DNA of 64,000 nucleotides, taken from contig NZ_LN832559.1 of NCBI RefSeq assembly GCF_900005615.1, forward strand, positions 712,837-776,836, given 5' to 3'. The notes beneath the pieces were generated by a model. The model saw nothing but the letters and a program-made list of their open reading frames with translations. It did no database searches and was not told the DNA's origin. This DNA comes from Paracoccus aminovorans (GTDB lineage Bacteria; Pseudomonadota; Alphaproteobacteria; Rhodobacterales; Rhodobacteraceae). Position numbers and translations under genes: made by a program. Shown here one piece after another: positions 1 through 64,000 of this stretch (within the stretch, counting starts at the first letter, position 1; every line of letters begins with the position of its first letter).

Positions 1-1
1 G

Positions 2-211
2 GAGCATGTGACCGGCACCGTGAAGCTGAAGCTCTACAAGGGCTCGGTGCGCACGGTGGCGCGCTGGTCGGATCATTCGCTCTACAGCGAAAAGCACGTC
101 ACCTTCGAGGACGACGCCGGCGCCTATGACCAGAAGGACGCGGCGGGCTTCATCCGCCTGAACGCGCTGCGGCTGAAGCTGATCGCGGCGCGGAACGCCC
201 GCGTCAAGTAA
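2..211 (+). CDS. argG: Argininosuccinate synthase, C-terminal 69 residues (partial)
   Basis: This is the last part of argininosuccinate synthase, which joins citrulline and aspartate using ATP in arginine synthesis (cytosol). The window opens in frame inside the gene. The tail contains [11 protein letters not shown] and the segment [19 protein letters not shown], both typical of the ArgG C-terminus, and ends ARNARVK before TAA. The N-terminal ATP-binding domain lies outside the window. A strong rho-independent terminator follows 20 bases after the stop, so this is the end of a transcript. argD and argF lie separately at 50-52.5 kb. Identification rests on recognised C-terminal sequence only. 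Confidence 0.85.
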
Positions 212-231
212 GCCGGTCCCGACACCGACCG

Positions 232-256
232 AAGGCCGCGGTCTCCGCGGCCTTTT
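232..256 (+). terminator. Rho-independent terminator of argG
   Basis: Perfect 10-bp stem AAGGCCGCGG/CCGCGGCCTT with a TCT loop, running into TTTT. It lies just after the argG stop and before the next gene's ribosome binding site. Confidence 0.85.
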
Positions 257-314
257 GCATGCCGGAACGTCCGCCCCGCCCCGCGCGTTGCCCCCAATCA
301 GGGAGGGCAAAGCC

Positions 315-794
315 ATGACGATTCCCAGGAACACCATCTGCCTCTGGTACGACAAGGATGCCGAGGCGGCGGCGCGATTCTATGCCGAGACCTTTCCCGA
401 CAGCGCGGTGACGGCAGTGCGCACGGCACCGGGCGACTATCCCTCGGGCAAGGCCGGCGACGTGCTGACCGTCGAGTTCACCGTGCTGGGCATCCCCTGC
501 GTCGGGTTGAACGGCGGTCCGGTCTTCAAGCACAGCGAGGCGTTTTCGTTCCAGGTCGCGACCGCGGACCAGGAGGAGACCGACCGCTATTGGAACGCCA
601 TCACCGGCAACGGCGGGCGGGAAAGCGAATGCGGCTGGTGCAAGGACCGCTGGGGCATCTCGTGGCAGATCACCCCGCGCACGCTGCTCGAAGCCATGGC
701 GGCGGGCGGCGACGAGGCGAAGCGGGCCTTCGACGCGATGATGACGATGCAAAAGATCGACGTGGCGGCCATCGACGCGGCCCGGCGCGGCTAG
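315..794 (+). CDS. VOC-superfamily / PhnB-like protein
   Basis: A 159-residue protein of the PhnB / 3-demethylubiquinone methyltransferase-like VOC family (vicinal oxygen chelate fold). Members are small cytosolic dimers; most have no assigned reaction. The N-terminus reads NTICLWYDKDAEAAARFY, then a conserved FTVLGIPCVGLNGG strand and the C-terminal segment CKDRWGISWQI, all characteristic of the family. The start at 315 follows GGGAGG at 301-306 with good spacing; an upstream in-frame start at 255 would overlap the argG terminator and is rejected. The following gene begins 41 bases downstream on the same strand. Function cannot be stated beyond the family. Confidence 0.75.
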   Translation: MTIPRNTICLWYDKDAEAAARFYAETFPDSAVTAVRTAPGDYPSGKAGDVLTVEFTVLGIPCVGLNGGPVFKHSEAFSFQVATADQEETDRYWNAITGNGGRESECGWCKDRWGISWQITPRTLLEAMAAGGDEAKRAFDAMMTMQKIDVAAIDAARRG

Positions 795-835
795 AGGCGC
801 TTTCCTTTGCGGGCGGGCCGCGTCAGGATGCGGCC

Positions 836-1375
836 ATGACCCAGATGAACCGCCCCGCCCGCATTGCCATCGTCACCGTCTCGGACCGCGCCTCGCGGGG
901 GGAATACGAGGACAAGGGCGGCCCGGGCGCCGAAGACTGGCTGCGCGCCACCGTCACCACGCCGATGCAGATCAGCCGGACCATCGTCCCCGACGGCCGC
1001 GACAGCGTGGCCGCGACCCTGCGCACGCTGTGCGACCAGGGCACCGACCTGATCCTGATCACCGGCGGCACCGGCCCGGCGCCGCGCGACCAGACGCCCG
1101 AGGCCATGGCCGACGTCATCGAAAAGGAACTGCCCGGCTTCGGCGAGGAGATGCGCCGCGCCAGCCTGCGCGAGGTGCCGACCGCGATCCTGTCGCGCCA
1201 GACCGCAGGCATCCGCGGCGCCACGCTGATGATCACCATCCCCGGCAAGCCCTCGGCCATCGCCACCTGCCTCGATGCGGTCTTTGCCGCCGTGCCCTAT
1301 TGCCTAGACCTGATCGGCGCCGGCTTCATCGACACCGACCCGGCGCGGATCAAGGCCTTTCGCCCCAAGGCCTAG
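836..1375 (+). CDS. mog: Molybdopterin adenylyltransferase (Mog/MoaB family)
   Basis: A 179-residue protein of the MoaB/Mog family, which adenylates molybdopterin before molybdenum insertion. The fold signature is visible: VTVSDRAS near residues 13-20, TGGTGPAPRDQTPEA at about 76-90 (the MPT-binding TGGTG loop) and IPGKPSA near residue 142. Length suits a stand-alone Mog/MoaB domain. It follows the VOC gene closely on the same strand. Its TAG stop lies inside the terminal CTAG of a ~160-bp repeat (1372-1532), so the C-terminus may have been set by that insertion. Whether it is functionally Mog or MoaB cannot be decided from sequence alone. Confidence 0.85.
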   Translation: MTQMNRPARIAIVTVSDRASRGEYEDKGGPGAEDWLRATVTTPMQISRTIVPDGRDSVAATLRTLCDQGTDLILITGGTGPAPRDQTPEAMADVIEKELPGFGEEMRRASLREVPTAILSRQTAGIRGATLMITIPGKPSAIATCLDAVFAAVPYCLDLIGAGFIDTDPARIKAFRPKA

Positions 1376-1532
1376 CAGGCTGATGAAAAGCTGTTCCTCG
1401 CGGGACGAAAAATCGTTCCGGGTCTGGCAAGGATCGGCTGGAAACCGTGTCATTTCCGGCCGATTCGCAGTGAGTTTCCGGTTTTCTGATCCAGTCCGTC
1501 CCGACGCGGCCGCTTTTTCAGCAGTCTGCTAG
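1372..1532. repeat. ~160-bp inverted-repeat-bounded element, copy A
   Basis: This 161-bp stretch begins CTAGCAGGCTGATGAAAAG and ends CTTTTTCAGCAGTCTGCTAG, so its ends are near-perfect inverted repeats of about 20 bp bounded by CTAG. It lies exactly between two convergent genes. The left CTAG provides the TAG stop of mog; the right CTAG provides the TAG stop of frcK on the other strand. The interior shares GAAAAATCGTTCCGGG and the following segment with a second copy at 25603-25766 and a diverged third at about 30636-30794. GCGGCCGCTTTTT near the right end could act as a terminator. It looks like a non-autonomous, MITE-like or REP-like element; no transposase is encoded. Confidence 0.75.
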
Positions 1533-2119
1533 ACATTCGTCAGCCGGATATCGGCGGGCAGAGAGCGGCCGGCCACGGTTTCGGCATTGGCAAGGTCGTT
1601 TTCCAGATGCGCCAGCACCTCGGCCGGAGATTGCCCCAGACCCTGCCAACGCGCGGTCAGCCGGCGGCGCAGTTCCTCGGCGGGCACCTCCAGCATGACC
1701 GACAAGTCCCAGAGCCCGGCAAGCCCGCGCCAGGGCGCGCGGTCCAGAAGCAGGTAATTGCCCTCGACCACCACCAGCCCGGTCTGGGCCGCGACCCGGC
1801 CGGCGCCGGCGATGGCAAGGTCGCGCTGGCGGTCGAAGACCGGATAGACGACCTCGCCGCCCTGTTTCAGCCGACGGATCAGGGCGACGAAACCCTCGGC
1901 GTCGAACGTCTCGGGCGCACCCTTGCGGGGGCGCAGCCCGTCCAATTCCAGCAGCCGGTTGTCGAGGTGGAACCCGTCCATCGGCACCAGCACCGCCCCC
2001 GGCACGGCGGCGACCAGCTCGGCCGCCAGCGTGGATTTGCCCGAGCCGGGGGCGCCGGCAATGGCCACAACATGCCGCCCGGGCCCCAGCCCGGCGATTC
2101 GCCGAAGAATGTCGTCCAT
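1529..2119 (-). CDS. frcK: FrcK-like P-loop kinase of the sugar-uptake operon
   Basis: A 196-residue P-loop protein of the uridine kinase/pantothenate kinase-like superfamily. Walker A is GAPGSGKST at residues 22-30; PMDGFHLDN, EGNYLLLD and LTARW follow, as in nucleoside and sugar kinases of this class. It is the last gene of an frcBCAK-type operon (minus strand), 50 bases downstream of the ATPase gene. In Sinorhizobium meliloti the same gene order accompanies high-affinity fructose uptake and FrcK is a presumed sugar kinase; the substrate here is inferred from that order. The stop codon is donated by the flanking repeat element. Confidence 0.7.
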   Translation of the reverse strand: MDDILRRIAGLGPGRHVVAIAGAPGSGKSTLAAELVAAVPGAVLVPMDGFHLDNRLLELDGLRPRKGAPETFDAEGFVALIRRLKQGGEVVYPVFDRQRDLAIAGAGRVAAQTGLVVVEGNYLLLDRAPWRGLAGLWDLSVMLEVPAEELRRRLTARWQGLGQSPAEVLAHLENDLANAETVAGRSLPADIRLTNV

Positions 2120-2169
2120 GTGCGTTTTCCCGGAAAGGCGACGGGGGCCGAAGCCCCCGCCGGTTTCGT

Positions 2170-2952
2170 TCAGGCGGCCTCGGCCACCTCGTCCGGCACC
2201 TTGGCGCCGGTCATGAAGGCCACCGCATCCGACATGGAATAATCCTGCGGCCTGATCACGCAGAGCCGCCGCCCGAGGCGGTGGATGTGGATGCGATCCG
2301 CAACCTCGAACACATGCGGCATATTGTGCGAGATCAGGATGATCGGGATGCCGCGCGAACGCACGTCGCGGATCAGCTCCAGCACCCGGCGGCTTTCCTT
2401 GACACCCAGCGCCGCCGTCGGCTCGTCCAGGATCACCACCTTGGAGCCGAAGGCGGCGGCACGCGCCACGGCGACGCCCTGGCGTTGGCCGCCCGACAGC
2501 GTCTCGACCGCCTGGTTGATGTTCTGGATCGTCATCAGCCCCAGTTCGGTCAGCTTGTCGCGGGCGAATTTCTCCATCGCCGGACGGTCGAGCTGGCGGA
2601 ACACGCTGCCCATGATCCCGGGCTTGCGCAGCTCGCGGCCCATGAACATGTTATCCGCGATCGACAGGGCGGGGGACATGGCCAGCGTCTGGTAGACGCA
2701 TTCGATGCCATGGCCGCGCGCCTCCAAGGGGCTGGCGAAGCGCACCGGCTTGCCGTCCAGCGTGATCTCGCCCTCGTCGGGCTGCACCGCGCCCGACAGC
2801 GCCTTGATCAGCGAGGATTTCCCGGCGCCGTTGTCGCCGATCACCGCCAGGATCTCGCCCGGCATCAGGTCGAAGTCGCAGTTGTTCAGCGCCGTCACCT
2901 TGCCATAGCGCTTGACCAGGCCGCGTGCCTTCAGAAGCGGTTCTTGCGTCAT
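2170..2952 (-). CDS. frcA: Sugar ABC transporter ATP-binding protein, FrcA-type
   Basis: A 260-residue ATPase that energises sugar import at the inner membrane. Walker A is GDNGAGKSS at 39-47, the ABC signature LSGGQRQ at 152-158 and Walker B VVILDEPT at 172-179. It carries a single nucleotide-binding domain, unlike the tandem RbsA-type ATPases, which matches the FrcA group. The start at 2952 overlaps the permease stop as ATGA, indicating translational coupling; a longer frame starting at 3027 would run deep into the permease gene and is not used. The gene sits between the permease and the FrcK-like kinase. Confidence 0.85.
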   Translation of the reverse strand: MTQEPLLKARGLVKRYGKVTALNNCDFDLMPGEILAVIGDNGAGKSSLIKALSGAVQPDEGEITLDGKPVRFASPLEARGHGIECVYQTLAMSPALSIADNMFMGRELRKPGIMGSVFRQLDRPAMEKFARDKLTELGLMTIQNINQAVETLSGGQRQGVAVARAAAFGSKVVILDEPTAALGVKESRRVLELIRDVRSRGIPIILISHNMPHVFEVADRIHIHRLGRRLCVIRPQDYSMSDAVAFMTGAKVPDEVAEAA

Positions 2953-4022
2953 GCCGATGCCTTTCTGATCCATTGGTCCACCGCCACGGCGAGGATGATG
3001 AGCATGCCAATCAGGAAGAAGGTCCATTGCGGGTCGGTGCCGACCATCTTCAGCCCCATCTCGAACACGCCGACGATCAGCGCGCCGAAGAACATGCCGA
3101 CGATGGATCCGCGCCCGCCGAACAGGCTGATGCCGCCGATCACCACCGCGGTGATGGACTGGATATTGCCCAGCTGCCCGGTCGAGGCCGAGGGCGAGAC
3201 CGAGCCGAAGCGGCCGATCATCACCCAGCCGGCGATGGCGCAGAAAAGGCCGCCCAGCGCATAGACCTGGATCAGGATGCGCTTGGTCCGCACCCCCGCC
3301 AGTTCCGCCGCATCCGGGTCGTCGCCCACGGCATAGACGTGGCGGCCCCAGGCGGTATGGCGCAGCACATAGGCCAGGATGGCGACCAGCGCGACCATCA
3401 GGAACACCGCGTAAAGCACCTTGACCCCGCCCGGCTGGATGGAATTGCCCCAGAATTGCAGGGCGGGGGCCGTGGCCGCGATCTCGGACGAGCGGATGGT
3501 CTCGTTCGCGGAATAGATGTAGTTCGCCGCCAGGATGATCTGCCAGGTGCCCAGCGTCACGATGAAGGGCGGCAGCTTGACCTTGGCGACCAGCCAGCCG
3601 TTGGCAAAGCCCATGGCGGTGCCCAGCGCCAGGCCCGCGGCGATGGCCAGCGGCGCCGGGATGCCGTAGCGAAAGGTGAACTGCCCCATCAGCACCGACG
3701 AGAACACCGCGATGGCGCCCACCGACAGGTCGATGCCGGCGGTCAGGATCACCAGCGACTGCGCGCAGCCCAGGATGCCGACGATGGCGATCTGCTGCAG
3801 GATGGTGGACAGCGTCACCGCCTTGAAGAAATTCGGCGACAGCAGGCCGAAGACGATCAGCGCCACCACCAGCACGATCATCGGCACCGCCGACGGCGTC
3901 ATGTGCAGCCAGTGCTGCAGGCGTTTCAGCGCGCTCTTGTGTTCCTGGAACTCGGCCACCTTTTCCGAGGCGCCCTTCAGGCCTTCCTCGTAGCTGACGG
4001 CCGCCTTTGCATCCGATGACAT
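2949..4022 (-). CDS. frcC: Sugar ABC transporter permease, FrcC-type
   Basis: A 357-residue inner-membrane permease of the branched-chain/ribose type (BPD_transp_2). After a hydrophilic N-terminal ~45 residues with KAAVSYEEGLKG, about nine to ten hydrophobic segments follow; the conserved loop VYAVGDDPDAAELAG and the motif GRGSIVGMFFGALIVG are typical. It forms the channel for the sugar delivered by the binding protein encoded upstream, and its 3' end overlaps frcA by four bases. The 93-base gap to frcB shows no clear terminator, so B, C, A and K probably share one transcript. Confidence 0.85.
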   Translation of the reverse strand: MSSDAKAAVSYEEGLKGASEKVAEFQEHKSALKRLQHWLHMTPSAVPMIVLVVALIVFGLLSPNFFKAVTLSTILQQIAIVGILGCAQSLVILTAGIDLSVGAIAVFSSVLMGQFTFRYGIPAPLAIAAGLALGTAMGFANGWLVAKVKLPPFIVTLGTWQIILAANYIYSANETIRSSEIAATAPALQFWGNSIQPGGVKVLYAVFLMVALVAILAYVLRHTAWGRHVYAVGDDPDAAELAGVRTKRILIQVYALGGLFCAIAGWVMIGRFGSVSPSASTGQLGNIQSITAVVIGGISLFGGRGSIVGMFFGALIVGVFEMGLKMVGTDPQWTFFLIGMLIILAVAVDQWIRKASA

Positions 4023-4115
4023 GGACGGTCTTCCCCCCTTGCGAGGCGCCAGCCAGGGCGCCGCTGCCTGTGATCGGGGCGAGGCAGGCGCCCCGCCCTG
4101 CGGTTCATCGGCCGA

Positions 4116-5138
4116 TCAGCCCCAGCAAAGCTCGGCGCCCTTGGCGCTGTCGATGGATTCGATCCCCTCGACCGGCTTGTCGGTCACCAGCGTCACGCCG
4201 GTGTCGGTGAAGTCCTTGCCCTCGGTCGGCGCCGGCTTGGTGCCGTCCTTGGCGAAGGCGGCGATGGCCTCGATGCCCTTCGCGGCCATTTCCAGCGGAT
4301 ATTGCTGCGCGGTGGCGCCGATCACCCCGTCCTTGACATTCTGCACCCCGGGACAGCCGCCGTCGATAGAAACGATCAGCACGTCCTTTTCGCGGCCCAC
4401 GGCCTTCAGCGCCTCATAGGCGCCCGCGGCGGCCGGTTCGTTGATCGTATAGACCAGGTTGATGCCCGGATCCTTGGCCAGCAGCGATTCCATCGCGGTC
4501 AGCCCGCCTTCCTCGTTGCCCGAGGTGACCTCGTGGCCGACGATGCGCGGGTCGGTCTCGTCGCCCCATTTCTCGGGATCGCCCAGCTCGATGCCGAAGC
4601 CCTGCAGGAAGCCCTGGTCGCGCAGCACGTCCACCGAGGGCTGCGAGATCCCCAGGTCCAGCATCGCGATCTTCGCCTCGGCCGCGGCATCGCCCAGGGT
4701 CGCCTTGGCCCATTGGCCGATCAGCTCGCCGGCCTTGAAATTGTCGGTGGCGAAGGTGGCGTCGGCGGCGTCGACCGGGTCGAGCGGCGTGTCCAGCGCG
4801 ATCACCAGCAGGCCCGCATCCCGCGCCGACTTCACCGAATCGACGATGGCCTTGGTGTCCGAGGCGGTGATCAGGATGCCCTTGGCGCCGTCGGCGATGC
4901 AGGCCTCGACGGCGGCGACCTGGCCCTCGTGGTCACCGTCGATCTTGCCGGCATAGGATTTCAGCGTGATGCCCAATTCCTGCGCCTTGGCCGTCGCACC
5001 TTCCTTCATCTTCACGAAGAAGGGATTGGTGTCGGTCTTGGTGATGATGCAGGCGCTGTCCGCCGCCATTGCCGCGCCCGCGATCAGGGTCAGGGCCGAT
5101 CCCGCAAGCGCCGCGCGCAGCAGTTTGGTCTTGGTCAT
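4116..5138 (-). CDS. frcB: Periplasmic sugar-binding protein, FrcB-type
   Basis: A 340-residue periplasmic binding protein (Peripla_BP_4) that captures sugar, probably fructose by analogy with FrcB, and delivers it to FrcC/FrcA. A Sec signal peptide is clear: [20 protein letters not shown], ending GAAMA before ADSAC. The mature part has [19 protein letters not shown] and an [15 protein letters not shown] hinge-side motif. Start 5138 has AGGAGGAAAGA just upstream; an in-frame start at 5180 lacks a ribosome binding site and would spoil the signal peptide. It is the first gene of the operon, divergent from a ROK repressor gene with a palindrome between them. Confidence 0.85.
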
Positions 5139-5208
5139 GGTGTCTTTCCTCCTGTGGGCGGCGTCCTCCCGCCGGCTCATACGAAAGGCTGCCCAAGAAT
5201 CCGGGGCT

Positions 5209-5236
5209 TGTCAATAAATCAATTTCGTTGATTTAT
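5209..5236. promoter_or_regulatory. Divergent frcB/frcR control region with palindromic operator
   Basis: A perfect 9-bp inverted repeat ATAAATCAA-TTTCG-TTGATTTAT spans 5214-5236 between the divergent frcB and ROK genes. On the minus strand it abuts a consensus -35 hexamer TTGACA (5214-5209), so a protein bound here could block the frcB promoter; no good -10 is visible. It is AT-rich in an otherwise GC-rich region. It lies 20 bases before the ROK start codon and just before that gene's GGAGG, so autoregulation is also plausible. Confidence 0.7.
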
Positions 5237-5256
5237 AGGAGGGGGAGGAACGAGCC

Positions 5257-6450
5257 ATGTCGAAACCCACGCCCGAGGCCGCCACGCCGCAAGGGCTGCG
5301 CAGCCAGAACGAGCGCCTGATCCTGTGGCTGATTCGCAGGGGCGGGCCGATGCCGCGGGCCGCGCTGGCCCAGGCCACCGGCCTGTCGGCGCAAGCGGTC
5401 ACCAACATCACCCGCGAACTGATCGCCGCCGGCCTGCTGGACGCGGGAGGCGAGCGCCGGCGCGGCAAGGTCGGCCAGCCGGTGCTGCCCCTGGGGCTGG
5501 CGCCCGAGGGGGCGCTGTTTCTGGGCCTCAAGGTGGGGCGCCGGGTGGCCGAGCTGGTGCTGGTCGATTTCGCCGGCACGATCCGGCAGCTGCGGGCGCT
5601 GCCGCATGCCTTTCCGGAGCCCGACGCGATTCGCGATTTCGCCGTCGCCGGCGCGGCCGCCATGCTGGCCGAACTGACCGCGGCGCAGCGGTCGCGGCTG
5701 TCGGGAATGGGCATCGCCAGCCCGTTCTATCTGTGGGACTGGGGCGACGAGATGGCGCCCTGGCGCGGCCGCGACCTGCGCGCCGAACTGGCGCAGGCGC
5801 TGGACCTGCCGGTCTGGCTGGAAAACGACGGCTCTTGCGCCTGCGGGGCGGAAATGATGTTCGGCAGCGGCGAACTGCCCGAGGATTTCCTGTATTTCTA
5901 CCTGGCGCATTTCGCCGGCGGCGGCGTGGTGCTGGACGGCAGGCTGCGGCTGGGGCCGTCGCGCAACGCGGGGGCGATGGGCTCCTATCCGGTGCCGGGC
6001 GGGCGGCAGGTGCTGGACGTGGCCTCGGTTTCGGTGCTGGAAACGGCGCTGGGCCGCGACCTGCCGCTGGACGATGCCGGCTGGCGGCTGCCGCCGGACA
6101 TCGCCCGGCAATGGCTGGACGAATCGGCGCGGGTGCTGTCCCATGCGGCGCTGGGGGCGGTCGCGGCTCTGGACCTGCCGCTGGTGGTGATCGACGGCGC
6201 CATGCCGGCGGCGCTGCGGGACGCGCTGGTGCAGGCGACGGCCGGCGCCCTGGCGGGGATGCGCCACCACGGCGTCACCTTGCCCGAGGTGCGCGCCGGG
6301 ACCCTGGGCCGCCGGGCCCGCACGCTGGGGGCGGCCGCGCTGCCGCTCAGCGCCGGCTTCATGCCGGGCGGCGGCATCGCCGTCCCGCGGCCGGGCCGGA
6401 ACGGGCATGAAACCCAGGGTGCGCCCATGCGTTCCCCGCGGGACAGGTGA
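5257..6450 (+). CDS. ROK-family transcriptional regulator of the frc operon
   Basis: A 397-residue ROK-type regulator. Residues ~15-60 form a winged helix (NERLILWLIRRGGPMPRAAL, then ATGLSAQAVTNITREL), and the rest is a sugar-kinase-like ROK domain that normally senses a sugar. The segment WLENDGSCACGAEMMFG corresponds to the ROK ENDANAAA-type motif. It is divergent from the sugar ABC operon, the usual arrangement for a local repressor (compare FrcR of rhizobia). Start 5257 is preceded by GGAGGGGGAGGAA. The palindrome at 5214-5236 is the likely binding site; repressor rather than activator is inferred from the family. Confidence 0.8.
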   Translation: MSKPTPEAATPQGLRSQNERLILWLIRRGGPMPRAALAQATGLSAQAVTNITRELIAAGLLDAGGERRRGKVGQPVLPLGLAPEGALFLGLKVGRRVAELVLVDFAGTIRQLRALPHAFPEPDAIRDFAVAGAAAMLAELTAAQRSRLSGMGIASPFYLWDWGDEMAPWRGRDLRAELAQALDLPVWLENDGSCACGAEMMFGSGELPEDFLYFYLAHFAGGGVVLDGRLRLGPSRNAGAMGSYPVPGGRQVLDVASVSVLETALGRDLPLDDAGWRLPPDIARQWLDESARVLSHAALGAVAALDLPLVVIDGAMPAALRDALVQATAGALAGMRHHGVTLPEVRAGTLGRRARTLGAAALPLSAGFMPGGGIAVPRPGRNGHETQGAPMRSPRDR

Positions 6451-6468
6451 GGAAAGGAAGACGCGGCC

Positions 6469-7407
6469 ATGGCCGACGATCCATACAAGGCGTTGGGACT
6501 GAACAGGAATGCCACTCAGGACGAGATCAAGAAGGCCTATCGCAAGATCGCCAAGACCGACCACCCGGACCTGAATCCCGATCCGGCGGCGCATGAGCGC
6601 TTCAAGGCCGCGTCCTCGGCCTATGATCTGCTCAAGGACCCCGAGCAGCGCGCCCGCTTCGACAAGGGCGAGATCGACTCCCAGGGGCAGGAGCAGGCGC
6701 AGCGGCACTATTACCGCGAATATGCGGAGCAGGGCGACAATCCCTATCGCCAGAGCCACGGGTTCGAGGATTTCTCGGACGTGTTCTCGGACCTGTTCGG
6801 CCAGCGCGCGCAGGCCCGGCGCGGCGGCGGGGCAGGCGGCGGCGGGGCAGGCGCTGGCGGGGCGAGGAGCTTCGACATGCGCGGCCCCGACCAGCGCTTC
6901 ACGCTGGAGATCGACTTCATGACCGCCGCCCGCGGCGGCTCGACCCGCATCACCATGCCCGACGGCAGCGTGCTGGAGGTGAAGATCCCAGAGGGCGCGC
7001 ATGACGGCCAGGTCATCCGCCTGCGCGGCAAGGGCGGCCCCGGCATGGGCGAGGGCGAGCCGGGCGACGCGCTGCTGACGCTGATCGTGGCCGAGGATCC
7101 CGAGTGGAAGCGCGACGGCGACGATGTGGAAACCACGCTGCCCATCACCATCGACCAGGCGGTGCTGGGCGGCAAGGTCGAGGCGCAGACCATCGACGGC
7201 CCGGTCATGCTGACCATCCCGCGCGGCGCCAGTTCCGGCCGGAAGCTGCGGCTGAAGGGGCGCGGTCTCAAGGGCGCCGGCGGCAAGCGCGGCGACCAGC
7301 ATGTCGCGCTGAAGATCGTGATGCCGCCCAAGGTCGACGACGAACTGGCGCGCTTCATGGAGGAATGGCGCCAGAGCCACGCCTATGATCCGAGGAGGGG
7401 CAAATGA
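6469..7407 (+). CDS. cbpA: DnaJ-class co-chaperone CbpA
   Basis: A 312-residue type-B J-domain protein that stimulates DnaK. Residues 1-65 are the J domain with HPD at 32-34; a phenylalanine-containing linker (GFEDFSDVFSDLFG) and a glycine-rich stretch (about 117-133) follow, then two DnaJ C-terminal substrate-binding domains. There is no CxxCxGxG zinc finger, which separates CbpA from DnaJ. The stop overlaps the next start as ATGA, coupling it to its modulator CbpM, a classic pair. A modest GAGGAAAGGAAG stretch provides the ribosome binding site. Confidence 0.88.
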   Translation: MADDPYKALGLNRNATQDEIKKAYRKIAKTDHPDLNPDPAAHERFKAASSAYDLLKDPEQRARFDKGEIDSQGQEQAQRHYYREYAEQGDNPYRQSHGFEDFSDVFSDLFGQRAQARRGGGAGGGGAGAGGARSFDMRGPDQRFTLEIDFMTAARGGSTRITMPDGSVLEVKIPEGAHDGQVIRLRGKGGPGMGEGEPGDALLTLIVAEDPEWKRDGDDVETTLPITIDQAVLGGKVEAQTIDGPVMLTIPRGASSGRKLRLKGRGLKGAGGKRGDQHVALKIVMPPKVDDELARFMEEWRQSHAYDPRRGK

Positions 7408-7754
7408 CCCAGCGCCATTACACCCTGGTCGAGGCGCTCGCGCGGGTCGAGGACCTGACGCCCGAGCAACTGCACCGCTATATCCGCGCCGGCGTCGTGG
7501 TTCCGGTGCAGTCCGAACACGGCCCGCTGTTCCGCGAACTGGACCTGGCGCGGCTCAGCCTGGTCGTGGACCTGGCCGAGGGCTATCACCTGGACGAAGA
7601 GGCGCTGGCGCTGGTGCTGTCGCTGGTCGATCAGCTGCACGGGCTGCGCGGCGACATGCGGGCGATGCTGGACGCCGTGGCGCGCGAGCCGGTCGAGACC
7701 CGGGTGCGGCTCAAGGCCGCGATCCGCGAGGTGCGGGTGGTCGTCCGGGACTGA
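7404..7754 (+). CDS. cbpM: Chaperone modulator CbpM
   Basis: A 116-residue protein of the CbpM family, which binds the J domain of CbpA and inhibits its DnaK stimulation. The N-terminus YTLVEALARVEDLTPEQLHR resembles a MerR-like helical start, followed by a leucine-rich, coiled-coil-like C-terminal half (ALALVLSLVDQLHGLRGD). Its position, overlapping cbpA by four bases, is diagnostic. A putative Pho box for the next gene begins two bases after its stop. Confidence 0.85.
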   Translation: MTQRHYTLVEALARVEDLTPEQLHRYIRAGVVVPVQSEHGPLFRELDLARLSLVVDLAEGYHLDEEALALVLSLVDQLHGLRGDMRAMLDAVAREPVETRVRLKAAIREVRVVVRD

Positions 7755-7755
7755 T

Positions 7756-7794
7756 CGTCACCGAAACGTCACCGCTCCGACAAGGCGCTGTCAC
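7756..7794 (+). promoter_or_regulatory. Candidate four-unit Pho box (PhoB site)
   Basis: The core GTCA occurs at 7757, 7768 and 7790, with GACA at 7779, so four half-sites lie at exact 11-bp spacing. The first pair is CGTCACC-GAAA-CGTCACC and the last is CTGTCAC. PhoB boxes are 7-bp direct repeats close to CTGTCAT separated by 4 bp, so phase and core both match. The array ends about 43 bases before a secreted phytase-like gene, which makes phosphate-starvation control plausible. Confidence 0.7.
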
Positions 7795-7837
7795 GCAAGG
7801 GCGCCAAACCCCGGGGGACCCAACCCCCGAGGATGCC

Positions 7838-10000
7838 ATGACATTCCGCCTGACCTTCTGTTCGCTGATCGCCCTGGCCGCGGCCTCTCCCGCGCTAGCC
7901 GCGCCGGTCTTCAACCGCATCGCCAGCTTTGCCACCCCGGACAATATGGCCGCGGGCGAGGACCGGGCGCGCGCCACCTCGGCCGAGATCATGGCGGCGA
8001 CGCCCGACGGTATGACCCTGATCTATTCCGACAGCCCGCTGGGCGCGATCGGCCTGATTGACATCGCCGATCCCCGCGCGCCGAAGCCGCTGGGCAATAT
8101 TGCCATGGACGGCGAGCCGACGACCACGGTGGTCCTGGGCGGGACCGCCTTCGTGGGCGTGAACACCTCGGAAAGCTACGCTGAACCCTCGGGCGTGCTG
8201 CGCGCGGTCGATCTGGAAAGCCGCAAGGTTGTGGCGGATTGCGACCTGGGCGGGCAGCCCGATTCGGTGGCGCTGTCGCCCCGGGGCGACATGATCGCCG
8301 TCGCCATCGAGAACGAGCGCGACGAAGAGGTGAACGACGGCGCCCTGCCGCAGATGCCGGCCGGCTTCGTCGTCCGGCTGCCGGTCCGGGAAGGCCAGGT
8401 CGACTGCGCCGGCAAGCAGGTGGTGGACCTGACCGGCCTTGCCGCAATCGCCCCCGAGGATCCCGAGCCGGAATTCGTCGACTTCAACGCCAGGGGCGAT
8501 CTGGTCGTCACGCTGCAGGAAAACAACCACATCGTCGTCATCGGCGCCGACGGTGCGGTCGCCGGCCATTTCAGCGCCGGGACCGTGGACCTGGACGGCG
8601 TGGACACCGCCAAGGACGGCAAGCTGGACTTTACCGGCAGCCTGAAGGCGGTGCCGCGCGAACCCGACGCCGTGGCCTGGATCGACGACGACCATTTCGC
8701 CACCGCGAACGAGGGCGACTGGCAGGGCGGCTCGCGCGGCTTCACCATCTGGAACCGCGACGGCACCGTGGTCCACGAATCCGGCCCCGCCTTCGAACAT
8801 GCGCTCATCCGCATGGGTCATTACCCCGAGGGGCGTTCCGGCAAGAAGGGCATCGAGCCCGAGGCGCTGAAATATGCCGAGTTCGACGGCGAGAAGTTGC
8901 TGTTCGTCGGCTCGGAACGCGGCAATGCCATCGGCGTCTATGACGTGGCCGCCCCCGCGGCGCCGGTGCTGAAGCAGATCCTGCCCTCGGGCATCGGCCC
9001 CGAGGGGCTGGTCGCGATCCCCGGCCGCAACCTGTTTGCCAGCGCCAACGAGACCGACCTGGGCGAGGACGGCGGCGCCCGGGCGCATGTGATGCTTTAC
9101 GAACGCGCCGAGGGGGTGCCGGCCTATCCGACCCTCGCCTCGGAAAAGCTGCTGGGCTGGGGCGCGCTGTCGGGCCTGGCCGTCGATCCGGCCGATCCTG
9201 CGGTGCTCTACGCGGTCAGCGACAGCGCCTACAAGGACCAGCCGGCGATCTATCGCATCCAGACCGGGCAGCAACCCGCGGTTCTCACCGACAAGATCGT
9301 GCTGATCCAGGACGGCGAGCCGGCCGGGAAGATCGACCTGGAAGGCATCGCTGCCGACGGCGAAGGCGGCTTCTGGCTGGCCTCGGAAGGCAACCCGGAC
9401 CCGGAAAAGGACATCCCGCACCGGATCCTGCATGTGGACGGCAAGGGCGCGATCCAGCGCCAGGTCGAACTGCCCGCCGATCTGGTCGCCGGCTCGACCC
9501 GCTTCGGGCTCGAAGGCATCGCGCTGGCCGCCGACGGCACGCTGTGGATGGCGGTGCAGCGCGAATGGAAGGACGATCCCAAGGGTCAGGCGAAGCTGCT
9601 GAACTTCGACCCCGCGACCGACCGCTGGTCCGCAGCCCGCTATCCGCTGGACAAGGGCGAGGGCTGGATCGGCCTGTCCGAGCTCGCCATCCACGGCGAC
9701 CGCATCTATCTGATCGAGCGCGACAATCTGATCGGCCAGGCGGCGCAGCTGAAACAGGTCGCCTCGGTGGCGCTGGAGGGGCTGAAGCCCGCGCCCCTGG
9801 GCGGCGACCTGCCGCTGGTCGAGAAGCGGGTCGAGCGCGACCTGATCCCCGACCTGAAGCGGTGGAACGGCTATGTCCAGGACAAGGTCGAGGGCATGGC
9901 GATCGCGCCCGACGGCACCGCCTGGATCGTCACCGACAATGACGGCGTGGACGAAGCCTCGGGCGAGACCTTCCTGTGGTCGGTCAAGCTGGCGGGATAG
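7838..10000 (+). CDS. Secreted esterase-like-activity-of-phytase family protein
   Basis: A 720-residue exported protein. The Sec signal peptide is MTFRLTFCSLIALAAASPAL, cleaved near ALA-AP. The N-terminal half is a beta-propeller-like repeat region (choice-of-anchor/phytase-like: GNIAMDGEPTTTV, GQPDSVALSPRGDMIAVAIE), and the C-terminal part carries the esterase-like domain of phytase (KIDLEGIAADGEGGFWLASE, FGLEGIALAADGTLWM, VEGMAIAPDGTAWIVTDNDG). Such proteins probably hydrolyse phosphate or other esters in the periplasm. The start at 7838 has GAGG in front. A Pho box lies upstream. Its last 17 bases overlap the convergent DUF1289 gene. The exact substrate is unknown. Confidence 0.75.
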   Translation: MTFRLTFCSLIALAAASPALAAPVFNRIASFATPDNMAAGEDRARATSAEIMAATPDGMTLIYSDSPLGAIGLIDIADPRAPKPLGNIAMDGEPTTTVVLGGTAFVGVNTSESYAEPSGVLRAVDLESRKVVADCDLGGQPDSVALSPRGDMIAVAIENERDEEVNDGALPQMPAGFVVRLPVREGQVDCAGKQVVDLTGLAAIAPEDPEPEFVDFNARGDLVVTLQENNHIVVIGADGAVAGHFSAGTVDLDGVDTAKDGKLDFTGSLKAVPREPDAVAWIDDDHFATANEGDWQGGSRGFTIWNRDGTVVHESGPAFEHALIRMGHYPEGRSGKKGIEPEALKYAEFDGEKLLFVGSERGNAIGVYDVAAPAAPVLKQILPSGIGPEGLVAIPGRNLFASANETDLGEDGGARAHVMLYERAEGVPAYPTLASEKLLGWGALSGLAVDPADPAVLYAVSDSAYKDQPAIYRIQTGQQPAVLTDKIVLIQDGEPAGKIDLEGIAADGEGGFWLASEGNPDPEKDIPHRILHVDGKGAIQRQVELPADLVAGSTRFGLEGIALAADGTLWMAVQREWKDDPKGQAKLLNFDPATDRWSAARYPLDKGEGWIGLSELAIHGDRIYLIERDNLIGQAAQLKQVASVALEGLKPAPLGGDLPLVEKRVERDLIPDLKRWNGYVQDKVEGMAIAPDGTAWIVTDNDGVDEASGETFLWSVKLAG

Positions 10001-10184
10001 ACGGCCCAGACGACGCGGCGAACCGCGCCTTGCGGGCGGGCAGGCTGGCCATGACGGCCAGCCGGTCCGCCTCGGACAGGCCGCCCCAGGTCGCGATTTC
10101 GTCCAGCGAGCGCCAGCAGCCGGTGCAGAGCCGACTTTCCGGGTCGATGCGGCAGACCTTGATGCAGGGGGTGGAAACGGTCAT
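9984..10184 (-). CDS. DUF1289 small cysteine protein
   Basis: A 66-residue protein of the DUF1289 (Fe-S/zinc-ribbon-like) family. Four cysteines, C7, C11, C20 and C23, sit in the family pattern SPCIxxCxxD...CxGCxRxxxEIxxW (here [10 protein letters not shown] and [15 protein letters not shown]). The cysteine spacing suggests a bound metal; no function is established. It overlaps ruvX by four bases (ATGA) and lies downstream of it, and it overlaps the convergent esterase gene by 17 bases. Confidence 0.8.
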
Positions 10185-10651
10185 GGCGCCAGATACCGCA
10201 GCCGGTCCAGCGCGCCTTGCAGGATATAGCCGGCCGCGACCTGGTCGATGACCTCGGCCCGGCGCTTGCGCGAGGTGTCGCCTTCCAGGAGCGCGCGTTC
10301 GGCGGCGACGGTGGACAGCCGCTCGTCCCAGAAGCCGATGGGCAGCGGCGTCAGCCGTTCCAGGTTGCGGGCAAAGGCGCGGGTCGATTGCGCGCGCGGC
10401 CCTTCGCTGCCGTCCATATTGCGCGGCAGGCCCAGCACCAGCCCGACGAGCGCCCGCTCGGCCGCGATCTTCAGCAGCGCCTGGGCGTCCAGGGTGAACT
10501 TCTCGCGCCGGATCACCGTCAGGGGCGAGGCGACCGAGCGCAGCCCGTCGCTGACCGCCACGCCGATGGTCTTGGTGCCCAGGTCCAGCCCGGCCAGCGC
10601 GCCGGCGCGGGGCAGGGCGGCGGCGAAGGTCTCGATGTCGTCGCAGATCAT
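10181..10651 (-). CDS. ruvX: Putative pre-16S rRNA nuclease / Holliday junction resolvase-like RuvX (YqgF)
   Basis: A 156-residue RNase H-fold protein of the YqgF/RuvX family, implicated in 16S rRNA 5'-end maturation. It opens with [15 protein letters not shown] (first catalytic Asp), has [19 protein letters not shown] in the middle and [15 protein letters not shown] towards the C-terminus, and a late acidic motif [13 protein letters not shown]. Start 10651 overlaps the ccmI stop (ATGA). The longer frame reaching 13360 is antisense to soxB and is rejected. Confidence 0.85.
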
Positions 10652-11886
10652 TCCAGCCCCGCCTTTTGCGCCGCCGCCTCGATCAGATCCGAGGCGGGAC
10701 CATTGCCCGAGAACCGCTGCCGCGCCTCGCCCAGGATGGCGGCGGCGTGTTCCTTTTGCCCGATCACCACCAGCGACGAGATCAGCCGCGCCCATTCCTC
10801 GGGCGTGCCGCCCTGGGTCGCCAGCCTGGTTTCCAGGCCCTTGACCATGCCCTCGACCATCTGCCGGCGCTCGTCCGGCGTCATGTTTTCGGCCGCGGCC
10901 ATGCTGTCGGCATCGGGACCGGGCAGGCCGGGGCCGGGCAGGGCGGATGCGGCCGGCTCGGGCGGGGTATAGTCCGGGCGGCCGGCCAGCCAGGCGATGT
11001 CGGGGATGGCACCGCGGATCGGCGCGATCCAGGGCGCGGTCTCGGGCCCTTCGGCCAGCAGTCCGGCCCACAGCGGGAAGGCGCGGTCGGGGCGGCCGTT
11101 CTGCAGATGCAGCAGCCCCAGCAGGAAGCGGGCCTGCGGATTGCGCCCGTCGCGGGCCAGCGCGGCGGCGATGGTCTCCTCGCCCTCGCGGGTGATGAGG
11201 CCGCCCGCCGCCTCGATGGTCAGCCCGGCCAGACGCGCCAGTTCCTCGGCATCGGCCTTGTCGCCGCGCAGGGCGACCAGCCGGCGCTGCGCCTCCTTGG
11301 CGGCGACCAGGTTGCCCAGCCGTTCCTCGTGCTGGGCCAGCAGTTCCAGTCCGCGCGGATCGTTCGGGTTCTTGGCCACCGCCTGGCGCAACCGTTCGAT
11401 CAGCGCGGCATAATCCGCATCGGGCGCCGGGCGCGGCCCCTTCTGCGCCTTGGCCTCGGCCTCGGCCTGGCTGGGGCGGTTGTCGTAAAGCGTCTGCGCA
11501 TCGGCCAGACGCTGGGCGATGGGGGCGTCGGGGCGGTCGGGCTGGCCCAGGCGCGGATACAGCAGGAAGGCGCCGGCCAGCAGCGCCGCCAGCACCGCCA
11601 GCGCCGCCCAGCCGCCCGGCGCGCGGCGCCTGCCGCCCGCGGCCTGCAGCGCCCGGTCGGCGGCCAGCACCTTGCGGCCGATCTCGACCCGCAGGCGTTC
11701 GGCATCGGCGGCGTCGACCACCCCGCGCTGCAGGTCGCGGTCCACCTCGCGCAGCTGATCGCGATAGACGCGCAGGTCGTAGGCGGCGGCCGGCTCCTCC
11801 CCCGCCTCGGCCCGGCGACGCAGGAGCGGCGCGGCGATGGCGATGGCCACCACCCCGGCCAGCGCGGCGCAGATGATCCAGAACAT
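10648..11886 (-). CDS. ccmI: Cytochrome c biogenesis protein CcmI
   Basis: A 412-residue CcmI homologue, which holds apocytochrome c for haem ligation at the periplasmic face of the inner membrane. A first membrane segment spans ~2-20 ([20 protein letters not shown]); a cytoplasmic loop with a leucine-zipper-like motif ([20 protein letters not shown]) follows, then a second membrane segment near residues 92-112, and a periplasmic TPR-rich tail ([20 protein letters not shown]). This matches the alphaproteobacterial form. It is the first gene of a run with ruvX and DUF1289; the other ccm genes are elsewhere. Confidence 0.85.
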
Positions 11887-12091
11887 GGCTTCCCCTTCGT
11901 GGCTGCCACGGTGATAGCGGCTTTGCGCGGCATGAGAAAGCCAAAGCCCTGCGACAAATGGCAAGCCCCCCCCGCCCGGGAGATATGCGCCCCGCCCTGA
12001 CGCAATTATACGGGCGGCCCGTCGCAAGCAGGCTTGCCCGAAAAGCCCCCGCAAGACAGTCTGCACCAGTCGAGTCGCAAGAGGTTTCGCC
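11887..12091. other. Divergent intergenic region ccmI/soxB
   Basis: 205 bases hold the start-proximal regions of the divergent ccmI and soxB genes. AAGAGG at about 12078-12083 serves soxB. A weak TATACG-like hexamer occurs near 12009, without a convincing -35. No coding sequence or clear operator is visible. Confidence 0.5.
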
Positions 12092-13363
12092 ATGCCCGCA
12101 TCCGCCAGTTCCAGCACCGGCCGCTATTCGGTCTTTGCCATCGCCCGAGAGGCGATGAAATTGCATACCGGCTGGACCCGGGCCTGGGCCAGTCCCGAGC
12201 CGAAGAAGAAATACCAGGTCGTCATCGTCGGTGCCGGCGGCCACGGCCTTGCCACCGCCTATTACCTGGGCAAGAATTTCGGCATCACCGATGTCGCGAT
12301 CATCGAGAAGGGCTGGCTGGGCGGCGGCAATACCGGCCGCAATACCACCATCATCCGCTCGAACTACCTGCAGGACCCTTCGGCGGCGATCTACAACAAG
12401 GCGCTGCAGCTTTACGAGACCCTGTCGCAGGACCTGAACTACAACATCATGTTCAGCCCGCGCGGCCTGTTGATGCTGGCCCAGACCGAGCACGAGATCC
12501 GCGGCTACAAGCGCACCGCCTATGCCAACCAACTGCAGGGCGTCGCCACCGAATGGGTCACGCCCAAGCGCATCAAGGAAATGCTGCCGATCATCAACAT
12601 CGAGGGTCCGCATTATCCGGTGCTGGGCGGCCTCTACCAGGAACGCGGCGGCACCGCCCGCCACGACGCCGTGGCCTGGGGCTATGCCCGCGCCTGTTCG
12701 GCCATGGGCATGGACATCATCCAGAACTGCGAAGTGACCGGGATCGAGACCGCGAATGGCCAGGTCAAGGCCGTGAACACCGGCAAGGGCCGCATCGAAT
12801 GCGACAAGCTGGCGCTGGTCGTGGCCGGGCACTCGTCGCACCTGGCCGAGATGGCGGGCTTCCGCCTGCCGATCGAATCGATCGCGCTGCAGGCGCTGGT
12901 GTCGGAACCGATCAAGCCCTGCTGCGACATCGTCATCATGGCCAACACCGTCCACGGCTACCTGTCGCAATCCGACAAGGGCGAGATGGTGATCGGCGGC
13001 GGAACCGACGGCTTCAACAACTACACCCAGCGCGGTTCCTGGAACCATGTCGAGGAAACCGTCCGCGCCCTGGTCGAGACCTTCCCAATGCTGTCGCGGC
13101 TGAAGATGCTGCGCCAATGGGGCGGGATCGTGGACATGACCGGCGACCGCTCGCCGATCCTGTCGACCACGCCGGTCGGCAACATCTTCGTGAACTGCGG
13201 CTGGGGCACCGGCGGCTTCAAGGCCATCCCCGGCTCGGGCTGGGCCATGGCCGAGGTGATCGCCAAGGGCCAGCCGGGCCCCCTGGCCAAGGATTTCGGC
13301 CTGAACCGCTTCGTCGAAGGCCGGTTCATCGACGAAAGCGTCGCCGCGGGGGTGGCGCACTGA
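12092..13363 (+). CDS. soxB: Sarcosine oxidase beta subunit
   Basis: A 423-residue flavoprotein subunit of heterotetrameric sarcosine oxidase, which demethylates sarcosine to glycine with tetrahydrofolate as methyl acceptor. The FAD-binding Rossmann motif is [17 protein letters not shown] (GAGGHG at 47-52). [16 protein letters not shown] contains His191, the likely site of covalent FMN attachment in this family. The C-terminal [20 protein letters not shown] is also conserved. It starts the operon; soxD, soxA and soxG follow, but a small membrane protein gene and a structured gap intervene. Methylated-amine or glycine-betaine breakdown is the likely role. Confidence 0.9.
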
Positions 13364-13411
13364 TGGAGCATGCGCGCGGGATCATGCCTGCGCCCGGCCG
13401 GTACCGGCCGG

Positions 13412-13438
13412 TTTCCGCCAGTTTCGGTCTGGCGGAAA
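13412..13438 (+). terminator. Hairpin downstream of soxB (attenuator-like)
   Basis: A perfect 10-bp stem TTTCCGCCAG/CTGGCGGAAA with a 7-base loop lies 49 bases after soxB, followed by AGTTTC and not a long T-run. It may reduce read-through or protect the soxB message from 3' decay, since soxD lies further downstream. Confidence 0.55.
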
Positions 13439-13517
13439 GTTTCGCGCAACCCATGGGAAACTCTTGCGGCTTTGGTGAATTGTTCCTTCACGTCACCATG
13501 ACCAAGGAGTTTTCTTC

Positions 13518-13775
13518 ATGGCCGAACAGAACAAGAGCAACATCTGGATCATCGCCGGCGTCGTCGTTGTCGTGCTGGTCGTCATCTACTGGTTCATGTC
13601 CTCGGGCACCGAGCCGGCAGCAACGACCGAACCCGCGACGCCGCCTGTCGTCAGCAGCGAGCCCGCGCCGACCGATGACGGTGCGGTTTCCGTCGAGCCG
13701 CCGGCAACCGCTCCGGCCGATCCTGCTGCTCCGGTCCCTGCCGAGCCTGCACAGCCCGCGGCTCCGGCCAACTGA
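13518..13775 (+). CDS. Small single-pass membrane protein, Ala/Pro-rich tail
   Basis: An 85-residue protein I do not recognise. Residues 9-27 (IWIIAGVVVVVLVVIYWFM) form one strong membrane helix after a short charged N-terminus; the remaining ~57 residues are low-complexity, rich in Ala, Pro and Glu (GTEPAATTEPATPPVV), and should lie in the periplasm. AAGGAG sits 9 bases before the ATG, so it is likely translated. It is placed between soxB and soxD, an operon usually uninterrupted at this point. A role in sarcosine oxidation is not implied by its sequence; it may be an inserted cell-envelope gene. Confidence 0.65.
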   Translation: MAEQNKSNIWIIAGVVVVVLVVIYWFMSSGTEPAATTEPATPPVVSSEPAPTDDGAVSVEPPATAPADPAAPVPAEPAQPAAPAN

Positions 13776-14103
13776 GGCGACCCTTCGGGCGCCTGAGCGC
13801 GCCCTCACGAACGAGGGCCGGGGGGCGGTGCGCCCCTCGGCTTGCGCTGCTTCGCGCGGTGTGCCGCTGCCTGCGCTGCCGGCCGCTTTCCCCGCATTGC
13901 GGAAAGCGCCGGCCCGCCTGCGGCCCGGCCTTTCCCATCGCGACCTGATCCGCGCCGCCCGGCTGCTGTCCCTTGCCGGGCAGGCCGCGGATGGGCGCCG
14001 AGCCCTTTCCGATCATTATCAGCTTACCGACGCCGCCACGCGCGCCCGGCCCCTGGCCCGGGTGCCCGCGACCGCGTGCGCCCTGCCGCCCAAGGAGTGA
14101 ACG
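13776..14103 (+). other. 328-base structured gap inside the sox operon
   Basis: No recognised gene. Two strong hairpins are present: AGGCG(A)CCC/GGGCGCCT at 13775-13794, right after the small ORF, and a long bulged stem at 13878-13913 (GCCGG then CGCTTTCC pairing with GGAAAGCG then CCGGC). An open frame of about 90 codons from a GTG near 13829 ends at 14100, directly before soxD, but has no recognisable domain and is dominated by Ala, Arg, Pro and Leu, so I do not call it. The AAGGAG at its end is the soxD ribosome binding site. Confidence 0.5.
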
Positions 14104-14469
14104 ATGCTGACCCTGACCTGCCCCTATTGCGGCATCGCCGCCGAGGAGACCGAGCTCGCTCCGGGTGGCGAAGCGCATCTGAAGCGCTTCGGCCCCGGCT
14201 CGACCGACGAACAGTTCGAGGCCTATCTTTTCGGCCGCAAGAACCCCAAGGGTGTGCATTTCGAGCGCTGGCGCCACGCCTATGGCTGCGGCAAGTGGTT
14301 CATGGCCGCCCGCGACACCGCCACGCTTCAGGTCTTCGGCACCTATACCGCCCAGACCCCGCATCCGACGCCCGAGATCGTCGCCGCCGTCCAGGCCGCG
14401 CGTCCCGGCTGGCAGCCCGACTGGACTGACACCACCGCTGACACCTCCGCCGAAAGCCCGAAAGCATGA
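14104..14469 (+). CDS. soxD: Sarcosine oxidase delta subunit
   Basis: A 121-residue zinc-binding delta subunit. The metal ligands fit the family: C6 and C9 in LTCPYCG, then H58 and C62 in RWRHAYGCGKWF. The conserved FEAYLFGRKNPKG segment precedes them. The C-terminal ~30 residues are a divergent tail. Its stop overlaps the soxA start (ATGA), so delta and alpha are translationally coupled. Confidence 0.9.
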   Translation: MLTLTCPYCGIAAEETELAPGGEAHLKRFGPGSTDEQFEAYLFGRKNPKGVHFERWRHAYGCGKWFMAARDTATLQVFGTYTAQTPHPTPEIVAAVQAARPGWQPDWTDTTADTSAESPKA

Positions 14470-17399
14470 CCCAGACCGGACCCTTCCGCCTGCCGCGCGG
14501 CGGCCGCCTGATCGACCGCGCCTATCAACTGCCCTTCCGCTTCGACGGCCGCCAGATGCGCGGTGTCGCGGGCGACACCCTGGCCTCGGCCCTGCTGGCG
14601 AACGGTCAGCTGATGATGGGCCGCAGCTTCAAGTATCACCGCCCGCGCGGTCCCGTCGCCTCGGGCGCCGAGGAACCCAACGCGCTGCTGGGCCTGGGCG
14701 AGGGCGGCCGGTTCGAGCCGAACCAGCGCGCCACCACCACGCCCTTGGTCGGCGGCATGGTCACGGCCAGCCAGAACGCCTGGCCCAGCCTGAACACCGA
14801 CATCGGCGCGATCAACAACTGGATGTACCGCTTCTTCCCGGCGGGCTTCTATTACAAGACCTTCATGCATCCGCGCCCGTTCTGGAAGCATGTGTTCGAG
14901 CCGATCATCCGCCGCTCGGCCGGTCTGGGCAAGGCCCCGACCGAGGCCGATCCGGACCGCTATGAACAAGCCTATGCCCATGTGGACGTGGTCGTGGTCG
15001 GCGGCGGCATCGCCGGCCTGACCGCGGCTCTGGAAGCCGCCCGCAGCGGCAAGTCGGTCTGGGTGGTCGAGCAGACCCCGCAATTCGGCGGCCGCACCCC
15101 AACCGACCACAGCGACGGCCAGGCCCGCATCGACGCCCTGGTGGCCGAACTGCGCGCGCTGCCCAACGTCACGCTGCGCCGCTCGACCATGGCGACCGGC
15201 CTTTACGACCACGGCTATCTGCTGGTCCGCGAATCGGTGGCCGACCACGAATCCAATGCCGCGATCCCGCGTCAGCGCCTGTGGCGCATCCGGGCCGGCC
15301 ATGTCGTCGTCGCCACCGGCGCGCTGGAGCGTCCGCTCAGCTTCGCCGGCAACGACATCCCCGGCGTGATCCTGGCCTCGGCCGTGCGCGATTTCATCGA
15401 CCTCTACGGCGTGTCCCCGGGCCGCAAGATCGTCGTCGTCACCAACAATGACGACGCCTATCGCACCGCGCTGGTGGCTCTGGCCGCCGGGGTGCAGGTC
15501 GCCGCGGTGATCGACGCCCGCGCCACGGCCAACGGCGCGCTGCCCGAGGCGGTGCGCGGCCACGGCGTGCGCGTGCTGACCGGCAGCGCCATCGCCGGCG
15601 TCAAGGGCGGCAAGGCCGTCGAAGGCGTCAAGGTCTGCGCCCATTCCGGCTCGGGCAACGTGACCGAGGTGATCGATGCCGATTGCGTCGCCATGTCGGG
15701 CGGCTGGTCGCCGGTGGTCCACCTGTGGAGCCATTGCGGCGGCAAGCTGACCTGGCACGACGACCGCGCGATGTTCGCCCCCGACCCGAACCGTCCGCCG
15801 ACCGGCGCCGACGGCAAGGCCATGGCGACCTGCATCGGCGCCGCCGCCGGCGACCTGCACGTCGCCGAGGCGACCGGTGCGGCCGAAGAGGGCGCGATCC
15901 TGCCGGTCTGGGTCATGCCGACCAACGCCACGCGCAAGATGAAGTTCAAGATGTGGCTCGACTTCCAGAACGACGTGAAGGTCTCGGATGTCGAACTGGC
16001 CGCGCAAGAGGGCTATCACAGCGTCGAGCACACCAAGCGCTACACCACGCTGGGCATGGCGACCGACCAGGGCAAGGTCAGCAACATCAATGGCCTGGCC
16101 ATCCTGTCCAAGGCCCTGAACCAGCCGATCCCGCAGACGGGCACCACGACCTTCCGTCCGCCCTATACGCCGCTGACGCTGGGCACCATCGCCGGCGAAG
16201 CGCGGGGCGAGATCTTCCAGCCGCTGCGCAAGACCCCGATGCACGCCTGGAACGAAGCCCATGGCGCCCATTGGGAGCCGGTCGGCCATTGGCGCCGCGC
16301 CTATTGCTACCGGCAAGGCGCCGAGACCCCGCATGACGCCGTGGCGCGCGAGATCCGCGCGGTCCGTGCCTCGGTCGGCACGCTGGACGCCTCGACCCTG
16401 GGCAAGATCATCGTCAAGGGCCCGGATGCGGGCAAGTTCCTGGACATGATGTACACCGGCATGATGTCCACCCTGCCGGTCGGCAAGTGCCGCTATGGCC
16501 TGATCTGCAGCGAGAACGGCTTCCTGGTGGACGACGGCGTCGCCGCGCGCCTGTCCGAGGACACCTGGCTGGTGCATACCACCACCGGCGGCGCCGACCG
16601 CATGCACGGCCACATGGAAGACTGGCTGCAATGCGAATGGTGGGACTGGAAGGTCTATACCGCCAACGTGACCGAGCAATGGGCGCAGGTCGCCGTGGTC
16701 GGCCCCAAGGCGCGCGTGCTGCTGGAACGCCTGGGCGGCAACATCGATCTTTCGGCCGAGGCGCTGCCCTTCATGGGCTGGATCGAGGGCGACATCGCCG
16801 GCATCCCGGCGCGCGTCTATCGCATCAGCTTCTCGGGCGAGTTGTCCTTCGAGGTGGCCGTGCCCGCGAACCGCGGCCTCGAGCTGTGGGAAAAGCTGCA
16901 TGAGGCCGGCCGCGACCTGAACGTGACCCCCTACGGCACCGAGGCCATGCACGTCATGCGCGCCGAAAAGGGCTTCATCATGATCGGGGACGAGACCGAC
17001 GGCACGGTGATCCCGCAGGACCTGGGCCTGAACTGGGCGATCTCGAAGAAGAAGGCCGACTACATCGGCAAGCGGGCGCAGGAACGCAGCCACATGACCG
17101 ACCCCCGGCGCTGGAAGCTGGTGGGCCTGGACAGCGTGGACGGCCGCGTGCTGCCCGACGGCGTCTATGCCGTGGCCGAGGGCACCAATGCCAACGGCCA
17201 GCGCAACACGCAGGGCCGGGTGACCTCGACCTACATGTCGCCGACGCTGAACAAGCCCATCGCCATGGCGCTGGTGCTGAACGGCCCGGACCGCATGGGC
17301 GAGGTGCTGGAATTCCCGGTCGCGGGTCAGGAAAGCTACAAGGCGCGGATCGTCGATCCGGTCTTCTATGACAAGGAAGGGAGCCGGGCGAATGGCTGA
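14466..17399 (+). CDS. soxA: Sarcosine oxidase alpha subunit
   Basis: A 977-residue alpha subunit. Domain order fits the family: an N-terminal Fer2_4-like domain (DRAYQLPFRFDGRQMRGVAG), a central pyridine-nucleotide Rossmann domain starting VDVVVVGGGIAGLTAALEAA near residue 173, a second dinucleotide-binding stretch (GRKIVVVTNNDDAY), and from about residue 620 a C-terminal GcvT/aminomethyltransferase fold that binds tetrahydrofolate (PYGTEAMHVMRAEKGFIMIG). It channels formaldehyde-level carbon to 5,10-methylene-tetrahydrofolate. It overlaps soxD by 4 bases and soxG by 8. Confidence 0.92.
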   Translation: MTQTGPFRLPRGGRLIDRAYQLPFRFDGRQMRGVAGDTLASALLANGQLMMGRSFKYHRPRGPVASGAEEPNALLGLGEGGRFEPNQRATTTPLVGGMVTASQNAWPSLNTDIGAINNWMYRFFPAGFYYKTFMHPRPFWKHVFEPIIRRSAGLGKAPTEADPDRYEQAYAHVDVVVVGGGIAGLTAALEAARSGKSVWVVEQTPQFGGRTPTDHSDGQARIDALVAELRALPNVTLRRSTMATGLYDHGYLLVRESVADHESNAAIPRQRLWRIRAGHVVVATGALERPLSFAGNDIPGVILASAVRDFIDLYGVSPGRKIVVVTNNDDAYRTALVALAAGVQVAAVIDARATANGALPEAVRGHGVRVLTGSAIAGVKGGKAVEGVKVCAHSGSGNVTEVIDADCVAMSGGWSPVVHLWSHCGGKLTWHDDRAMFAPDPNRPPTGADGKAMATCIGAAAGDLHVAEATGAAEEGAILPVWVMPTNATRKMKFKMWLDFQNDVKVSDVELAAQEGYHSVEHTKRYTTLGMATDQGKVSNINGLAILSKALNQPIPQTGTTTFRPPYTPLTLGTIAGEARGEIFQPLRKTPMHAWNEAHGAHWEPVGHWRRAYCYRQGAETPHDAVAREIRAVRASVGTLDASTLGKIIVKGPDAGKFLDMMYTGMMSTLPVGKCRYGLICSENGFLVDDGVAARLSEDTWLVHTTTGGADRMHGHMEDWLQCEWWDWKVYTANVTEQWAQVAVVGPKARVLLERLGGNIDLSAEALPFMGWIEGDIAGIPARVYRISFSGELSFEVAVPANRGLELWEKLHEAGRDLNVTPYGTEAMHVMRAEKGFIMIGDETDGTVIPQDLGLNWAISKKKADYIGKRAQERSHMTDPRRWKLVGLDSVDGRVLPDGVYAVAEGTNANGQRNTQGRVTSTYMSPTLNKPIAMALVLNGPDRMGEVLEFPVAGQESYKARIVDPVFYDKEGSRANG

Positions 17400-17910
17400 G
17401 GCACTGGCGAAGATCTCTCAGGTGCAGGACTGGGGCATGATCCAGATCCGCGCCGACCTGTCGCGGGCGGGCGATGCCATTGCCGGCGCCGCGGGCCTCG
17501 CGGTCCCGGCGCAGGGCTGCACCACCACGGACGGCAGCCGCGTGCTGGGCTGGATGTCGCCCGACGAGCTGTTGCTGGTGCTGCCCAAGGCCGAAACGGC
17601 CGCGGCGCTCGCCGCCCTGCAGGACGCGCTCTCGACCGAGCATGCGCTGGCGCTGGACGTCAGCGACATGCGCGCGGTCTTCCGCATCCAGGGCGCGAAG
17701 GCGCTGCAGGTGCTGACCAAGCTCTGCCCGGCCGACCTGTCCGCCATGCCCGAGAACGGGCTGCGCCGCACCCGCGCCGCCCAGGTCGCCTGCGGCATCT
17801 GGCGCGAGCCCGGCGGCTATGTTCTGGTCGGCTTCCGCTCGGTCGGGGACTACCTGCGCGGCATCCTGACCGGCGCCGCGTCGCCCGGCACGGACCTGGA
17901 ACCGCGCTAA
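17392..17910 (+). CDS. soxG: Sarcosine oxidase gamma subunit
   Basis: A 172-residue gamma subunit. The core WMSPDELLLVLPKAE and the segment VLTKLCPADLSAMPENG, followed by RTRAAQVACGIWREPGG, are characteristic. The start at 17392 overlaps the soxA stop by 8 bases, with GGAAGGGAG just upstream; a longer frame beginning at 17368 would lose that signal. It closes the soxBDAG set. The subunit probably stabilises the complex and has GcvT-like ancestry. Confidence 0.88.
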   Translation: MAEALAKISQVQDWGMIQIRADLSRAGDAIAGAAGLAVPAQGCTTTDGSRVLGWMSPDELLLVLPKAETAAALAALQDALSTEHALALDVSDMRAVFRIQGAKALQVLTKLCPADLSAMPENGLRRTRAAQVACGIWREPGGYVLVGFRSVGDYLRGILTGAASPGTDLEPR

Positions 17911-17969
17911 GCCCTTGCCGCCGCGCGGGCGGGGCGTATGGATGACCCATGAACACGGGGGTTGATTCC

Positions 17970-18404
17970 ATGCGTCCCATAATCCGCGCGACGGCGCTTT
18001 GCCTGTTCGCCCTGACCCCGATGCCTGCGGCGGCGCAAGAGCCGGTGGTGATGATGTGCCGGATCACCGACGAAAGCGGCACCGGCTGGGTGCCCGAGTT
18101 CATCATGCTGACGCGGCAGACATCCGGCCCCCACGAGGGCCGGATCGAGGTTTTCGACCCCATTCTCAAGGACCTGTTGGGCCGGCCGATCCCGGCGCAG
18201 GTGACCGCCGACGACGCCCGCGCGCGCAGCTATGGCTGGGCGCTGGCCGGGGTCCGGAACCGGTCCGGCCAGCGCACCGAGCGGCTGGATTATCGCCTCA
18301 CGGTCTCGAAACGCGACGGCAGCGCACAGGTCGCGGCGACGGCGCTCGGCTATGACAATGTGATGACCGGCAGCGGCGTCTGCGGCTCGCCCGGCGGCGG
18401 CTAG
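17970..18404 (+). CDS. Secreted protein of unknown function
   Basis: A 144-residue protein with a signal peptide (MRPIIRATALCLFALTPMPA, cleavage near AAAQ) and no recognised domain. The mature part begins EPVVMMCRITDESGTGWVPE and has two cysteines that could pair in the periplasm (MMCRIT and GSGVCGSPGGG). The start at 17970 follows a GGGGG tract; an alternative ATG at 17949 would put a polar heptapeptide before the signal peptide. It lies between soxG and sodB on the same strand, as a separate short transcription unit or a tail of the sox operon. Confidence 0.6.
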   Translation: MRPIIRATALCLFALTPMPAAAQEPVVMMCRITDESGTGWVPEFIMLTRQTSGPHEGRIEVFDPILKDLLGRPIPAQVTADDARARSYGWALAGVRNRSGQRTERLDYRLTVSKRDGSAQVAATALGYDNVMTGSGVCGSPGGG

Positions 18405-18512
18405 GGCCGGAACCCGCGCCGCCCCGAAGGCGTTTAGCGGCCGACAGGGCTTTTCCCCGTCTGGCTCCTGTGCCAGAACATCCACCGGAACCCTTGGAAA
18501 AGGAAATCGAAA

Positions 18513-19112
18513 ATGGCCTTCACGCTTCCCGACCTTCCCTATGCCCATGACGCGCTTGCCGCCGGCGGCATGTCGAAGGAGACGCTGGAATACCACCACG
18601 ACAAGCACCACAAGGCCTATGTCGACAAGCTGAACGAGCTCGTCGCCGGCACCGAATGGGAAGGCAAGAGCCTCGAAGACATCGTCAGGGGCACCTACCA
18701 GTCGGGCGCCGTGGCGCAGAACGGCATCTTCAACAACGCCAGCCAGCACTGGAACCACAGCCAGTTCTGGGACATGATGGCTCCGAAATCCGGCGCCATT
18801 CCCGGCGATCTGGAAAAGGCGCTGACCGAATCCTTCGGCTCGGTCGACGAGTTCAAGAAGAAGTTCTCGGAAGCCGGCGCGGGCCAGTTCGGCTCGGGCT
18901 GGGCCTGGCTGGTCAAGGACAAGGACGGCAGCCTCAAGGTCACCAAGACCGAGAACGGCGTGAACCCGCTCTGCTTCGGTCAGACCGCGCTTCTGGGCTG
19001 CGACGTGTGGGAGCACAGCTACTACATCGACTTCCGCAACGCCCGGCCGAAATACCTGGAAAACTTCCTGTCCAACCTGGTGAACTGGGAAAACGTGGCC
19101 TCGCGCCTCTGA
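18513..19112 (+). CDS. sodB: Superoxide dismutase, Fe/Mn type
   Basis: A 199-residue cytosolic superoxide dismutase. Metal ligands are H28 (EYHHDKHH), H79 (ASQHWNHSQFW), D164 and H168 (CDVWEHSYYID). No signal peptide is present. AAAGGAAATCGAAA precedes the ATG and a strong terminator follows. Fe versus Mn use cannot be fixed here, but length and AQNGIFNNASQHWNH fit the alphaproteobacterial Fe/cambialistic group. Confidence 0.92.
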   Translation: MAFTLPDLPYAHDALAAGGMSKETLEYHHDKHHKAYVDKLNELVAGTEWEGKSLEDIVRGTYQSGAVAQNGIFNNASQHWNHSQFWDMMAPKSGAIPGDLEKALTESFGSVDEFKKKFSEAGAGQFGSGWAWLVKDKDGSLKVTKTENGVNPLCFGQTALLGCDVWEHSYYIDFRNARPKYLENFLSNLVNWENVASRL

Positions 19113-19134
19113 CTCCTGCGCCCGCGACAGACCG

Positions 19135-19166
19135 AAAGGCCCGCCCGAACCGGCGGGCCTTTTCTT
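19135..19166 (+). terminator. Rho-independent terminator of sodB
   Basis: Stem AAAGGCCCGCC/GGCGGGCCTTT (11 bp) with a 6-base loop, running into TTTCTTTT. It is followed within 15 bases by an IS end. Confidence 0.9.
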
Positions 19167-19177
19167 TTGTGGCGCGC

Positions 19178-20227
19178 GACTCTGTTGCACCAAAGAGTTG
19201 ATGGCCGGATTTCCCCCTTCCCCGGACAGATCTATCCCACGGCCTCTGTGACGGGGATGCCAAGCGCGGTGTAACGGTTCAGAATAGCGATACGGACCTG
19301 AAGCTCGGCGACCTGTCGGTCAAAGTCCCGTGCCATGAGGCGCTGACCCAGCAGTTTCACACAGTGCATCTTCGTCTCGACGCGGCTTCGGGGGTGGTAT
19401 CCACTCCATCGTCGCCAGAGGGCACGACCGAGGTATTTCGATGCCCGCAGAGCCTCGTTTCGTGCGCCCGCGCCGGCGGCGACTGTCTTCCAGGGTTTGG
19501 CGTTCTTGCGGGGCGGAATGACAGCGTCGGCGCCGCGGTCAGCGATGGCATCGTGGCATTTGCGGGTGTCGTAGGCGCCGTCTGCTGTGACGCGGCCGAT
19601 CTGCTCGTGCGCCGGGATCTGTTTGAGCAGGTCGGGTAACACCGGCGCATCGCCGATGTGGCTCCCTGTGATCTCCACCGCCCGAACCTCCAGCGTTTCC
19701 TCATCAATCCCCAGATGGATCTTGCGCCAGACGCGCCGTTTCGGGCCGCCATGCTTGCGGGCGTGCCACTCGCCTTCGCCCTCGACCTTGATGCCAGTGC
19801 TGTCGATCAGCAGGTGCAGCGGCCCCTTGGACCCGCGATACGGTATGTTCACAGCCAGGGTCTTCTGGCGACGGGACAGGGTGCTGAAGTCAGGCACCGT
19901 CCAGTCGAGACCAACCAACTGCAGCAGGCTCTCGACGAAACCAGTCGTCTGCCTGAGCGCCATGCCGAAGAGCACCTTCATCGAAAGACACGTCTGAATG
20001 GCGGCATCGCTGTAGGTCTGCTGGCGGCCACGCCTGCCTGTCGGCGCGGCATCCCAGCTCATCTCGGGGTCGAACCAGATCGTCAGCGAACCCCGGCGCT
20101 TGAGCGCTTCATTGTAGGCTGGTCAGTTCCGGGTTCTGTATGTCGGGGATGCGGGTCGGCTCATGCAGACCAGCTACCGTACGGGTTTCATCAGATGAAT
20201 CCATGACAGGATTTGTGCAACAGTGCC
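19178..20227. mobile_element. IS5-family insertion sequence, copy 1 (transposase broken)
   Basis: 1,050 bp bounded by imperfect inverted repeats GACTCTGTTGCAC at the left and GGCACTGTTGCAC (reverse strand) at the right. An almost identical copy of the same length lies at 57703-58752 in opposite orientation. No target duplication is evident at either copy, so boundaries are set from where the two copies stop matching. Copy 1 sits just after the sodB terminator and has replaced the 5' part of a phage-type gene on its right. Confidence 0.85.
19232..20164 (-). pseudogene. IS5-type transposase, nonsense mutation at codon 14
   Basis: Same 933-base gene as the intact 310-residue transposase at 57766-58698, but TGG for W14 reads TGA here (20123-20125). 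What remains open is a 276-residue frame from a later ATG (MSWDAAPTGRRGRQQ), which keeps the DDE residues D121, D195 and E263 (intact numbering) but lacks the first 34 residues. A second difference near the C-terminus gives GIPVTEAVG where copy 2 has GTPVTEAVG. Internal restart is possible, so loss of activity is likely but not certain. Confidence 0.8.
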
Positions 20228-20380
20228 GCCCATTTCCATGCGCAGGGTCTGTCCATCGCCCAGATCGCCCGCAAACTGCGCATCTCCGATATCTCGGTCC
20301 GCACCTATCTGCGCCGCGAGGCCGAGAACCGCGAGCGACTGCGCGCTGATGCGGAGCGCCGCGCCAGAAAGAGGACGTGA
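20228..20380 (+). pseudogene. Helix-turn-helix protein, C-terminal fragment (phage-type)
   Basis: An open frame enters directly from the IS boundary and ends at TGA 20378-20380, four bases before the next gene. It encodes about 50 residues including GLSIAQIARKLRISDISVR, a clear helix-turn-helix, then a charged helix (REAENRERLRADAERRARK). No start codon precedes it; the 5' part was lost with the IS5 insertion. It probably belonged to the same Mu-like prophage as the following gene. Confidence 0.6.
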
Positions 20381-20383
20381 AGC

Positions 20384-20854
20384 ATGATTGAAGTCGAGTT
20401 CAACGATGCGGTTATCCGTCGTGCGTTTAAGGAGATAGAGGGCGTTTACCGACACTTCAGGCCTGATGAACGACCTTGGCGATTCGCTGCTTGCCTCAAC
20501 GACAAAGCGATTCAAGGCTGGCGTGACGCCGGAGGAACCGCTTTCGCGCTGCGGTCGCCCGTGACGCTTGGGCACTACGACAAGGCAGGCGAGCACTACG
20601 GTAAGAAGCCGCTGTGGCGTCATGGTGACCTTTACGGCAAGATCCACATGCAGGCCGAAATGGACGCCGCGACGATTGGGTCAAACGCCATTCAGGCGGC
20701 GATGATGCAATTCGGCGGCCGCAAGGCCGAGCATCCGAACCTCTGGGGTGACATTCCCGCCCGGCCCTTCATCGGCCTGTCAGACGAAGATCGCAGCGAC
20801 GTGTTGGAAATCATCGACGAGTGTTTGCAGCGCGCTGCGGGCTCGCCCGGGTAG
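20384..20854 (+). CDS. Mu-like phage virion morphogenesis protein (gpG family)
   Basis: A 156-residue protein of the phage virion morphogenesis / tail completion family (Mu gpG). Family-typical features are the repeated-helix start IEVEFNDAVIRRAFKEIE, GWRDAGGTAFALRSPVTLGH and the C-terminal RPFIGLSDEDRSDVLEIIDE, the best-conserved family motif. No other phage genes flank it: an HTH fragment lies upstream and a chromosomal permease gene follows. It is therefore a remnant of a Mu-like prophage. Codon use is less GC-biased than in neighbouring genes (ATT, AAG, CGA more common). Full-length, but probably without function alone. Confidence 0.75.
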   Translation: MIEVEFNDAVIRRAFKEIEGVYRHFRPDERPWRFAACLNDKAIQGWRDAGGTAFALRSPVTLGHYDKAGEHYGKKPLWRHGDLYGKIHMQAEMDAATIGSNAIQAAMMQFGGRKAEHPNLWGDIPARPFIGLSDEDRSDVLEIIDECLQRAAGSPG

Positions 20855-21084
20855 TGCCGCAGCCACATTCGCAACATCTCCCGGACTATTGTTTGTAATC
20901 GGTTATTGTCAGCTATTCCCACGAATTGCGGCTGAATTGGTGACATTGCGGGAGAATTAGTGCGTTACATTTGTGCCGAAATATCCTGGGGGGAACGCGG
21001 GGCCTTCCCCACGTGGGGGGCAAAGCCCCCTTGCCCTCGCCCGAAAAGCCCCGCATGGCTGGCAGTCGCAAGGGGAACGGGACG
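20855..21084. other. Prophage/chromosome junction with a repeat motif
   Basis: 230 bases. The first ~110 are AT-richer and look phage-derived, with no coding sequence seen. From 20970 onward a motif TTTGTGCCGAAATATCCTGG appears, followed by a GGGGGC-AAA-GCCCCC hairpin, a composite that recurs in this window. AAGGGG at about 21070 serves the next gene. Confidence 0.5.
20970..21030 (+). repeat. Recurrent intergenic motif with hairpin, copy a
   Basis: TTTGTGCCGAAATATCCTGG then GGGG, then a GGGGGC/GCCCCC stem at 21016-21030. The same combination occurs at 28419-28470 and 52549-52595; shorter hairpin-less relatives occur at 35958, 38846 and 57250. Confidence 0.6.
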
Positions 21085-21996
21085 ATGCGCGAAGGCACGA
21101 AAGGCTTCTGGGCGATGATCGCGGTCTGCGTCAGCTGGGGCCTGTCGCCGATCTACTACCGCGCGCTCGCGCATGTCCCCACGGTCGAGGTGCTGGCCCA
21201 CCGCACCCTGTGGTCGCTGGTGCTGTTCGGGGTCGTGCTGGGCCTGCAGGGCCGGCTGCGCCAGCTCGCCGCGGCGCTGGCGGGGCCGCAGATCGGGCGC
21301 ATCGCCTTCGCGGCGATCACGGTCTCGGCCAACTGGGGGCTGTTCATCTGGGCGGTGCAAGCGGGCCATGTGGTGCAAAGCTCGCTCGGCTATTACATCT
21401 TCCCGCTGGTCGCGGTGCTGCTGGGCGTCCTCGTCTTCGGCGAGCGGCTGACCCGCGCGCAGGCCGCCGCGGTGGCGCTGGCCGCGCTGGCGGTCGGGCT
21501 GCTGACCTGGGGCCTGGGCGTCGCGCCCTGGATCAGCCTGGGGCTGGCGATCACCTTCGGGCTTTACGGCGTGGTCAAGAAGGCGCTGGCGTTGGGGCCG
21601 GTGCTGTCGGTCGCGGCCGAGGTGGCGCTGCTGTCGCCCCTGGCCGCGGGCTGGCTGATTCTGCAGGGCGCCGGACTGATGCCGGCCGCGCTGGCGCAGC
21701 CGTTCGTCTTCGGTACCGACCTGGCAAGCAGCCTGCTGCTGGTCGGCTCGGGCCTGATCACGGCGGTGCCGCTGATCCTGTTCAGCTATGCCGCGCGGCG
21801 GCTGGGCATGGCGGCGCTGGGGCTGATGCTCTACCTGAACCCGACGCTGCAATTCCTCTGCGCGGTGCTGCTCTTCGGCGAGCCCTTCACCCGTTGGCAC
21901 ATGATCGCCTTCGCGATGATCTGGGGTGCGCTCGCGATCTATTCGGCCTCGGCGCTGGGGCAGGCGCGCCGCGCGGCGGCATTGGCAAACGGGTGA
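21085..21996 (+). CDS. rarD: EamA-family transporter, RarD type
   Basis: A 303-residue inner-membrane protein with about ten hydrophobic segments, of the RarD branch of the drug/metabolite transporter superfamily. RarD signatures are WGLSPIYYRALAHVPTVEVL, AHRTLWSLV, LGYYIFPLVAVLLGVL and FSYAARRLGMAALGLMLYLN. Substrate unknown; chloramphenicol sensitivity in E. coli rarD is the only classical phenotype. Start 21085 has AAGGGGAACGGG just upstream; earlier in-frame ATGs at 20971 and 21055 fall in the repeat region and are rejected. The next gene follows in 41 bases. Confidence 0.8.
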   Translation: MREGTKGFWAMIAVCVSWGLSPIYYRALAHVPTVEVLAHRTLWSLVLFGVVLGLQGRLRQLAAALAGPQIGRIAFAAITVSANWGLFIWAVQAGHVVQSSLGYYIFPLVAVLLGVLVFGERLTRAQAAAVALAALAVGLLTWGLGVAPWISLGLAITFGLYGVVKKALALGPVLSVAAEVALLSPLAAGWLILQGAGLMPAALAQPFVFGTDLASSLLLVGSGLITAVPLILFSYAARRLGMAALGLMLYLNPTLQFLCAVLLFGEPFTRWHMIAFAMIWGALAIYSASALGQARRAAALANG

Positions 21997-22037
21997 AACC
22001 GCGTATAGAACAGCGCGACAGAACCACCGGGGGCGAC

Positions 22038-22733
22038 ATGGCCAATCAGAACGACAGCTTCATCGACGAGGTCACCGAGGATCTGCGGCGCGATCGGCTG
22101 TTCCGCCTGTTCCGCCGCTACGGCTGGATCGTGCTGCTGGCCATCCTGGGCATCGTCCTGGGCGCGGCCTGGCGCGAATATTCCCGCAGCCAGCACGAGA
22201 CGCGGGCCGAGGTCTGGGGCGACGCCATCCTGTCCGCCGAACAGGCGCAGGACCGGGTCGCGGCGCTGTCGGCGGTCGATCCGCAAGGCGGCGCCGGGCG
22301 CAAGGCCCTGTCCGAGATGCTGGCCGCCGGCTTCGAGGCCGAGGCCGGCCTGGACCAGAAGGCCGCCGAGCGGCTCAAGGCCGCGGCCGACGCGGTCAAG
22401 GACGACCCGGTGCTGCGCGACCTGGCGCTGCTCAAGGCGGTGATGGCCGCGGGCCCGGCCATGGACGCGGCCGAGCGCGACCGCATCCTGTCCGAACTGT
22501 CCAAGGCCGGCGCCCCCTTCGAACTGCTGGCGCTGGAGCAGAAGGCGGTGGCGCTGATCGGCGCCGGGCGCAAGGAGGACGCGATCATGCTGATCGGCCA
22601 GATCCAGCAGAAGGACGGCCTGTCCGAACCCTTGCGCCGCCGCCTGTCCGAGATGATGATCACGCTGGGCGCCGAGCCCGAGCGTGCCGAGGGTCCCGGC
22701 CCGCAGTCCATGCCGGCCCCGACCGCGAACTGA
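22038..22733 (+). CDS. YfgM-like tetratricopeptide membrane protein
   Basis: A 231-residue protein with a short cytosolic N-terminus (DSFIDEVTEDLRRDRLFRLF), one membrane helix at about 30-46 (WIVLLAILGIVLGAAW) and a periplasmic alpha-helical tail with TPR-like repeats rich in Ala. The DEVTEDLRRDRL start is typical of the alphaproteobacterial YfgM/Tpr-like group. It sits directly before a BamB-like gene and der, the same order as yfgM-bamB-der in other proteobacteria. It probably assists folding of exported proteins at the Sec translocon. Confidence 0.75.
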   Translation: MANQNDSFIDEVTEDLRRDRLFRLFRRYGWIVLLAILGIVLGAAWREYSRSQHETRAEVWGDAILSAEQAQDRVAALSAVDPQGGAGRKALSEMLAAGFEAEAGLDQKAAERLKAAADAVKDDPVLRDLALLKAVMAAGPAMDAAERDRILSELSKAGAPFELLALEQKAVALIGAGRKEDAIMLIGQIQQKDGLSEPLRRRLSEMMITLGAEPERAEGPGPQSMPAPTAN

Positions 22734-22811
22734 CGCCGCCCGGCGGCAAGACCAGGAAACTGCGCCGCGGCCCGCGCCGATCCCGCGCCGGCCCGGAAAG
22801 AGGAGAGAGCG

Positions 22812-24134
22812 ATGACGAGGCTGCCCCTGATCGCCGCTTTGGCCGGGCTGACCGCCCTTTCGGCCTGCCAGCAGCGTGACACCATCCTGCCCGGAGAGCG
22901 GCTGGACCCGCGCGCGGTGCTGTCGCCCGACGGGCCGGTGGCCGAAGGGGCGCAGGCGCCGACCACCGCCGCCCTGTCGCTGCCGCCGGTGCGCGGCAAC
23001 AGCGACTGGCCGCAGCGCGCCGGCAGCGCCAGCCACGCCTCGGGCAACATGGCGATCGGCGCCGGCACCAGCCGCGTCTTCGCGGTGGCGATCGGCCAGG
23101 CCTCGGACAAGCGCCACCGCATCACCGCCGATCCGGTGGTGGCGGCGGGCTTGGTCTTCACGCTCGACAGCCAGTCCACCGTCACCGCCACCACGACCGG
23201 CGGCGGCCGGGTCTGGAGCGTCGATCTGCGCCCGGCCGGCGAAGGCGGACGCAGCGTCTCGGGCGGCGGGCTGGCCTTCGAGGGCAACCGGGTCTTTGCC
23301 ACCACCGGCTATGGCGAGCTGGTGGCGCTGGACGCGCGCACCGGCGGCATCGCCTGGCGCCAGCGCGTCGATGCGCCCATCGGCGGCTCGCCCACGGTGC
23401 AGAACGGCGTGGTCTATGTCGGCGGCCGCGACGCCACCAGCTGGGCGGTGCGCGCCAATGACGGCAAGGTGCTGTGGCGCGCCTTCGGCAATGACGGCAT
23501 GGCCGGCGTGATGGGCGTCTCGGCCCCGGCGGTCGCAGGCTCGACGGTGGTCTTCCCCTTCGCCACCGGCGAGATCATGGGCGTCGATACCAACACCGGC
23601 AACCAGCTGTGGACCGCCAATGTCGCCGGCCAGCGCCTGGGCCGCGCCGTGGGCTATTTCCGCGACGTCACCGGCGATCCGGTGATCGCGGGCGGCACGG
23701 TCTATGCTGGCACCAGTTCCGGTCGGGTCGCCGCCTTCGACCTCGCCACCGGCGCGATGAAATGGGAGGCGCGCGAGGGTGCCTCCAGCCCGGTGCTGGC
23801 GGTCGGTAATTCGGTCTTCCTGGTCAACGACCAGGCGCAGCTGATCCGGCTGGATGCCGCGAACGGCGGCCGGGTCTGGGCGCAGAAGCTGCCCTATTTC
23901 ACCCAGAATGTCATCCGCAAGCAGCAGAAGGTCTGGAACCATTACGGGCCGGTGCTGGCGGGGAACAAGCTTTACCTTGCCGGCTCGGACGGCTATCTGC
24001 GCGTCTTCGATCCCGCCTCGGGCGCGCTGATCGGCACTGCCCAGATCCCGGGCGGTGCCGCGGCGGCGCCGGCCGTGGCGGGCCAGACCCTTTACGTCGT
24101 CACCCATGACGGCCAGTTGATCGCGTATAGATGA
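22812..24134 (+). CDS. bamB: BamB-like outer-membrane assembly lipoprotein (PQQ-repeat propeller)
   Basis: A 440-residue lipoprotein: [20 protein letters not shown] carries a lipobox (LSAC) with the acylated Cys at 19. The body is a PQQ-like beta-propeller with repeating GxVxWxxxxxA blades, for example [47 protein letters not shown] and [16 protein letters not shown]. Likely role: the BamB subunit of the outer-membrane protein assembly machinery. It overlaps der by four bases (ATGA) and lies after the YfgM-like gene. Confidence 0.82.
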
Positions 24135-25606
24135 GCTTCACCCTCGCCATCGTCGGGCGGCCGAATGTCGGCAAGTCCACCCTGTTCAACCGCCTGGTCG
24201 GCAAGCGCCTGGCGCTGGTGGACGACCAGCCGGGCGTGACCCGCGACCTGCGCGAGGGGCAGGGGCGCCTGGGCGACCTGCGCTTCATCGTGGTCGATTC
24301 GGCCGGCCTGGAAATGGCCGAGGACGACAGCCTGCAAGGCCGCATGCGCCGCCTGACCGAACGCGCGGTCGATGAGGCCGACGTCTGCCTGTTCGTCATT
24401 GACGCCCGCGCCGGCGTGACGGCGGCCGACGAATATTTCGCGGACATCCTGCGCAAGCGGGCGAAACACGTCATTCTGGCCGCCAACAAGGCCGAGGGCC
24501 GGGCCGGCGAATCGGGCGCGATCGAGGCCTATGCCCTGGGCCTGGGCGAGCCGCTGCGGCTTTCGGCCGAGCATGGCGAGGGCATGGACGACCTCTATCG
24601 CGCGCTTCTGCCGCTGGCCGAGGCGTTCGAGGCCGCCAACGTCCAGCAGGCGCCCGAGACCGACATCGACCTGCCCGAGGACGGCGACGAGAAAGACGAC
24701 GAAAGCTGGCGTCCCTCGGCCGCGAAGCCCCTGCAGATCGCGGTGATCGGCCGGCCGAACGCCGGCAAGTCGACGCTCATCAACAAGATCCTGGGCGAGG
24801 ACCGGCTGCTGACCGGCCCCGAGGCCGGCATCACCCGCGATTCGATCAGCGTCGGCGCCGATTTCATGGGCACGCCGGTCCGCATCTTCGACACCGCCGG
24901 GATGCGGAAAAAGGCGCGCGTCACCGACAAGGTGGAAAAGCTCTCGGTCGCCGACGGGTTGCGCGCCGTGCGCTTCGCCGAGGTGGTGGTGGTGCTTCTG
25001 GACGTCGGCATCCCCTTCGAGCAGCAGGACCTGCGCATTGCCGATTTCGCCGAGACCGAGGGCCGCGCCGTGGTCATCGCCGCGAACAAGTGGGACCTAG
25101 AAGAGGACAAGCCGCAGAAGCTGAACGAGCTGCGCGAGGCGTTCGAGCGGCTCTTGCCGCAGCTGAAGGGGGCGCCCTTGGTGACGGTCTCGGCCCGCAC
25201 CGGCAAGGGGCTGGACCGGCTGCACAATGCGATCCTGAAAGCGCATGAGGTCTGGAACCGCCGCATTCCGACCGCGCGGCTGAACCAGTGGCTGGGCGCC
25301 ATGACCGAGGCGCATCCGCCGCCGGCACCGGGCGGACGCCGCATCCGGCTGCGCTACATGACCCAGGTGAAAACCCGGCCGCCGGCCTTCGTGGTCATGG
25401 CGACGCATACCGACAAGCTGCCCGACAGCTATCAGCGCTATCTGATCAATGGCTTGCGGGCGGATTTCGACATGCCCGGCACGCCGATCCGGCTGACCTT
25501 CCGCGATCAGGGGACGAAAAACCCCTATCGGGACAAGGCCAACAAGATCAACCAGTCCGGCGCGCTGTCCAAGCACAAGACCCGGCAAAAGCCCAAGGGC
25601 GCCTAG
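24131..25606 (+). CDS. der: Ribosome-associated GTPase Der (EngA)
   Basis: A 491-residue tandem GTPase needed for 50S ribosome assembly. First G domain: [18 protein letters not shown] at the N-terminus; second: [18 protein letters not shown] near residue 206. Both have DTAG/DSAG and NK(W)D/NKAE motifs. The C-terminal KH-like domain includes [17 protein letters not shown] and [14 protein letters not shown]. The TAG stop is the terminal CTAG of the ~160-bp element that follows, so the last residues may have changed with its insertion. Confidence 0.92.
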
Positions 25607-25766
25607 CAGGCTGCTGAAAAAGAGCTCCGAGAGGGCGTCGGGACGGAAAATCGTTCCGGGCCCGACGAGCATCGGCCAAAGGACAGCGTATTTGCGGACA
25701 ATTCGAGGTGAACCTCCGCTTTCTGTCCATGTGTCGCGTGACGGGACTTTTTCAGCAGCCTGCTAG
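25603..25766. repeat. ~160-bp inverted-repeat-bounded element, copy B
   Basis: 164 bp with perfect 20-bp terminal inverted repeats CTAGCAGGCTGCTGAAAAAG and CTTTTTCAGCAGCCTGCTAG. It shares GGAAAATCGTTCCGGG and other stretches with copy A (1372-1532). It again separates convergent genes: the left CTAG holds the der stop, the right CTAG the stop of the minus-strand membrane protein gene. GACGGGACTTTTT near the right end could terminate transcripts. Confidence 0.8.
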
Positions 25767-26605
25767 GTCGTCACCCGCACCAGCGCCACGGCGATGATGG
25801 CGATGGCGACCACCGTGGCGGTGGCGATGGTGGCGTCGGTGGTGACGGTGCCGGCGGCGATGCCGATCAGCCCCCAGATCAAGGCCACGCTGAAGCCGAT
25901 GCGCTTGGGCATGCGCAGTTGCACCCCCACCGCCGCCACCGCGCCGATCAGCAGCGCGATCAGCGCGGCGGATGTTTGCGGCACGCCCAGGCGCTGTTCC
26001 AGCAGGCCGGTGAACAGGGCGAAGCTGACCAGCAGCGCCCAGCCGGCAACGAAGCCCAGCGTCGAGCTGCGCTGCACCACCGGACCCACCCGAACGCCGC
26101 GCAGCGCCGCGGCCAGCGTGCCCGCCAGCGTGACGGTGGACAGCAGGAAGCTGATCAGCGGGTAAGGCGACAACAGCCAGGGCCACAGCGCCCCGACCAG
26201 CAGGCTGACGATCAGCGGCCCATGCTCGGCCAGATTGCCGTCGCGCTCGTGCAGGCGCAGCAGGTCGCCCGGTACTGGCGGCCCGGCGCCTTGCGGCGGC
26301 AGCGGCCGGCCCTCGATCTCGGCCGCCTGCCGGGCCCGCGCCAGCCGCCGGCCCTCCAGCCTCAGCCGCAGGGCGTGATAGCCCAGCGCCGCCCAGGTTG
26401 CCGCCAGCAGCCCCGTCATGGCCGGGCTGTCCGGGCGCAGGAACAGCTGCGCCAGATCGACCGGCGGCACCTGCTCTGACAGCACGAGCGAATCGGCGGG
26501 CGGCGATGGCGGCACGGGCGCCGCCGGCCAAAAGGCGTAAAGCATCGTGCTGGCGACAAAGACCAGCGCCGCCAAGGTCAGCAGGTTGGTGCCGATGCGG
26601 GACAT
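25763..26605 (-). CDS. Multi-pass membrane protein of unknown function
   Basis: A 280-residue protein I do not recognise. The N-terminal membrane anchor is LLTLAALVFVASTMLYAFWP; after a linker and a helical stretch (GYHALRLRLEGRRLARARQA) come about five more hydrophobic segments, the last one Ala/Thr/Ile-rich (TVTTDATIATATVVAIAIIA). RBS-like GCGCAAGGCG precedes the start weakly. It lies 51 bases downstream of serS on the same strand. The final codon TAG belongs to the repeat element, so the C-terminus may be altered by its insertion. Confidence 0.65.
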   Translation of the reverse strand: MSRIGTNLLTLAALVFVASTMLYAFWPAAPVPPSPPADSLVLSEQVPPVDLAQLFLRPDSPAMTGLLAATWAALGYHALRLRLEGRRLARARQAAEIEGRPLPPQGAGPPVPGDLLRLHERDGNLAEHGPLIVSLLVGALWPWLLSPYPLISFLLSTVTLAGTLAAALRGVRVGPVVQRSSTLGFVAGWALLVSFALFTGLLEQRLGVPQTSAALIALLIGAVAAVGVQLRMPKRIGFSVALIWGLIGIAAGTVTTDATIATATVVAIAIIAVALVRVTT

Positions 26606-26656
26606 GCGCAGGAAACGCCTTGCGCCCGCGGCGGGTTTCGCAGTCCCGGCGGGATT

Positions 26657-27949
26657 TCAGGCTAGGGTGCCGTCCGTGCCCAGCCGGGTTTTGCCGCCCA
26701 GATAGGGATGCAGCGCCGGCGGCAGATCGACAGAACCGTCCGCCTGCTGGCCGTTTTCCAGCACTGCGATCAGCGTGCGGCCCACCGCCAGGCCCGAGCC
26801 GTTCAGCGTATGCACGAACTCGGGCTTGCCGCCGCCCTCGGGGCGATAGCGGGCGTTCATGCGCCGGGCCTGGAAATCGCCGCAATAGCTGACGCTGGAA
26901 ATCTCGCGATAGCGGTCCTGGCCGGGCAGCCAGACCTCCAGGTCATGGGTGATGCGGGCGCCGAAGCCCATGTCGCCGCCGCACAGCACGATGGTGCGAT
27001 AGGGCAGGCCCAGCCGCTCCAGCACCGCCTCGGCGCATTTCGTCATCCGGGCATGTTCGGCCACGCCCTGCTCGGCATCGGTGATCGAAACCATCTCGAC
27101 CTTCTCGAACTGGTGCTGGCGCAGCATGCCGGCGGTGTCGCGCCCGGCGCTGCCGGCTTCCGAGCGGAAGCACTGGCTATGCGCGACCATGCGGCGCGGC
27201 AGGCTGGCATGGTCGACCAGCGCGCCGTTCACGGTATTGGTCAGCGTCACCTCCGAGGTCGGGATCAGCCACCAGCCCTCGCGGGTCTGATAGCTGTCCT
27301 CGCCGAATTTCGGCAGCTGGCCGGTGCCCTCCATCATCTCGGACAGCACCAGCACCGGGGTCCAGGTCTCTTCCAGCCCATGTTCGCTGCTGTGCAGGTC
27401 CAGCATGAACTGCGCCAAGGCCCGCTGCACCCGGGCGACGCCGCCCTTCAGCACCACGAAGCGCGCGCCGGAGAGCTTGGCGGCGGTCTCGAAATCCATG
27501 CCGGGCTTGACGCCCCCGATCTCGAAATGCTCGCGCGGGGTAAAGTCGAAACCGCGCGGCGTGCCCCAGCGCCGGATCTCGACATTGTCTTCCTCGTCCT
27601 TGCCGGGCGGCACGCTGTCCAGCGGCAGGTTCGGGATCGTCAGCAGCAGCGCGCGCAACTGCCCGTCCAGCGCCGAGGCCTCGGCCTGCATGGCGGCGAT
27701 CTCGTCCTTCTTGGCGCCGACCAGGGCGCGCAGCCGCTCGAACTCGGCCTCGTCGCCGCGGCCCTTGGCGGCGCCTGCCTCCTTGCTGGCCTTGTTCTGC
27801 TCGGCCTGCGCGGTCTCGGCGGCCGCGATGCGGGCGCGACGCTCGGCATCCAGCGACAGGATCTGCGGCGACACCGGGGCCAGGTTGCGCAAGCCCAGGG
27901 CGGCGTCGAAAGCGGCGGGGTTTTCGCGGATGGCGCGGATGTCGTGCAT
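26657..27949 (-). CDS. serS: Seryl-tRNA synthetase
   Basis: A 430-residue class II aminoacyl-tRNA synthetase. Residues 1-110 form the tRNA-binding helical arm ([20 protein letters not shown], then a coiled coil through [18 protein letters not shown]); the catalytic core has motif 2 ([20 protein letters not shown]) and motif 3 ([18 protein letters not shown]). Start 27949 has AGAGGGA upstream; a longer frame starting at 27991 adds an unrelated leader. Essential housekeeping gene. Confidence 0.93.
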
Positions 27950-28012
27950 GATCGTCCCTCTGACAGGCTTGTGCCGCAGGGGATAGCGCAAAGCGCCGCG
28001 CGGTGAAAGACT

Positions 28013-28372
28013 TCAGCGGGCCAGCGCCAGCATGTCCCGCAACACCGGAAAGAACTTCTCGGCGCCGGGATAGCCCTCGAAGCGCGTCACCTCGGCGCCC
28101 CCACTGAGCAGGATGAAGGTCGGCGTCAGCCAGGGCCGCCGGGCCAGCGCCAGCCCGTCGGGATAAGGGCCGTCGCGATCGACCACCATCAGCGGGGCGG
28201 CCTTGCCCTCGGGGTGCTCGGCATAGACCGGCGCGATCTCGCGGTCCCACTGCGCGCAATAGACGCAGCCCCTGCGCCGCACCATCAGCAGTCGCAAGGC
28301 CGGCGCGGCCAGGACCGCCCTTGCCGCGAAAACCGCCATCCCGGCCAGCATGATCCGTCGCGTCAGCATCAT
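28013..28372 (-). CDS. Exported thioredoxin-fold protein, SoxS-like
   Basis: A 119-residue protein with a twin-arginine-like or Sec leader ([20 protein letters not shown], cleaved near LAAPA) and a thioredoxin fold: the redox motif is CVYC in [17 protein letters not shown], with a conserved [11 protein letters not shown] strand containing the cis-Pro. It probably acts as a periplasmic thiol reductant, similar to SoxS/SoxW-type proteins of Paracoccus and relatives. It lies 63 bases upstream of serS on the same strand. The partner is unknown. Confidence 0.7.
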
Positions 28373-28418
28373 GGCGGCAAGCTAGGCGCCCTCTTTCGGC
28401 GGGACAAGCACGTTTACA

Positions 28419-28470
28419 GTTCTTCTGTGTGCAAATATCCACGGGGGGTGCGGGGGCGGTAGGCCCCCGC
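28419..28470 (+). repeat. Recurrent intergenic motif with hairpin, copy b
   Basis: TTCTTCTGTGTGCAAATATC then CACGGGGGG, followed by GCGGGGGC/GCCCCCGC (28450-28457 with 28463-28470). It lies between the divergent thioredoxin-like and meaB genes. Confidence 0.65.
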
Positions 28471-28497
28471 CAGCGACAGCCGGGGAGGGGCGAGAGC

Positions 28498-29487
28498 ATG
28501 GACGAGTTGACGGAACCGCTGGTGCAGGGAAACCGCCGCGCCTTGTCGCGCGCGATCACGCTGATCGAAAGCACCCGCCCCGAACACCGCGCCCGCGCCG
28601 TCCGGCTGCTCTCGGAACTGCCGCCGCGCCAGGCGCTGCGCATCGGGCTTTCGGGCACGCCGGGCGTCGGCAAGTCCACCTTTATCGAGGCTTTCGGCAA
28701 GATGCTGACCGCGCAGGGGCTCAAGGTCGCGGTGCTGGCGGTCGATCCCAGCTCGGCCCGCTCGGGCGGCTCGATCCTGGGCGACAAGACCCGGATGGAG
28801 ACGCTGAGCCGCGATCCGCTGGCCTTCATCCGCCCCTCGCCCTCGCGCGCCGAACTGGGCGGCGTCGCCCGCCGCACGCGCGAGACGGTGCGTCTGTGCG
28901 AAGCGGCCGGGTTCGACGTGGTGCTGATCGAGACGGTGGGCGTCGGCCAATCCGAGACCCTGGTCGCGGAAATGTCGGACCTCTTCATCCTGCTGCTGGC
29001 CCCGGCCGGCGGCGACGAGCTGCAGGGCGTCAAGCGCGGCATCATGGAGATCGCCGACATCATCCTGGTCAACAAGGCCGACGGCGAGCTGCGCGAGACG
29101 GCGATGCGCACCGTCGCCGATTACGCCGGCGCGCTGCGGCTGCTGCGCAAGCGCCCCTACGATCCCAAGGGCTTTCCCAAGGCACTGCCGGTCTCGGCCT
29201 ATTCCGGCGAGGGGCTGGACACGGCCTGGGCCGAGATGACCGAATTGGCCGACTGGCGCCGCGCCGAGGGGCATTTCGACGCCCGCCGGGCCGAACAGGC
29301 GCGGCACTGGTTCCTGTCGGAACTGCGCGCCGGCCTGCTGGCGCGGCTGGACCGCCCCGAGGTCCGCAGCCGGCTTCGCAAGATCGGCGATGCCGTGGCG
29401 CGGGGCGACAGCGACCCGGATCGGGCGGCGGCGCAGATGCTGGGCTGGCTGGCCGGGCCCGGTGATTCGCATGACCATCCCGCCTGA
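28498..29487 (+). CDS. meaB: Methylmalonyl-CoA mutase-associated GTPase MeaB (ArgK family)
   Basis: A 329-residue G3E-family GTPase that protects and reloads B12-dependent methylmalonyl-CoA mutase. P-loop GTPGVGKS near residue 60, [20 protein letters not shown] typical of Mea[10 protein letters not shown] and LVNKAD (NKxD) follow; a C-terminal helical dimerisation arm ends the protein. GGGGAGGGG precedes the ATG at 28498. The gene implies propionyl/methylmalonyl-CoA metabolism, e.g. the ethylmalonyl-CoA pathway found in many Rhodobacterales. It overlaps ogt by 17 bases. Confidence 0.88.
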
Positions 29488-30100
29488 CCCGGCCGCCGAA
29501 CTGGCCGCATTGCTGGGCCATGCCCCGGCGGAAGGCGCCGCACTGGCCTCCGCCTGGCTTGCCACGCCGCTGGGGCCGATGATCGCGGTCGCCGACCGCC
29601 GCCGGCTGCACCTGCTGGAGTTCGCCGACCGCAAGGCGCTGCCGGCCCAGATGCGCCGGCTGTCGCGACAGGGCGGCGGCCGCGTCGGCCTGGGCCGCAC
29701 CCCGGTCACCGACCGGGCCGAGGCGCAGCTGACCGCCTGGTTCGCCGGGACGCGCGCCGGTTTCGACCTGCCGCTGGAGCCGGGCGGCACCCCCTTCCAG
29801 CACCTGGTCTGGCAAGAGCTGCAGCGGATTCCGCCCGGCACCACCATCAGCTATGCCGAGCTGGCCCGGCGCATCGGCCGGCCCGCGGCGGTGCGGGCGG
29901 CGGCCTCGGCCAACGGCGCCAACCGGATCGCGTTGGTGATTCCCTGCCACCGCGTCCTGGGCACGAACGGGGGGCTGACCGGCTATGGCGGCGGGCTGTG
30001 GCGCAAGCAGGCGCTGATCCGTCACGAAAGCGACAGGTTCGGCGGGCAAACTGCGCCGGATCGGGCGGCGACCGGGGATTCCCGGCCCGAAAAGGCTTGA
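29471..30100 (+). CDS. ogt: Methylated-DNA-protein-cysteine methyltransferase
   Basis: A 209-residue suicide DNA repair protein removing O6-alkylguanine. The active-site motif IPCHRVLG holds the acceptor Cys; [20 protein letters not shown] is the helix-turn-helix. An N-terminal domain ([18 protein letters not shown]) is retained; no Ada regulatory domain is present. The start at 29471 lies inside the end of meaB (17-base overlap). The last 25 residues ([20 protein letters not shown]) are an unconserved tail; the rpmB promoter -35 overlaps its stop. Confidence 0.88.
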
Positions 30101-30125
30101 CGCGCCGCCGCGCTGGCCTTATTTC
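30097..30125 (+). promoter_or_regulatory. Candidate sigma-70-type promoter of rpmB
   Basis: TTGACG (30097-30102), a 17-base spacer and TATTTC (30120-30125). The -35 overlaps the ogt stop codon and the start point would fall about 80 bases before the rpmB ATG, a typical leader for a ribosomal protein gene. Confidence 0.5.
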
Positions 30126-30213
30126 CCCGCAGACGGATTTCCGGGCGCCACGCGGCGCCCTTTCATATTGCGGGCGCCCGGCCCGCGCTGGATCGAATCG
30201 AAGGAAAAAGATC

Positions 30214-30492
30214 ATGTCGCGCGTTTGCGAACTGACCGGCAAGGGCCCGATGAGCGGCAACAACGTCTCCCACGCCAACAACAAGACTCGTCGTCGCTTC
30301 CTGCCGAACCTGAACGACGTCTCGCTGCTGTCGGAGAAACTGGGCCGCAGCTACCAGCTGCGCATCTCGGCCGCGGCGCTGCGCTCGGTCGATCACCGCG
30401 GCGGCCTGGACGCCTTCCTGGCGAAAGCCAAGGACGCGGAACTGTCGGACCGCGCCCTGAAGATCAAGCGCGAGCTGGCGAAAGAAGCCTGA
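30214..30492 (+). CDS. rpmB: 50S ribosomal protein L28
   Basis: A 92-residue basic ribosomal protein. [20 protein letters not shown], then [16 protein letters not shown], is the L28 start; no zinc-type CxxC motif is seen, so it is a zinc-independent form. AAGGAAAAAG precedes the ATG. It is expressed as a single gene with its own likely promoter and terminator, as usual in alphaproteobacteria. Confidence 0.95.
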
Positions 30493-30545
30493 GCCGTTCT
30501 CCTCGCCGGGCCTGTCGATTCGAGGCCCGCGCGCGGATGCGATGC

Positions 30546-30569
30546 GCCCCGCCCTTCGGCGGGGCTTTT
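30546..30569 (+). terminator. Rho-independent terminator of rpmB
   Basis: Stem GCCCCGCC/GGCGGGGC with a CTTC loop followed by TTTT, 54 bases after the rpmB stop. Confidence 0.85.
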
Positions 30570-30635
30570 GCATGTCCGGGGCAGGGAAACCCGGCGCCGG
30601 CCTGTGCCGCCGGCGCGGAAACGGCCGGGCGGGGC

Positions 30636-30794
30636 GGGCTGCAAAAGCCCGCGTGATACGATGGGTATGGCCGGAAACCGGGAAATCCGTCTTGAATTGG
30701 CAGGAAACGCCCGGTTTTCAGGCCAATCCTTACCAGATACAGAACGATTTTCGCGATGGGGCCTGCTCAAAATCCGTTTTGAGCAACCTGTTAG
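30636..30794. repeat. ~160-bp element, diverged copy C (minus orientation)
   Basis: Read on the minus strand it starts CTAACAGGTTGCTCAAAACG and contains GCGAAAATCGTTCTG, TATCTGGTAAGGATTGG and CCGGTTTCCGGCC, which align with copies A and B through most of their length at roughly 60-70 percent by eye. Its first bases again contain the stop codon (TAA) of the adjoining gene, the minus-strand esterase. The other end is poorly conserved and lies after the rpmB terminator. The near end forms a hairpin GCTCAAAA/TTTTGAGC that could terminate that transcript. Confidence 0.6.
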
Positions 30795-31447
30795 CGCCGG
30801 GCCTCGGTCCGGGCGATCAGTTCCTCGACCTTGGGCCCCAGCGCCTCGACGATCAGGCCGACGCCCTTGGCCGAGGCATGCAGCTGATCCTCTTGCAGCA
30901 GCGACAGGTATTGCTCGTCCGGGCCGTCGTAGAGCGGCTGGTAGAGGTTCTCAAGCACCAGCGCATCGTGGCGGGCACCCAGCCGCGGCCAGATCCCGGC
31001 CCATTCCTCGCGCAACGGCGCATCCTTCTGGGGCAGGGCGATGCCGACCAGCAGCAGCGGCCGGCCGTTCTGGCCCGCCTGGGACAGGATGGAATCCAGG
31101 TTGTCCTCGACCATCGCTGGCCCGAAGCCCATGAGCAGGTCGTTCCCGCCCAGTTCGACGATCACCGCATCGGGCCTGTGCCGCGCCAGGGAATAGCCGA
31201 TCCGCACCCGTCCGCCGGCGGTGGTATCGCCGGAAAGCCCGCCGTTGAGCACGATCACGTCATGGCCGCGCGCCCTCAGCCAGGCTTGCAGCTGCGGCAC
31301 CAGCCCCTGGCCACGCTTTAGCCCGTAACCCTCGGTCAGGCTGTCGCCGAAGGCGAGGATGCGCAGCGGCGCGGCGGCCAGGGGCCCCGCCGCCAGCGCC
31401 AGCATCAGGGACAGCATCAGGGACAGCAGAAGAGCTTTCAATCTCAT
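30791..31447 (-). CDS. tesA: GDSL-type arylesterase / lysophospholipase (TesA-like)
   Basis: A 218-residue periplasmic SGNH hydrolase. Signal peptide MRLKALLLSLMLSLMLALAA (cleaved near PLAAAP), then block I FGDSLTEG with nucleophile Ser36, block III GGNDLLMG and block V DQLHASAKG with the catalytic Asp/His. It would hydrolyse acyl esters or thioesters. Overlap of four bases with copA (ATGA) puts it as the second gene of that unit. The TAA stop is part of the diverged repeat element. Confidence 0.85.
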   Translation of the reverse strand: MRLKALLLSLMLSLMLALAAGPLAAAPLRILAFGDSLTEGYGLKRGQGLVPQLQAWLRARGHDVIVLNGGLSGDTTAGGRVRIGYSLARHRPDAVIVELGGNDLLMGFGPAMVEDNLDSILSQAGQNGRPLLLVGIALPQKDAPLREEWAGIWPRLGARHDALVLENLYQPLYDGPDEQYLSLLQEDQLHASAKGVGLIVEALGPKVEELIARTEARR

Positions 31448-33867
31448 CCGGCACGCCTCAATCGCAACGCGTTACTGACAACGAAGACCGAGGACAGCGC
31501 CATCGCCCCGGCCCCCAGCATGGGTGACATCTGCGGCCCGCCGAAGGGCACCAGCGCCCCCATGGCCACGGGAATCAGGGCGACATTATAGCCGAAGGCC
31601 CAGAACAGGTTCTGCCGGATATTGCGCATGACGCTGCGTGACAGGCGGATCGCGCGGGCGACGCCCAGCGGATCGCCGCCGACCAGCACCACCTCGGCCG
31701 ATTCGATGGCGACATCGGTGCCGGTGCCGATGGCGATGCCGGTCTCGGCGGCCGCCAGCGCCGGGGCGTCGTTGATGCCGTCGCCGACGAAGACCGTGCC
31801 CGCGCCCATGTCGCGGATCGCCTTCAGCTTGCCCTCGGGCAGGACGCCCGCCGTCACCGCGTCGATGCCCAGCCGCCGGCCCACCGCCTGCGCCGTGGCC
31901 GGCACGTCGCCCGAGATCATCGCCGTGCGCAGCCCCAGCTCATGCAGCTCGGTCACGGTCTGGGCCGCCTCGGGCCGCACCGGATCGGCCAGCGCCATGG
32001 CGGCGACATGGCGGCCGTCCACCGCCAGATGCACCGGCGTCGCGCCGTCCATGGCCCAGCCCTCGGCCCGGTCCAGCAGCGCGGGGGCGGCGGGAATGCC
32101 GGCCTCGGCCAGGGCGGCGGCATTGCCGATCAGCAGCGCGTGGCCCTCGACCTTGGCCGACAGGCCGCGGCCGGCGCTGGCGGCGACGGCGCTGGCCGGC
32201 GCCAGGGTCAGCCCTTCGCGCCGGGCGGCGGCCAGGATCGCGGTCGCCAGCGGATGTTCCGAGCGCGCCTCGGCGCTGGCGGCCAGGTGCAGGGCCTCGG
32301 CCGAGGTGATGCCCTCGGTTTCCAGCTGGGTCAGCGCGGGGGCGCCCTGGGTCAGGGTGCCGGTCTTGTCGAAGGCGACGATGCGGGCCTCGGCCAGCCG
32401 TTGCAGCGCATCGCCGCGCCGGAACAGCACGCCCAGTTCCGCCCCGCGCCCGGTGCCGACCATGATCGAGACCGGCACGGCAAGCCCCATGGCGCAGGGG
32501 CAGGCGATGATCAGGACCGAGATCGCGGCGACCAGCGCCGGCCCCAGCGTGCCGGCGAAGACCATCCACAGCACGAATGTCAGCGCCGACAGCGCCATGA
32601 CCGCCGGCACGAAGACTGCCGTGACCCGGTCCACCAGCGCCTGCACCGGGAGCTTGGCCGCCTGCGCGTCCTCGACCATGCGGATGATGCGCGCGAGCAC
32701 CGTGTCGGCGCCGGTCGCGGTGACGCGGAAGCTCAGCGCCGCGCCCGTGTTGACCGTGCCGCCGGTCACCGTGTCGCCCGGCGTCTTCAGCACCGGCACC
32801 GGCTCGCCCGTCAGCATGGATTCGTCGACATGGCCGCTGCCCTCGGTCAGCACACCGTCCACGGCCACCCTTTCGCCGGGGCGCAGGTGGACGATGTCGC
32901 CGGGGCGCAGTTCGGCCACCGGCAGGGTGCGGGTCTGGCCGTCGCGTTCGACCATGGCCTCGTCTGGGGTCAGTTCGATCAGCCGGCGGATGGCGTCGCC
33001 GGCCTGGCCCTTGGCGCGGGCCTCCAGCCAGCGGCCCAGCAGGATCAGGGTGACGATGACCGCGGCGGCCTCGAAATAGACATGGCGCGAATCCGGCGGC
33101 AGCAGGCCAGGGGCGAAGGTCGCGACGGTCGAATAGAGCCAGGCCGCCGAGGCGCCGAGCGCGACCAGGCTGTTCATCTCGGGCGCGCGGCGGGCGAGCG
33201 CCGGGAAGCCGATGCGGAAGAACATCCGCCCCGGCCCGGCCAGGACCGCCGTGGTCAGCAGGAACTCTAGGATCCACAGCGTTTGCTGGCCCAGGGCCAT
33301 ATGCAGCCAGTGGTGGAAGGCCGGGAGGGCATGGCCCCCCATCTCGGCCACGAAGACCGGCAGGGTCAGCACCAGCGCGACCAGGAAATGGCGTTTCAGC
33401 ATCGCGGCGTCGCCGCCATGGTCGTGCATGTGATGGCCGGCCTCGGCCTGCACCTCGGTTGGGTAGCCCTTGGCGGTCACGGCCTCGGCCAGCGCCTGCG
33501 GCGTCACGGCGGGGGAATGCAGCACCGTGGCGCTGCCGGTCGCCAGGTTCACCTGCGCCGAGCTTACGCCCGGCAGGGCCGCGAGCGCCTTCTCGACCCG
33601 GCCCGAGCATGAGGCGCAGGTCATGCCCGCGACGTTCAGCCGGGTCTGAAGCGGTTCGGCCGGATAGCCGGCCTTTGCCAGCGCCGCGACGGCACCGGGC
33701 AGGGCCTCGGGCGTGTCGATACGGAAATGCGCCCGGCCGGTGGCGAGGTTCACCTGCGGGTCGGAAAGGCCGGGCACGGCGCGCAGCGCCTTTTCGACGC
33801 GCCCCACACAAGAGGCGCAGCTCATGCCGGTGACGGTCAGCTCGGCATCGTTTCGGTGTTTGGTCAT
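31444..33867 (-). CDS. copA: Copper-exporting P1B-type ATPase
   Basis: An 807-residue inner-membrane Cu(+) pump. Two N-terminal heavy-metal domains carry GMSCASC (C17, C20) and GMTCASC (C84, C87); a His-rich patch (GHHMHDHGG) follows. Eight membrane segments include the CPC motif (IIACPCAMGLAVP, about residue 455); phosphorylation site DKTGTLTQG near 500, HP motif SEHPLA and hinge GDGINDAPALA complete the enzyme. A Cys/His-rich small ORF lies directly upstream on the same strand and tesA overlaps downstream. Export to the periplasm for detoxification or cuproenzyme supply; which of the two is not decidable. Confidence 0.92.
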   Translation of the reverse strand: MTKHRNDAELTVTGMSCASCVGRVEKALRAVPGLSDPQVNLATGRAHFRIDTPEALPGAVAALAKAGYPAEPLQTRLNVAGMTCASCSGRVEKALAALPGVSSAQVNLATGSATVLHSPAVTPQALAEAVTAKGYPTEVQAEAGHHMHDHGGDAAMLKRHFLVALVLTLPVFVAEMGGHALPAFHHWLHMALGQQTLWILEFLLTTAVLAGPGRMFFRIGFPALARRAPEMNSLVALGASAAWLYSTVATFAPGLLPPDSRHVYFEAAAVIVTLILLGRWLEARAKGQAGDAIRRLIELTPDEAMVERDGQTRTLPVAELRPGDIVHLRPGERVAVDGVLTEGSGHVDESMLTGEPVPVLKTPGDTVTGGTVNTGAALSFRVTATGADTVLARIIRMVEDAQAAKLPVQALVDRVTAVFVPAVMALSALTFVLWMVFAGTLGPALVAAISVLIIACPCAMGLAVPVSIMVGTGRGAELGVLFRRGDALQRLAEARIVAFDKTGTLTQGAPALTQLETEGITSAEALHLAASAEARSEHPLATAILAAARREGLTLAPASAVAASAGRGLSAKVEGHALLIGNAAALAEAGIPAAPALLDRAEGWAMDGATPVHLAVDGRHVAAMALADPVRPEAAQTVTELHELGLRTAMISGDVPATAQAVGRRLGIDAVTAGVLPEGKLKAIRDMGAGTVFVGDGINDAPALAAAETGIAIGTGTDVAIESAEVVLVGGDPLGVARAIRLSRSVMRNIRQNLFWAFGYNVALIPVAMGALVPFGGPQMSPMLGAGAMALSSVFVVSNALRLRRAG

Positions 33868-33904
33868 GGGTCCTGTCCTGTCGGAATGGCGGGAAATTCG
33901 CGAT

Positions 33905-34159
33905 TCAGACAGGCAGGGGCGGGGCCTGCGGGCGTTGCGGCGGGTCGTGCAGCACCCGCATCAGCGGCGGCGGTCCGTCGGGCGCGGGGCGCCAGCGCAG
34001 CGGATGGCCATTGCCGGCCAGCACCGGGCGGGCCAGCCGCCTGCGTGCGCCAAGGTGACAGCGGCAATGCCGGTCGCCCCGTCCCCGGCACAGATGCGGC
34101 GGCCGCACCGCCGCGCGGCGGAGCGGATGGCAGCAGGGCGTGGCGGTCGCACTTGGCAT
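33905..34159 (-). CDS. Cys/His-rich small ORF with Pro-rich tail, upstream of copA
   Basis: An 84-residue frame ending 37 bases before copA on the same strand. GGAAAGGA lies about 9 bases before the ATG. The first half clusters Cys and His (PCCHPL, PHLCRGRGDRHCRCHLG); the second half ends with PPP and two further PP doublets (DGPPPLMRVLHDPPQRPQAP). This layout recalls copper-sensing leader ORFs such as CutF of Rhodobacter capsulatus or CopL of Xanthomonas, but I cannot show homology, and it lacks a hydrophobic signal. An overlapping longer frame (33864-34220) is less convincing. Moderate confidence that it is a gene at all. Confidence 0.45.
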   Translation of the reverse strand: MPSATATPCCHPLRRAAVRPPHLCRGRGDRHCRCHLGARRRLARPVLAGNGHPLRWRPAPDGPPPLMRVLHDPPQRPQAPPLPV

Positions 34160-34295
34160 GACGAGGGGTCCTTTCCCGATGCAAGCTAGGCACGATCCGC
34201 CTGCGATTCAACCGTTTCACGGCGCTTTGAGTTGATCCCGCGCGCGTGAGCGGTTACGCGGATGATCAAGGATTTCAAGGATTCAGGACGCACAG

Positions 34296-34880
34296 ATGAA
34301 CCGCAGACAGATGCTGATGGCCACCTTGCCGCTCTTGGCCGCGCCCACGCTGCTTTTCGCGCAGGACAGGACGCTGCCCGCCGCGCCCGCTGCCAAGGCC
34401 GAGCCGAAGCGCGACCCCTATGCCCCGACCGAAGTGGCGATCCGCAACGATTTCGAGGTCGGCAGCATCGTCGTGGTATCGAAGGACTTCTTCCTCTACC
34501 ATGTCGTCGCGCCGGGCCGGGCGGTTCGCTATGGCGTCGCGGTCGGCAAGGACGAGCTGGTCTGGAAGGGCCGCGCCACCGTCGGCCGCAAGACCGAATG
34601 GCCGAGCTGGCGCCCGACGCCGGCGATGATCAAGCGCAAGCCGGCGCAATACGGCAAATGGGCCGACGGCATGCCGGGGGGGCCGACCAACCCGCTGGGG
34701 GCCCGCGCGCTTTACATGTACGACGCCAAGGGCAACGACACCTCGATCCGCATCCACGGCACGACCGAGCCGAATTCGATCGGCCGCGCCGTCTCGAACG
34801 GCTGCATCCGCATGCGCAACGAGGCCGTGATGGACCTTTACGAGCAGGTTCCGGTCGGCACCCCGGTCTATGTCTACTGA
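34296..34880 (+). CDS. L,D-transpeptidase (YkuD domain), exported
   Basis: A 194-residue periplasmic enzyme that forms 3-3 peptidoglycan crosslinks or attaches proteins to peptidoglycan. An RR-containing leader (NRRQMLMATLPLLAAPTLLF) ends near FAQ. The catalytic signature HGTTEPNSIGRAVSNGCIRM holds His154 and Cys170. TDWPSW-like segment TEWPSWRPTPAMIKR and GGPTNPLGARALYM are family-typical. The next gene starts immediately after the stop. Confidence 0.9.
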   Translation: MNRRQMLMATLPLLAAPTLLFAQDRTLPAAPAAKAEPKRDPYAPTEVAIRNDFEVGSIVVVSKDFFLYHVVAPGRAVRYGVAVGKDELVWKGRATVGRKTEWPSWRPTPAMIKRKPAQYGKWADGMPGGPTNPLGARALYMYDAKGNDTSIRIHGTTEPNSIGRAVSNGCIRMRNEAVMDLYEQVPVGTPVYVY

Positions 34881-35930
34881 TTGGACATTCGGCTGACATC
34901 GCTGTCGGATCCGGCGCTGGCCGGGTTCGACACCGTGATCGACACGCGCTCGCCCTCGGAATTCGCCGAGGACCACTTGCCGGGCGCGATCAACCTGCCG
35001 GTGCTCTCGGACGAGGAGCGCGCGCAGGTCGGCACGATCTACAAGCAGGTTTCCCCGTTCGACGCCCGCAAGCTCGGCGGCGCCCTGGTCGCCGCCAATG
35101 CCGCGCGCCATATCGCCGGCCCGCTGGCGGGGTTCGGTGGCGGCTGGCGGCCGCTGGTCTATTGCTGGCGCGGCGGGCAGCGCTCGGGCGCCTTTGCCAC
35201 CATCCTGGGGCAGATCGGCTGGCGCGTCGGCCGCATCGAGGGCGGCTACAAGGCCTGGCGGTCGCTGGTGGTGGCGCGGGTGACGGCCGATGTCGCGGTG
35301 CCGGTCGTGGTGCTGGACGGCAATACCGGCAGCGCTAAGACCGAGATCCTGCAGCGCCTCGCGGCGCGCGGGCACCAGGTGCTGGACCTGGAGGGGCTCG
35401 CCAACCATCGCGGCAGCCTGTTCGGCGCCCTGCCGGGCGGGCAGCCGTCGCAGAAGCTGTTCGAAAGCCGGCTTGCCATGGCGCTGGAGGCGCTGGACCC
35501 TTCGCGTCCGCTGCTGGTCGAGGCCGAAAGCTCGCGCATCGGCGAGGTCAACCTGCCGCGCGGCATCTGGCAGGCGATCATCGCCGCGCCCCGCCTGCGG
35601 CTGGCGGTGCCCGTCGAAGCCCGTGCCGCCTATACCGCCCGAAGCTACGGCGATGCCTGCGCCGACCCCACCCGGGTGGCGCACATTATCGAAAGTCTGC
35701 GCCCGCTGCATCCGGCCGAGCGCATCGCGGATTGGCTGCGCCTGGTCGAGGCGCGGGACTGGACCGGCCTGTCGCTGGGACTGATGCGCGACCATTACGA
35801 TCCGCGCTATGACAAGCACCGCGCCCGGCACGACGACGGTCGCAGCCGGGTGGTGGCGTTGCAGCGGCTGGACGATCTGGACGCGGCGACGGCCCGGGTC
35901 GAGGCGGCGCTGGCCGGGCTCAATCGGTGA
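34881..35930 (+). CDS. mnmH: tRNA 2-selenouridine synthase
   Basis: A 349-residue MnmH (SelU/YbbB) enzyme that replaces sulfur with selenium in tRNA wobble 2-thiouridine, using selenophosphate. An N-terminal rhodanese domain has VIDTRSPSEFAEDHLPGAIN and YCWRGGQRSG with catalytic Cys95; a P-loop domain follows (LDGNTGSAKTEIL). The start is a TTG directly after the TGA of the L,D-transpeptidase gene, so translation is probably coupled. The gene implies a selenophosphate synthetase (selD) elsewhere in the genome. Confidence 0.88.
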   Translation: MDIRLTSLSDPALAGFDTVIDTRSPSEFAEDHLPGAINLPVLSDEERAQVGTIYKQVSPFDARKLGGALVAANAARHIAGPLAGFGGGWRPLVYCWRGGQRSGAFATILGQIGWRVGRIEGGYKAWRSLVVARVTADVAVPVVVLDGNTGSAKTEILQRLAARGHQVLDLEGLANHRGSLFGALPGGQPSQKLFESRLAMALEALDPSRPLLVEAESSRIGEVNLPRGIWQAIIAAPRLRLAVPVEARAAYTARSYGDACADPTRVAHIIESLRPLHPAERIADWLRLVEARDWTGLSLGLMRDHYDPRYDKHRARHDDGRSRVVALQRLDDLDAATARVEAALAGLNR

Positions 35931-35957
35931 GGGCATCGCCTGCCGGCGCGGTCGGCG

Positions 35958-35990
35958 GCCTCCGGCGGGGATATTTGCACACAAAAGAAG
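35958..35990 (-). repeat. Recurrent intergenic motif, copy c
   Basis: On the minus strand CTTCTTTTGTGTGCAAATAT then CCCCGCCGGAGGC. It lies between the convergent mnmH and purine nucleoside phosphorylase genes, without the long G/C hairpin of copies a, b and e. Confidence 0.6.
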
Positions 35991-35991
35991 C

Positions 35992-36789
35992 TCAGGCGCC
36001 GAGAAGGCGGCGCAGGATGCGTTCCAGTTTGGCCGCGCCCAGGGGCGCCATCGCCTTGGTGTGGTCGTGGCTGATCGCTTCGTCCGAGAGCCCGGCGCCC
36101 ATGTTGGTGATGACCGAGATGGCGGCGCAGTCGAGGCCGAGGAAGCGCGCCAGGATGATTTCCGGCACGGTGGACATGCCGACGGCATCGGCGCCCAAGG
36201 TGCGGGCGGCGCGGATCTCGGCCGGGGTTTCGAAGCTGGGGCCCGAGAACCAGCAATAGACGCCTTCGGGCAGGGCGAGCCCCTCGGCGGCCGCGGCGGC
36301 TTGCAGGGCGGCGCGCAGGCCCGGGTCGTGGGCGGCGGTCATGGGGACGAAGCGGGCGTCGCTCGGCTCGCCGATCAGCGGGTTGGTGCCGGAGAAGTTG
36401 ATGTGGTCCGAGAGCAGCATCAGCGCGCCGGGCGGCAGGTCGGGGCGCAGCGAGCCCGCGGCATTGGTCAGAATCAGGCGCCGGCAGCCGAGTGCCTTGA
36501 GCACCTCCAAGGGCAGCCGCATGGCGTCGGCGCGGCCGGATTCGTAGTAATGTGCCCGGCCGCCGAAGACCGCGACGCGTCGCCTCTCGAGCCGGCCGAT
36601 CACCAACTGTGGCACATGGCCCGAGACCCCGGCATGGGGAAAGCCCGGCAGGTCGGAATAGGGGATGGCCGTGCCCTGAACCGCCGACGCCAGATGGCCC
36701 AGGCCCGAGCCCAGCACCAGCCCGTATTCCGGTGGTTCCACGCCGGCGCGGGCGCGGATCAGGGCGGCAAGCTCAGCGCTCTTTGACAT
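35992..36789 (-). CDS. punA: Purine nucleoside phosphorylase (class I, PunA-like)
   Basis: A 265-residue enzyme that splits purine nucleosides with phosphate. It carries VLGSGLGHLAS, GRAHYYESG, LTNAAGSLRPDLPPGALMLL and HINFSGTNPL, all class I (trimeric, guanosine/inosine/xanthosine) motifs; GVYCWFSGPSFETPAEIR is also typical. It overlaps the last transporter gene upstream by 17 bases, so uptake and phosphorolysis of nucleosides are co-expressed. Confidence 0.9.
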   Translation of the reverse strand: MSKSAELAALIRARAGVEPPEYGLVLGSGLGHLASAVQGTAIPYSDLPGFPHAGVSGHVPQLVIGRLERRRVAVFGGRAHYYESGRADAMRLPLEVLKALGCRRLILTNAAGSLRPDLPPGALMLLSDHINFSGTNPLIGEPSDARFVPMTAAHDPGLRAALQAAAAAEGLALPEGVYCWFSGPSFETPAEIRAARTLGADAVGMSTVPEIILARFLGLDCAAISVITNMGAGLSDEAISHDHTKAMAPLGAAKLERILRRLLGA

Positions 36790-37738
36790 AGGGTTCTCCG
36801 CCCGCGCGCGGCGGGATGGCGCGGCCGACGAAACCCGCGAGGATGATGACGGTCAGGATATAGGGCAGGGCGTTCATGAACATCGACGGCACCGTGACCA
36901 GCCCCAGGTCGAGGTTCGGATAGCGGTTCGCCACCGCCTCCATCAGGCCGAAGAGGAAGCAGGCGCCGAGCGCCGACCAGGGCCGCCATTTGGCGAAGAT
37001 CAGCGCCGCCAGCGCGATGAAGCCGCGCCCGGCCGTCATCTCCTTGACGAAGCCGGCCGAGATTGCCGTGGCGAGATAGGCCCCCGCGATCCCACACAAT
37101 GCGCCGCAGATCAGCACCGCCGCGTAGCGCAGCCGCGTGACCGAGACGCCGGCGGTATCGACCGAGGCCGGATTCTCGCCCACCGCCCGCAGCCGCAGCC
37201 CGAAGCGGGTGCGATAGAGCACCCACCAGGTCAGCGGCACCATGGCGAAGGCCAGATAGACCAGCACCGAATGGCCCGAGATCAGCTCGGCATAGAGGCG
37301 CCCGATCACCGGCACCGGCCGCAGGGCGTCGGCGAAGGGCAGGGTGATCTCGTTGAACCGCGCGGCGCCTTGCAGCGACGGCGTGCGGCCGCCGAGCGCA
37401 AAGATCTTCTGCCCCAAGAGCACCGTCAGCCCCGAGGCGAGGAAGTTGATCGCCACGCCCGAGATCAGCTGGTTGCCGCGGAAGGTGATCGAGGCCAGCC
37501 CATGCAGCGCCGCCAGCGCCAGCGCGCCGCCGATCCCGGCCAGCAACCCCAGCCATGCGCTGCCGGTCGCATAGGCCACCGCGCCGGCGCAAAAGGCCGC
37601 CATCAGCATCTTGCCCTCCAGCCCGATGTCGAAGACCCCGGCCCGTTCCGAATACAGCCCGGCCAGGCAGGCCAGCAGCAGCGGCACCATCAGCCGCACG
37701 GCGGAATCGAGGATCTGGATCAGCGTCGCGAAATCCAT
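36773..37738 (-). CDS. Nucleoside ABC transporter permease 2 (BmpC/NupQ type)
   Basis: A 321-residue permease (BPD_transp_2) with about eight membrane segments. ERAGVFDIGLEGKMLMAAFC and RAVGENPASVDTAGVSVTRL are hallmarks of permeases partnered with BMP-family nucleoside-binding proteins. It overlaps the first permease by one base (TGATG) and punA by 17 bases. The longer frame from 37867 runs inside the other permease gene and is rejected. Confidence 0.88.
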   Translation of the reverse strand: MDFATLIQILDSAVRLMVPLLLACLAGLYSERAGVFDIGLEGKMLMAAFCAGAVAYATGSAWLGLLAGIGGALALAALHGLASITFRGNQLISGVAINFLASGLTVLLGQKIFALGGRTPSLQGAARFNEITLPFADALRPVPVIGRLYAELISGHSVLVYLAFAMVPLTWWVLYRTRFGLRLRAVGENPASVDTAGVSVTRLRYAAVLICGALCGIAGAYLATAISAGFVKEMTAGRGFIALAALIFAKWRPWSALGACFLFGLMEAVANRYPNLDLGLVTVPSMFMNALPYILTVIILAGFVGRAIPPRAGGEPYVKER

Positions 37739-38829
37739 CACGCCCCCCTGCGGCCGCGCGCGAACAGCCGTTCCAGCGGCAGGCGCACTATATTGTCCAG
37801 CGCGCCGGTGAACAGGATCACCAGCGCCTGGATCACCACGATCAGCTCGCGCGGGATCGAGGTCCACAGCGCCAGCTCGCCCCCGCCCTGGTAGAGGAAC
37901 CCGAAGAGCAGCGCCGCCAGGAACACGCCGAAGGGATGGTTGCGCCCCATCAGCGCCACGGCGATGCCGATGAAGCCCGCGCCCTCGACCGCGTTCAGGA
38001 CCAGCCGCTGCGCCTCGCCCATGACGTTGTTGACCGCCATCAGGCCCGCCAGCCCGCCCGAGATCAGCATGGCAAGCACGGTGATCCGCACGGGCGAGAT
38101 CCCGGCGTAAAGCGCCGCCGGCTCGGATTTGCCGAAGGCGCGGATCTCATAGCCCAGCCGTGTGCGCCAGATCAGCAGCCAGACCAGCAGGCAGGCGGCG
38201 ATGGCGATGAAGAAGGTGACGTTCACCGGCGTGTCCTCGCCCCAGGCGAAGCCGAAGCCCGCCGCCATTTCGGACAGTTTCGGCAACTGCGCCCCGGCGG
38301 GAAAGCGGGCGGTGGCGGGGTCCATGCTGCCGACCGGGCGCAGCACGTTGACCAGCATATAGTTCAGCACGGCCGCGGCGATGAAGTTGAACATGATGGT
38401 GGTGATGACGACATGGCTGCCGCGCCGGGCCTGCAGCCAGGCCGGGATCAAGGTCCAGAGTGCGCCGAACCCGGCCGCCCCCAGCATCGCCGCCGGCAGC
38501 GCCAGCGCCCAATGCGGCCAGGGCAGCGCCAGCAGCACCAGCGCCACCCCCAGGCCTCCCATCGCCGCCTGGCCCTCGCCGCCGATGTTGAACAGGCCGG
38601 CGTGATAGGCGACCATGACCGCCAACCCGGTAAAGACGAAATTCGTGGCGTAATACAGTGTGTAGCCCAAGCCATAGCTCGACCCCAGCGCGCCCTCGAC
38701 CATGACCTTCAGCGCCTCGACCGGGCTTTCGCCGATGGCCAGGATCACCAGCGCCGAAAGCGCAAAGGCCAGAACCAGCGAGATCAGCGGCGTCAGGATC
38801 ACATCGGCCCATGTCGGCATCCGTTCCAT
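37738..38829 (-). CDS. Nucleoside ABC transporter permease 1 (BmpB/NupP type)
   Basis: A 363-residue permease, paralogous to its neighbour. FNIGGEGQAAMGGLGVALVL and RAFGKSEPAALYAGISPVRI are the family motifs; GFIGIAVALMGRNHPFGVFL lies near the C-terminus. Together the two permeases form a heterodimeric channel. A 64-base gap separates it from the ATPase gene upstream; that gap holds a recurrent intergenic motif, not a clear terminator. Confidence 0.88.
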   Translation of the reverse strand: MERMPTWADVILTPLISLVLAFALSALVILAIGESPVEALKVMVEGALGSSYGLGYTLYYATNFVFTGLAVMVAYHAGLFNIGGEGQAAMGGLGVALVLLALPWPHWALALPAAMLGAAGFGALWTLIPAWLQARRGSHVVITTIMFNFIAAAVLNYMLVNVLRPVGSMDPATARFPAGAQLPKLSEMAAGFGFAWGEDTPVNVTFFIAIAACLLVWLLIWRTRLGYEIRAFGKSEPAALYAGISPVRITVLAMLISGGLAGLMAVNNVMGEAQRLVLNAVEGAGFIGIAVALMGRNHPFGVFLAALLFGFLYQGGGELALWTSIPRELIVVIQALVILFTGALDNIVRLPLERLFARGRRGA

Positions 38830-38845
38830 CAGCGCGCTGCCCCTG

Positions 38846-38880
38846 GTTCTTTCCGTTGTCCAAATACCCCCGCCGGAGGC
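38846..38880 (+). repeat. Recurrent intergenic motif, copy d
   Basis: TTCTTTCCGTTGTCCAAATA then CCCCCGCCGGAGGC, in the gap between two genes of the nucleoside transporter operon and antisense to their direction. Confidence 0.55.
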
Positions 38881-38893
38881 CGGCCGCGCGGCA

Positions 38894-40453
38894 TCACGAG
38901 ACCACCTCGGGGCGGGTCGCGGGATCGACGCCGGCCATCAGGCAGCCCAATTCGCCGGTCGTCGCCTGATCGGGCAGGCGCTCGCCCATGATGCGGCCGT
39001 CGAACATGACCGCGATCCGGTCCGACAGCGCCAGGATCTCGTCCAGCTCGACCGAGACCAGCAGCACCGCCTTGCCGGCATCGCGCAAGGCGACGATGCG
39101 CTTGTGGATGAACTCGATGGCGCCGATGTCGACGCCGCGCGTCGGCTGCCCGACCAGCAGCAGGTCGGGGTCGCGCTCGACCTCGCGGGCGACGACGATC
39201 TTCTGCTGGTTCCCGCCCGAGAAATTCTTCGCCGCAAGCTCGGGGTCGGGCGGGCGGATGTCGAAACGCGCGATCTTGTCCGCCGCGTCGGCGCGGATGG
39301 CGGCGTGATCCATCAGGCCGCCGCGGTTGTATTCCGGCGCGTCCTGATAGCCGAAGGCCGTGTTCTCCCAGGCCGAGAAATCCATGATCAACCCTTCGGT
39401 CTGCCGGTCCTCGGGGACGTGGCCGATGCCGGCCGCGCGGCGGGCGCGGCCGTTCGAGCCGGCCAGCGCCAGCGGCGCGCCCTTCAGCCGGATCTCGCCC
39501 GAAAGCGTCGCGCCGGCCTCGGGGAAACCGCCGAGGATCTCCAGCAGCTGCGTCTGGCCGTTGCCGGCGACGCCGGCGATGCCCAGGATCTCGCCCGCGC
39601 GGATGTCGAGGTCGATGCCGCGCAGCCGCTCGACGCCCTGGGCATCGACCATGCGCAAGCCCCGCAGTTCCAGCACCGGGGCGCCGGGCGCGGCCGGCGG
39701 CTTCTCGACCCTGAGCAGCACCTTGCGGCCGACCATCAGCTCGGCCAGTTCGGCCGGGCCGGTCTCGGCGGTCCTGACCGAACCCACCATCTCGCCCCGC
39801 CGCATGACCGAGACATTGTCGGTCGCCGCCATGATCTCGCGCAGCTTGTGGGTGATCAGGACGATGGTCTTGCCCTCGTCCCGCAGGCCCCGCAGGATGC
39901 GGAACAGGTGGTCGGCCTCGGCGGGGGTCAGCACGCCCGTGGGCTCGTCCAGGATCAGGATCTCGGCCCGGCGATACAGCGCCTTCAGGATCTCGACCCG
40001 CTGCTGGTGGCCGACCGACAGGTCCTCGACCAGCGCGTCGGGATCGACCTGCAGCCCGTATTCCGCCGCCAGCCGCTTCAGCTCGCCCCGGGCGCGCGAC
40101 AGCGACGGGCGCAGAAGCGCGCCGTCCTCGGCGCCCAGGATCACGTTTTCCAGTACGGTGAAGTTCCGCACCAGCTTGAAATGCTGGAACACCATGCCGA
40201 TGCCGGCGCGGATCGCGGCCTGGCTGTCGGCGATCTGGGTGGGCCGGCCGTCGATCAGGATCTCGCCCGCGTCGGGACGATAGAAGCCGTAGAGGATCGA
40301 CATCAGCGTCGACTTGCCGGCGCCGTTCTCGCCGATGATGCCGTGGATGGTGCCGCGCGGCACCACCAGGTCGATGTCCTTGTTGGCCTGCACCGGCCCG
40401 AAGGCCTTGCAGATCCCCCGCAATTCGATCGCGGGGGCGCCGGCCGATGCCAT
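38894..40453 (-). CDS. Nucleoside ABC transporter ATP-binding protein (tandem ATPase)
   Basis: A 519-residue tandem ATPase for a BMP-type nucleoside importer. First domain: Walker A GENGAGKST, a Q-loop VFQHFKLV, signature LSVGHQQRVEILKALYR and ILDEPTGVLTP (Walker B, typical YufO/NupO). Second domain: GVAGNGQTQLLEILGG in place of a canonical Walker A, signature FSGGNQQKIVVAREV. The start at 40453 overlaps the BMP gene stop (TGATG); a GTG one codon earlier is less likely. Confidence 0.9.
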   Translation of the reverse strand: MASAGAPAIELRGICKAFGPVQANKDIDLVVPRGTIHGIIGENGAGKSTLMSILYGFYRPDAGEILIDGRPTQIADSQAAIRAGIGMVFQHFKLVRNFTVLENVILGAEDGALLRPSLSRARGELKRLAAEYGLQVDPDALVEDLSVGHQQRVEILKALYRRAEILILDEPTGVLTPAEADHLFRILRGLRDEGKTIVLITHKLREIMAATDNVSVMRRGEMVGSVRTAETGPAELAELMVGRKVLLRVEKPPAAPGAPVLELRGLRMVDAQGVERLRGIDLDIRAGEILGIAGVAGNGQTQLLEILGGFPEAGATLSGEIRLKGAPLALAGSNGRARRAAGIGHVPEDRQTEGLIMDFSAWENTAFGYQDAPEYNRGGLMDHAAIRADAADKIARFDIRPPDPELAAKNFSGGNQQKIVVAREVERDPDLLLVGQPTRGVDIGAIEFIHKRIVALRDAGKAVLLVSVELDEILALSDRIAVMFDGRIMGERLPDQATTGELGCLMAGVDPATRPEVVS

Positions 40454-41439
40454 CACTTCACCGGGCAGGTGTTGTCGGTCATGTAGTCGTGGACCTTGAC
40501 CGAGCCGTCCTCGATGCTTTTGGTCGCGGCCTCGACGGCGGCGGCCATTTCCTCGGTGATCAGCGGCTTGTTGTCGTCGTCCATCGCCACCGAGACGCCG
40601 CCGGATTTCAGGTCCATGACCTTGACGCCCGGCTGGATCTCGGTGCCGGCCTTGAAGGATTCATAGACCGAATTGTCCACGCCCTTGACCATCGAGGTCA
40701 GCACCTTGCCCGGATGCAGGTGGTTCTGGTTGCTGTCGACGCCGATGGACAGGATCCCCGCGTCCGCCGCCGCCTGCAGGACGCCGATGCCGGTGCCGCC
40801 GGCCGCGGCATAGATCACGTCCGCCCCCTGCGACAGCTGGGCCTTGACCAGCTCGCCGCCCTTGACCGGGTCGTTCCAGGCGGCGGGCGTGGTGCCGGTA
40901 TAGTTGACGATGACCTTGCCGTCCGGCCGCGCGGCCTTGAAGCCCTGGGCATAGCCGCATTCGAACTTGTGGATCAGCGGGATGTCCATGCCGCCGATGA
41001 AGCCGACCGTGCCCGATTTCGATGCCTGCGCCGCCAGCACGCCGGCCAGGTACGAGCCCTGTTCCTCGGTAAAGACGATGGATTGCACGTTGGGCTGTTC
41101 GACCACCATGTCGATCAGGACGAATTTCGTGTCCGGATAGTCCGGCGCCACCTTGTTCAGCACCTCGCCGAAGGCGAAGCCGGTCATCACGATGGGGTTG
41201 GCGCCCGATTGCGCCAGCCGGCGCAGCGCCTGTTCGCGCATCGCCTCGGACTGCATCTCCAGTTCCTTGTAGCTGCCGCCGGTCTCGGCCTTCCAGCGCT
41301 CGGCGCCGTTATAGGCGGCCTCGTTGAACGACTTGTCGAATTTCCCGCCCAGGTCGAAGATCAGCGCCGGATCGGCCAGGGCCGCCAGCGGCAAAAGGCT
41401 CAGGCAGGCGCCGGTCAGCAGGAATTTCATCGGGGACAT
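40453..41439 (-). CDS. BMP-family nucleoside-binding protein
   Basis: A 328-residue periplasmic binding protein of the BMP (PnrA/TmpC-like) family. Signal peptide MSPMKFLLTGACLSLLPLAA, cleaved near ALA-DP; then LIFDLGGKFDKSFNEAAYNG (family hallmark), GFAFGEVLNKVAPDYPDTKF and GFIGGMDIPLIHKFECGY. It should bind purine nucleosides, consistent with the downstream importer genes and punA. First gene of the operon; no obvious operator upstream. Confidence 0.9.
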   Translation of the reverse strand: MSPMKFLLTGACLSLLPLAALADPALIFDLGGKFDKSFNEAAYNGAERWKAETGGSYKELEMQSEAMREQALRRLAQSGANPIVMTGFAFGEVLNKVAPDYPDTKFVLIDMVVEQPNVQSIVFTEEQGSYLAGVLAAQASKSGTVGFIGGMDIPLIHKFECGYAQGFKAARPDGKVIVNYTGTTPAAWNDPVKGGELVKAQLSQGADVIYAAAGGTGIGVLQAAADAGILSIGVDSNQNHLHPGKVLTSMVKGVDNSVYESFKAGTEIQPGVKVMDLKSGGVSVAMDDDNKPLITEEMAAAVEAATKSIEDGSVKVHDYMTDNTCPVK

Positions 41440-41512
41440 TTTGGAACCTCAACCTTGGGCGGGCGATTCAGCCCGCGGGATAGCCGGATTAGGGCGCAAG
41501 GGCCGGACTCCG

Positions 41513-41935
41513 TCAACCGTTTGTCGCGAGCCCCAGGGCACGGCGCATCAGGATCGCATCCAGCCCCGGCGCATAGTAGTTGCGCCGCCGGCCGGCGTTT
41601 TCCCAGCCGCGCCCGGCATAAAGCGCGATGGCGCCGGCATTGTCGGCCGCGACCTCCAGGAAAGCCATCTCGGCGCCGCGCGCCCGCGACGCTGCGGCGA
41701 AGTCCCGAAGCAGCTGCGCGCCCAGGCCCTGGCGCCGCGCCTCGGGGGCGACGGCCAGGGTCAGCAACTCGGCCTCGCCGGCGACGGCGCGGCCCAGCAG
41801 GAAACCCTGCGGGCGGACGAGCAGGAAATTCAGCGGGCTTTTCAGCAGCGCGTCGAATTCCGGCGCCGACCAGGGCCGGGGATGGGCCGCGAAACAGCGC
41901 AGATGCAGTTCGGCAAGCTGGTCGGGGCGGGTCAC
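41513..41935 (-). CDS. rimI: Ribosomal protein S18-alanine N-acetyltransferase-like (RimI)
   Basis: A 140-residue GNAT enzyme. The acetyl-CoA-binding motif is APEARRQGLGAQLLRDF; AFLEVAADNAGAIALYAGRGW is the RimI-type C-terminal half. It begins with GTG 5 bases after tsaB; no ATG lies nearby in frame. The tsaB-rimI pairing is common and supports the call. A 73-base gap upstream on the right holds the BMP gene start region. Confidence 0.8.
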   Translation of the reverse strand: MTRPDQLAELHLRCFAAHPRPWSAPEFDALLKSPLNFLLVRPQGFLLGRAVAGEAELLTLAVAPEARRQGLGAQLLRDFAAASRARGAEMAFLEVAADNAGAIALYAGRGWENAGRRRNYYAPGLDAILMRRALGLATNG

Positions 41936-41940
41936 GGCGG

Positions 41941-42537
41941 TCAGGGCAGCATCACCGGGCCGCGGTCGCGCGCGGGCGCGGCATCGGCGGGACGCAGGTA
42001 GATCGGCGCCGGGCGCGGCAGGCCGGGCGCGGCGCGGCGGTCCAGGGCGATGCGGGCGATGGCCTCGGCCAGCGGCAGCAGGGGGTGGCGATGCACCGGC
42101 GGGCCGGGCGGCAGGTCGTGGACCGCCCCCTGCCGGGGCCGGCTGTCCAGCCCGGGTCCGAAATCCTGCCACAGCACCTCGCCGTCGCGGGCGGGCAGCA
42201 GCACGCGGCAGGGCCGGGCCAGGCCATGGGCGGCGGCCTCGGCCCGGCCGACGCCGACGGCGGGGATGCCCAGAGACAGCGACAGCCCGCGCGCGGCGGC
42301 GACGGCGATGCGGATGCCGGTGAAATTGCCCGGCCCGGTGCCGCAGCCGATCACCGAGAGGTCGCGCCAGCCGACGCCGGCCTGGGCCAGCAGGTCCTGC
42401 AGCAGCGGCATCAGCCGCTCGGCCTGGCCGCGGGCCATGTCTTCCTGCGCCTGGGCCAGCACACGGTCGCCTTGCAGCAAAGCGGCCGCGCAATGCGCGG
42501 CCGATGTGTCGAAGCCCAGCGACAGCGGCTCAGCCAA
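41941..42537 (-). CDS. tsaB: tRNA t6A modification protein TsaB
   Basis: A 198-residue partner of TsaD in making threonylcarbamoyl-adenosine at tRNA position 37. GFDTSAAHCAAALLQGDRVL at the N-terminus, then VIGCGTGPGNFTGIRIAVAA, are the TsaB signatures. It overlaps nfuA by 8 bases and rimI follows closely; the three belong to one transcript. Confidence 0.88.
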   Translation of the reverse strand: MAEPLSLGFDTSAAHCAAALLQGDRVLAQAQEDMARGQAERLMPLLQDLLAQAGVGWRDLSVIGCGTGPGNFTGIRIAVAAARGLSLSLGIPAVGVGRAEAAAHGLARPCRVLLPARDGEVLWQDFGPGLDSRPRQGAVHDLPPGPPVHRHPLLPLAEAIARIALDRRAAPGLPRPAPIYLRPADAAPARDRGPVMLP

Positions 42538-43084
42538 CAGGGCGGACCTCGGTCACTTCGGGGATATAGTGGCGCAGCAGGTTTTCGATGCCCATCTTCA
42601 GCGTCAGCGTGGACGAGGGGCAGCCGGCGCAGGCGCCCTGCATGTGCAGATAGACCACGCCGCGGTCGAAGCCGTGGAAGGTGATGTCGCCGCCGTCCTG
42701 GGCCACGGCCGGACGCACGCGGGTGTCCAGCAGCTCCTTGATCTGGGTAACGATTTCGGCATCCGGGCCCGATTGCTCGTTATGGCCGCTGGCGGCGGTG
42801 CCCTCGATCGCCGGGGCGCCGGACTGGTAATGCTCCATGATCGCGCCCAGGACCGAGGGCTTCAGGTGGTCCCAGACCGCGTCGTCGGCCTTGGTCACGG
42901 TCACGAAATCCGAGCCGAGGAACACGCCGGTCACCCCTGGCACCGCGAAGATGCGGCGGGCCAGCGGGCTGGCGGACGCGGCCTCGGCCTGGGGGAAATC
43001 GGCGGTGCCGCTGCCCAGCACGGTTTCGCCCGGCAGGAATTTCAGCGTCGCGGGGTTCGGGGTGGTTTCGGTCTGGATGAACAT
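42530..43084 (-). CDS. nfuA: Fe-S cluster carrier NfuA (NifU-like)
   Basis: A 184-residue iron-sulfur scaffold/carrier. The N-terminal Nfu_N domain (MFIQTETTPNPATLKFLPGE) precedes the NifU C-terminal domain with DGGDITFHGFDRGVVYLHMQ and the cluster-binding CxxC in GACAGCPSSTLTLKMGIE. GGAGCCCGCGCC leaves a modest ribosome binding site. Gene order with usp, CPBP, tsaB and rimI suggests one operon. Confidence 0.9.
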   Translation of the reverse strand: MFIQTETTPNPATLKFLPGETVLGSGTADFPQAEAASASPLARRIFAVPGVTGVFLGSDFVTVTKADDAVWDHLKPSVLGAIMEHYQSGAPAIEGTAASGHNEQSGPDAEIVTQIKELLDTRVRPAVAQDGGDITFHGFDRGVVYLHMQGACAGCPSSTLTLKMGIENLLRHYIPEVTEVRPVG

Positions 43085-43132
43085 GGCGCGGGCTCCTTTG
43101 TCCGGGGATATGGGGATCGAAGGGGGCGCAAG

Positions 43133-43738
43133 TCAAGCCGAAGCGGGCATCCCGTTCGCGGCGGCGAGCCCGGAAAAAGCCAGCAGGTTCACCAGGGCAT
43201 GGGCAAGCGCGCCCGCGCCCGCGGTCCCAGAGGACAGCCGCGCCGCCATCATGAAGGGTGCGATCAGCGCCGCGCCCAGCAGCAGGCGCAGGGTGTCCTG
43301 CCCGGCCAGCCCCGCGCCCGCCGCCGGCGCCAGGTGCCACAGCACGAACAGCGCCGCCGCCAGCGCCTGCGCGCCCGGGCCCGGATCCGGGATCAGCGCG
43401 CCGCGCCAGAAAGCCTCTTCCAGCGCGCCGTTCAGCGCCGCCGCCAGCACCACCGCCGCCAGCACGCCGGGCGACAGCCGCAGCAGCGTGCCGCCCTGCC
43501 AGGCCAGCGCCGCCAGCACCAGCGCGACCAGCGCCAGCACTGCCGGCACCGAGGGCCGGCGCAGCCGCAGCGACCATCCGCCGCAGCGGGCCAGGGCAAT
43601 CGCCAAAGCGGTCCAATAGGCCGCCAGCCCCGCCAGCTGCGCGTCGAGCGGCCGCAGGCCGGACTGCCCCAGCAGATGGAACAGCGCCGCAAGACCCGGG
43701 ATCGCCAGCACCGCCGCCAGCGCCAGGGGCCGGTTCAT
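43133..43738 (-). CDS. CPBP-family intramembrane metalloprotease
   Basis: A 201-residue membrane protein with about six hydrophobic segments and the CPBP/ABI protease motifs: EEAFWRG (motif 1), LFVLWHLAP (motif 2) and AHALVNLLAF (motif 3). The catalytic Glu pair and two His residues are present. Substrates are unknown. It overlaps usp by four bases; the upstream 48-base gap separates it from nfuA. Confidence 0.75.
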   Translation of the reverse strand: MNRPLALAAVLAIPGLAALFHLLGQSGLRPLDAQLAGLAAYWTALAIALARCGGWSLRLRRPSVPAVLALVALVLAALAWQGGTLLRLSPGVLAAVVLAAALNGALEEAFWRGALIPDPGPGAQALAAALFVLWHLAPAAGAGLAGQDTLRLLLGAALIAPFMMAARLSSGTAGAGALAHALVNLLAFSGLAAANGMPASA

Positions 43739-44193
43739 CCGGTGATCTGCTCCAGCCGCTCGCGCGAGATGTCGCCGGGCACGATGGTGACGGGGCAGGG
43801 CAGGGTCGCCACCTCGCGCAGCAGCCGGGTGACCAGCGGCCCCGGCCCTGCGCTTTCGGTCGAGGCGCCCAGCACCACCACGCCGATCTCGGGGTCGGCG
43901 CCGATCTGGGCCAGAAGCTCGTTGCCCGGCTCGCCCTCGCGCACCACCAGCTCGGGTTCGATCCCCGGCCGGTCGCGCATCCATTTTGCAAAGACCTCGT
44001 AATGCGCCTCGATCCGCTCATAGGCCTCGGCGCGCATCACCTCGGCCACGCCCATGCCGTGCTGGATGGCGTTCGCGGGGATCACCGCCAGCACCTGCAC
44101 CCCGCCGCCGGTGCGGGATGCGCGCAGGGCGGCATAGCGGATGGCGTTCAGGCATTCGCGCGAATCGTCCAGAACCACCAGAAATTTCCGCAT
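43735..44193 (-). CDS. Universal stress protein (UspA family)
   Basis: A 152-residue UspA-fold protein. It starts MRKFLVVLDDSRECLNAIRY; the middle has VQVLAVIPANAI and the end GVVVLGASTESAGPGPLVTR, resembling the ATP-binding G-2x-G-9x-G(S/T) motif. First gene of the usp-CPBP-nfuA-tsaB-rimI run; the upstream 156 bases are shared with the divergent sugar transferase gene. Confidence 0.85.
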   Translation of the reverse strand: MRKFLVVLDDSRECLNAIRYAALRASRTGGGVQVLAVIPANAIQHGMGVAEVMRAEAYERIEAHYEVFAKWMRDRPGIEPELVVREGEPGNELLAQIGADPEIGVVVLGASTESAGPGPLVTRLLREVATLPCPVTIVPGDISRERLEQITG

Positions 44194-44349
44194 CGCTCTC
44201 CGTCCGGTTGCCCCGATCTGGGCAAAGACTGGCCGAAAGGACACGCTGGCGCAAGTCTTGTGCGCTTTCCCTCTTGCGACGGTTTGCAATTCAGGGGTGC
44301 TGTGTTACTCGACTTAGGTTAGCCAAAGCGCCGAACGCGGGACGGAATT
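44194..44349. other. Divergent intergenic region usp / sugar transferase
   Basis: 156 bases containing the promoters of both divergent genes. TTTGCAATTCAGGGGTGCTG near 44282 could contain a -35 for the plus strand, but no matching -10 is convincing. No ORF. Confidence 0.4.
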
Positions 44350-45093
44350 GTGACAATCCACCAAGATTGGGAAAAGGCCGACATCGCCCGGCTCGCCACC
44401 TTGCCTCAGCCCGCCATGTCCTGGTTCCAGGCCGACGGCAGAGCGGTCGCGGCCATGCCCCTTTCGAAACGGCTGTTCGACATCGTGCTGGCGCTGGTGT
44501 TGCTGGTGCCGCTTTCGGTCGTCATGGCCGTCTTCGCGCTGATCCTGCTGGTGGTGCAGGGCCGTCCGATCTTTTACGCCGCGCCCCGCATGCTGGCGCC
44601 CGGCCGGACCTTTACCCATCTGAAGTTCCGCACCATGTTGCGGCAAGAGGACGATTTCGGCGTCACCGGCGCGCACAAGGCCTGGCGCATCACGCCCTTG
44701 GGCCATTTCATGCGGCGCACCCGCATCGACGAGCTGCCGCAGCTGTTCAACATCCTCAAGGGCGACATGAGCTTCGTCGGCCCGCGCCCGACCATCCGCG
44801 AATATGTGGACCGCTATCCGGCGGTCTATGGGCAGGTGCTGAAAAGCCGCCCCGGCGTCACCGGGCTCGCGACGCTGATCTATCACCGGCACGAGGACAA
44901 GATCCTGCGCCGCTGCAAGAGCGCCGAGGCGACCGAGGCCGCCTATGCCGGCCGCTGCCTGCCGACCAAGCTGAAGATCGACCTGATCTATCAGAAGAAC
45001 CGCACCCTGGGGCTGGACCTGTGGATCCTGTGGCGCACGATCCTGGTCGTGGTCTACAAGGACGAACGCCCGCGCCGGCGCGGCCGCAACTGA
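44350..45093 (+). CDS. Undecaprenyl-phosphate sugar phosphotransferase (bacterial sugar transferase)
   Basis: A 247-residue membrane-anchored initiating glycosyltransferase of exopolysaccharide or capsule synthesis. One membrane segment near residues 43-65 (IVLALVLLVPLSVVMAVF) follows MPLSKRLFD; then FTHLKFRTML, TRIDELPQLFNILKGDMSFV and GPRPTIREYV, the catalytic core of the PglC/WcaJ-type family, and SRPGVTGLATL. The start is GTG at 44350 with GGGACGGA upstream. A hairpin follows the gene. The adjacent epimerase gene is broken. Confidence 0.88.
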   Translation: MTIHQDWEKADIARLATLPQPAMSWFQADGRAVAAMPLSKRLFDIVLALVLLVPLSVVMAVFALILLVVQGRPIFYAAPRMLAPGRTFTHLKFRTMLRQEDDFGVTGAHKAWRITPLGHFMRRTRIDELPQLFNILKGDMSFVGPRPTIREYVDRYPAVYGQVLKSRPGVTGLATLIYHRHEDKILRRCKSAEATEAAYAGRCLPTKLKIDLIYQKNRTLGLDLWILWRTILVVVYKDERPRRRGRN

Positions 45094-45101
45094 TCCCTGA
45101 C

Positions 45102-45124
45102 GGCCGCCCTCGCGGCGGCCCTTC
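45102..45124 (+). terminator. Hairpin after the sugar transferase gene
   Basis: Stem GGCCGCC/GGCGGCC with a 5-base loop, followed by CTTCG. No good T-run, so efficiency is uncertain. Confidence 0.55.
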
Positions 45125-45180
45125 GTCCTCTGGCGCCCCGCCGTTTTCTGCCCTAGTTTCGCCGATGCGAAGACGGGGAC

Positions 45181-46126
45181 ATGAGTTTGCAGCACAGAAT
45201 CCTGGTGACGGGCCGGGTTCATCGGCAGCCACCTGGTCGAGCGCCTGCTGGCCGAGGGGCGTGACGTCACCGTCCTGGACGACCTGTCCAGCGGGCGCCG
45301 CGCCAATCTGCCCCCGGATGTGCGGCTGATCGCCGGCGACGTCGCAGACGGCGCGCTGCTCGACTCGCTGCTGCAAGACGTCGACCGGGTCTTTCACCTG
45401 GTAGCGCGGGTTTCGGTGCAGCTGTGCATTTCGGACTGGATGGCGGCGCATCGGGTGAACCTGGGCGGCACCATGGCCGTGCTGCAGGCCGCGCAGCGGG
45501 CGGGCAAGGTGCCGGTGGTCTATGCCTCTTCCGCAGCGGTCTATGGCAACCGCTCGGGCGCCGCTTGCGCCGAGGATGACCTGCCGCTGCCGATCTCGCC
45601 CTATGGCGCCGACAAGCTCGGCTCCGAGCATCAGGTCCGCGCCATGGCCGAGGTGCATGGCCTCGCCTCGGTGGGCCTGCGCTTCTTCAACGTCTACGGA
45701 CTGAGGCAGGACGCGGCATCGCCCTATGCCGGGGTGATCTCGAAATTCTGCGCCAATCGACGGGCCGACCGGCCGCAGGTGATCTTTGGCGACGGCGGCC
45801 AGAGCCGCGACTTCATCTATGTCGCCGACGTGGTCGAGGCGCTGCTGCGTGCCGGCGCGTCGGCGGCGCAGGGCGGCGGCGCCCGGGTCTTCAACATCTG
45901 CACCGGCGCCGGCACGACGCTGCTGGAGCTGGTGGCGCAGCTCGACCTCCTGGCCGGACGCGGCGCGAGCCCGGTCGAACATGCCGCTCTGCGCAGCGGC
46001 GACATCCGCGAGTCGCTGGGCAGCCCGCTGGCCGCGCGCGAGGGCTTCGGCTTCATCGCCCGGACCGGCATCGCCGAGGGGATGCGGGCGCTGTGGGATC
46101 AGCCGGGAAACGGCGCCGGGTCGTAG
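45181..46126 (+). pseudogene. NAD-dependent sugar epimerase/dehydratase, frameshifted in the Rossmann motif
   Basis: An SDR-type sugar epimerase gene. From the ATG at 45181 the frame reads MSLQHRILVTG, then diverges; the expected continuation GAGFIGSHLVERLLAEG is present, but in another frame (from 45212). Relative to the expected coding about five bases are missing around 45210, within the GxxGxxG NAD-binding loop. The downstream frame is open to 46126 (268 codons from 45320) with SSAAVYG, YxxxK as YGADK and DFIYVADVVEALLRAG. So the enzyme is probably inactive unless this is a sequencing error. It follows the sugar transferase and overlaps truA by 28 bases. Confidence 0.75.
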
Positions 46127-46878
46127 CCCACGCCGGTCAGGTACAGCCCCTGCGGCGGGCAGACCGGACCGCAGGCGGCACGGTCGCGGGCGGCCAGTGC
46201 CTGCGCCACGCGGCAGGGCGGCCAGGACCCGGCACCGACCCGCTCCAACGTGCCGACGATCGAGCGCACCTGGTTGTGCAGGAAAGACCGCGCCCGCAGG
46301 TGAAAGCGGAATTCGCGCCCCTGCGGGATGGCGATTTCCTCAATGCGGATCTGGTCCAGCGTCTTTACCGGGCTGTTCGACTGGCACATGGTCGAGCGGA
46401 AGGTGGTGAAGTCGTGCAAGCCCAGCAGATGCGCGGCCCCGGCCCGCATGGCGTCAAGGTCCAGCGGGTTCTGCACCTGCCAGACCCGGCCGCGATCATG
46501 CGTGACCGGCGCGCGCCGGGCGACCAGCCGGAAGGTATAGCGCCGCTCATGCGCCGAGAAGCGGGCGTGGAAATCGTCGCCGACCCGCGCGGCCGACAGG
46601 ATGGCGACCGGCGCGGGCTTCAGATGCCAGTTCAGCGCCTCGGACAGCCGGAACGGGTCCCAGTCGCGGGCCAGATCGGCATGGGCGACCTGGCCGGTGG
46701 CATGGACGCCGGCATCGGTGCGGCCGGCCGCGGCGATCCGGGCGCCCTGCGCGAAGCCGGGGTCGAGCCGGGCCAGCGCCGCCTCGATGGCACCCTGCAC
46801 GCTGGGCTGGTCGGCCTGGGCCTGCCAGCCGGCGAAGGGCGTGCCGTCATATTCGATCAGCAGGGCGAAGCGGGGCAT
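46099..46878 (-). CDS. truA: tRNA pseudouridine synthase A
   Basis: A 259-residue enzyme making pseudouridine at tRNA positions 38-40. Catalytic Asp lies in [32 protein letters not shown] and [17 protein letters not shown] are conserved TruA segments. It runs towards the broken epimerase (28-base overlap). The XpaC-like gene ends two bases upstream of the truA start on the same strand, so the two may be co-transcribed. Confidence 0.93.
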
Positions 46879-46880
46879 CT

Positions 46881-47873
46881 CTAGCGGCGCTGCTTTTCGC
46901 CTTGCCGCGGGATCAGCAGGTCGTCCAGCGTCATCGGACGCTCCAGCGCCGCCGGATCGGCAGGGGCGGGATCGGTGGGGGCGGGATCGGCGGGGCGGAC
47001 CCCCTCGCGCGCCAGCCGCTCGCGCAGCACGCTGATCTCGATGTCGAGATCGCTGCGGCCGCCTTCCAGCAGCCGGGCGCTGCGGGCGGCGAATTCGGTT
47101 TCCAGGTCGTCCAGCAAGGTCTCGTAATCCTGGCGCGCCCGCGGGTCGCGGGTCTGGGCATAGAGGTCCGAGAACTTGACCGTGGCGTCGCGCGCGCCCT
47201 GCAGATAGACGCCCAGATAGCGGCGCAGCGGGGCGATATGGTCGGGGTCGTCCTCGATATGGCCGAAAAGCTCGCGCGCGGTGGCGGCGAACATGCCGAC
47301 CCGGGCTTCCAGCCGGCGGTCGCCGGTGCGCAGGATGGCGTCCTGCATCGCCTTCAGATGCGCCTCGCCCTCGGCCAGGATGCGCTGGGCCCGGTCCTGC
47401 TGGAACGCGTCGACGCCCTCCATGCCCTTGTCGCGCATCGGGTCGGTGCCGAAGGCCAGCCAGTGCAGCACGGCGCCGGCGACGCCGATGACGCCCGCGC
47501 CGGCCTCGGCGCCGGGGACATAGGCGCCGATGGCGAGGCCGAGCCCGGTCAGGATGCCGCCGAACAGCTTGCGCGGGATCGCCGGGCGGCGGGCGACGCG
47601 GCGGGCGTCATAGGCGGCCTCGGCCTGCAGCCCCTCGCGCGTCATCCACATGCCCGAGGCGAGGCTGCCGAAGGCGATCAGATGCAGGGCAAGCCCGTTC
47701 GGGTCCTGCCAGAAGGCGCTGATCAGAAAGGGAATCGCCATGATCGTGACCCAGCGGGTGCGCGATTCCAGCGGGTGCCGGACCTCGCCGGGCGCCGGAC
47801 GCGCCGGCCGGCGGGCGCCGTTTTCGTCCGGCTGCGGCTGCGGCGAGAAGCGGCCGCCAAAGCGCTTGGCCAT
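46881..47873 (-). CDS. XpaC-like (5-bromo-4-chloroindolyl phosphate hydrolysis family) membrane protein
   Basis: A 330-residue protein. The N-terminus is hydrophilic, then two hydrophobic stretches ([13 protein letters not shown] region and [20 protein letters not shown]), and a long helical C-terminal half ([39 protein letters not shown]). This matches the XpaC family, whose name comes from an enzyme assay but whose function is uncertain; relatives occur with TelA-type tellurite genes. The tail has the short repeat [14 protein letters not shown]. Start at 47873, since a longer frame has no better signal. Confidence 0.65.
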
Positions 47874-47883
47874 CCGCCCGCCC

Positions 47884-47967
47884 TCAGCCCGCGCCCACGA
47901 AGGCGGCATAGAGCGTCAGCCCCATCAGCAGGAAGAAGGACAGGCGCTGCATCGCTTTCTGGGACAT
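47884..47967 (-). CDS. Small membrane peptide (27 aa)
   Basis: A 27-residue frame MSQKAMQRLSFFLLMGLTLY followed by AAFVGAG. It is one predicted membrane helix after a basic start. AAAGGAAG sits 6 bases before the ATG, and the gene lies 10 bases before the XpaC-like start, so it may be co-transcribed with it. It is too short for automatic callers. Function unknown; conservation in relatives would decide. Confidence 0.5.
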   Translation of the reverse strand: MSQKAMQRLSFFLLMGLTLYAAFVGAG

Positions 47968-48109
47968 CGGCTTCCTTTCGGCGCGTCTTCGCGGATTGCC
48001 CGCAGGATATAGGACGCGCCGGCCGCGAAAGAAAGGGCGGCGGCCGCCGGGCGGGGCTGCGGGTGCCGCGCGGAAAGGCGCTCTTTCGGCCCCGTGTCGT
48101 GCCGGTCGC

Positions 48110-48724
48110 CTAGCGGCGGCGGTCGCGGCGCGAGCTCATCGGCTGGAAGGCCACGCCGACATGAGCCTCGCAATAGGGTTTGCCGGGCACCGAGGGCAGG
48201 CCGCAGAACCAGAACTTGTCGGTCGCCGGGTCGCCGATCGGCCATTTGCAGGTGCGTTCGGTCAGTTCCATCAGCGTCAGCTTGCGGGCGCGCTTTTCCA
48301 CCTCGCGCACCGAGGCCAGCGCCTCGGGGCTGATCTCGTTGGCCGAGGGCTGCGGCGGCAGCGGCTGGCCCGAGGGCACCAGGGTGCGGCGGTTGAAGCT
48401 GGGCTGCGGCGCGGCGGCCGCGGCCTCGGGGGCCGGTTCGGCGGCGGGCGCCGCGGCGGCCGCGGCCGGCTTGGGCTGCGGCGCGGGCTCGGGGGCGGCT
48501 TCGGGCCGGGCCGCGGGCTCGGGGATCGGCGCGGCGGCGGCCGGTTTCGGCTCGGCGGGGGCGGCCTCGGCCTCTTCGCCGCGATTCGACAGGCCCAGCC
48601 GGTGGACCTTGCCGATCACGGCGTTGCGGGTGACGCCGCCAAGCTCCTTGGCGATCTGGCTGGCCGACTGTCCCTCGGCCCACATGCGTTTCAGCGTCTC
48701 GACGCGCTCGTCGGTCCAGGACAT
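48110..48724 (-). CDS. gcrA: Cell-cycle regulator GcrA
   Basis: A 204-residue alphaproteobacterial cell-cycle transcription factor that binds GANTC-methylated promoters and RNA polymerase. The N-terminal DNA-binding domain begins MSWTDERVETLKRMWAEG and includes SQIAKELGGVTRNAVIGKVH; a long Ala/Pro linker (about 60-110) follows; the C-terminal domain carries Cys motifs (TCKWPIGDPATDKFWFCG, GKPYCEAHV). Start 48724 is 18 bases downstream of an alternative ATG. It faces the ABC-2 permease gene across 129 bases. Confidence 0.92.
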   Translation of the reverse strand: MSWTDERVETLKRMWAEGQSASQIAKELGGVTRNAVIGKVHRLGLSNRGEEAEAAPAEPKPAAAAPIPEPAARPEAAPEPAPQPKPAAAAAAPAAEPAPEAAAAAPQPSFNRRTLVPSGQPLPPQPSANEISPEALASVREVEKRARKLTLMELTERTCKWPIGDPATDKFWFCGLPSVPGKPYCEAHVGVAFQPMSSRRDRRR

Positions 48725-48853
48725 GGCTTGCCTTTCCTGCACCGGCTGCGGTCCGGTGCCTTCGTGTTCGTGGCTTCAATTCCGGCAGGCCCGGGCTTAA
48801 ATCCGGGGATAGCCAGATTTACCCGTCCGCACCCGCAAATTCAAGGAGCGCCG

Positions 48854-49675
48854 ATGCAGCCGATCCAGACCCGACCCGGAATCCGCCAGATGGGCGTGCG
48901 CCGCTTTGGCCGGGTGAACTGGCTGGGGCTCTATACCCTGTCCCAGCGCGAGATCATGCGCTTCATGTCGGTCTGGCAGCAGACCGTCTTCGCGCCGCTG
49001 ATGACCTCGGCGCTGTTCGTCGTGGTCTTCGCCCTGGCGCTGGGCCGCAGCCGGGGCGAGGTCATGGGCCTGCCCTATCTCGCCTTCCTGGGACCCGGCA
49101 TCCTGATGATGACGGTGATCCAGAACGCCTTCGCCAACACCTCGTCGAGCCTGATCTCGTCGAAGATGCAGGGCAATATCGTCGATACGCTGATGCCGCC
49201 GCTGTCGGCGGGCGAGATCCTGGCCGGATATCTGATCGGCGCGGTCGCCCGGGCGCTGATCGTCGCCGGGGCCATCGCCGCCGGCATGGCGCTGGTCATC
49301 GGCCAGGGCGTGGCGCATCCCGCCTGGGCCCTGGGCTTCGTGGTGCTGGGCGCATTGCTGATGGGCGGGCTGGGGCTGCTGGCCGGGATCGTGGCGCAGA
49401 AATTCGACCAGATGGCGGTGATCACCAATTTCATCGTCACGCCGCTGTCGTTCCTGTCGGGCACCTTCTATTCGGTCCAGGCGCTGCCGCAGCCGTTCCG
49501 GGCCTTCGCGCATTGGAACCCGATCTTCTATCTGATCGACGGCGCCCGCTACGGCATCCTGGGCGTCTCGGACGCGCCGGTGCTGCGCGGCCTCGCGGTC
49601 TGCGTGCTGACGGTGGTGCTGGTGCTGGCCGTCGCTTGGCGCTGGCTGGCCTCGGGCTATCGGATGAAGCCCTGA
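48854..49675 (+). CDS. ABC-2 type transporter permease
   Basis: A 273-residue inner-membrane permease with six hydrophobic segments. The ABC-2 signature PLSFLSGTFYSVQALPQPFR lies near residues 195-215; NIVDTLMPPLSAGEILAGYL is also typical. It resembles YadH-type exporters, which pair with a separate ATPase gene normally just upstream; none is adjacent here (gcrA is divergent). AAGGAG precedes the ATG at 48854. Substrate unknown. Confidence 0.82.
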   Translation: MQPIQTRPGIRQMGVRRFGRVNWLGLYTLSQREIMRFMSVWQQTVFAPLMTSALFVVVFALALGRSRGEVMGLPYLAFLGPGILMMTVIQNAFANTSSSLISSKMQGNIVDTLMPPLSAGEILAGYLIGAVARALIVAGAIAAGMALVIGQGVAHPAWALGFVVLGALLMGGLGLLAGIVAQKFDQMAVITNFIVTPLSFLSGTFYSVQALPQPFRAFAHWNPIFYLIDGARYGILGVSDAPVLRGLAVCVLTVVLVLAVAWRWLASGYRMKP

Positions 49676-49870
49676 GATGACGGCCGGATCCGCCACCGAA
49701 ATCACCGTTGCGCGGGCGGCGCTTCCGCGCTATGCGACGGGCCATGACCCCGCGGACCGCCATCATCGCCCGTCCCCGACGTTGACGCTTTCGCGTCCGA
49801 TCCCGCCTGCCTTCCGCCTTCCGTCAGCCCATGGTGCCGCCACGCACCCGTTCCCAGAGAGGGTAACCCC

Positions 49871-51043
49871 ATGAATTCGCACGTCCTGCCGATCTATAAC
49901 CGCGCCCCCATCGCCTTCGAGCGGGGCGAGGGCTCTTGGGCCATCGCGACGGATGGGACGCGATACCTGGACCTGGGGGCCGGGATCGCCGTGAACGCGC
50001 TCGGCCATGCCAACCCGGAACTGGTGGCGGCGCTGACCGAACAGGCGCAGCGGATCTGGCATGTCTCGAACCTCTACCAGATCCCCGAGCAGGAGAAGCT
50101 GGCCGAACTGCTGGTCGCCAACACCTTCGCCGACACCGCCTTCATCACCAATTCCGGCACCGAGGCCGCCGAGCTGGCGATCAAGATGGTGCGCAAATAT
50201 TGGAGCGAGCAGGGCGATCCCGAGCGGATCGAGATCCTGACCTTCGAAGGCGCCTTCCACGGCCGCTCGACCGGGGCCATCGCCGCCTCGGGGTCGGAAA
50301 AGATGGTCCAGGGCTTCGGCCCGCTGATGCCGGGGTTCCGGCACCTGCCCTGGGGCGACATGGCGGCGCTGGAGGCGGCGATCTCGCAGCGTACCGCCGC
50401 CGTCATGCTGGAGCCGGTGCAGGGCGAGGGCGGCATCCGTCCGTTGCCCGATGCCGATCTGCGGCTGATCCGCGAACTCTGCGACCGCACCGGCGCGCTG
50501 CTGGTGCTGGACGAGGTGCAGTCGGGCATGGGCCGGACCGGCCGGCTGTTCGCGCATGAATATGCCGGCATCGCGCCGGACATCATGATGGTCGCCAAGG
50601 GCATCGGCGGCGGCTTTCCGCTGGGTGCGGTGCTGGCCACGGAAAAGGCCGCCTCGGGCATGGGGGCGGGCACGCACGGCTCGACCTATGGCGGCAATCC
50701 GCTGGCTTGCGCGGTCGGCGCCAAGGTGATGCAGATCATCGCCGCGCCCGAATTCCTGGCCGAGGTGAACCGCAAGGCGGCGCTGCTGCGCCAGAAGCTG
50801 GAGGGGCTGGTGGCGGCGCATCCCTCGGTGTTTGAAAGCGTGCGCGGGCAGGGGCTGATGCTGGGCCTGAAATGCCGCGTCGCCCCGACCGAGATGGTGC
50901 GGGCCGGCTATGCGGAACATGTGCTGACCGTGGCGGCGGCCGACAACACCCTGCGCCTGCTGCCGCCGCTGATCATCTCGGACGAGGAGATCGCCGAGGC
51001 GGTGGTGCGGCTGGACCGCGCGGCCGGCCGGCTGGATGGCTGA
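49871..51043 (+). CDS. argD: Acetylornithine aminotransferase
   Basis: A 390-residue PLP enzyme of arginine synthesis. LDLGAGIAVNALGHANPELV at the N-terminus, TNSGTEAAELAIKMVRKYW, FEGAFHGRSTGAIAASG, LLVLDEVQSGMGRTGRLFAH and the PLP lysine in VAKGIGGGFPLGAVLA are all visible. AGAGAGGGT precedes the ATG. The GNAT gene overlaps its end by 8 bases and argF follows, forming an argD-GNAT-argF unit. Confidence 0.92.
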   Translation: MNSHVLPIYNRAPIAFERGEGSWAIATDGTRYLDLGAGIAVNALGHANPELVAALTEQAQRIWHVSNLYQIPEQEKLAELLVANTFADTAFITNSGTEAAELAIKMVRKYWSEQGDPERIEILTFEGAFHGRSTGAIAASGSEKMVQGFGPLMPGFRHLPWGDMAALEAAISQRTAAVMLEPVQGEGGIRPLPDADLRLIRELCDRTGALLVLDEVQSGMGRTGRLFAHEYAGIAPDIMMVAKGIGGGFPLGAVLATEKAASGMGAGTHGSTYGGNPLACAVGAKVMQIIAAPEFLAEVNRKAALLRQKLEGLVAAHPSVFESVRGQGLMLGLKCRVAPTEMVRAGYAEHVLTVAAADNTLRLLPPLIISDEEIAEAVVRLDRAAGRLDG

Positions 51044-51512
51044 ATACGCGTTCCGGCCGGTGACGCGCGCCGATCTGCCCCAGCTGGCGGATTGGCTGCG
51101 CCTGCCCGAGGTGGCGCGCTGGTGGCGCGGGGCCGAGAAGCAGCTGGCCGGGATCGACGAGGATCTGGACCTGCCCGAGATGCGGCAGGTTCTGGCGCTG
51201 CGGGACGGTGTGCCGTTGGGCTATGCGCAGTTCTATCCGGCCCATCGTTGGGGTGCGCCGCATTTCGCCGATCTGCCCGCCGGGACGCTGGCGATCGACT
51301 GCTTTTCGGGACCCGCCGGCTTCGGGCAGGGCGGGGCCTGGCTGCGTGCGTTGTCGGACCGGCTGCTGGCCGAGACGCCGGTGCTGGTCATCGATCCGGA
51401 ACCGGACAACCTGCGCGCCATCCGCGCCTATGAGAAGGCGGGATTTGCCGGCGAGGCGCTGCGCCGGTCCGAGGACGGGACGCTGGCCCGCGTGATGACG
51501 CGGCACCGATGA
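51036..51512 (+). CDS. GNAT acetyltransferase, aminoglycoside 6'-acetyltransferase-like
   Basis: A 158-residue GNAT protein. The start [20 protein letters not shown] and the Trp pair in EVARWWRG recall AAC(6')-Ib-type enzymes and siderophore acylases of the same fold; [15 protein letters not shown] is the acetyl-CoA loop and [13 protein letters not shown] the C-terminal motif. Placement between argD and argF gives no proof of an arginine role. Resistance should not be assumed. Confidence 0.7.
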
Positions 51513-51613
51513 AGCCCCGTGTTTCCGACGCGCATAAAAAACCGGGGTCGGGCCTTGACCTCGCATCGGCAAAGCGGCTTGCTGGCCGGATCAATCCGAA
51601 AGACAGACCAAAG

Positions 51614-52540
51614 ATGAACAGTTTCCTCGACATCCATACCACCGACAAGGCAGAGCTGCGCGGCATGATCGATTCCGCCCGCCGGATGAAGGATGCCCGC
51701 GCCGGCCTGCCCAAGGCGACGCCGGATGCCGAAGCCCCGCTGAAGAACCGGATGGTGGCGCTGATCTTCGAAAAGCCCTCGACCCGGACCCGGGTCAGCT
51801 TCGACCTTGGCGTGCGTCAGATGGGCGGGCAGACCATGGTGCTGTCGGGTCAGGAGATGCAGCTGGGCCATGGCGAGACCATCGCCGACACCGCCCGGGT
51901 GCTGTCGCGCTATGTCGACCTGATCATGATCCGCACCTTCGAGGAGGCGACGCTGCTGGAGATGGCGGAATATGCCAGCGTTCCGGTGGTCAACGGGCTG
52001 ACCAACCGCACCCACCCCTGCCAGATCATGGCCGATGTGATGACCTTCGAAGAGCATCGCGGCCCCATCGCCGGGCGCAAGGTGGTCTGGTCGGGCGACG
52101 GCAACAACGTCTGCTGCTCGATGATCCATGCGGCCGGGCAGTTCGGCTATGATTTCACCTTCACCGGGCCCTCGACGCTGGACCCCGAGCGCGAGGCGGT
52201 CGAGTTCGCCCGCGCCCAGGGCGTTCAGGTGACGATCGAGCGCGATCCGGCCAAGGCGGTAGAAGGGGCCGATCTGGTGGTGACCGACACCTGGGTGTCG
52301 ATGCACGACCCGCAATCGGCGCGCGAGCGGCGCCACAACCAGCTGCGCGGTTATCAGGTCAACGAGGCGCTGATGGCGCGGGCAAAACCCGACGCGTTGT
52401 TCATGCATTGCCTGCCGGCGCATCGCGACGACGAGGTGACCAGCGCGGTGATGGACGGGCCGAATTCGGTGATCTTCGACGAGGCCGAGAACCGGCTGCA
52501 TGCCCAGAAGGCCGTCATGCGCTGGTGCCTGGGCGTCTGA
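51614..52540 (+). CDS. argF: Ornithine carbamoyltransferase
   Basis: A 308-residue cytosolic transferase making citrulline. The carbamoyl-phosphate motif is [20 protein letters not shown]; the ornithine loop is in [15 protein letters not shown] (catalytic Cys in HCLP). [19 protein letters not shown] and [16 protein letters not shown] are conserved. Start 51614 gives the normal length; the longer frame from 51509 has no family match. The genes argD, GNAT and argF are consecutive on this strand. Confidence 0.93.
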
Positions 52541-52548
52541 GGCGTCGG

Positions 52549-52595
52549 GCGGGGGCGTTGCCCCCGCACCCCCAGGATATTTTCGCACAAAAGAA
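52549..52595 (-). repeat. Recurrent intergenic motif with hairpin, copy e
   Basis: A perfect GCGGGGGC/GCCCCCGC stem (52549-52567), then on the minus strand TTTCTTTTGTGCGAAAATAT followed by CCTGGGGG. It lies between the convergent argF and hlyD genes and may serve as a terminator. Confidence 0.65.
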
Positions 52596-52627
52596 ACGGC
52601 AGGGCGCGGCGGGATGGCCGCGCCTTT

Positions 52628-54049
52628 TCAGTTTTCGCGGAAGGCGCGGGTGAAGTAATCGCTCAGCGGCTTGACCAGATAGGCCATCGGGCTGCGTTCG
52701 CCGGTCTGGACATAGACCTCGACCGGCATGCCGGGGACCAGTTCCAGGCCCTTGAGCTTTTGCACCTGATCGGGGGGGATGGTGACCTCGGCCCGGTAAT
52801 AGGGCACGCGGGTGGCCTGATCGACCAGCGTGTCGGGCGAGACCCGGCTGAGCCGGCCGTCGATTTCGGGGGTGGTGCGCGACGAGAAGGACGAGAAGCG
52901 CAGCACCACCTCTTGCCCCGGATGCACCTCGTCGATGTTGATCGGGGCGATATGGGCGGCGACGACCAGCGGCCGGTCCTGCGGGATGATGTACAGGATG
53001 GGATCGGCGGCGCGGATCACCGCCCGCGGCGTTGTCACCTGCAGTTCCTGCACCACGCCCGAGACCGGGGCGCGGATCTCGAGCCGCGAGACCTGTTCGA
53101 CCAGCGCCCGGCGGCGTTCCGCCAGTTCCAGCTCGCGATAGCCGAGATCGCGCAGTTCGGTCTCGGCCGCCTCGCGATGGGTGGCGGTCTTTTCCAGCCG
53201 CGACAGGTCGATTTCCGCAAGCTGCGTGACCGCCCGGGCGCGCGTGGCGGTGGTTTCGCCCAGCAGGCCGTCGAGCCGCGCCGCCTCGCGTTCCAGCGCC
53301 AGCACCCGCGGCGCCTGCGCCAGGCCCTTTTCCAGCAGCGAGCGCTGGTCGCGCAGCTCTTGCGCGATGAAGTCGCGCTGCTTTTGCAGGGCGCGGTCCT
53401 GGGCGTCGATGCCGCCGATCTGGGACTGCACCTGCTCGGCCTGTTTGGCAAGCTGGCCCAGCGACTGGTCCAGCGTGTCGAGCCGGGCGCGGAACAGGCT
53501 TTCCTGACCCTGCATGAGCGCCTTGAGTTCGGGACGGGTGGCGGCGGCGCTGACCAGCTCCTCGGGGAAGACGATCTGCTTTCCGTCGGCGCGCTCGGCC
53601 TCCAGCCGGCCGCGGCGGGCGAGGATCTCGAAATACTGGCCCTCGACGATGGCGAGTTCGGTCTTGAGCAGCGTGCCGTCCAGCCGGATCAGCACCTGGC
53701 CGGCGGTAACGCTTTCGCCGTCCTGGGTCAGGATCTCGGCCACGACGCCGCCGTCGGGGTGCTGGACGACCTGGCGGCGCTGCTCGACTTCGACCTGGCC
53801 GGCGGCGACCACGGCGCCGGCGATGCGTGCAGTCCAGGCCCAAAGGCCGAAACCGCCGAACAGCACCAGAAGCGCGACCATGCCCAGGATCACTGCACCT
53901 CGCGCCGACCATTCCGGGCGCTTGTGCGGCGGGTTCGGCGGCGGCTGCGGGGTCTCGGCCCGCCGGGCGCGAAACTGCGGCGATGCGCCGCCGGGTTCGG
54001 TCGCGGGTTTTTCGACCGGGGCGCGGCCGGTGTCCAGCGGATCGGTCAT
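52628..54049 (-). CDS. Type I secretion membrane-fusion protein (HlyD family)
   Basis: A 473-residue periplasmic adaptor. A proline-rich cytosolic start is followed by one membrane helix at about 52-72 (AVILGMVALLVLFGGFGLWA), a barrel-sandwich half (GQVEVEQRRQVVQHPDGGVV), a long coiled coil (about 150-310), and the C-terminal segment SPDTLVDQATRVPYYRAEVT of HlyD/PrtE proteins. Its start overlaps the ABC gene by four bases. The pair needs a TolC-like outer-membrane channel, absent from the window. Confidence 0.88.
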   Translation of the reverse strand: MTDPLDTGRAPVEKPATEPGGASPQFRARRAETPQPPPNPPHKRPEWSARGAVILGMVALLVLFGGFGLWAWTARIAGAVVAAGQVEVEQRRQVVQHPDGGVVAEILTQDGESVTAGQVLIRLDGTLLKTELAIVEGQYFEILARRGRLEAERADGKQIVFPEELVSAAATRPELKALMQGQESLFRARLDTLDQSLGQLAKQAEQVQSQIGGIDAQDRALQKQRDFIAQELRDQRSLLEKGLAQAPRVLALEREAARLDGLLGETTATRARAVTQLAEIDLSRLEKTATHREAAETELRDLGYRELELAERRRALVEQVSRLEIRAPVSGVVQELQVTTPRAVIRAADPILYIIPQDRPLVVAAHIAPINIDEVHPGQEVVLRFSSFSSRTTPEIDGRLSRVSPDTLVDQATRVPYYRAEVTIPPDQVQKLKGLELVPGMPVEVYVQTGERSPMAYLVKPLSDYFTRAFREN

Positions 54050-55788
54050 GTCACGCCTCCGCCCTGTCCCTGGCTGCGCACGATCTGATCCGCGTTCTTG
54101 ACCAGGGATTTCAACACCTCGTCGCGCGGCCCGAAGGCGCGGCGCATGCCCTGGTCCAGCACCAGCAGCAATTCGCATTCGCTGATCGCGGCCGGGCGAT
54201 GCGCCATGATGATGACGGCGCCGCCGCGGGCCTTGATGTTGCGGATGGCGACGTTCAGCGCTGCCGAGCCCTCGTTGTCGAGGTTCGAGTTCGGCTCGTC
54301 CAGCACGAAGATCACCGGGTCGGCATAGAGCGCGCGGGCAAGCCCGATGCGCTGGATCTGTCCGCCCGAAAGTCGGCCGCCGGTCTGGCTGACCCTGGTG
54401 TCATAGCCCTGCGGCAGGTCCAGGATCATGCGATGTGCGGCGGCGGCGGTGGCGGCGGCCACGACACGCTGCGGGTCGGGCTGCGGCGAAAGCCGCGCGA
54501 TGTTTTCCGCGATGGTGCCGTCGAACAGCGTCACCTGCTGCGGCAGATAGCCGATCAGCCCGCCCAGCACGTCGGGGTCGTATTGGTCGAGCGTCGCCCC
54601 CGCCAGCCGGATCGAGCCGCCGGCGATGGGCCAAGCCCCGGTCAGCGCGCGCGCGAGCGTGGTCTTGCCCGCACCCGAGGGGCCGATCACCCCCAGCGCC
54701 TGGCCGGGGTTCAGGTCGAAGCCGACGCCGCGCAGCGTGGCGATGCCCTGGCCGGGCGGGATCACGGTCAGGTTACGCAGCTCGAGCTGGGCGTCGGGCC
54801 GGGGCAGGGGGGTGCGGGGGGTAGGTGCCGGCCGGCGCGACAGCAGTTCCGCGAGCCGGTTCCAGCCGTCCTGCGCGCGCTGGACGATGGACCAGCCGCC
54901 GACCACCTGCTCGATCGGGGCCAGTGCCCGGCCCATCAGGATCGAAGAGGCGATCATGGCGCCGGGCGTCACCTCTTGCTTCAGGACCAGCCAGGCGCCG
55001 GCGGCCAGCAGCGCGCTTTGCAGGAACAGCCGGAAGCTGCGGGAAAACACGGTGAATCCCGTGGCGCGGTCGCTGCCCTGCATGGCGGCCTCGGTGGCGC
55101 GGTCGCGCGCCTCTTGCCAGCGGCTGAAGGCGGCGGCGCGCATGCCGAGCGAGCCGATCAGCTCGCCCTCGTCGCGGTAGAGGTCGGACATGCGCTCGGC
55201 CGATTGGCTGGCGATGGCGGCCTGTTGCAGCGATTCGCGGCTGAGCCATTGGTTCAGCACCGTGGCGACCACCAGGATCAGCAATCCGGCGGTGGCAACC
55301 GCGCCCAGCAGCGGGTGAAAGATATAGACGGCGGCCAGGAAGAACGGCGCCCAGGGCAGATCGAAGAGCGCCATCAGCACCGGTGAGCCGATCAGGCGCT
55401 GCACCGCCTCGAGGTCGCGCATGCCGCCGCGCACCACCAGGTCCGAGCCGGCGGCCTGGCCGTCCTGCAGCGCGGCGGTGAAGACCCGGCCCTCCATTCG
55501 TTCCTGGAAGCGGGCGGCGACGCGGGCCATGATGCGGTTGCGCGCCAGGTCGAGGACGCCCATCAGCGTGAACAGGAACACCACCAGCAGGAACAGCGCG
55601 GTCAGCGTCTCGACCGAGCGCGAGGCCAGGACGCGGTCATAGACCTGCATCATGAACAGCGGTCCGGTGAGCATCAGCATGTTCACGGCAAAGGAAAACA
55701 GCCCGACGAAGGCGTAAAGCTGCCAGGCGCGGCCCCGCGCCTTGCTCAGCTCCTGTCGCCCGTGATGTCGCATCGGCGGCGAAGCCAT
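54046..55788 (-). CDS. Type I secretion ABC transporter (PrtD family)
   Basis: A 580-residue exporter half-transporter without a C39 peptidase domain. Membrane domain 20-310 (KARGRAWQLYAFVGLFSFAV, MLTGPLFMMQVYDRVLASRS), then a nucleotide-binding domain: Walker A GPSGAGKTT, a GYLPQQVTLFDGTIAENIAR Q-loop, signature LSGGQIQRIGLARAL and Walker B FVLDEPNSNLD. Start at 55788 follows AAAGGAA. It would export an RTX-type protein together with the HlyD-like protein; no such substrate gene is nearby. Confidence 0.88.
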   Translation of the reverse strand: MASPPMRHHGRQELSKARGRAWQLYAFVGLFSFAVNMLMLTGPLFMMQVYDRVLASRSVETLTALFLLVVFLFTLMGVLDLARNRIMARVAARFQERMEGRVFTAALQDGQAAGSDLVVRGGMRDLEAVQRLIGSPVLMALFDLPWAPFFLAAVYIFHPLLGAVATAGLLILVVATVLNQWLSRESLQQAAIASQSAERMSDLYRDEGELIGSLGMRAAAFSRWQEARDRATEAAMQGSDRATGFTVFSRSFRLFLQSALLAAGAWLVLKQEVTPGAMIASSILMGRALAPIEQVVGGWSIVQRAQDGWNRLAELLSRRPAPTPRTPLPRPDAQLELRNLTVIPPGQGIATLRGVGFDLNPGQALGVIGPSGAGKTTLARALTGAWPIAGGSIRLAGATLDQYDPDVLGGLIGYLPQQVTLFDGTIAENIARLSPQPDPQRVVAAATAAAAHRMILDLPQGYDTRVSQTGGRLSGGQIQRIGLARALYADPVIFVLDEPNSNLDNEGSAALNVAIRNIKARGGAVIIMAHRPAAISECELLLVLDQGMRRAFGPRDEVLKSLVKNADQIVRSQGQGGGVT

Positions 55789-55935
55789 GCCGGTTCCTTT
55801 CCTGATCGTCCGGCCGGGGTTGCCGGGCGCTGTTGCTGCGCTTATCCCAAGTCCAAGCATCAGAACAGATCGTATTCCCGATGCGCGGGAATCGGCCTGA
55901 GACCCCAGGACTAGCAAGGGAAGGTTAGCAAAACA
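55789..55935. other. Divergent intergenic region prtD-like / mlaA
   Basis: 147 bases between the minus-strand exporter gene and the plus-strand mlaA. A GGAAGG at about 55919 could serve mlaA. No ORF or clear operator. Confidence 0.4.
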
Positions 55936-56646
55936 TTGAGCCGCTGGATGCTTCTTGCCGCAGGCCTGGGCCTTGCCGCCTGCGCCGGTCCGCAGCCCTC
56001 GGGACAGATCGCCGATCCGCTGGAGCCGCTGAACCGGCGGGTTCACGCCTTCAACAAGGGCGTGGACACGCATCTGGTCAAGCGGGCCAGTAGCGGCGCC
56101 TCGGGTGGGGAAGCCGGCCAAGCCGTTCAGGCGGTTGGGAACTTCGGCTCAAACCTGGCACTGCCGGGCAAGGCCGTGAATCATCTGCTGCAGGGCAAGC
56201 CGGCGCCGGCCGTGCGCACGACCTTCCGCTTCCTGGTCAATTCGACGCTGGGCCTCGCGGGCTTCCTGGACCCCGCCGGCCAGGATTTCGCCCTGCCCGA
56301 GGAGGACACGGATTTCGGCCAGACGCTGGCGGTCTGGGGCGTGGGCGAGGGCGCCTATCTGGAGCTGCCGCTGATCGGGCCTTCCAGCACCCGCGACGCG
56401 GCGGGCCGGGTTGTCGACATCGTGATCGACCCGATGCGCGGCTGGCTGAACCGCGACCAGTATCTGATCGGCATGGGCGCGCGGGTGGCCTCAAAAGCCG
56501 GTGAGCGGGGGCGTTTCAGCGATTCCGTCGATAGCGTCCTTTATGAAAGTGCCGATAGTTACGCCCAGACGCGGCTGATCTGGTCGCAGCATCGCCGCCA
56601 TGAACTCGGACAGGAAGGAGAGGCCATTGACCCTTATGCCGAATGA
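55936..56646 (+). CDS. mlaA: Outer-membrane lipid asymmetry lipoprotein MlaA (VacJ)
   Basis: A 236-residue lipoprotein removing misplaced phospholipids from the outer leaflet. Lipobox LAACAG (Cys16) follows a short hydrophobic leader; PLEPLNRRVHAFNKGVDTHL, STLGLAGFLDPA, EEDTDFGQTLAVWGVGEGAY and GPSSTRDAAGRVVDI are the MlaA signature blocks. It starts at TTG 55936 after GGAAGG; the next ATG (55948) is too far from it. It overlaps the mlaC-like gene by 20 bases. Lipid substrate passes to MlaC in the periplasm. Confidence 0.88.
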   Translation: MSRWMLLAAGLGLAACAGPQPSGQIADPLEPLNRRVHAFNKGVDTHLVKRASSGASGGEAGQAVQAVGNFGSNLALPGKAVNHLLQGKPAPAVRTTFRFLVNSTLGLAGFLDPAGQDFALPEEDTDFGQTLAVWGVGEGAYLELPLIGPSSTRDAAGRVVDIVIDPMRGWLNRDQYLIGMGARVASKAGERGRFSDSVDSVLYESADSYAQTRLIWSQHRRHELGQEGEAIDPYAE

Positions 56647-57232
56647 GACCCGCCGCGGAGTCCTGGGGCTGATCGGGGCCGGGCTCGCCGTGGCCGCGAC
56701 GCCGGCCTGGGCGCTGGACACGACCCAGGCCAAGGCGCTGATCCAGAAGTCGCTGGACGAGGTCTATGCCGTCATCAACTCGGGCCGGCCGCCGGCGCAG
56801 ATGTATCGCGAATTCGAGGCGATCTTCGCGCGCTACGCCGATGTGGACATCATCGCCCGCTCGGCCTTGGGCCCGGCGGCGCGCGCGGCCGCGCCGGCCG
56901 AATTCGCCGCCTACAAGCAGGCCTTCCAGGGCTATATCGGCCGCAAATACGGCAAGCGCTTCCGCGAGTTCATCGGCTCGAAGATCGAAGTCACCGGAGC
57001 CAAGCCGGTCAAATCCTTCTTCGCCGTGACCTCGATCGCCCATCTCAAGGGCCGCAGCCCGATGGAGGTGGAATGGCACGTCTCGGACAAGTCCGGGAAA
57101 AGCCGCTATTTCAACATCATCATCGAGGGGGTGAACATGCTCGCCTCGGAACGGGCCGAGATCGGCGCCCTGCTGGCGCGGCGCAAGGGCGACCTCGCGG
57201 CGCTGGCCGCCGACCTGCAACAGGCAGGCTGA
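56627..57232 (+). CDS. mlaC: Periplasmic phospholipid-binding protein MlaC
   Basis: A 201-residue Tol-Pal/Mla MlaC family protein carrying phospholipid between MlaA and the inner-membrane MlaFEDB complex. A twin-arginine-like signal, ETRRGVLGLIGAGLAVAATP, is cleaved near AWALD. The body has FARYADVDIIARSALGP, YKQAFQGYIGRKYGKRFREF and VEWHVSDKSGKSRYFNIIIE. I favour TTG at 56627, 6 bases after AAGGAGAGG; an ATG at 56636 is too far and one at 56600 would lengthen the leader. Confidence 0.82.
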   Translation: MTLMPNETRRGVLGLIGAGLAVAATPAWALDTTQAKALIQKSLDEVYAVINSGRPPAQMYREFEAIFARYADVDIIARSALGPAARAAAPAEFAAYKQAFQGYIGRKYGKRFREFIGSKIEVTGAKPVKSFFAVTSIAHLKGRSPMEVEWHVSDKSGKSRYFNIIIEGVNMLASERAEIGALLARRKGDLAALAADLQQAG

Positions 57233-57249
57233 GGCGCGACAGCGGCATC

Positions 57250-57280
57250 TTTCCGTTTTCCAAATACCCACCGCAACGGC
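57250..57280 (+). repeat. Recurrent intergenic motif, copy f (short)
   Basis: TTTCCGTTTTCCAAATACCC followed by ACCGCAACGGC, immediately after mlaC. It lacks the G/C hairpin and the CGCCGGAGG tail of other copies. Confidence 0.45.
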
Positions 57281-57544
57281 GCAGCCCTTACCGACCGCGC
57301 TGATGAGGCAAAAAATGGCCGATGTCAAGCCCTTTGTACAAATCCTGAAGGGCTTGAAAGCTTATGTGGGACAGTAGGTTGGCTCTCTTTCGGGCCGCTT
57401 TGCGAGACTGCGGCTGTGTGGGCTAGGAGCCACATGAGAGCGTCGCGGTAGGAAGCCGGAACGCACTGCATCGCAGACGACTGCCAGCAGGCGGCAGGTT
57501 TGTTCCATCATCATAGCCCGATTGATTGTTCGGCATCCAGAACG

Positions 57545-57575
57545 AAGAACGCGCAGCTTTTGGCTGCGCGTTCTT
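57545..57575. terminator. Perfect 13-bp stem, possible bidirectional terminator
   Basis: AAGAACGCGCAGC pairs with GCTGCGCGTTCTT across a TTTTG loop. On the plus strand TTCTTTGATG follows; on the minus strand the stem runs into TTCTTCG. It is the strongest structure in the gap and has no adjacent recognised gene. Confidence 0.5.
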
Positions 57576-57702
57576 TGATGATCCGAGGGTCTGGCATACG
57601 ACTGCAAGCCCCAAAGGCATCAACTCGAAGAAGCATTGGATCGAGCACAGATGTACTGTGTACCTCCAGCGCCAACGAAGACCGACAGTGCCACAGCCCA
57701 CC

Positions 57703-58752
57703 GGCTCTGTTGCACAAATCCTGTCATGGATTCATCTGATGAAACCCGTACGGTAGCTGGTCTGCATGAGCCGACCCGCATCCCCGACATACAGAACCCG
57801 GAACTGGCCAGCCTACAATGAAGCGCTCAAGCGCCGGGGTTCGCTGACGATCTGGTTCGACCCCGAGATGAGCTGGGATGCCGCGCCGACAGGCAGGCGT
57901 GGCCGCCAGCAGACCTACAGCGATGCCGCCATTCAGACGTGTCTTTCGATGAAGGTGCTCTTCGGCATGGCGCTCAGGCAGACGACTGGTTTCGTCGAGA
58001 GCCTGCTGCAGTTGGTTGGTCTCGACTGGACGGTGCCTGACTTCAGCACCCTGTCCCGTCGCCAGAAGACCCTGGCTGTGAACATACCGTATCGCGGGTC
58101 CAAGGGGCCGCTGCACCTGCTGATCGACAGCACTGGCATCAAGGTCGAGGGCGAAGGCGAGTGGCACGCCCGCAAGCATGGCGGCCCGAAACGGCGCGTC
58201 TGGCGCAAGATCCATCTGGGGATTGATGAGGAAACGCTGGAGGTTCGGGCGGTGGAGATCACAGGGAGCCACATCGGCGATGCGCCGGTGTTACCCGACC
58301 TGCTCAAACAGATCCCGGCGCACGAGCAGATCGGCCGCGTCACAGCAGACGGCGCCTACGACACCCGCAAATGCCACGATGCCATCGCTGACCGCGGCGC
58401 CGACGCTGTCATTCCGCCCCGCAAGAACGCCAAACCCTGGAAGACAGTCGCCGCCGGCGCGGGCGCACGAAACGAGGCTCTGCGGGCATCGAAATACCTC
58501 GGTCGTGCCCTCTGGCGACGATGGAGTGGATACCACCCCCGAAGCCGCGTCGAGACGAAGATGCACTGTGTGAAACTGCTGGGTCAGCGCCTCATGGCAC
58601 GGGACTTTGACCGACAGGTCGCCGAGCTTCAGGTCCGTATCGCTATTCTGAACCGTTACACCGCGCTTGGCACCCCCGTCACAGAGGCCGTGGGATAGAT
58701 CTGTCCGGGGAAAGGGGAAATCCGGCCATCAACTCTTTGGTGCAACAGAGTC
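57703..58752. mobile_element. IS5-family insertion sequence, copy 2 (intact)
   Basis: 1,050 bp bounded by GGCTCTGTTGCACAAATC and GTGCAACAGAGTC. It is nearly identical to copy 1 at 19178-20227 but inverted. It carries an intact transposase. No flanking duplication is evident. It lies between the gap after mlaC and the 3' end of a DNA methyltransferase gene. Confidence 0.88.
57766..58698 (+). CDS. IS5-family transposase (intact, 310 aa)
   Basis: A DDE transposase with an N-terminal DUF772-like helical domain (TYSDAAIQTCLSMKVLFGMA) and a DDE_Tnp_1-type core. Likely catalytic residues are D121 (LLIDSTGIKV), D195 (VTADGAYDTRKCH) and E263 (RSRVETKMHCVKLLG). It begins MSRPASPTYRTRNWPAYNEA with W14 intact, which the copy at 19.2-20.2 kb has lost to a stop. 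It could therefore mobilise both copies in trans. Confidence 0.88.
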   Translation: MSRPASPTYRTRNWPAYNEALKRRGSLTIWFDPEMSWDAAPTGRRGRQQTYSDAAIQTCLSMKVLFGMALRQTTGFVESLLQLVGLDWTVPDFSTLSRRQKTLAVNIPYRGSKGPLHLLIDSTGIKVEGEGEWHARKHGGPKRRVWRKIHLGIDEETLEVRAVEITGSHIGDAPVLPDLLKQIPAHEQIGRVTADGAYDTRKCHDAIADRGADAVIPPRKNAKPWKTVAAGAGARNEALRASKYLGRALWRRWSGYHPRSRVETKMHCVKLLGQRLMARDFDRQVAELQVRIAILNRYTALGTPVTEAVG

Positions 58753-58837
58753 GAGATACGGTTTTCAAGTAAGTCGCCATTCATGAGCACGATTTTCAAT
58801 CATTGCCACAAGATTTCCGGCACGCAAAACGATGTCT

Positions 58838-60040
58838 TTACGCAACCTTGCGCGCGTTGGTAATAAAATCTGAAATCGCCTGCCGCAGAGTTCCCATGAG
58901 TGCTTTCCCGACTGCCAGCGCCAGCAGCGGCGGAACCGCGTTGCCGATCTGACAGAACGATGGGTTCATCGCTCCCGCGAACTCGAACCCGTCAGGAAAG
59001 GATTGAAGCCGCGCGGCCTCTCGCACGGAGATCATGCGCTTCTGTCTTCCGTCATAGTGGATATGAGAGTAGGTATCCTTGCCGAGATGAGCCGTCAATG
59101 TCCGGGATGGAGCATCAGGGTCGAGCTTCCACCATTTGTTGGGGAACTTGCTCACGTCGTATGGCGGAACCGTGGCTTTTTCCAGCGTCTTGTAGCGGAC
59201 AGAACCCGACCTTGGCCGCGCATGTTCCTGCTGGAGCTTTTCTTCCAGAATCTGGTGCGCGATGCGAAGCGCCACGGGATAGTCACCGCCTCGCGGCATG
59301 CGGCCGAAGATCGGAAAATCACGTGCGGTCAGCCGTATCATGTTTCCGCTCACGTCCTCATCGGTGGAAAAGCCCTCCCAGTTCCGCATCAGACTGGCAT
59401 ATGCGGAAGGCGCATTGCCTTCACGGTACGGTAATCTTTCCTGTACCTTCCTTCTGCGAAGGATCGTCATGTCCCGCAGATGATCCGAGATGAATGGAAG
59501 ATCGGATAGCGCTGCGTCGGTACTTATGGATGGCGGCAATTTGCTGCCATGCACCGGGATGGGAGAAAAGTGTGAATCCTCATCTCTGACATGCTTGAGT
59601 GCAACCGCACGGCTGCTTTCGTAGCCACGCGGCAGTTCCATGTAATGAGTTGGCGAAGGAAACTCCGGAATGATGCCCAGGCTGTCATCAACCGCGATGA
59701 GGAAAAGCCGCTCCCGAAGCTGGGGTACGCCATAGAATGCCGCATTCAGCAGCGTGTACCGGGTGACATAGCCACGGTCCTTGAGCCCTTCCGCGATTTC
59801 CTCCGGCACGTTGTGCCCGCCGAAGTTCATGATGTCGGGCACGTTCTCCACAAGGATGGCCAGAGGCCGGGTCTCATCGACAATTCCCAGGAATCTGCGG
59901 TAGAGCGAGGCACGCGGGTCGTTCTTGAACGCATCCTCATCACCTTTCACGGAACGGAGCTTGGATCGACCGATGCGGGCAAATGCCTGGCAGGGGAGTC
60001 CTGCGGCAAGAACATCGAAGGCGGTATGCGGCTTTCCGGG
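58838..60040 (-). pseudogene. Cytosine-C5 DNA methyltransferase, 5'-truncated by an IS21 element
   Basis: About 400 codons of a C5 cytosine methyltransferase. Motif IV is AAGLPCQAFARIGRS (catalytic Cys in PCQ), VI is LVENVPDIM, VIII is QLRERLFLIAVDD, IX is SRTLTAHLGKDTY and X is CQIGNAVPPLLALAVGKAL. Motif I (SAM-binding FxGxG) and all upstream sequence are missing: the frame runs straight into the IS21 end at 60041, where open translation continues in IS sequence. So the enzyme is inactive. No restriction enzyme gene is visible; what follows downstream was replaced by IS5 copy 2. Codon use is less GC-rich than neighbours, suggesting transfer. Confidence 0.8.
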
Positions 60041-60158
60041 TGTTGAACGGCTTGCAATAAGGACCCCGCTTCTGGGGTGATCGGCGTCCAAAATGGACCC
60101 CACCGACCGGGGGTTGGGTCCATTGTGCCTTCGATGATTATCGGAGGCCGAGCACGGG

Positions 60159-61658
60159 ATGCTGATCGTGGAGACAATCGCAAAAATCAGGCGGCTACAT
60201 TTCACCGAGGGCAAGGGGATCAAGACGATCTGCCGTGACCTGAAGCTGTCGAAGAAGGTGGTGCGGAAGGTGATCCGCACCGGGATTACCGAGTTCACCT
60301 ATACCCGGACGGTGCAGCCGCGCCCGAAGCTGGGTGCCTGGCTGGGGGAACTCAACCGGCTGCTGGAGGTCAACGCCGCGCGGTCCAGCCGGGAACGTCA
60401 GTCTCTGATACAGATCTACGAAGAACTGAGCGGTCTCGGTTATGAAGGTGGGTATGACGCGGTGCGCCGCTACGCCTCGAACTGGGCACGCACTCAGAGT
60501 TCAGGCGCTTCTGCCGCCTTCGTGCCCCTGAGCTTTGCGCCCGGTGAAGCCTATCAGTTCGACTGGAGCCACGAGGTTGTGGTGATCGATGGGGCGACCA
60601 CCACCATCAAAGTGGCCCATGTTCGCCTGTGCCACAGCCGGATGTTCTTTGTGCGGGCCTATCCGCGCGAGACGCAGGAGATGGTGTTCGATGCCCACGA
60701 CAGGGCTTTCGCCTTCTTCAAGGGCACCTGCACCCGCGGGATCTACGACAACATGAAGACGGCGGTGGAGACCATCTTCACCGGCAAGGAACGCCTCTAC
60801 AATCGTCGGTTCCTGCAGATGGCCAGCCATTATCTGGTCGAACCCGTTGCCTGCACCCCTGCTGCGGGTTGGGAGAAAGGCCAGGTGGAGAGCCAGGTCG
60901 GCACTGTCCGTCAGCGGTTTTTCGCGCCCCGCGTCAGGGTCAAGAGCTACGAGGAACTGAATGCCTGGCTGCTGGACAAGTGCATCGCCTCGGCCAGAAC
61001 CAGCAAGCATCCGGAGCTGACGGACAAAACCGTCTGGCAGGTCTTCCAGGAAGAGCGCCCGCACCTTGTCCCCTATGCCGGGCGCTTCGACGGATTCCAT
61101 TCACTGCCTGCGGCGGTGTCAAAGACCTGTCTCGTGCGCTTCGACAACAACAAATACTCCGTCGCGGCAACGGCTGTCGGGCGGCAGGTCGAGATCAGGG
61201 CCTATGCTGAGCGGATCGAGATCCGGCAGGAGGGCCGACTGGTCGGAGACCACCCGCGTCACTTCGGCCGGGACCGAACGGTTTACAATCCCTGGCATTA
61301 TGTGCCTGTTCTGCTTCGCAAACCCGGGGCGCTGCGTAACGGCGCACCGTTCAAGGACTGGGTTCTTCCCGGAGCTCTTGAACAGATCCGCCGCAAGCTG
61401 CAGGGCTCCTCAGATGGCGACCGCCAGATGGTGAAGGTCCTCGGCGCTGTGCTGACGGAAGGGATGCCTGTGGTTCAAAAGGCATGTGCCGAAGCTCTCT
61501 CGCAAGGCGTCCATTCTGCCGATGTAATCCTCAATATTCTATCCCGCAGGCGAGATCCGGAACCACCACCGCTTCTGCTGACCTCTCCGGCCTTGCAGTT
61601 GACCCATGAGCCTGTGGCGGACTGCGCCCGTTATGATCTGCTGCGGAGGGCCTGCTGA
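60159..61658 (+). CDS. istA: IS21-family transposase IstA
   Basis: A 499-residue transposase. An N-terminal HTH ([20 protein letters not shown]) precedes the rve-type DDE core: [14 protein letters not shown] (first Asp), [14 protein letters not shown] (second Asp) and [18 protein letters not shown] (Glu). The C-terminal domain follows ([20 protein letters not shown]). Length and order fit IS21. It overlaps istB as TGATG. Confidence 0.92.
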
Positions 61659-62386
61659 TGGATCGTGCTGACATCATGGCTGCAATGGGCGAGTTGAAGC
61701 TCTACGGGATGCGCGCCGCTTATGACGAACTCATGGCGGTGGCTGTGCGCCGCCAGCACGAACCCCGCCAGATCGTTGGAGATCTTCTGGCCGCCGAGAT
61801 CAACGAGAAGAAAGCGCGGTCGGTCAAATACCAGATCACCACCGCCAAGCTGCCCTATGCCCGGGAGATCGAGGAGTTCACCTTCGATGACACCCCAATC
61901 AACGAGACCCTGGTGCGAGATCTGGCCAGCGGGGAGTTCCTCAGCCAACAGCGCAATGTCGTGCTGGTTGGCGGCACCGGGACCGGCAAGACCCATATCT
62001 CTGTGGCCATAGCGCGCGCGGTCATCCGCAATGGTGCCCGGGGCAGGTTCTTCAATGTCGTCGATCTGGTGAACAGGCTGGAGGCCGAGGCCCGTGCCGG
62101 ACGGGCAGGCCGGCTTGCAGAACATCTGATGCGGCTCGACTTCGTCATCCTCGATGAACTCGGATACCTGCCATTCGCGCAGTCCGGCGGCCAGCTGCTG
62201 TTCCATCTGATCAGCAAGCTCTATGAGCAGACTTCCGTCATCGTCACCACCAACCTCGCATTCGGGGAGTGGCCGACCGTCTTCGGAGACGCAAAGATGA
62301 CCACCGCGCTGCTCGACCGGCTCACCCACCACTGCGACATCGTCGAGACCGGCAACGACAGCTGGCGCATCAAAACCCGAGCCTGA
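61658..62386 (+). CDS. istB: IS21 helper ATPase IstB
   Basis: A 242-residue AAA+ ATPase that assists IstA. An IS21 N-terminal helical region precedes Walker [10 protein letters not shown] at 105-113, Walker [13 protein letters not shown], and the sensor [20 protein letters not shown]. It ends [12 protein letters not shown], 133 bases before the IS end. Intact, so the element could be active. Confidence 0.93.
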
Positions 62387-62519
62387 ACACCCTCCAAAAC
62401 GCAGGCCCGCGTCGGCTGCGCCAGCTGGAAAGCTACGCCGCCACGGGCCTGCTCACCCGCGCGCCAAAGGGGTCACTTTTGGACGCCGATCAGGGGGCCC
62501 GTTTGAATGCCGATTGACA

Positions 62520-62687
62520 CCTTCGACACCCCGTTTCCAGGTGCCACGTGGGAGTCACGCGGACGGAAGCCGGGTCAAGTTGCTGAAAGCACCGGCATAG
62601 GATGGACTCACGTAAGTCCTTGATAAACCTGCCACAGCGGGCTAGGTCGTAGTCCAGCGAAGTTCGGTGCTGGAGTCAGCTTGAAAC
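62520..62687. other. Right flank of the island
   Basis: 168 bases between the IS21 end and the terminator of the penicillin-binding protein gene. Reading the minus strand for a missing methyltransferase start shows no motif I; short open stretches such as LDYDLARCGRFIKDLRESIL are interrupted and unrecognised. I see no gene here. Confidence 0.4.
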
Positions 62688-62720
62688 AAAAAAAGGCCGG
62701 CCCCTCGGGACCGGCCTTTT
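62688..62720 (-). terminator. Rho-independent terminator of mrcA
   Basis: On the minus strand the stem AAAAGGCCGG/CCGGCCTTTT runs into a TTTTTTT tract (62694-62688), one base after the stop codon. Strong, classic terminator. Confidence 0.9.
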
Positions 62721-62721
62721 C

Positions 62722-64000
62722 CTATTGCTGATAGACGCCGTCGATACCGCGTAAAGCCTGGGTCAGCGGGTCGTCGGGTGGCAGGTCGTCGGCCGGCATC
62801 TCGGCCTCGGGGCCGCTGGTCACGGTCTCGGCCGGAAAGGTCGGCGGGCCGCCGGGCGCCTGGGTGCCCGGGTCGGGCAGGACGCGGCCGCCGGCCTGGT
62901 CCTGCGGCACCGTCTCGGGTGCGGCCTGGCCCTGCGGCTGCGGCTGGCCCAGGGCTTCGGAGAGCGCTGCGGCCAGCGGATCGCTGCCGCCGACATCGTC
63001 GGAGCTGACCACCTGCGGCACGGCGCTGTTCGGGTCGAAGACGAAATTGCCCAGGGACTCGACCGGCAGGCCGTCGTGGATCTCGGTCATCACCGCCTGC
63101 CAGATCTCGGCCGGCAAGCCGCCGCCGGTCACGCCCTTCAGCGGCTTGTTGTCGTCATAGCCCATCCACACCCCGGTCACATATTGCCCGGTGAAGCCGA
63201 TGAACCAAGCGTCGCGATAGCTCGAGGTAGTGCCGGTCTTGCCCGCCGCCGGACGGCCCTTCAGCCGGGCGCGGGTGCCGGTGCCATGTTCGATCACCTG
63301 CTGCATCATGCCGATCAGCTCGCCCGCCGCCTTTTGCGAGATCACGCGCTGTCCCATGCCGCCGGCCTGGCCGATCAGCGCCTGGTCGTCGCCCTTGATG
63401 CGCAGCTCCTGCAAGCCATAGGGCGCGACGGCGGTTCCGCCGTTGCGGATGCCGGCATAGGCGGCGGTCATGTTCAAAAGCGTCGCATCCGACACGCCCA
63501 GGCCCAGCGAGGGGCCCGTCGCCAGCTCGTCCGAGACGCCGAAGTCGCGCGCCACCCGGCGCACCGCGTCGCGGCCGGCGATTTCCTGCAGCCGGATCGT
63601 CGCGGTGTTCAGCGACTGCGACAGCGCGCGCGTCAGCGTCACCTCGCCGGAATAGCGGCGGGTATAGTTCTGCGGCGACCACGGCCCCGAGCCGCGCACG
63701 TTGATGGTCAAGGGCGCGTCCAACACCATGTCGTTCGGACCATAGCCCTGGTCCAGCGCCGCGGCATAGACGAAGGGCTTGAAGCTGGAACCCGTCTGGC
63801 GCTTGGCCTGCGTTGCACGGTTGAAGGTGCCGGCGACGGTATTGTCGCGCCCGCCGATCATCGCCCGTACCGCGCCGTCGGGCGACATCACCACCACCGC
63901 CGCCTGCGCCTTCGAGCCCTTGGAAATCTTTTCGTCGAAGACCCGCTGCAAGGCGCGTTCGGCCGCGCGCTGCACGCGCTGGTCGAAGGTGGTCTTGATG
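62722..64000 (-). CDS. mrcA: Penicillin-binding protein 1A, transpeptidase C-terminal part (partial)
   Basis: About 426 residues of the transpeptidase domain of a class A PBP, running off the right edge of the window. Active-site motifs are SxxK in TGSSFKPFVYAAALDQ, SxN as SLNTATIR and KTGTT in AGKTGTTSSYRDAWFIGF. A long disordered C-terminal tail rich in Pro, Gln and Gly follows (LPDPGTQAPGGPPTFPAETV). The glycosyltransferase half lies beyond 64000. It synthesises and crosslinks peptidoglycan in the periplasm. Confidence 0.9.
   Translation of the reverse strand, partial: IKTTFDQRVQRAAERALQRVFDEKISKGSKAQAAVVVMSPDGAVRAMIGGRDNTVAGTFNRATQAKRQTGSSFKPFVYAAALDQGYGPNDMVLDAPLTINVRGSGPWSPQNYTRRYSGEVTLTRALSQSLNTATIRLQEIAGRDAVRRVARDFGVSDELATGPSLGLGVSDATLLNMTAAYAGIRNGGTAVAPYGLQELRIKGDDQALIGQAGGMGQRVISQKAAGELIGMMQQVIEHGTGTRARLKGRPAAGKTGTTSSYRDAWFIGFTGQYVTGVWMGYDDNKPLKGVTGGGLPAEIWQAVMTEIHDGLPVESLGNFVFDPNSAVPQVVSSDDVGGSDPLAAALSEALGQPQPQGQAAPETVPQDQAGGRVLPDPGTQAPGGPPTFPAETVTSGPEAEMPADDLPPDDPLTQALRGIDGVYQQ

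Follow-up and report, generated by a model that had tools for sequence, protein, structure and literature searches.

A Paracoccus family of MITE-type transposons duplicates YTAR targets, often CTAG, and lies frequently between convergent genes

The window, as we call the whole 64,000-nucleotide stretch of Paracoccus aminovorans DNA analyzed here, contains two repeats that each sit exactly between two convergent genes. Copy A (1372-1532, 161 bp including both tetramers) is bounded by CTAG at 1372..1375 and 1529..1532, which we assign below as target-site duplications. The 153 bp between them (1376..1528, plus strand) form the MITE proper, without a transposase and with terminal inverted repeats of about 18 bp at 1376..1393 (plus) and 1511..1528 (minus). 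To the left of copy A lies mog, for molybdopterin adenylyltransferase (836..1375, plus strand; NF006932, 238.7 bits, cut-off 158), and to the right a nucleoside/nucleotide kinase-like gene (1529..2119, minus strand; NF006746, 234.9 bits, below the cut-off of 250), which the initial annotation called frcK. Copy B (25603-25766, 164 bp including both tetramers) has its CTAG target-site duplications at 25603..25606 and 25763..25766 and a MITE proper of 156 bp, likewise without a transposase (25607..25762, plus strand). Its left neighbor is der, for a ribosome biogenesis GTPase (24131..25606, plus strand; TIGR03594, 532 bits), and its right neighbor is a minus-strand gene (25763..26605) previously noted as a membrane protein, for which no Pfam or NCBIfam match was found at E 0.001.

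Copies A and B have terminal inverted repeats of about 18 bp, interior blocks in common and CTAG at all four outer ends. Open reading frames and gene calls placed the TAG stop of each flanking gene within the adjoining CTAG, that of mog at the left of A, of frcK (minus strand) at the right of A, of der at the left of B, and of the minus-strand neighbor at the right of B. The coordinates, shared blocks, convergent placement and four stops of the initial annotation were thus confirmed; of its "about 20-bp inverted repeats bounded by CTAG", the four CTAG ends stood and the repeats measured about 18 bp. Open reading frames contained in the two copies are at most 49 aa long. An Rfam search of window positions 1001-2000, covering copy A only, gave no match at E up to 1, and a known RNA family was dropped as an identity for copy A.

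The two copies listed at first are real, but the list was incomplete. A third copy, C, old and diverged, lies on the minus strand at 30631..30794, corresponding to C1:743467-743630 of the genome, with GGGG as its left tetramer and TTAG as its right (30791..30794), the latter containing the TAA stop of a minus-strand GDSL lipase-like gene (30791-31441). Copy C meets a stop at this right end only; its drifted left end lies 138 bp beyond rpmB. CTAG itself is scarce in the window, with 19 occurrences observed against about 185 expected from base composition, and 4 of the 19 are the ends of A and B.

The ends of the family read CAGGCTGCTGAAAAA...TTTTTCAGCAGCCTG, and the element is about 159 bp long. 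The 18-base end pattern, with up to three mismatches, gave 67 matches in the genome compared with 8 for the reversed pattern, which together with the CTAG count in the window puts the observation at A and B beyond chance. A covariance model built from 15 copies was run against the 4.04-Mb host genome at E up to 0.01 and gave 79 matches, 21 of them opposite-strand matches of the same copies, leaving at least 58 classified host copies; this count rests on the best 150 of 2473 first-look candidates, so that more weak copies are possible. Scores were 60 bits or above in 36/58, and the weakest copies, at 25-40 bits, may include chance matches. Without tetramers the 58 host copies measure 118-195 bp. 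The young copies of P. versutus DSM 582 measured 157-159 bp (n = 21, omitting two copies cut by contig ends and unpaired ends), with 15 of the 21 at 159 bp.

The element was present in 13 of 121 genomes of the genus, the host included. An exact-pattern scan of one genome per species (84,980 species) returned 18 matching stretches, all in records titled Paracoccus, and no record titled P. yeei was among those matching this strict pattern. Spread by phages or viruses was dropped, since phages gave no match with the consensus and viral contigs none with the strict exact pattern. A 3.2-kb region of the host is 97.7% identical to plasmid p_IV of P. aminovorans BM109. The repeats are short, end in terminal inverted repeats, contain no transposase gene, are dispersed in many copies and are polymorphic between strains. 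Copies A, B and C belong to a family of MITE-type non-autonomous transposons in Paracoccus, which represents an already known type of element.

The role of CTAG was read from the young copies of P. versutus DSM 582. Identical tetramers flanked 15 of 21 copies (7 CTAG, 4 TTAG, 3 CTAA, and 1 TTAA), five had tetramers one base apart, and one diverged copy had no match. All 15 identical pairs are YTAR and 7/15 are CTAG, as under the target rule of the IS5 group. Because TTAG...TTAG is a direct repeat, the inverted repeat does not include the tetramer, which is a target-site duplication. The non-palindromic TTAG and CTAA pairs rule out a CTAG belonging to the terminal inverted repeat. CTAG is a 4-bp target that is duplicated on insertion. 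Direct tetramer repeats also flank many copies in other Paracoccus records, where one search covered 3 of 8 records. IS630 duplicates a TA-only target. A TA-only duplication of this style was not favored for the MITE, since each flank preserves the complete TTAA or TTAG. The host copies are mostly old and keep identical outer tetramers in 8/58 only.

Two adjoining pairs of host copies (G000:C2:121485-121774 and G000:C1:2968949-2969256) overlap by exactly one 4-bp tetramer, TTAC and TCGG, no longer YTAR. They look as they would if the second copy had inserted in the duplicated target of the first. Separately, a young TTAA-flanked copy lies inside an IS66-family transposase gene on contig 58 of P. 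versutus DSM 582 (L188).

We measured how often copies coincide with gene ends. At least one end falls on a stop codon in 32/58 host copies, both ends in 7/58, and neither in 26/58. In P. versutus DSM 582 a stop-coincident end was found in 11/21 copies. The stops at host copies are TAG (28), TGA (7), and TAA (4). As background we used 151,770 bases, which include orthologous stretches of several plasmids, so that its counts are not fully independent. Among 50 background CTAG outside elements, 14 lay at a stop, 23 were intergenic and 13 were in genes, which makes stop codons of 14/37 outside gene interiors. Against these non-interior CTAG the excess of stop coincidence at copies was not significant (p = 0.14); against all four YTAR tetramers (18 stop, 59 intergenic) it was (p = 0.0003).

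Gene orientation showed a stronger bias. The 58 host copies comprise 33 in convergent, 19 in tandem, 2 in divergent and 4 in unknown context, compared with 23 convergent, 104 tandem and 25 divergent adjacent pairs in the background. The enrichment between convergent genes proposed from A and B was therefore upheld across the genome (33/54 vs 23/152, p = 4e-10). It also exceeds what CTAG availability provides, since 9/33 non-interior CTAG of known context are convergent (p = 0.004), and target preference alone thus does not explain everything. We read the pattern as target preference combined with the loss of harmful insertions.

The leading alternative is that the transposase or a host factor actively steers insertions toward the 3' ends of genes or toward converging transcription, over and above a preference for CTAG. 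The convergent excess over both gene pairs and CTAG speaks for such steering, as do the 7/58 copies with both ends on stops, set against 0/50 background CTAG serving two stops. However, the same enrichment would arise if insertions into promoters, operons or genes were lost, and shared sites that have already been hit drop out of the background count. Within convergent regions, moreover, the use of stops matches CTAG availability, with stop and non-stop sites at 20/13 for copies and 5/4 for CTAG (p = 1.0; all YTAR 6/12, p = 0.08), and one young copy has inserted within an IS66 transposase gene. We consider active steering unlikely and retain target preference with selection.

Element-free relatives were compared at the sites of copies A and B. 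At site A the closest relative (G047, 91% identical) reads ...aaggcCTAGgcattc..., in which one CTAG provides the stop of two open frames on opposite strands, 340 and 216 codons long. This shared tetramer was found in 1 of 11 relatives compared; the other 10, at 72-79% identity, share none. Among relatives of mog (n = 29), a CTAG ending was found in 0/29, and frcK adjoins in one of them only (G030), where mog ends in TTAA. At site B one tetramer ends both open reading frames in 13/19 relatives (11 CTAG and two TTAG or CTAA) and separate stops occur in 6/19; with a shared CTAG (11/19) the frames are 489-529 and 268-374 codons long.

Other host sites were compared in the same way. At C1:2211117 one TTAG or CTAG ends both open reading frames in 11/11 relatives, and at C1:616056 one CTAG ends both frames in G047, the one relative compared. 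Against this pattern, three relatives at C4:563532 keep the last residue of the left gene but have TGA in place of its TAG. A copy on pBEN of P. versutus DSM 17099 (1693431) has an empty counterpart with a single CTAG in P. versutus UW1, whose 224 bases are 100% identical to the joined flanks of the filled site; the site is also empty in P. pantotrophus, at 90% identity. For a second pBEN site, P. pantotrophus has one TTAG (85%).

A copy on contig C104 of P. versutus DSM 582 has an empty counterpart within the same genome, with one TTAG and 97% identity over 196 bases, 22 of them to the right of the tetramer. Three other sites of that strain showed no clear shared tetramer in relatives 65-83% identical; this comparison covered 2790/7224 bases, equal to 8 of the 21 sites plus part of one more. 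Another empty-site comparison covered 1219/2440 bases, equal to 4 of 10 sites whole and a fifth one base short.

A further CTAG site on pBEN (1084479) is occupied by a young copy in both P. versutus DSM 17099 and P. ferrooxidans (the site and its counterparts being L175, L219 and L227). Its counterpart in P. pantotrophus holds a diverged element of similar design, a weak match to the model, and that in P. versutus UW1 holds no element and 5 extra bases. Either the same target has been used repeatedly, or the extra bases are the footprint of an excision.

Taken together, the empty sites mean that the stops predate the insertions. The initial annotation had proposed that CTAG belongs to the ends of the element, which would supply the stop codons of both flanking genes and might act as a mobile terminator in both directions. 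At A and B all four stops do lie in terminal CTAG, and mog ends on another stop in most distant relatives. However, where the element is missing the shared tetramer is already in place and the genes have the same ends, and the duplications include non-palindromic tetramers. The outcome named beforehand as contradicting stop supply, genes without the element ending on the same shared tetramer, was found at A (1/11), B (13/19) and C1:2211117 (11/11), and again in the empty site of P. versutus UW1 with its identical flanks and single CTAG. Stop supply by the element is refuted: the element does not supply stops, and the stops existed first. Mobility itself is supported, by the empty sites and by a site filled in one P. 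versutus strain and empty in another.

RNA folding of the elements is strong (z -5.8, -6.2, and -3.1), as the terminator reading would have it, but such folding follows from the inverted repeats. A simple consensus scan for a GC stem and U tract found no terminator-like match inside A, B or C. A conserved interior fold was dropped as well, no such fold being found in 15 copies, where the covariation term was unfavorable.

Divergence was compared between the host and P. aminovorans BM109, in which 16/17 large-plasmid copies were matched. Differences amounted to 30/574 in the inverted repeats, 107/1858 in the interior, and 1/128 in the tetramers, against 154/3567 in intergenic flanks and 98/2990 at third codon positions; copy C4:286728, which differs far more than its own flanks, contributes 7 of the differences in the ends and 14 of those in the interior. 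Ends and interior thus diverge about like intergenic flanks and faster than third codon positions, and these figures indicate that the element body is about neutral while the tetramers, many being stops, are kept. With no match in the consensus scan and near-neutral divergence, the terminator was dropped; this role is unsupported, and we regard the combined reading of stop supplier and terminator as highly improbable. An old domesticated repeat, REP/BIME-like and retained because it serves the host, for instance in DNA structure or in the stability of mRNA, would fit the strong palindromy and the 16/17 large-plasmid copies common to two P. aminovorans strains, but it is scarcely credible given near-neutral divergence, presence in only 13/121 genus genomes, presence or absence between two P. 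versutus strains and no conserved interior fold in 15 copies.

For the mobile element favored here, candidate helpers were sought by searching NCBIfam IS1182 (NF033551) in 13 element-bearing genomes, and 30 loci with a match were examined for ends. Both ends within three mismatches of CAGGCTGCTGAAAAA, about 1.35-1.5 kb apart, were found at L281, at L283/L299 (one element) and at L287; most of the 30 loci had none. The insertion sequence L281 (G023) spans 1351 bp with both ends exact and flanks TTCA/TTAA. Its 393-aa transposase, with DUF772 and DDE domains, scored 268.9 bits with NF033581 (IS5_4; cut-off 140), and its IS1182 match was below cut-off.

Plasmid relatives had both ends in five of seven examined, with identical flanking tetramers in 2/5. 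They include ISRsp13 of Pseudorhizobium (L308, TTAA/TTAA), ISRssp10 of Roseovarius (L309, CTAA/TTAA) and an insertion sequence of P. liaowanqingii (L311, CTAG/CTAG); the flanking tetramers of the remaining two do not match. The plasmid on which PMC11578231 places ISPye18 carries L307, whose ends show 1 and 3 mismatches and whose flanking tetramers do not match; we infer that L307 is ISPye18. The P. liaowanqingii plasmid NZ_CP040765 carries a MITE copy too, so partner and MITE occur together.

Autonomous partners with matching ends are L281, L283, L308, L309 and L311. The host loci examined included no intact insertion sequence with these ends, L278, L291 and L303 being without them; a relic in the host retains a single end of this type and has frame breaks. 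No alignment was obtained between the MITE interior and the one insertion sequence compared (L281). Judging by the ends, the helper is likely an IS5/IS1182-type insertion sequence of about 1.35 kb. The initial proposal that no transposase is encoded and that a helper in trans is needed agrees both with the insertion sequences that have matching ends and with the short reading frames of A and B. Weak IS1182-profile matches were observed in the window at 19493-19735 and 58195-58437, within open frames of 296 aa and 313 aa, and many other positions in the host give equally scoring matches.

By description, the closest known element is MITEPye1 of P. yeei, which the available text of PMC11578231 gives as 159 bp, with 18-bp ends like those of the IS1182-family ISPye18, 4-bp direct repeats, intergenic location, no transposase, a long stem-loop fold and proposed mobilization in trans. 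These traits recur in our family, a likeness by description only. Each chromosome of P. yeei carries 1-3 copies, with 96-100% identity (PMC11578231), whereas the host has 58 scored copies, mostly old. CTAG is not mentioned in the main text of that paper. ISRsp13, ISRssp10 and their relatives have ends within 0-3 mismatches of CAGGCTGCTGAAAAA, but they are about 1.35 kb long and encode a transposase, which the MITE does not. The class name differs between sources, the NCBI models giving IS5 (NF033581) and PMC11578231, in its available text, filing ISPye18 under IS1182. A survey of Paracoccus transposable elements names a MITE once in its available text, in the introduction (PMC3281130). We found no paper joining IS1182, CTAG and MITE, none with the end sequence, and none on CTAG with convergent genes.

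The ends of E. coli IS5 differ from those of the MITE. The YTAR target rule, with CTAG favored, is the same in both. The target duplication of E. coli IS5 is described as 4-bp Py-T-A-Pu, with CTAG commonest at 15 of 24 listed, and the insertions described lie in regulatory regions and hot spots, not at stop codons (PMC5493358, available text).

We hold with high confidence that this is a MITE family, presumably mobilized in trans, which targets YTAR, duplicates 4 bp and is shaped by selection, and which makes no stops. An IS5/IS1182-type transposase acting in trans would insert the element at YTAR, often CTAG, and each insertion would duplicate the 4-bp target, target and duplication being directly visible in the young copies. 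In the GC-rich host genome CTAG is a rare tetramer and, outside gene interiors, often a stop codon. Where convergent genes overlap by a shared CTAG, which reads TAG on both strands, insertion gives each gene its own copy and leaves both proteins unaltered. Few insertions are observed within genes, where they presumably were purged, and target preference with selection then produces the observed pattern. The element itself probably does nothing for the host.

The comparison with element-free relatives shows how a transposon can mimic a supplier of stop codons while only targeting stops. It also suggests that a published 159-bp MITE type is surrounded by a wider Paracoccus family, represented in one genome by dozens of copies, and connects this family with insertion sequences whose ends match. 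More tentatively, the preference for CTAG might be a safe-harbour strategy in GC-rich genomes, in which a shared stop is split into two independent ones with a spacer of about 160 bp. Since CTAG is depleted in genes and kept at TAG stops, a CTAG-targeting transposon would land on stops, and its best landing would be the 4-bp overlap of two convergent genes. If this is true, the stops would be freed to drift, as the TAG (28), TGA (7), and TAA (4) at host copies may illustrate, and transcript collision would possibly be changed. The family offers a natural case in which overlapping convergent genes are separated with their proteins unchanged, so that the effect of transcript collision can be tested by comparing strains.
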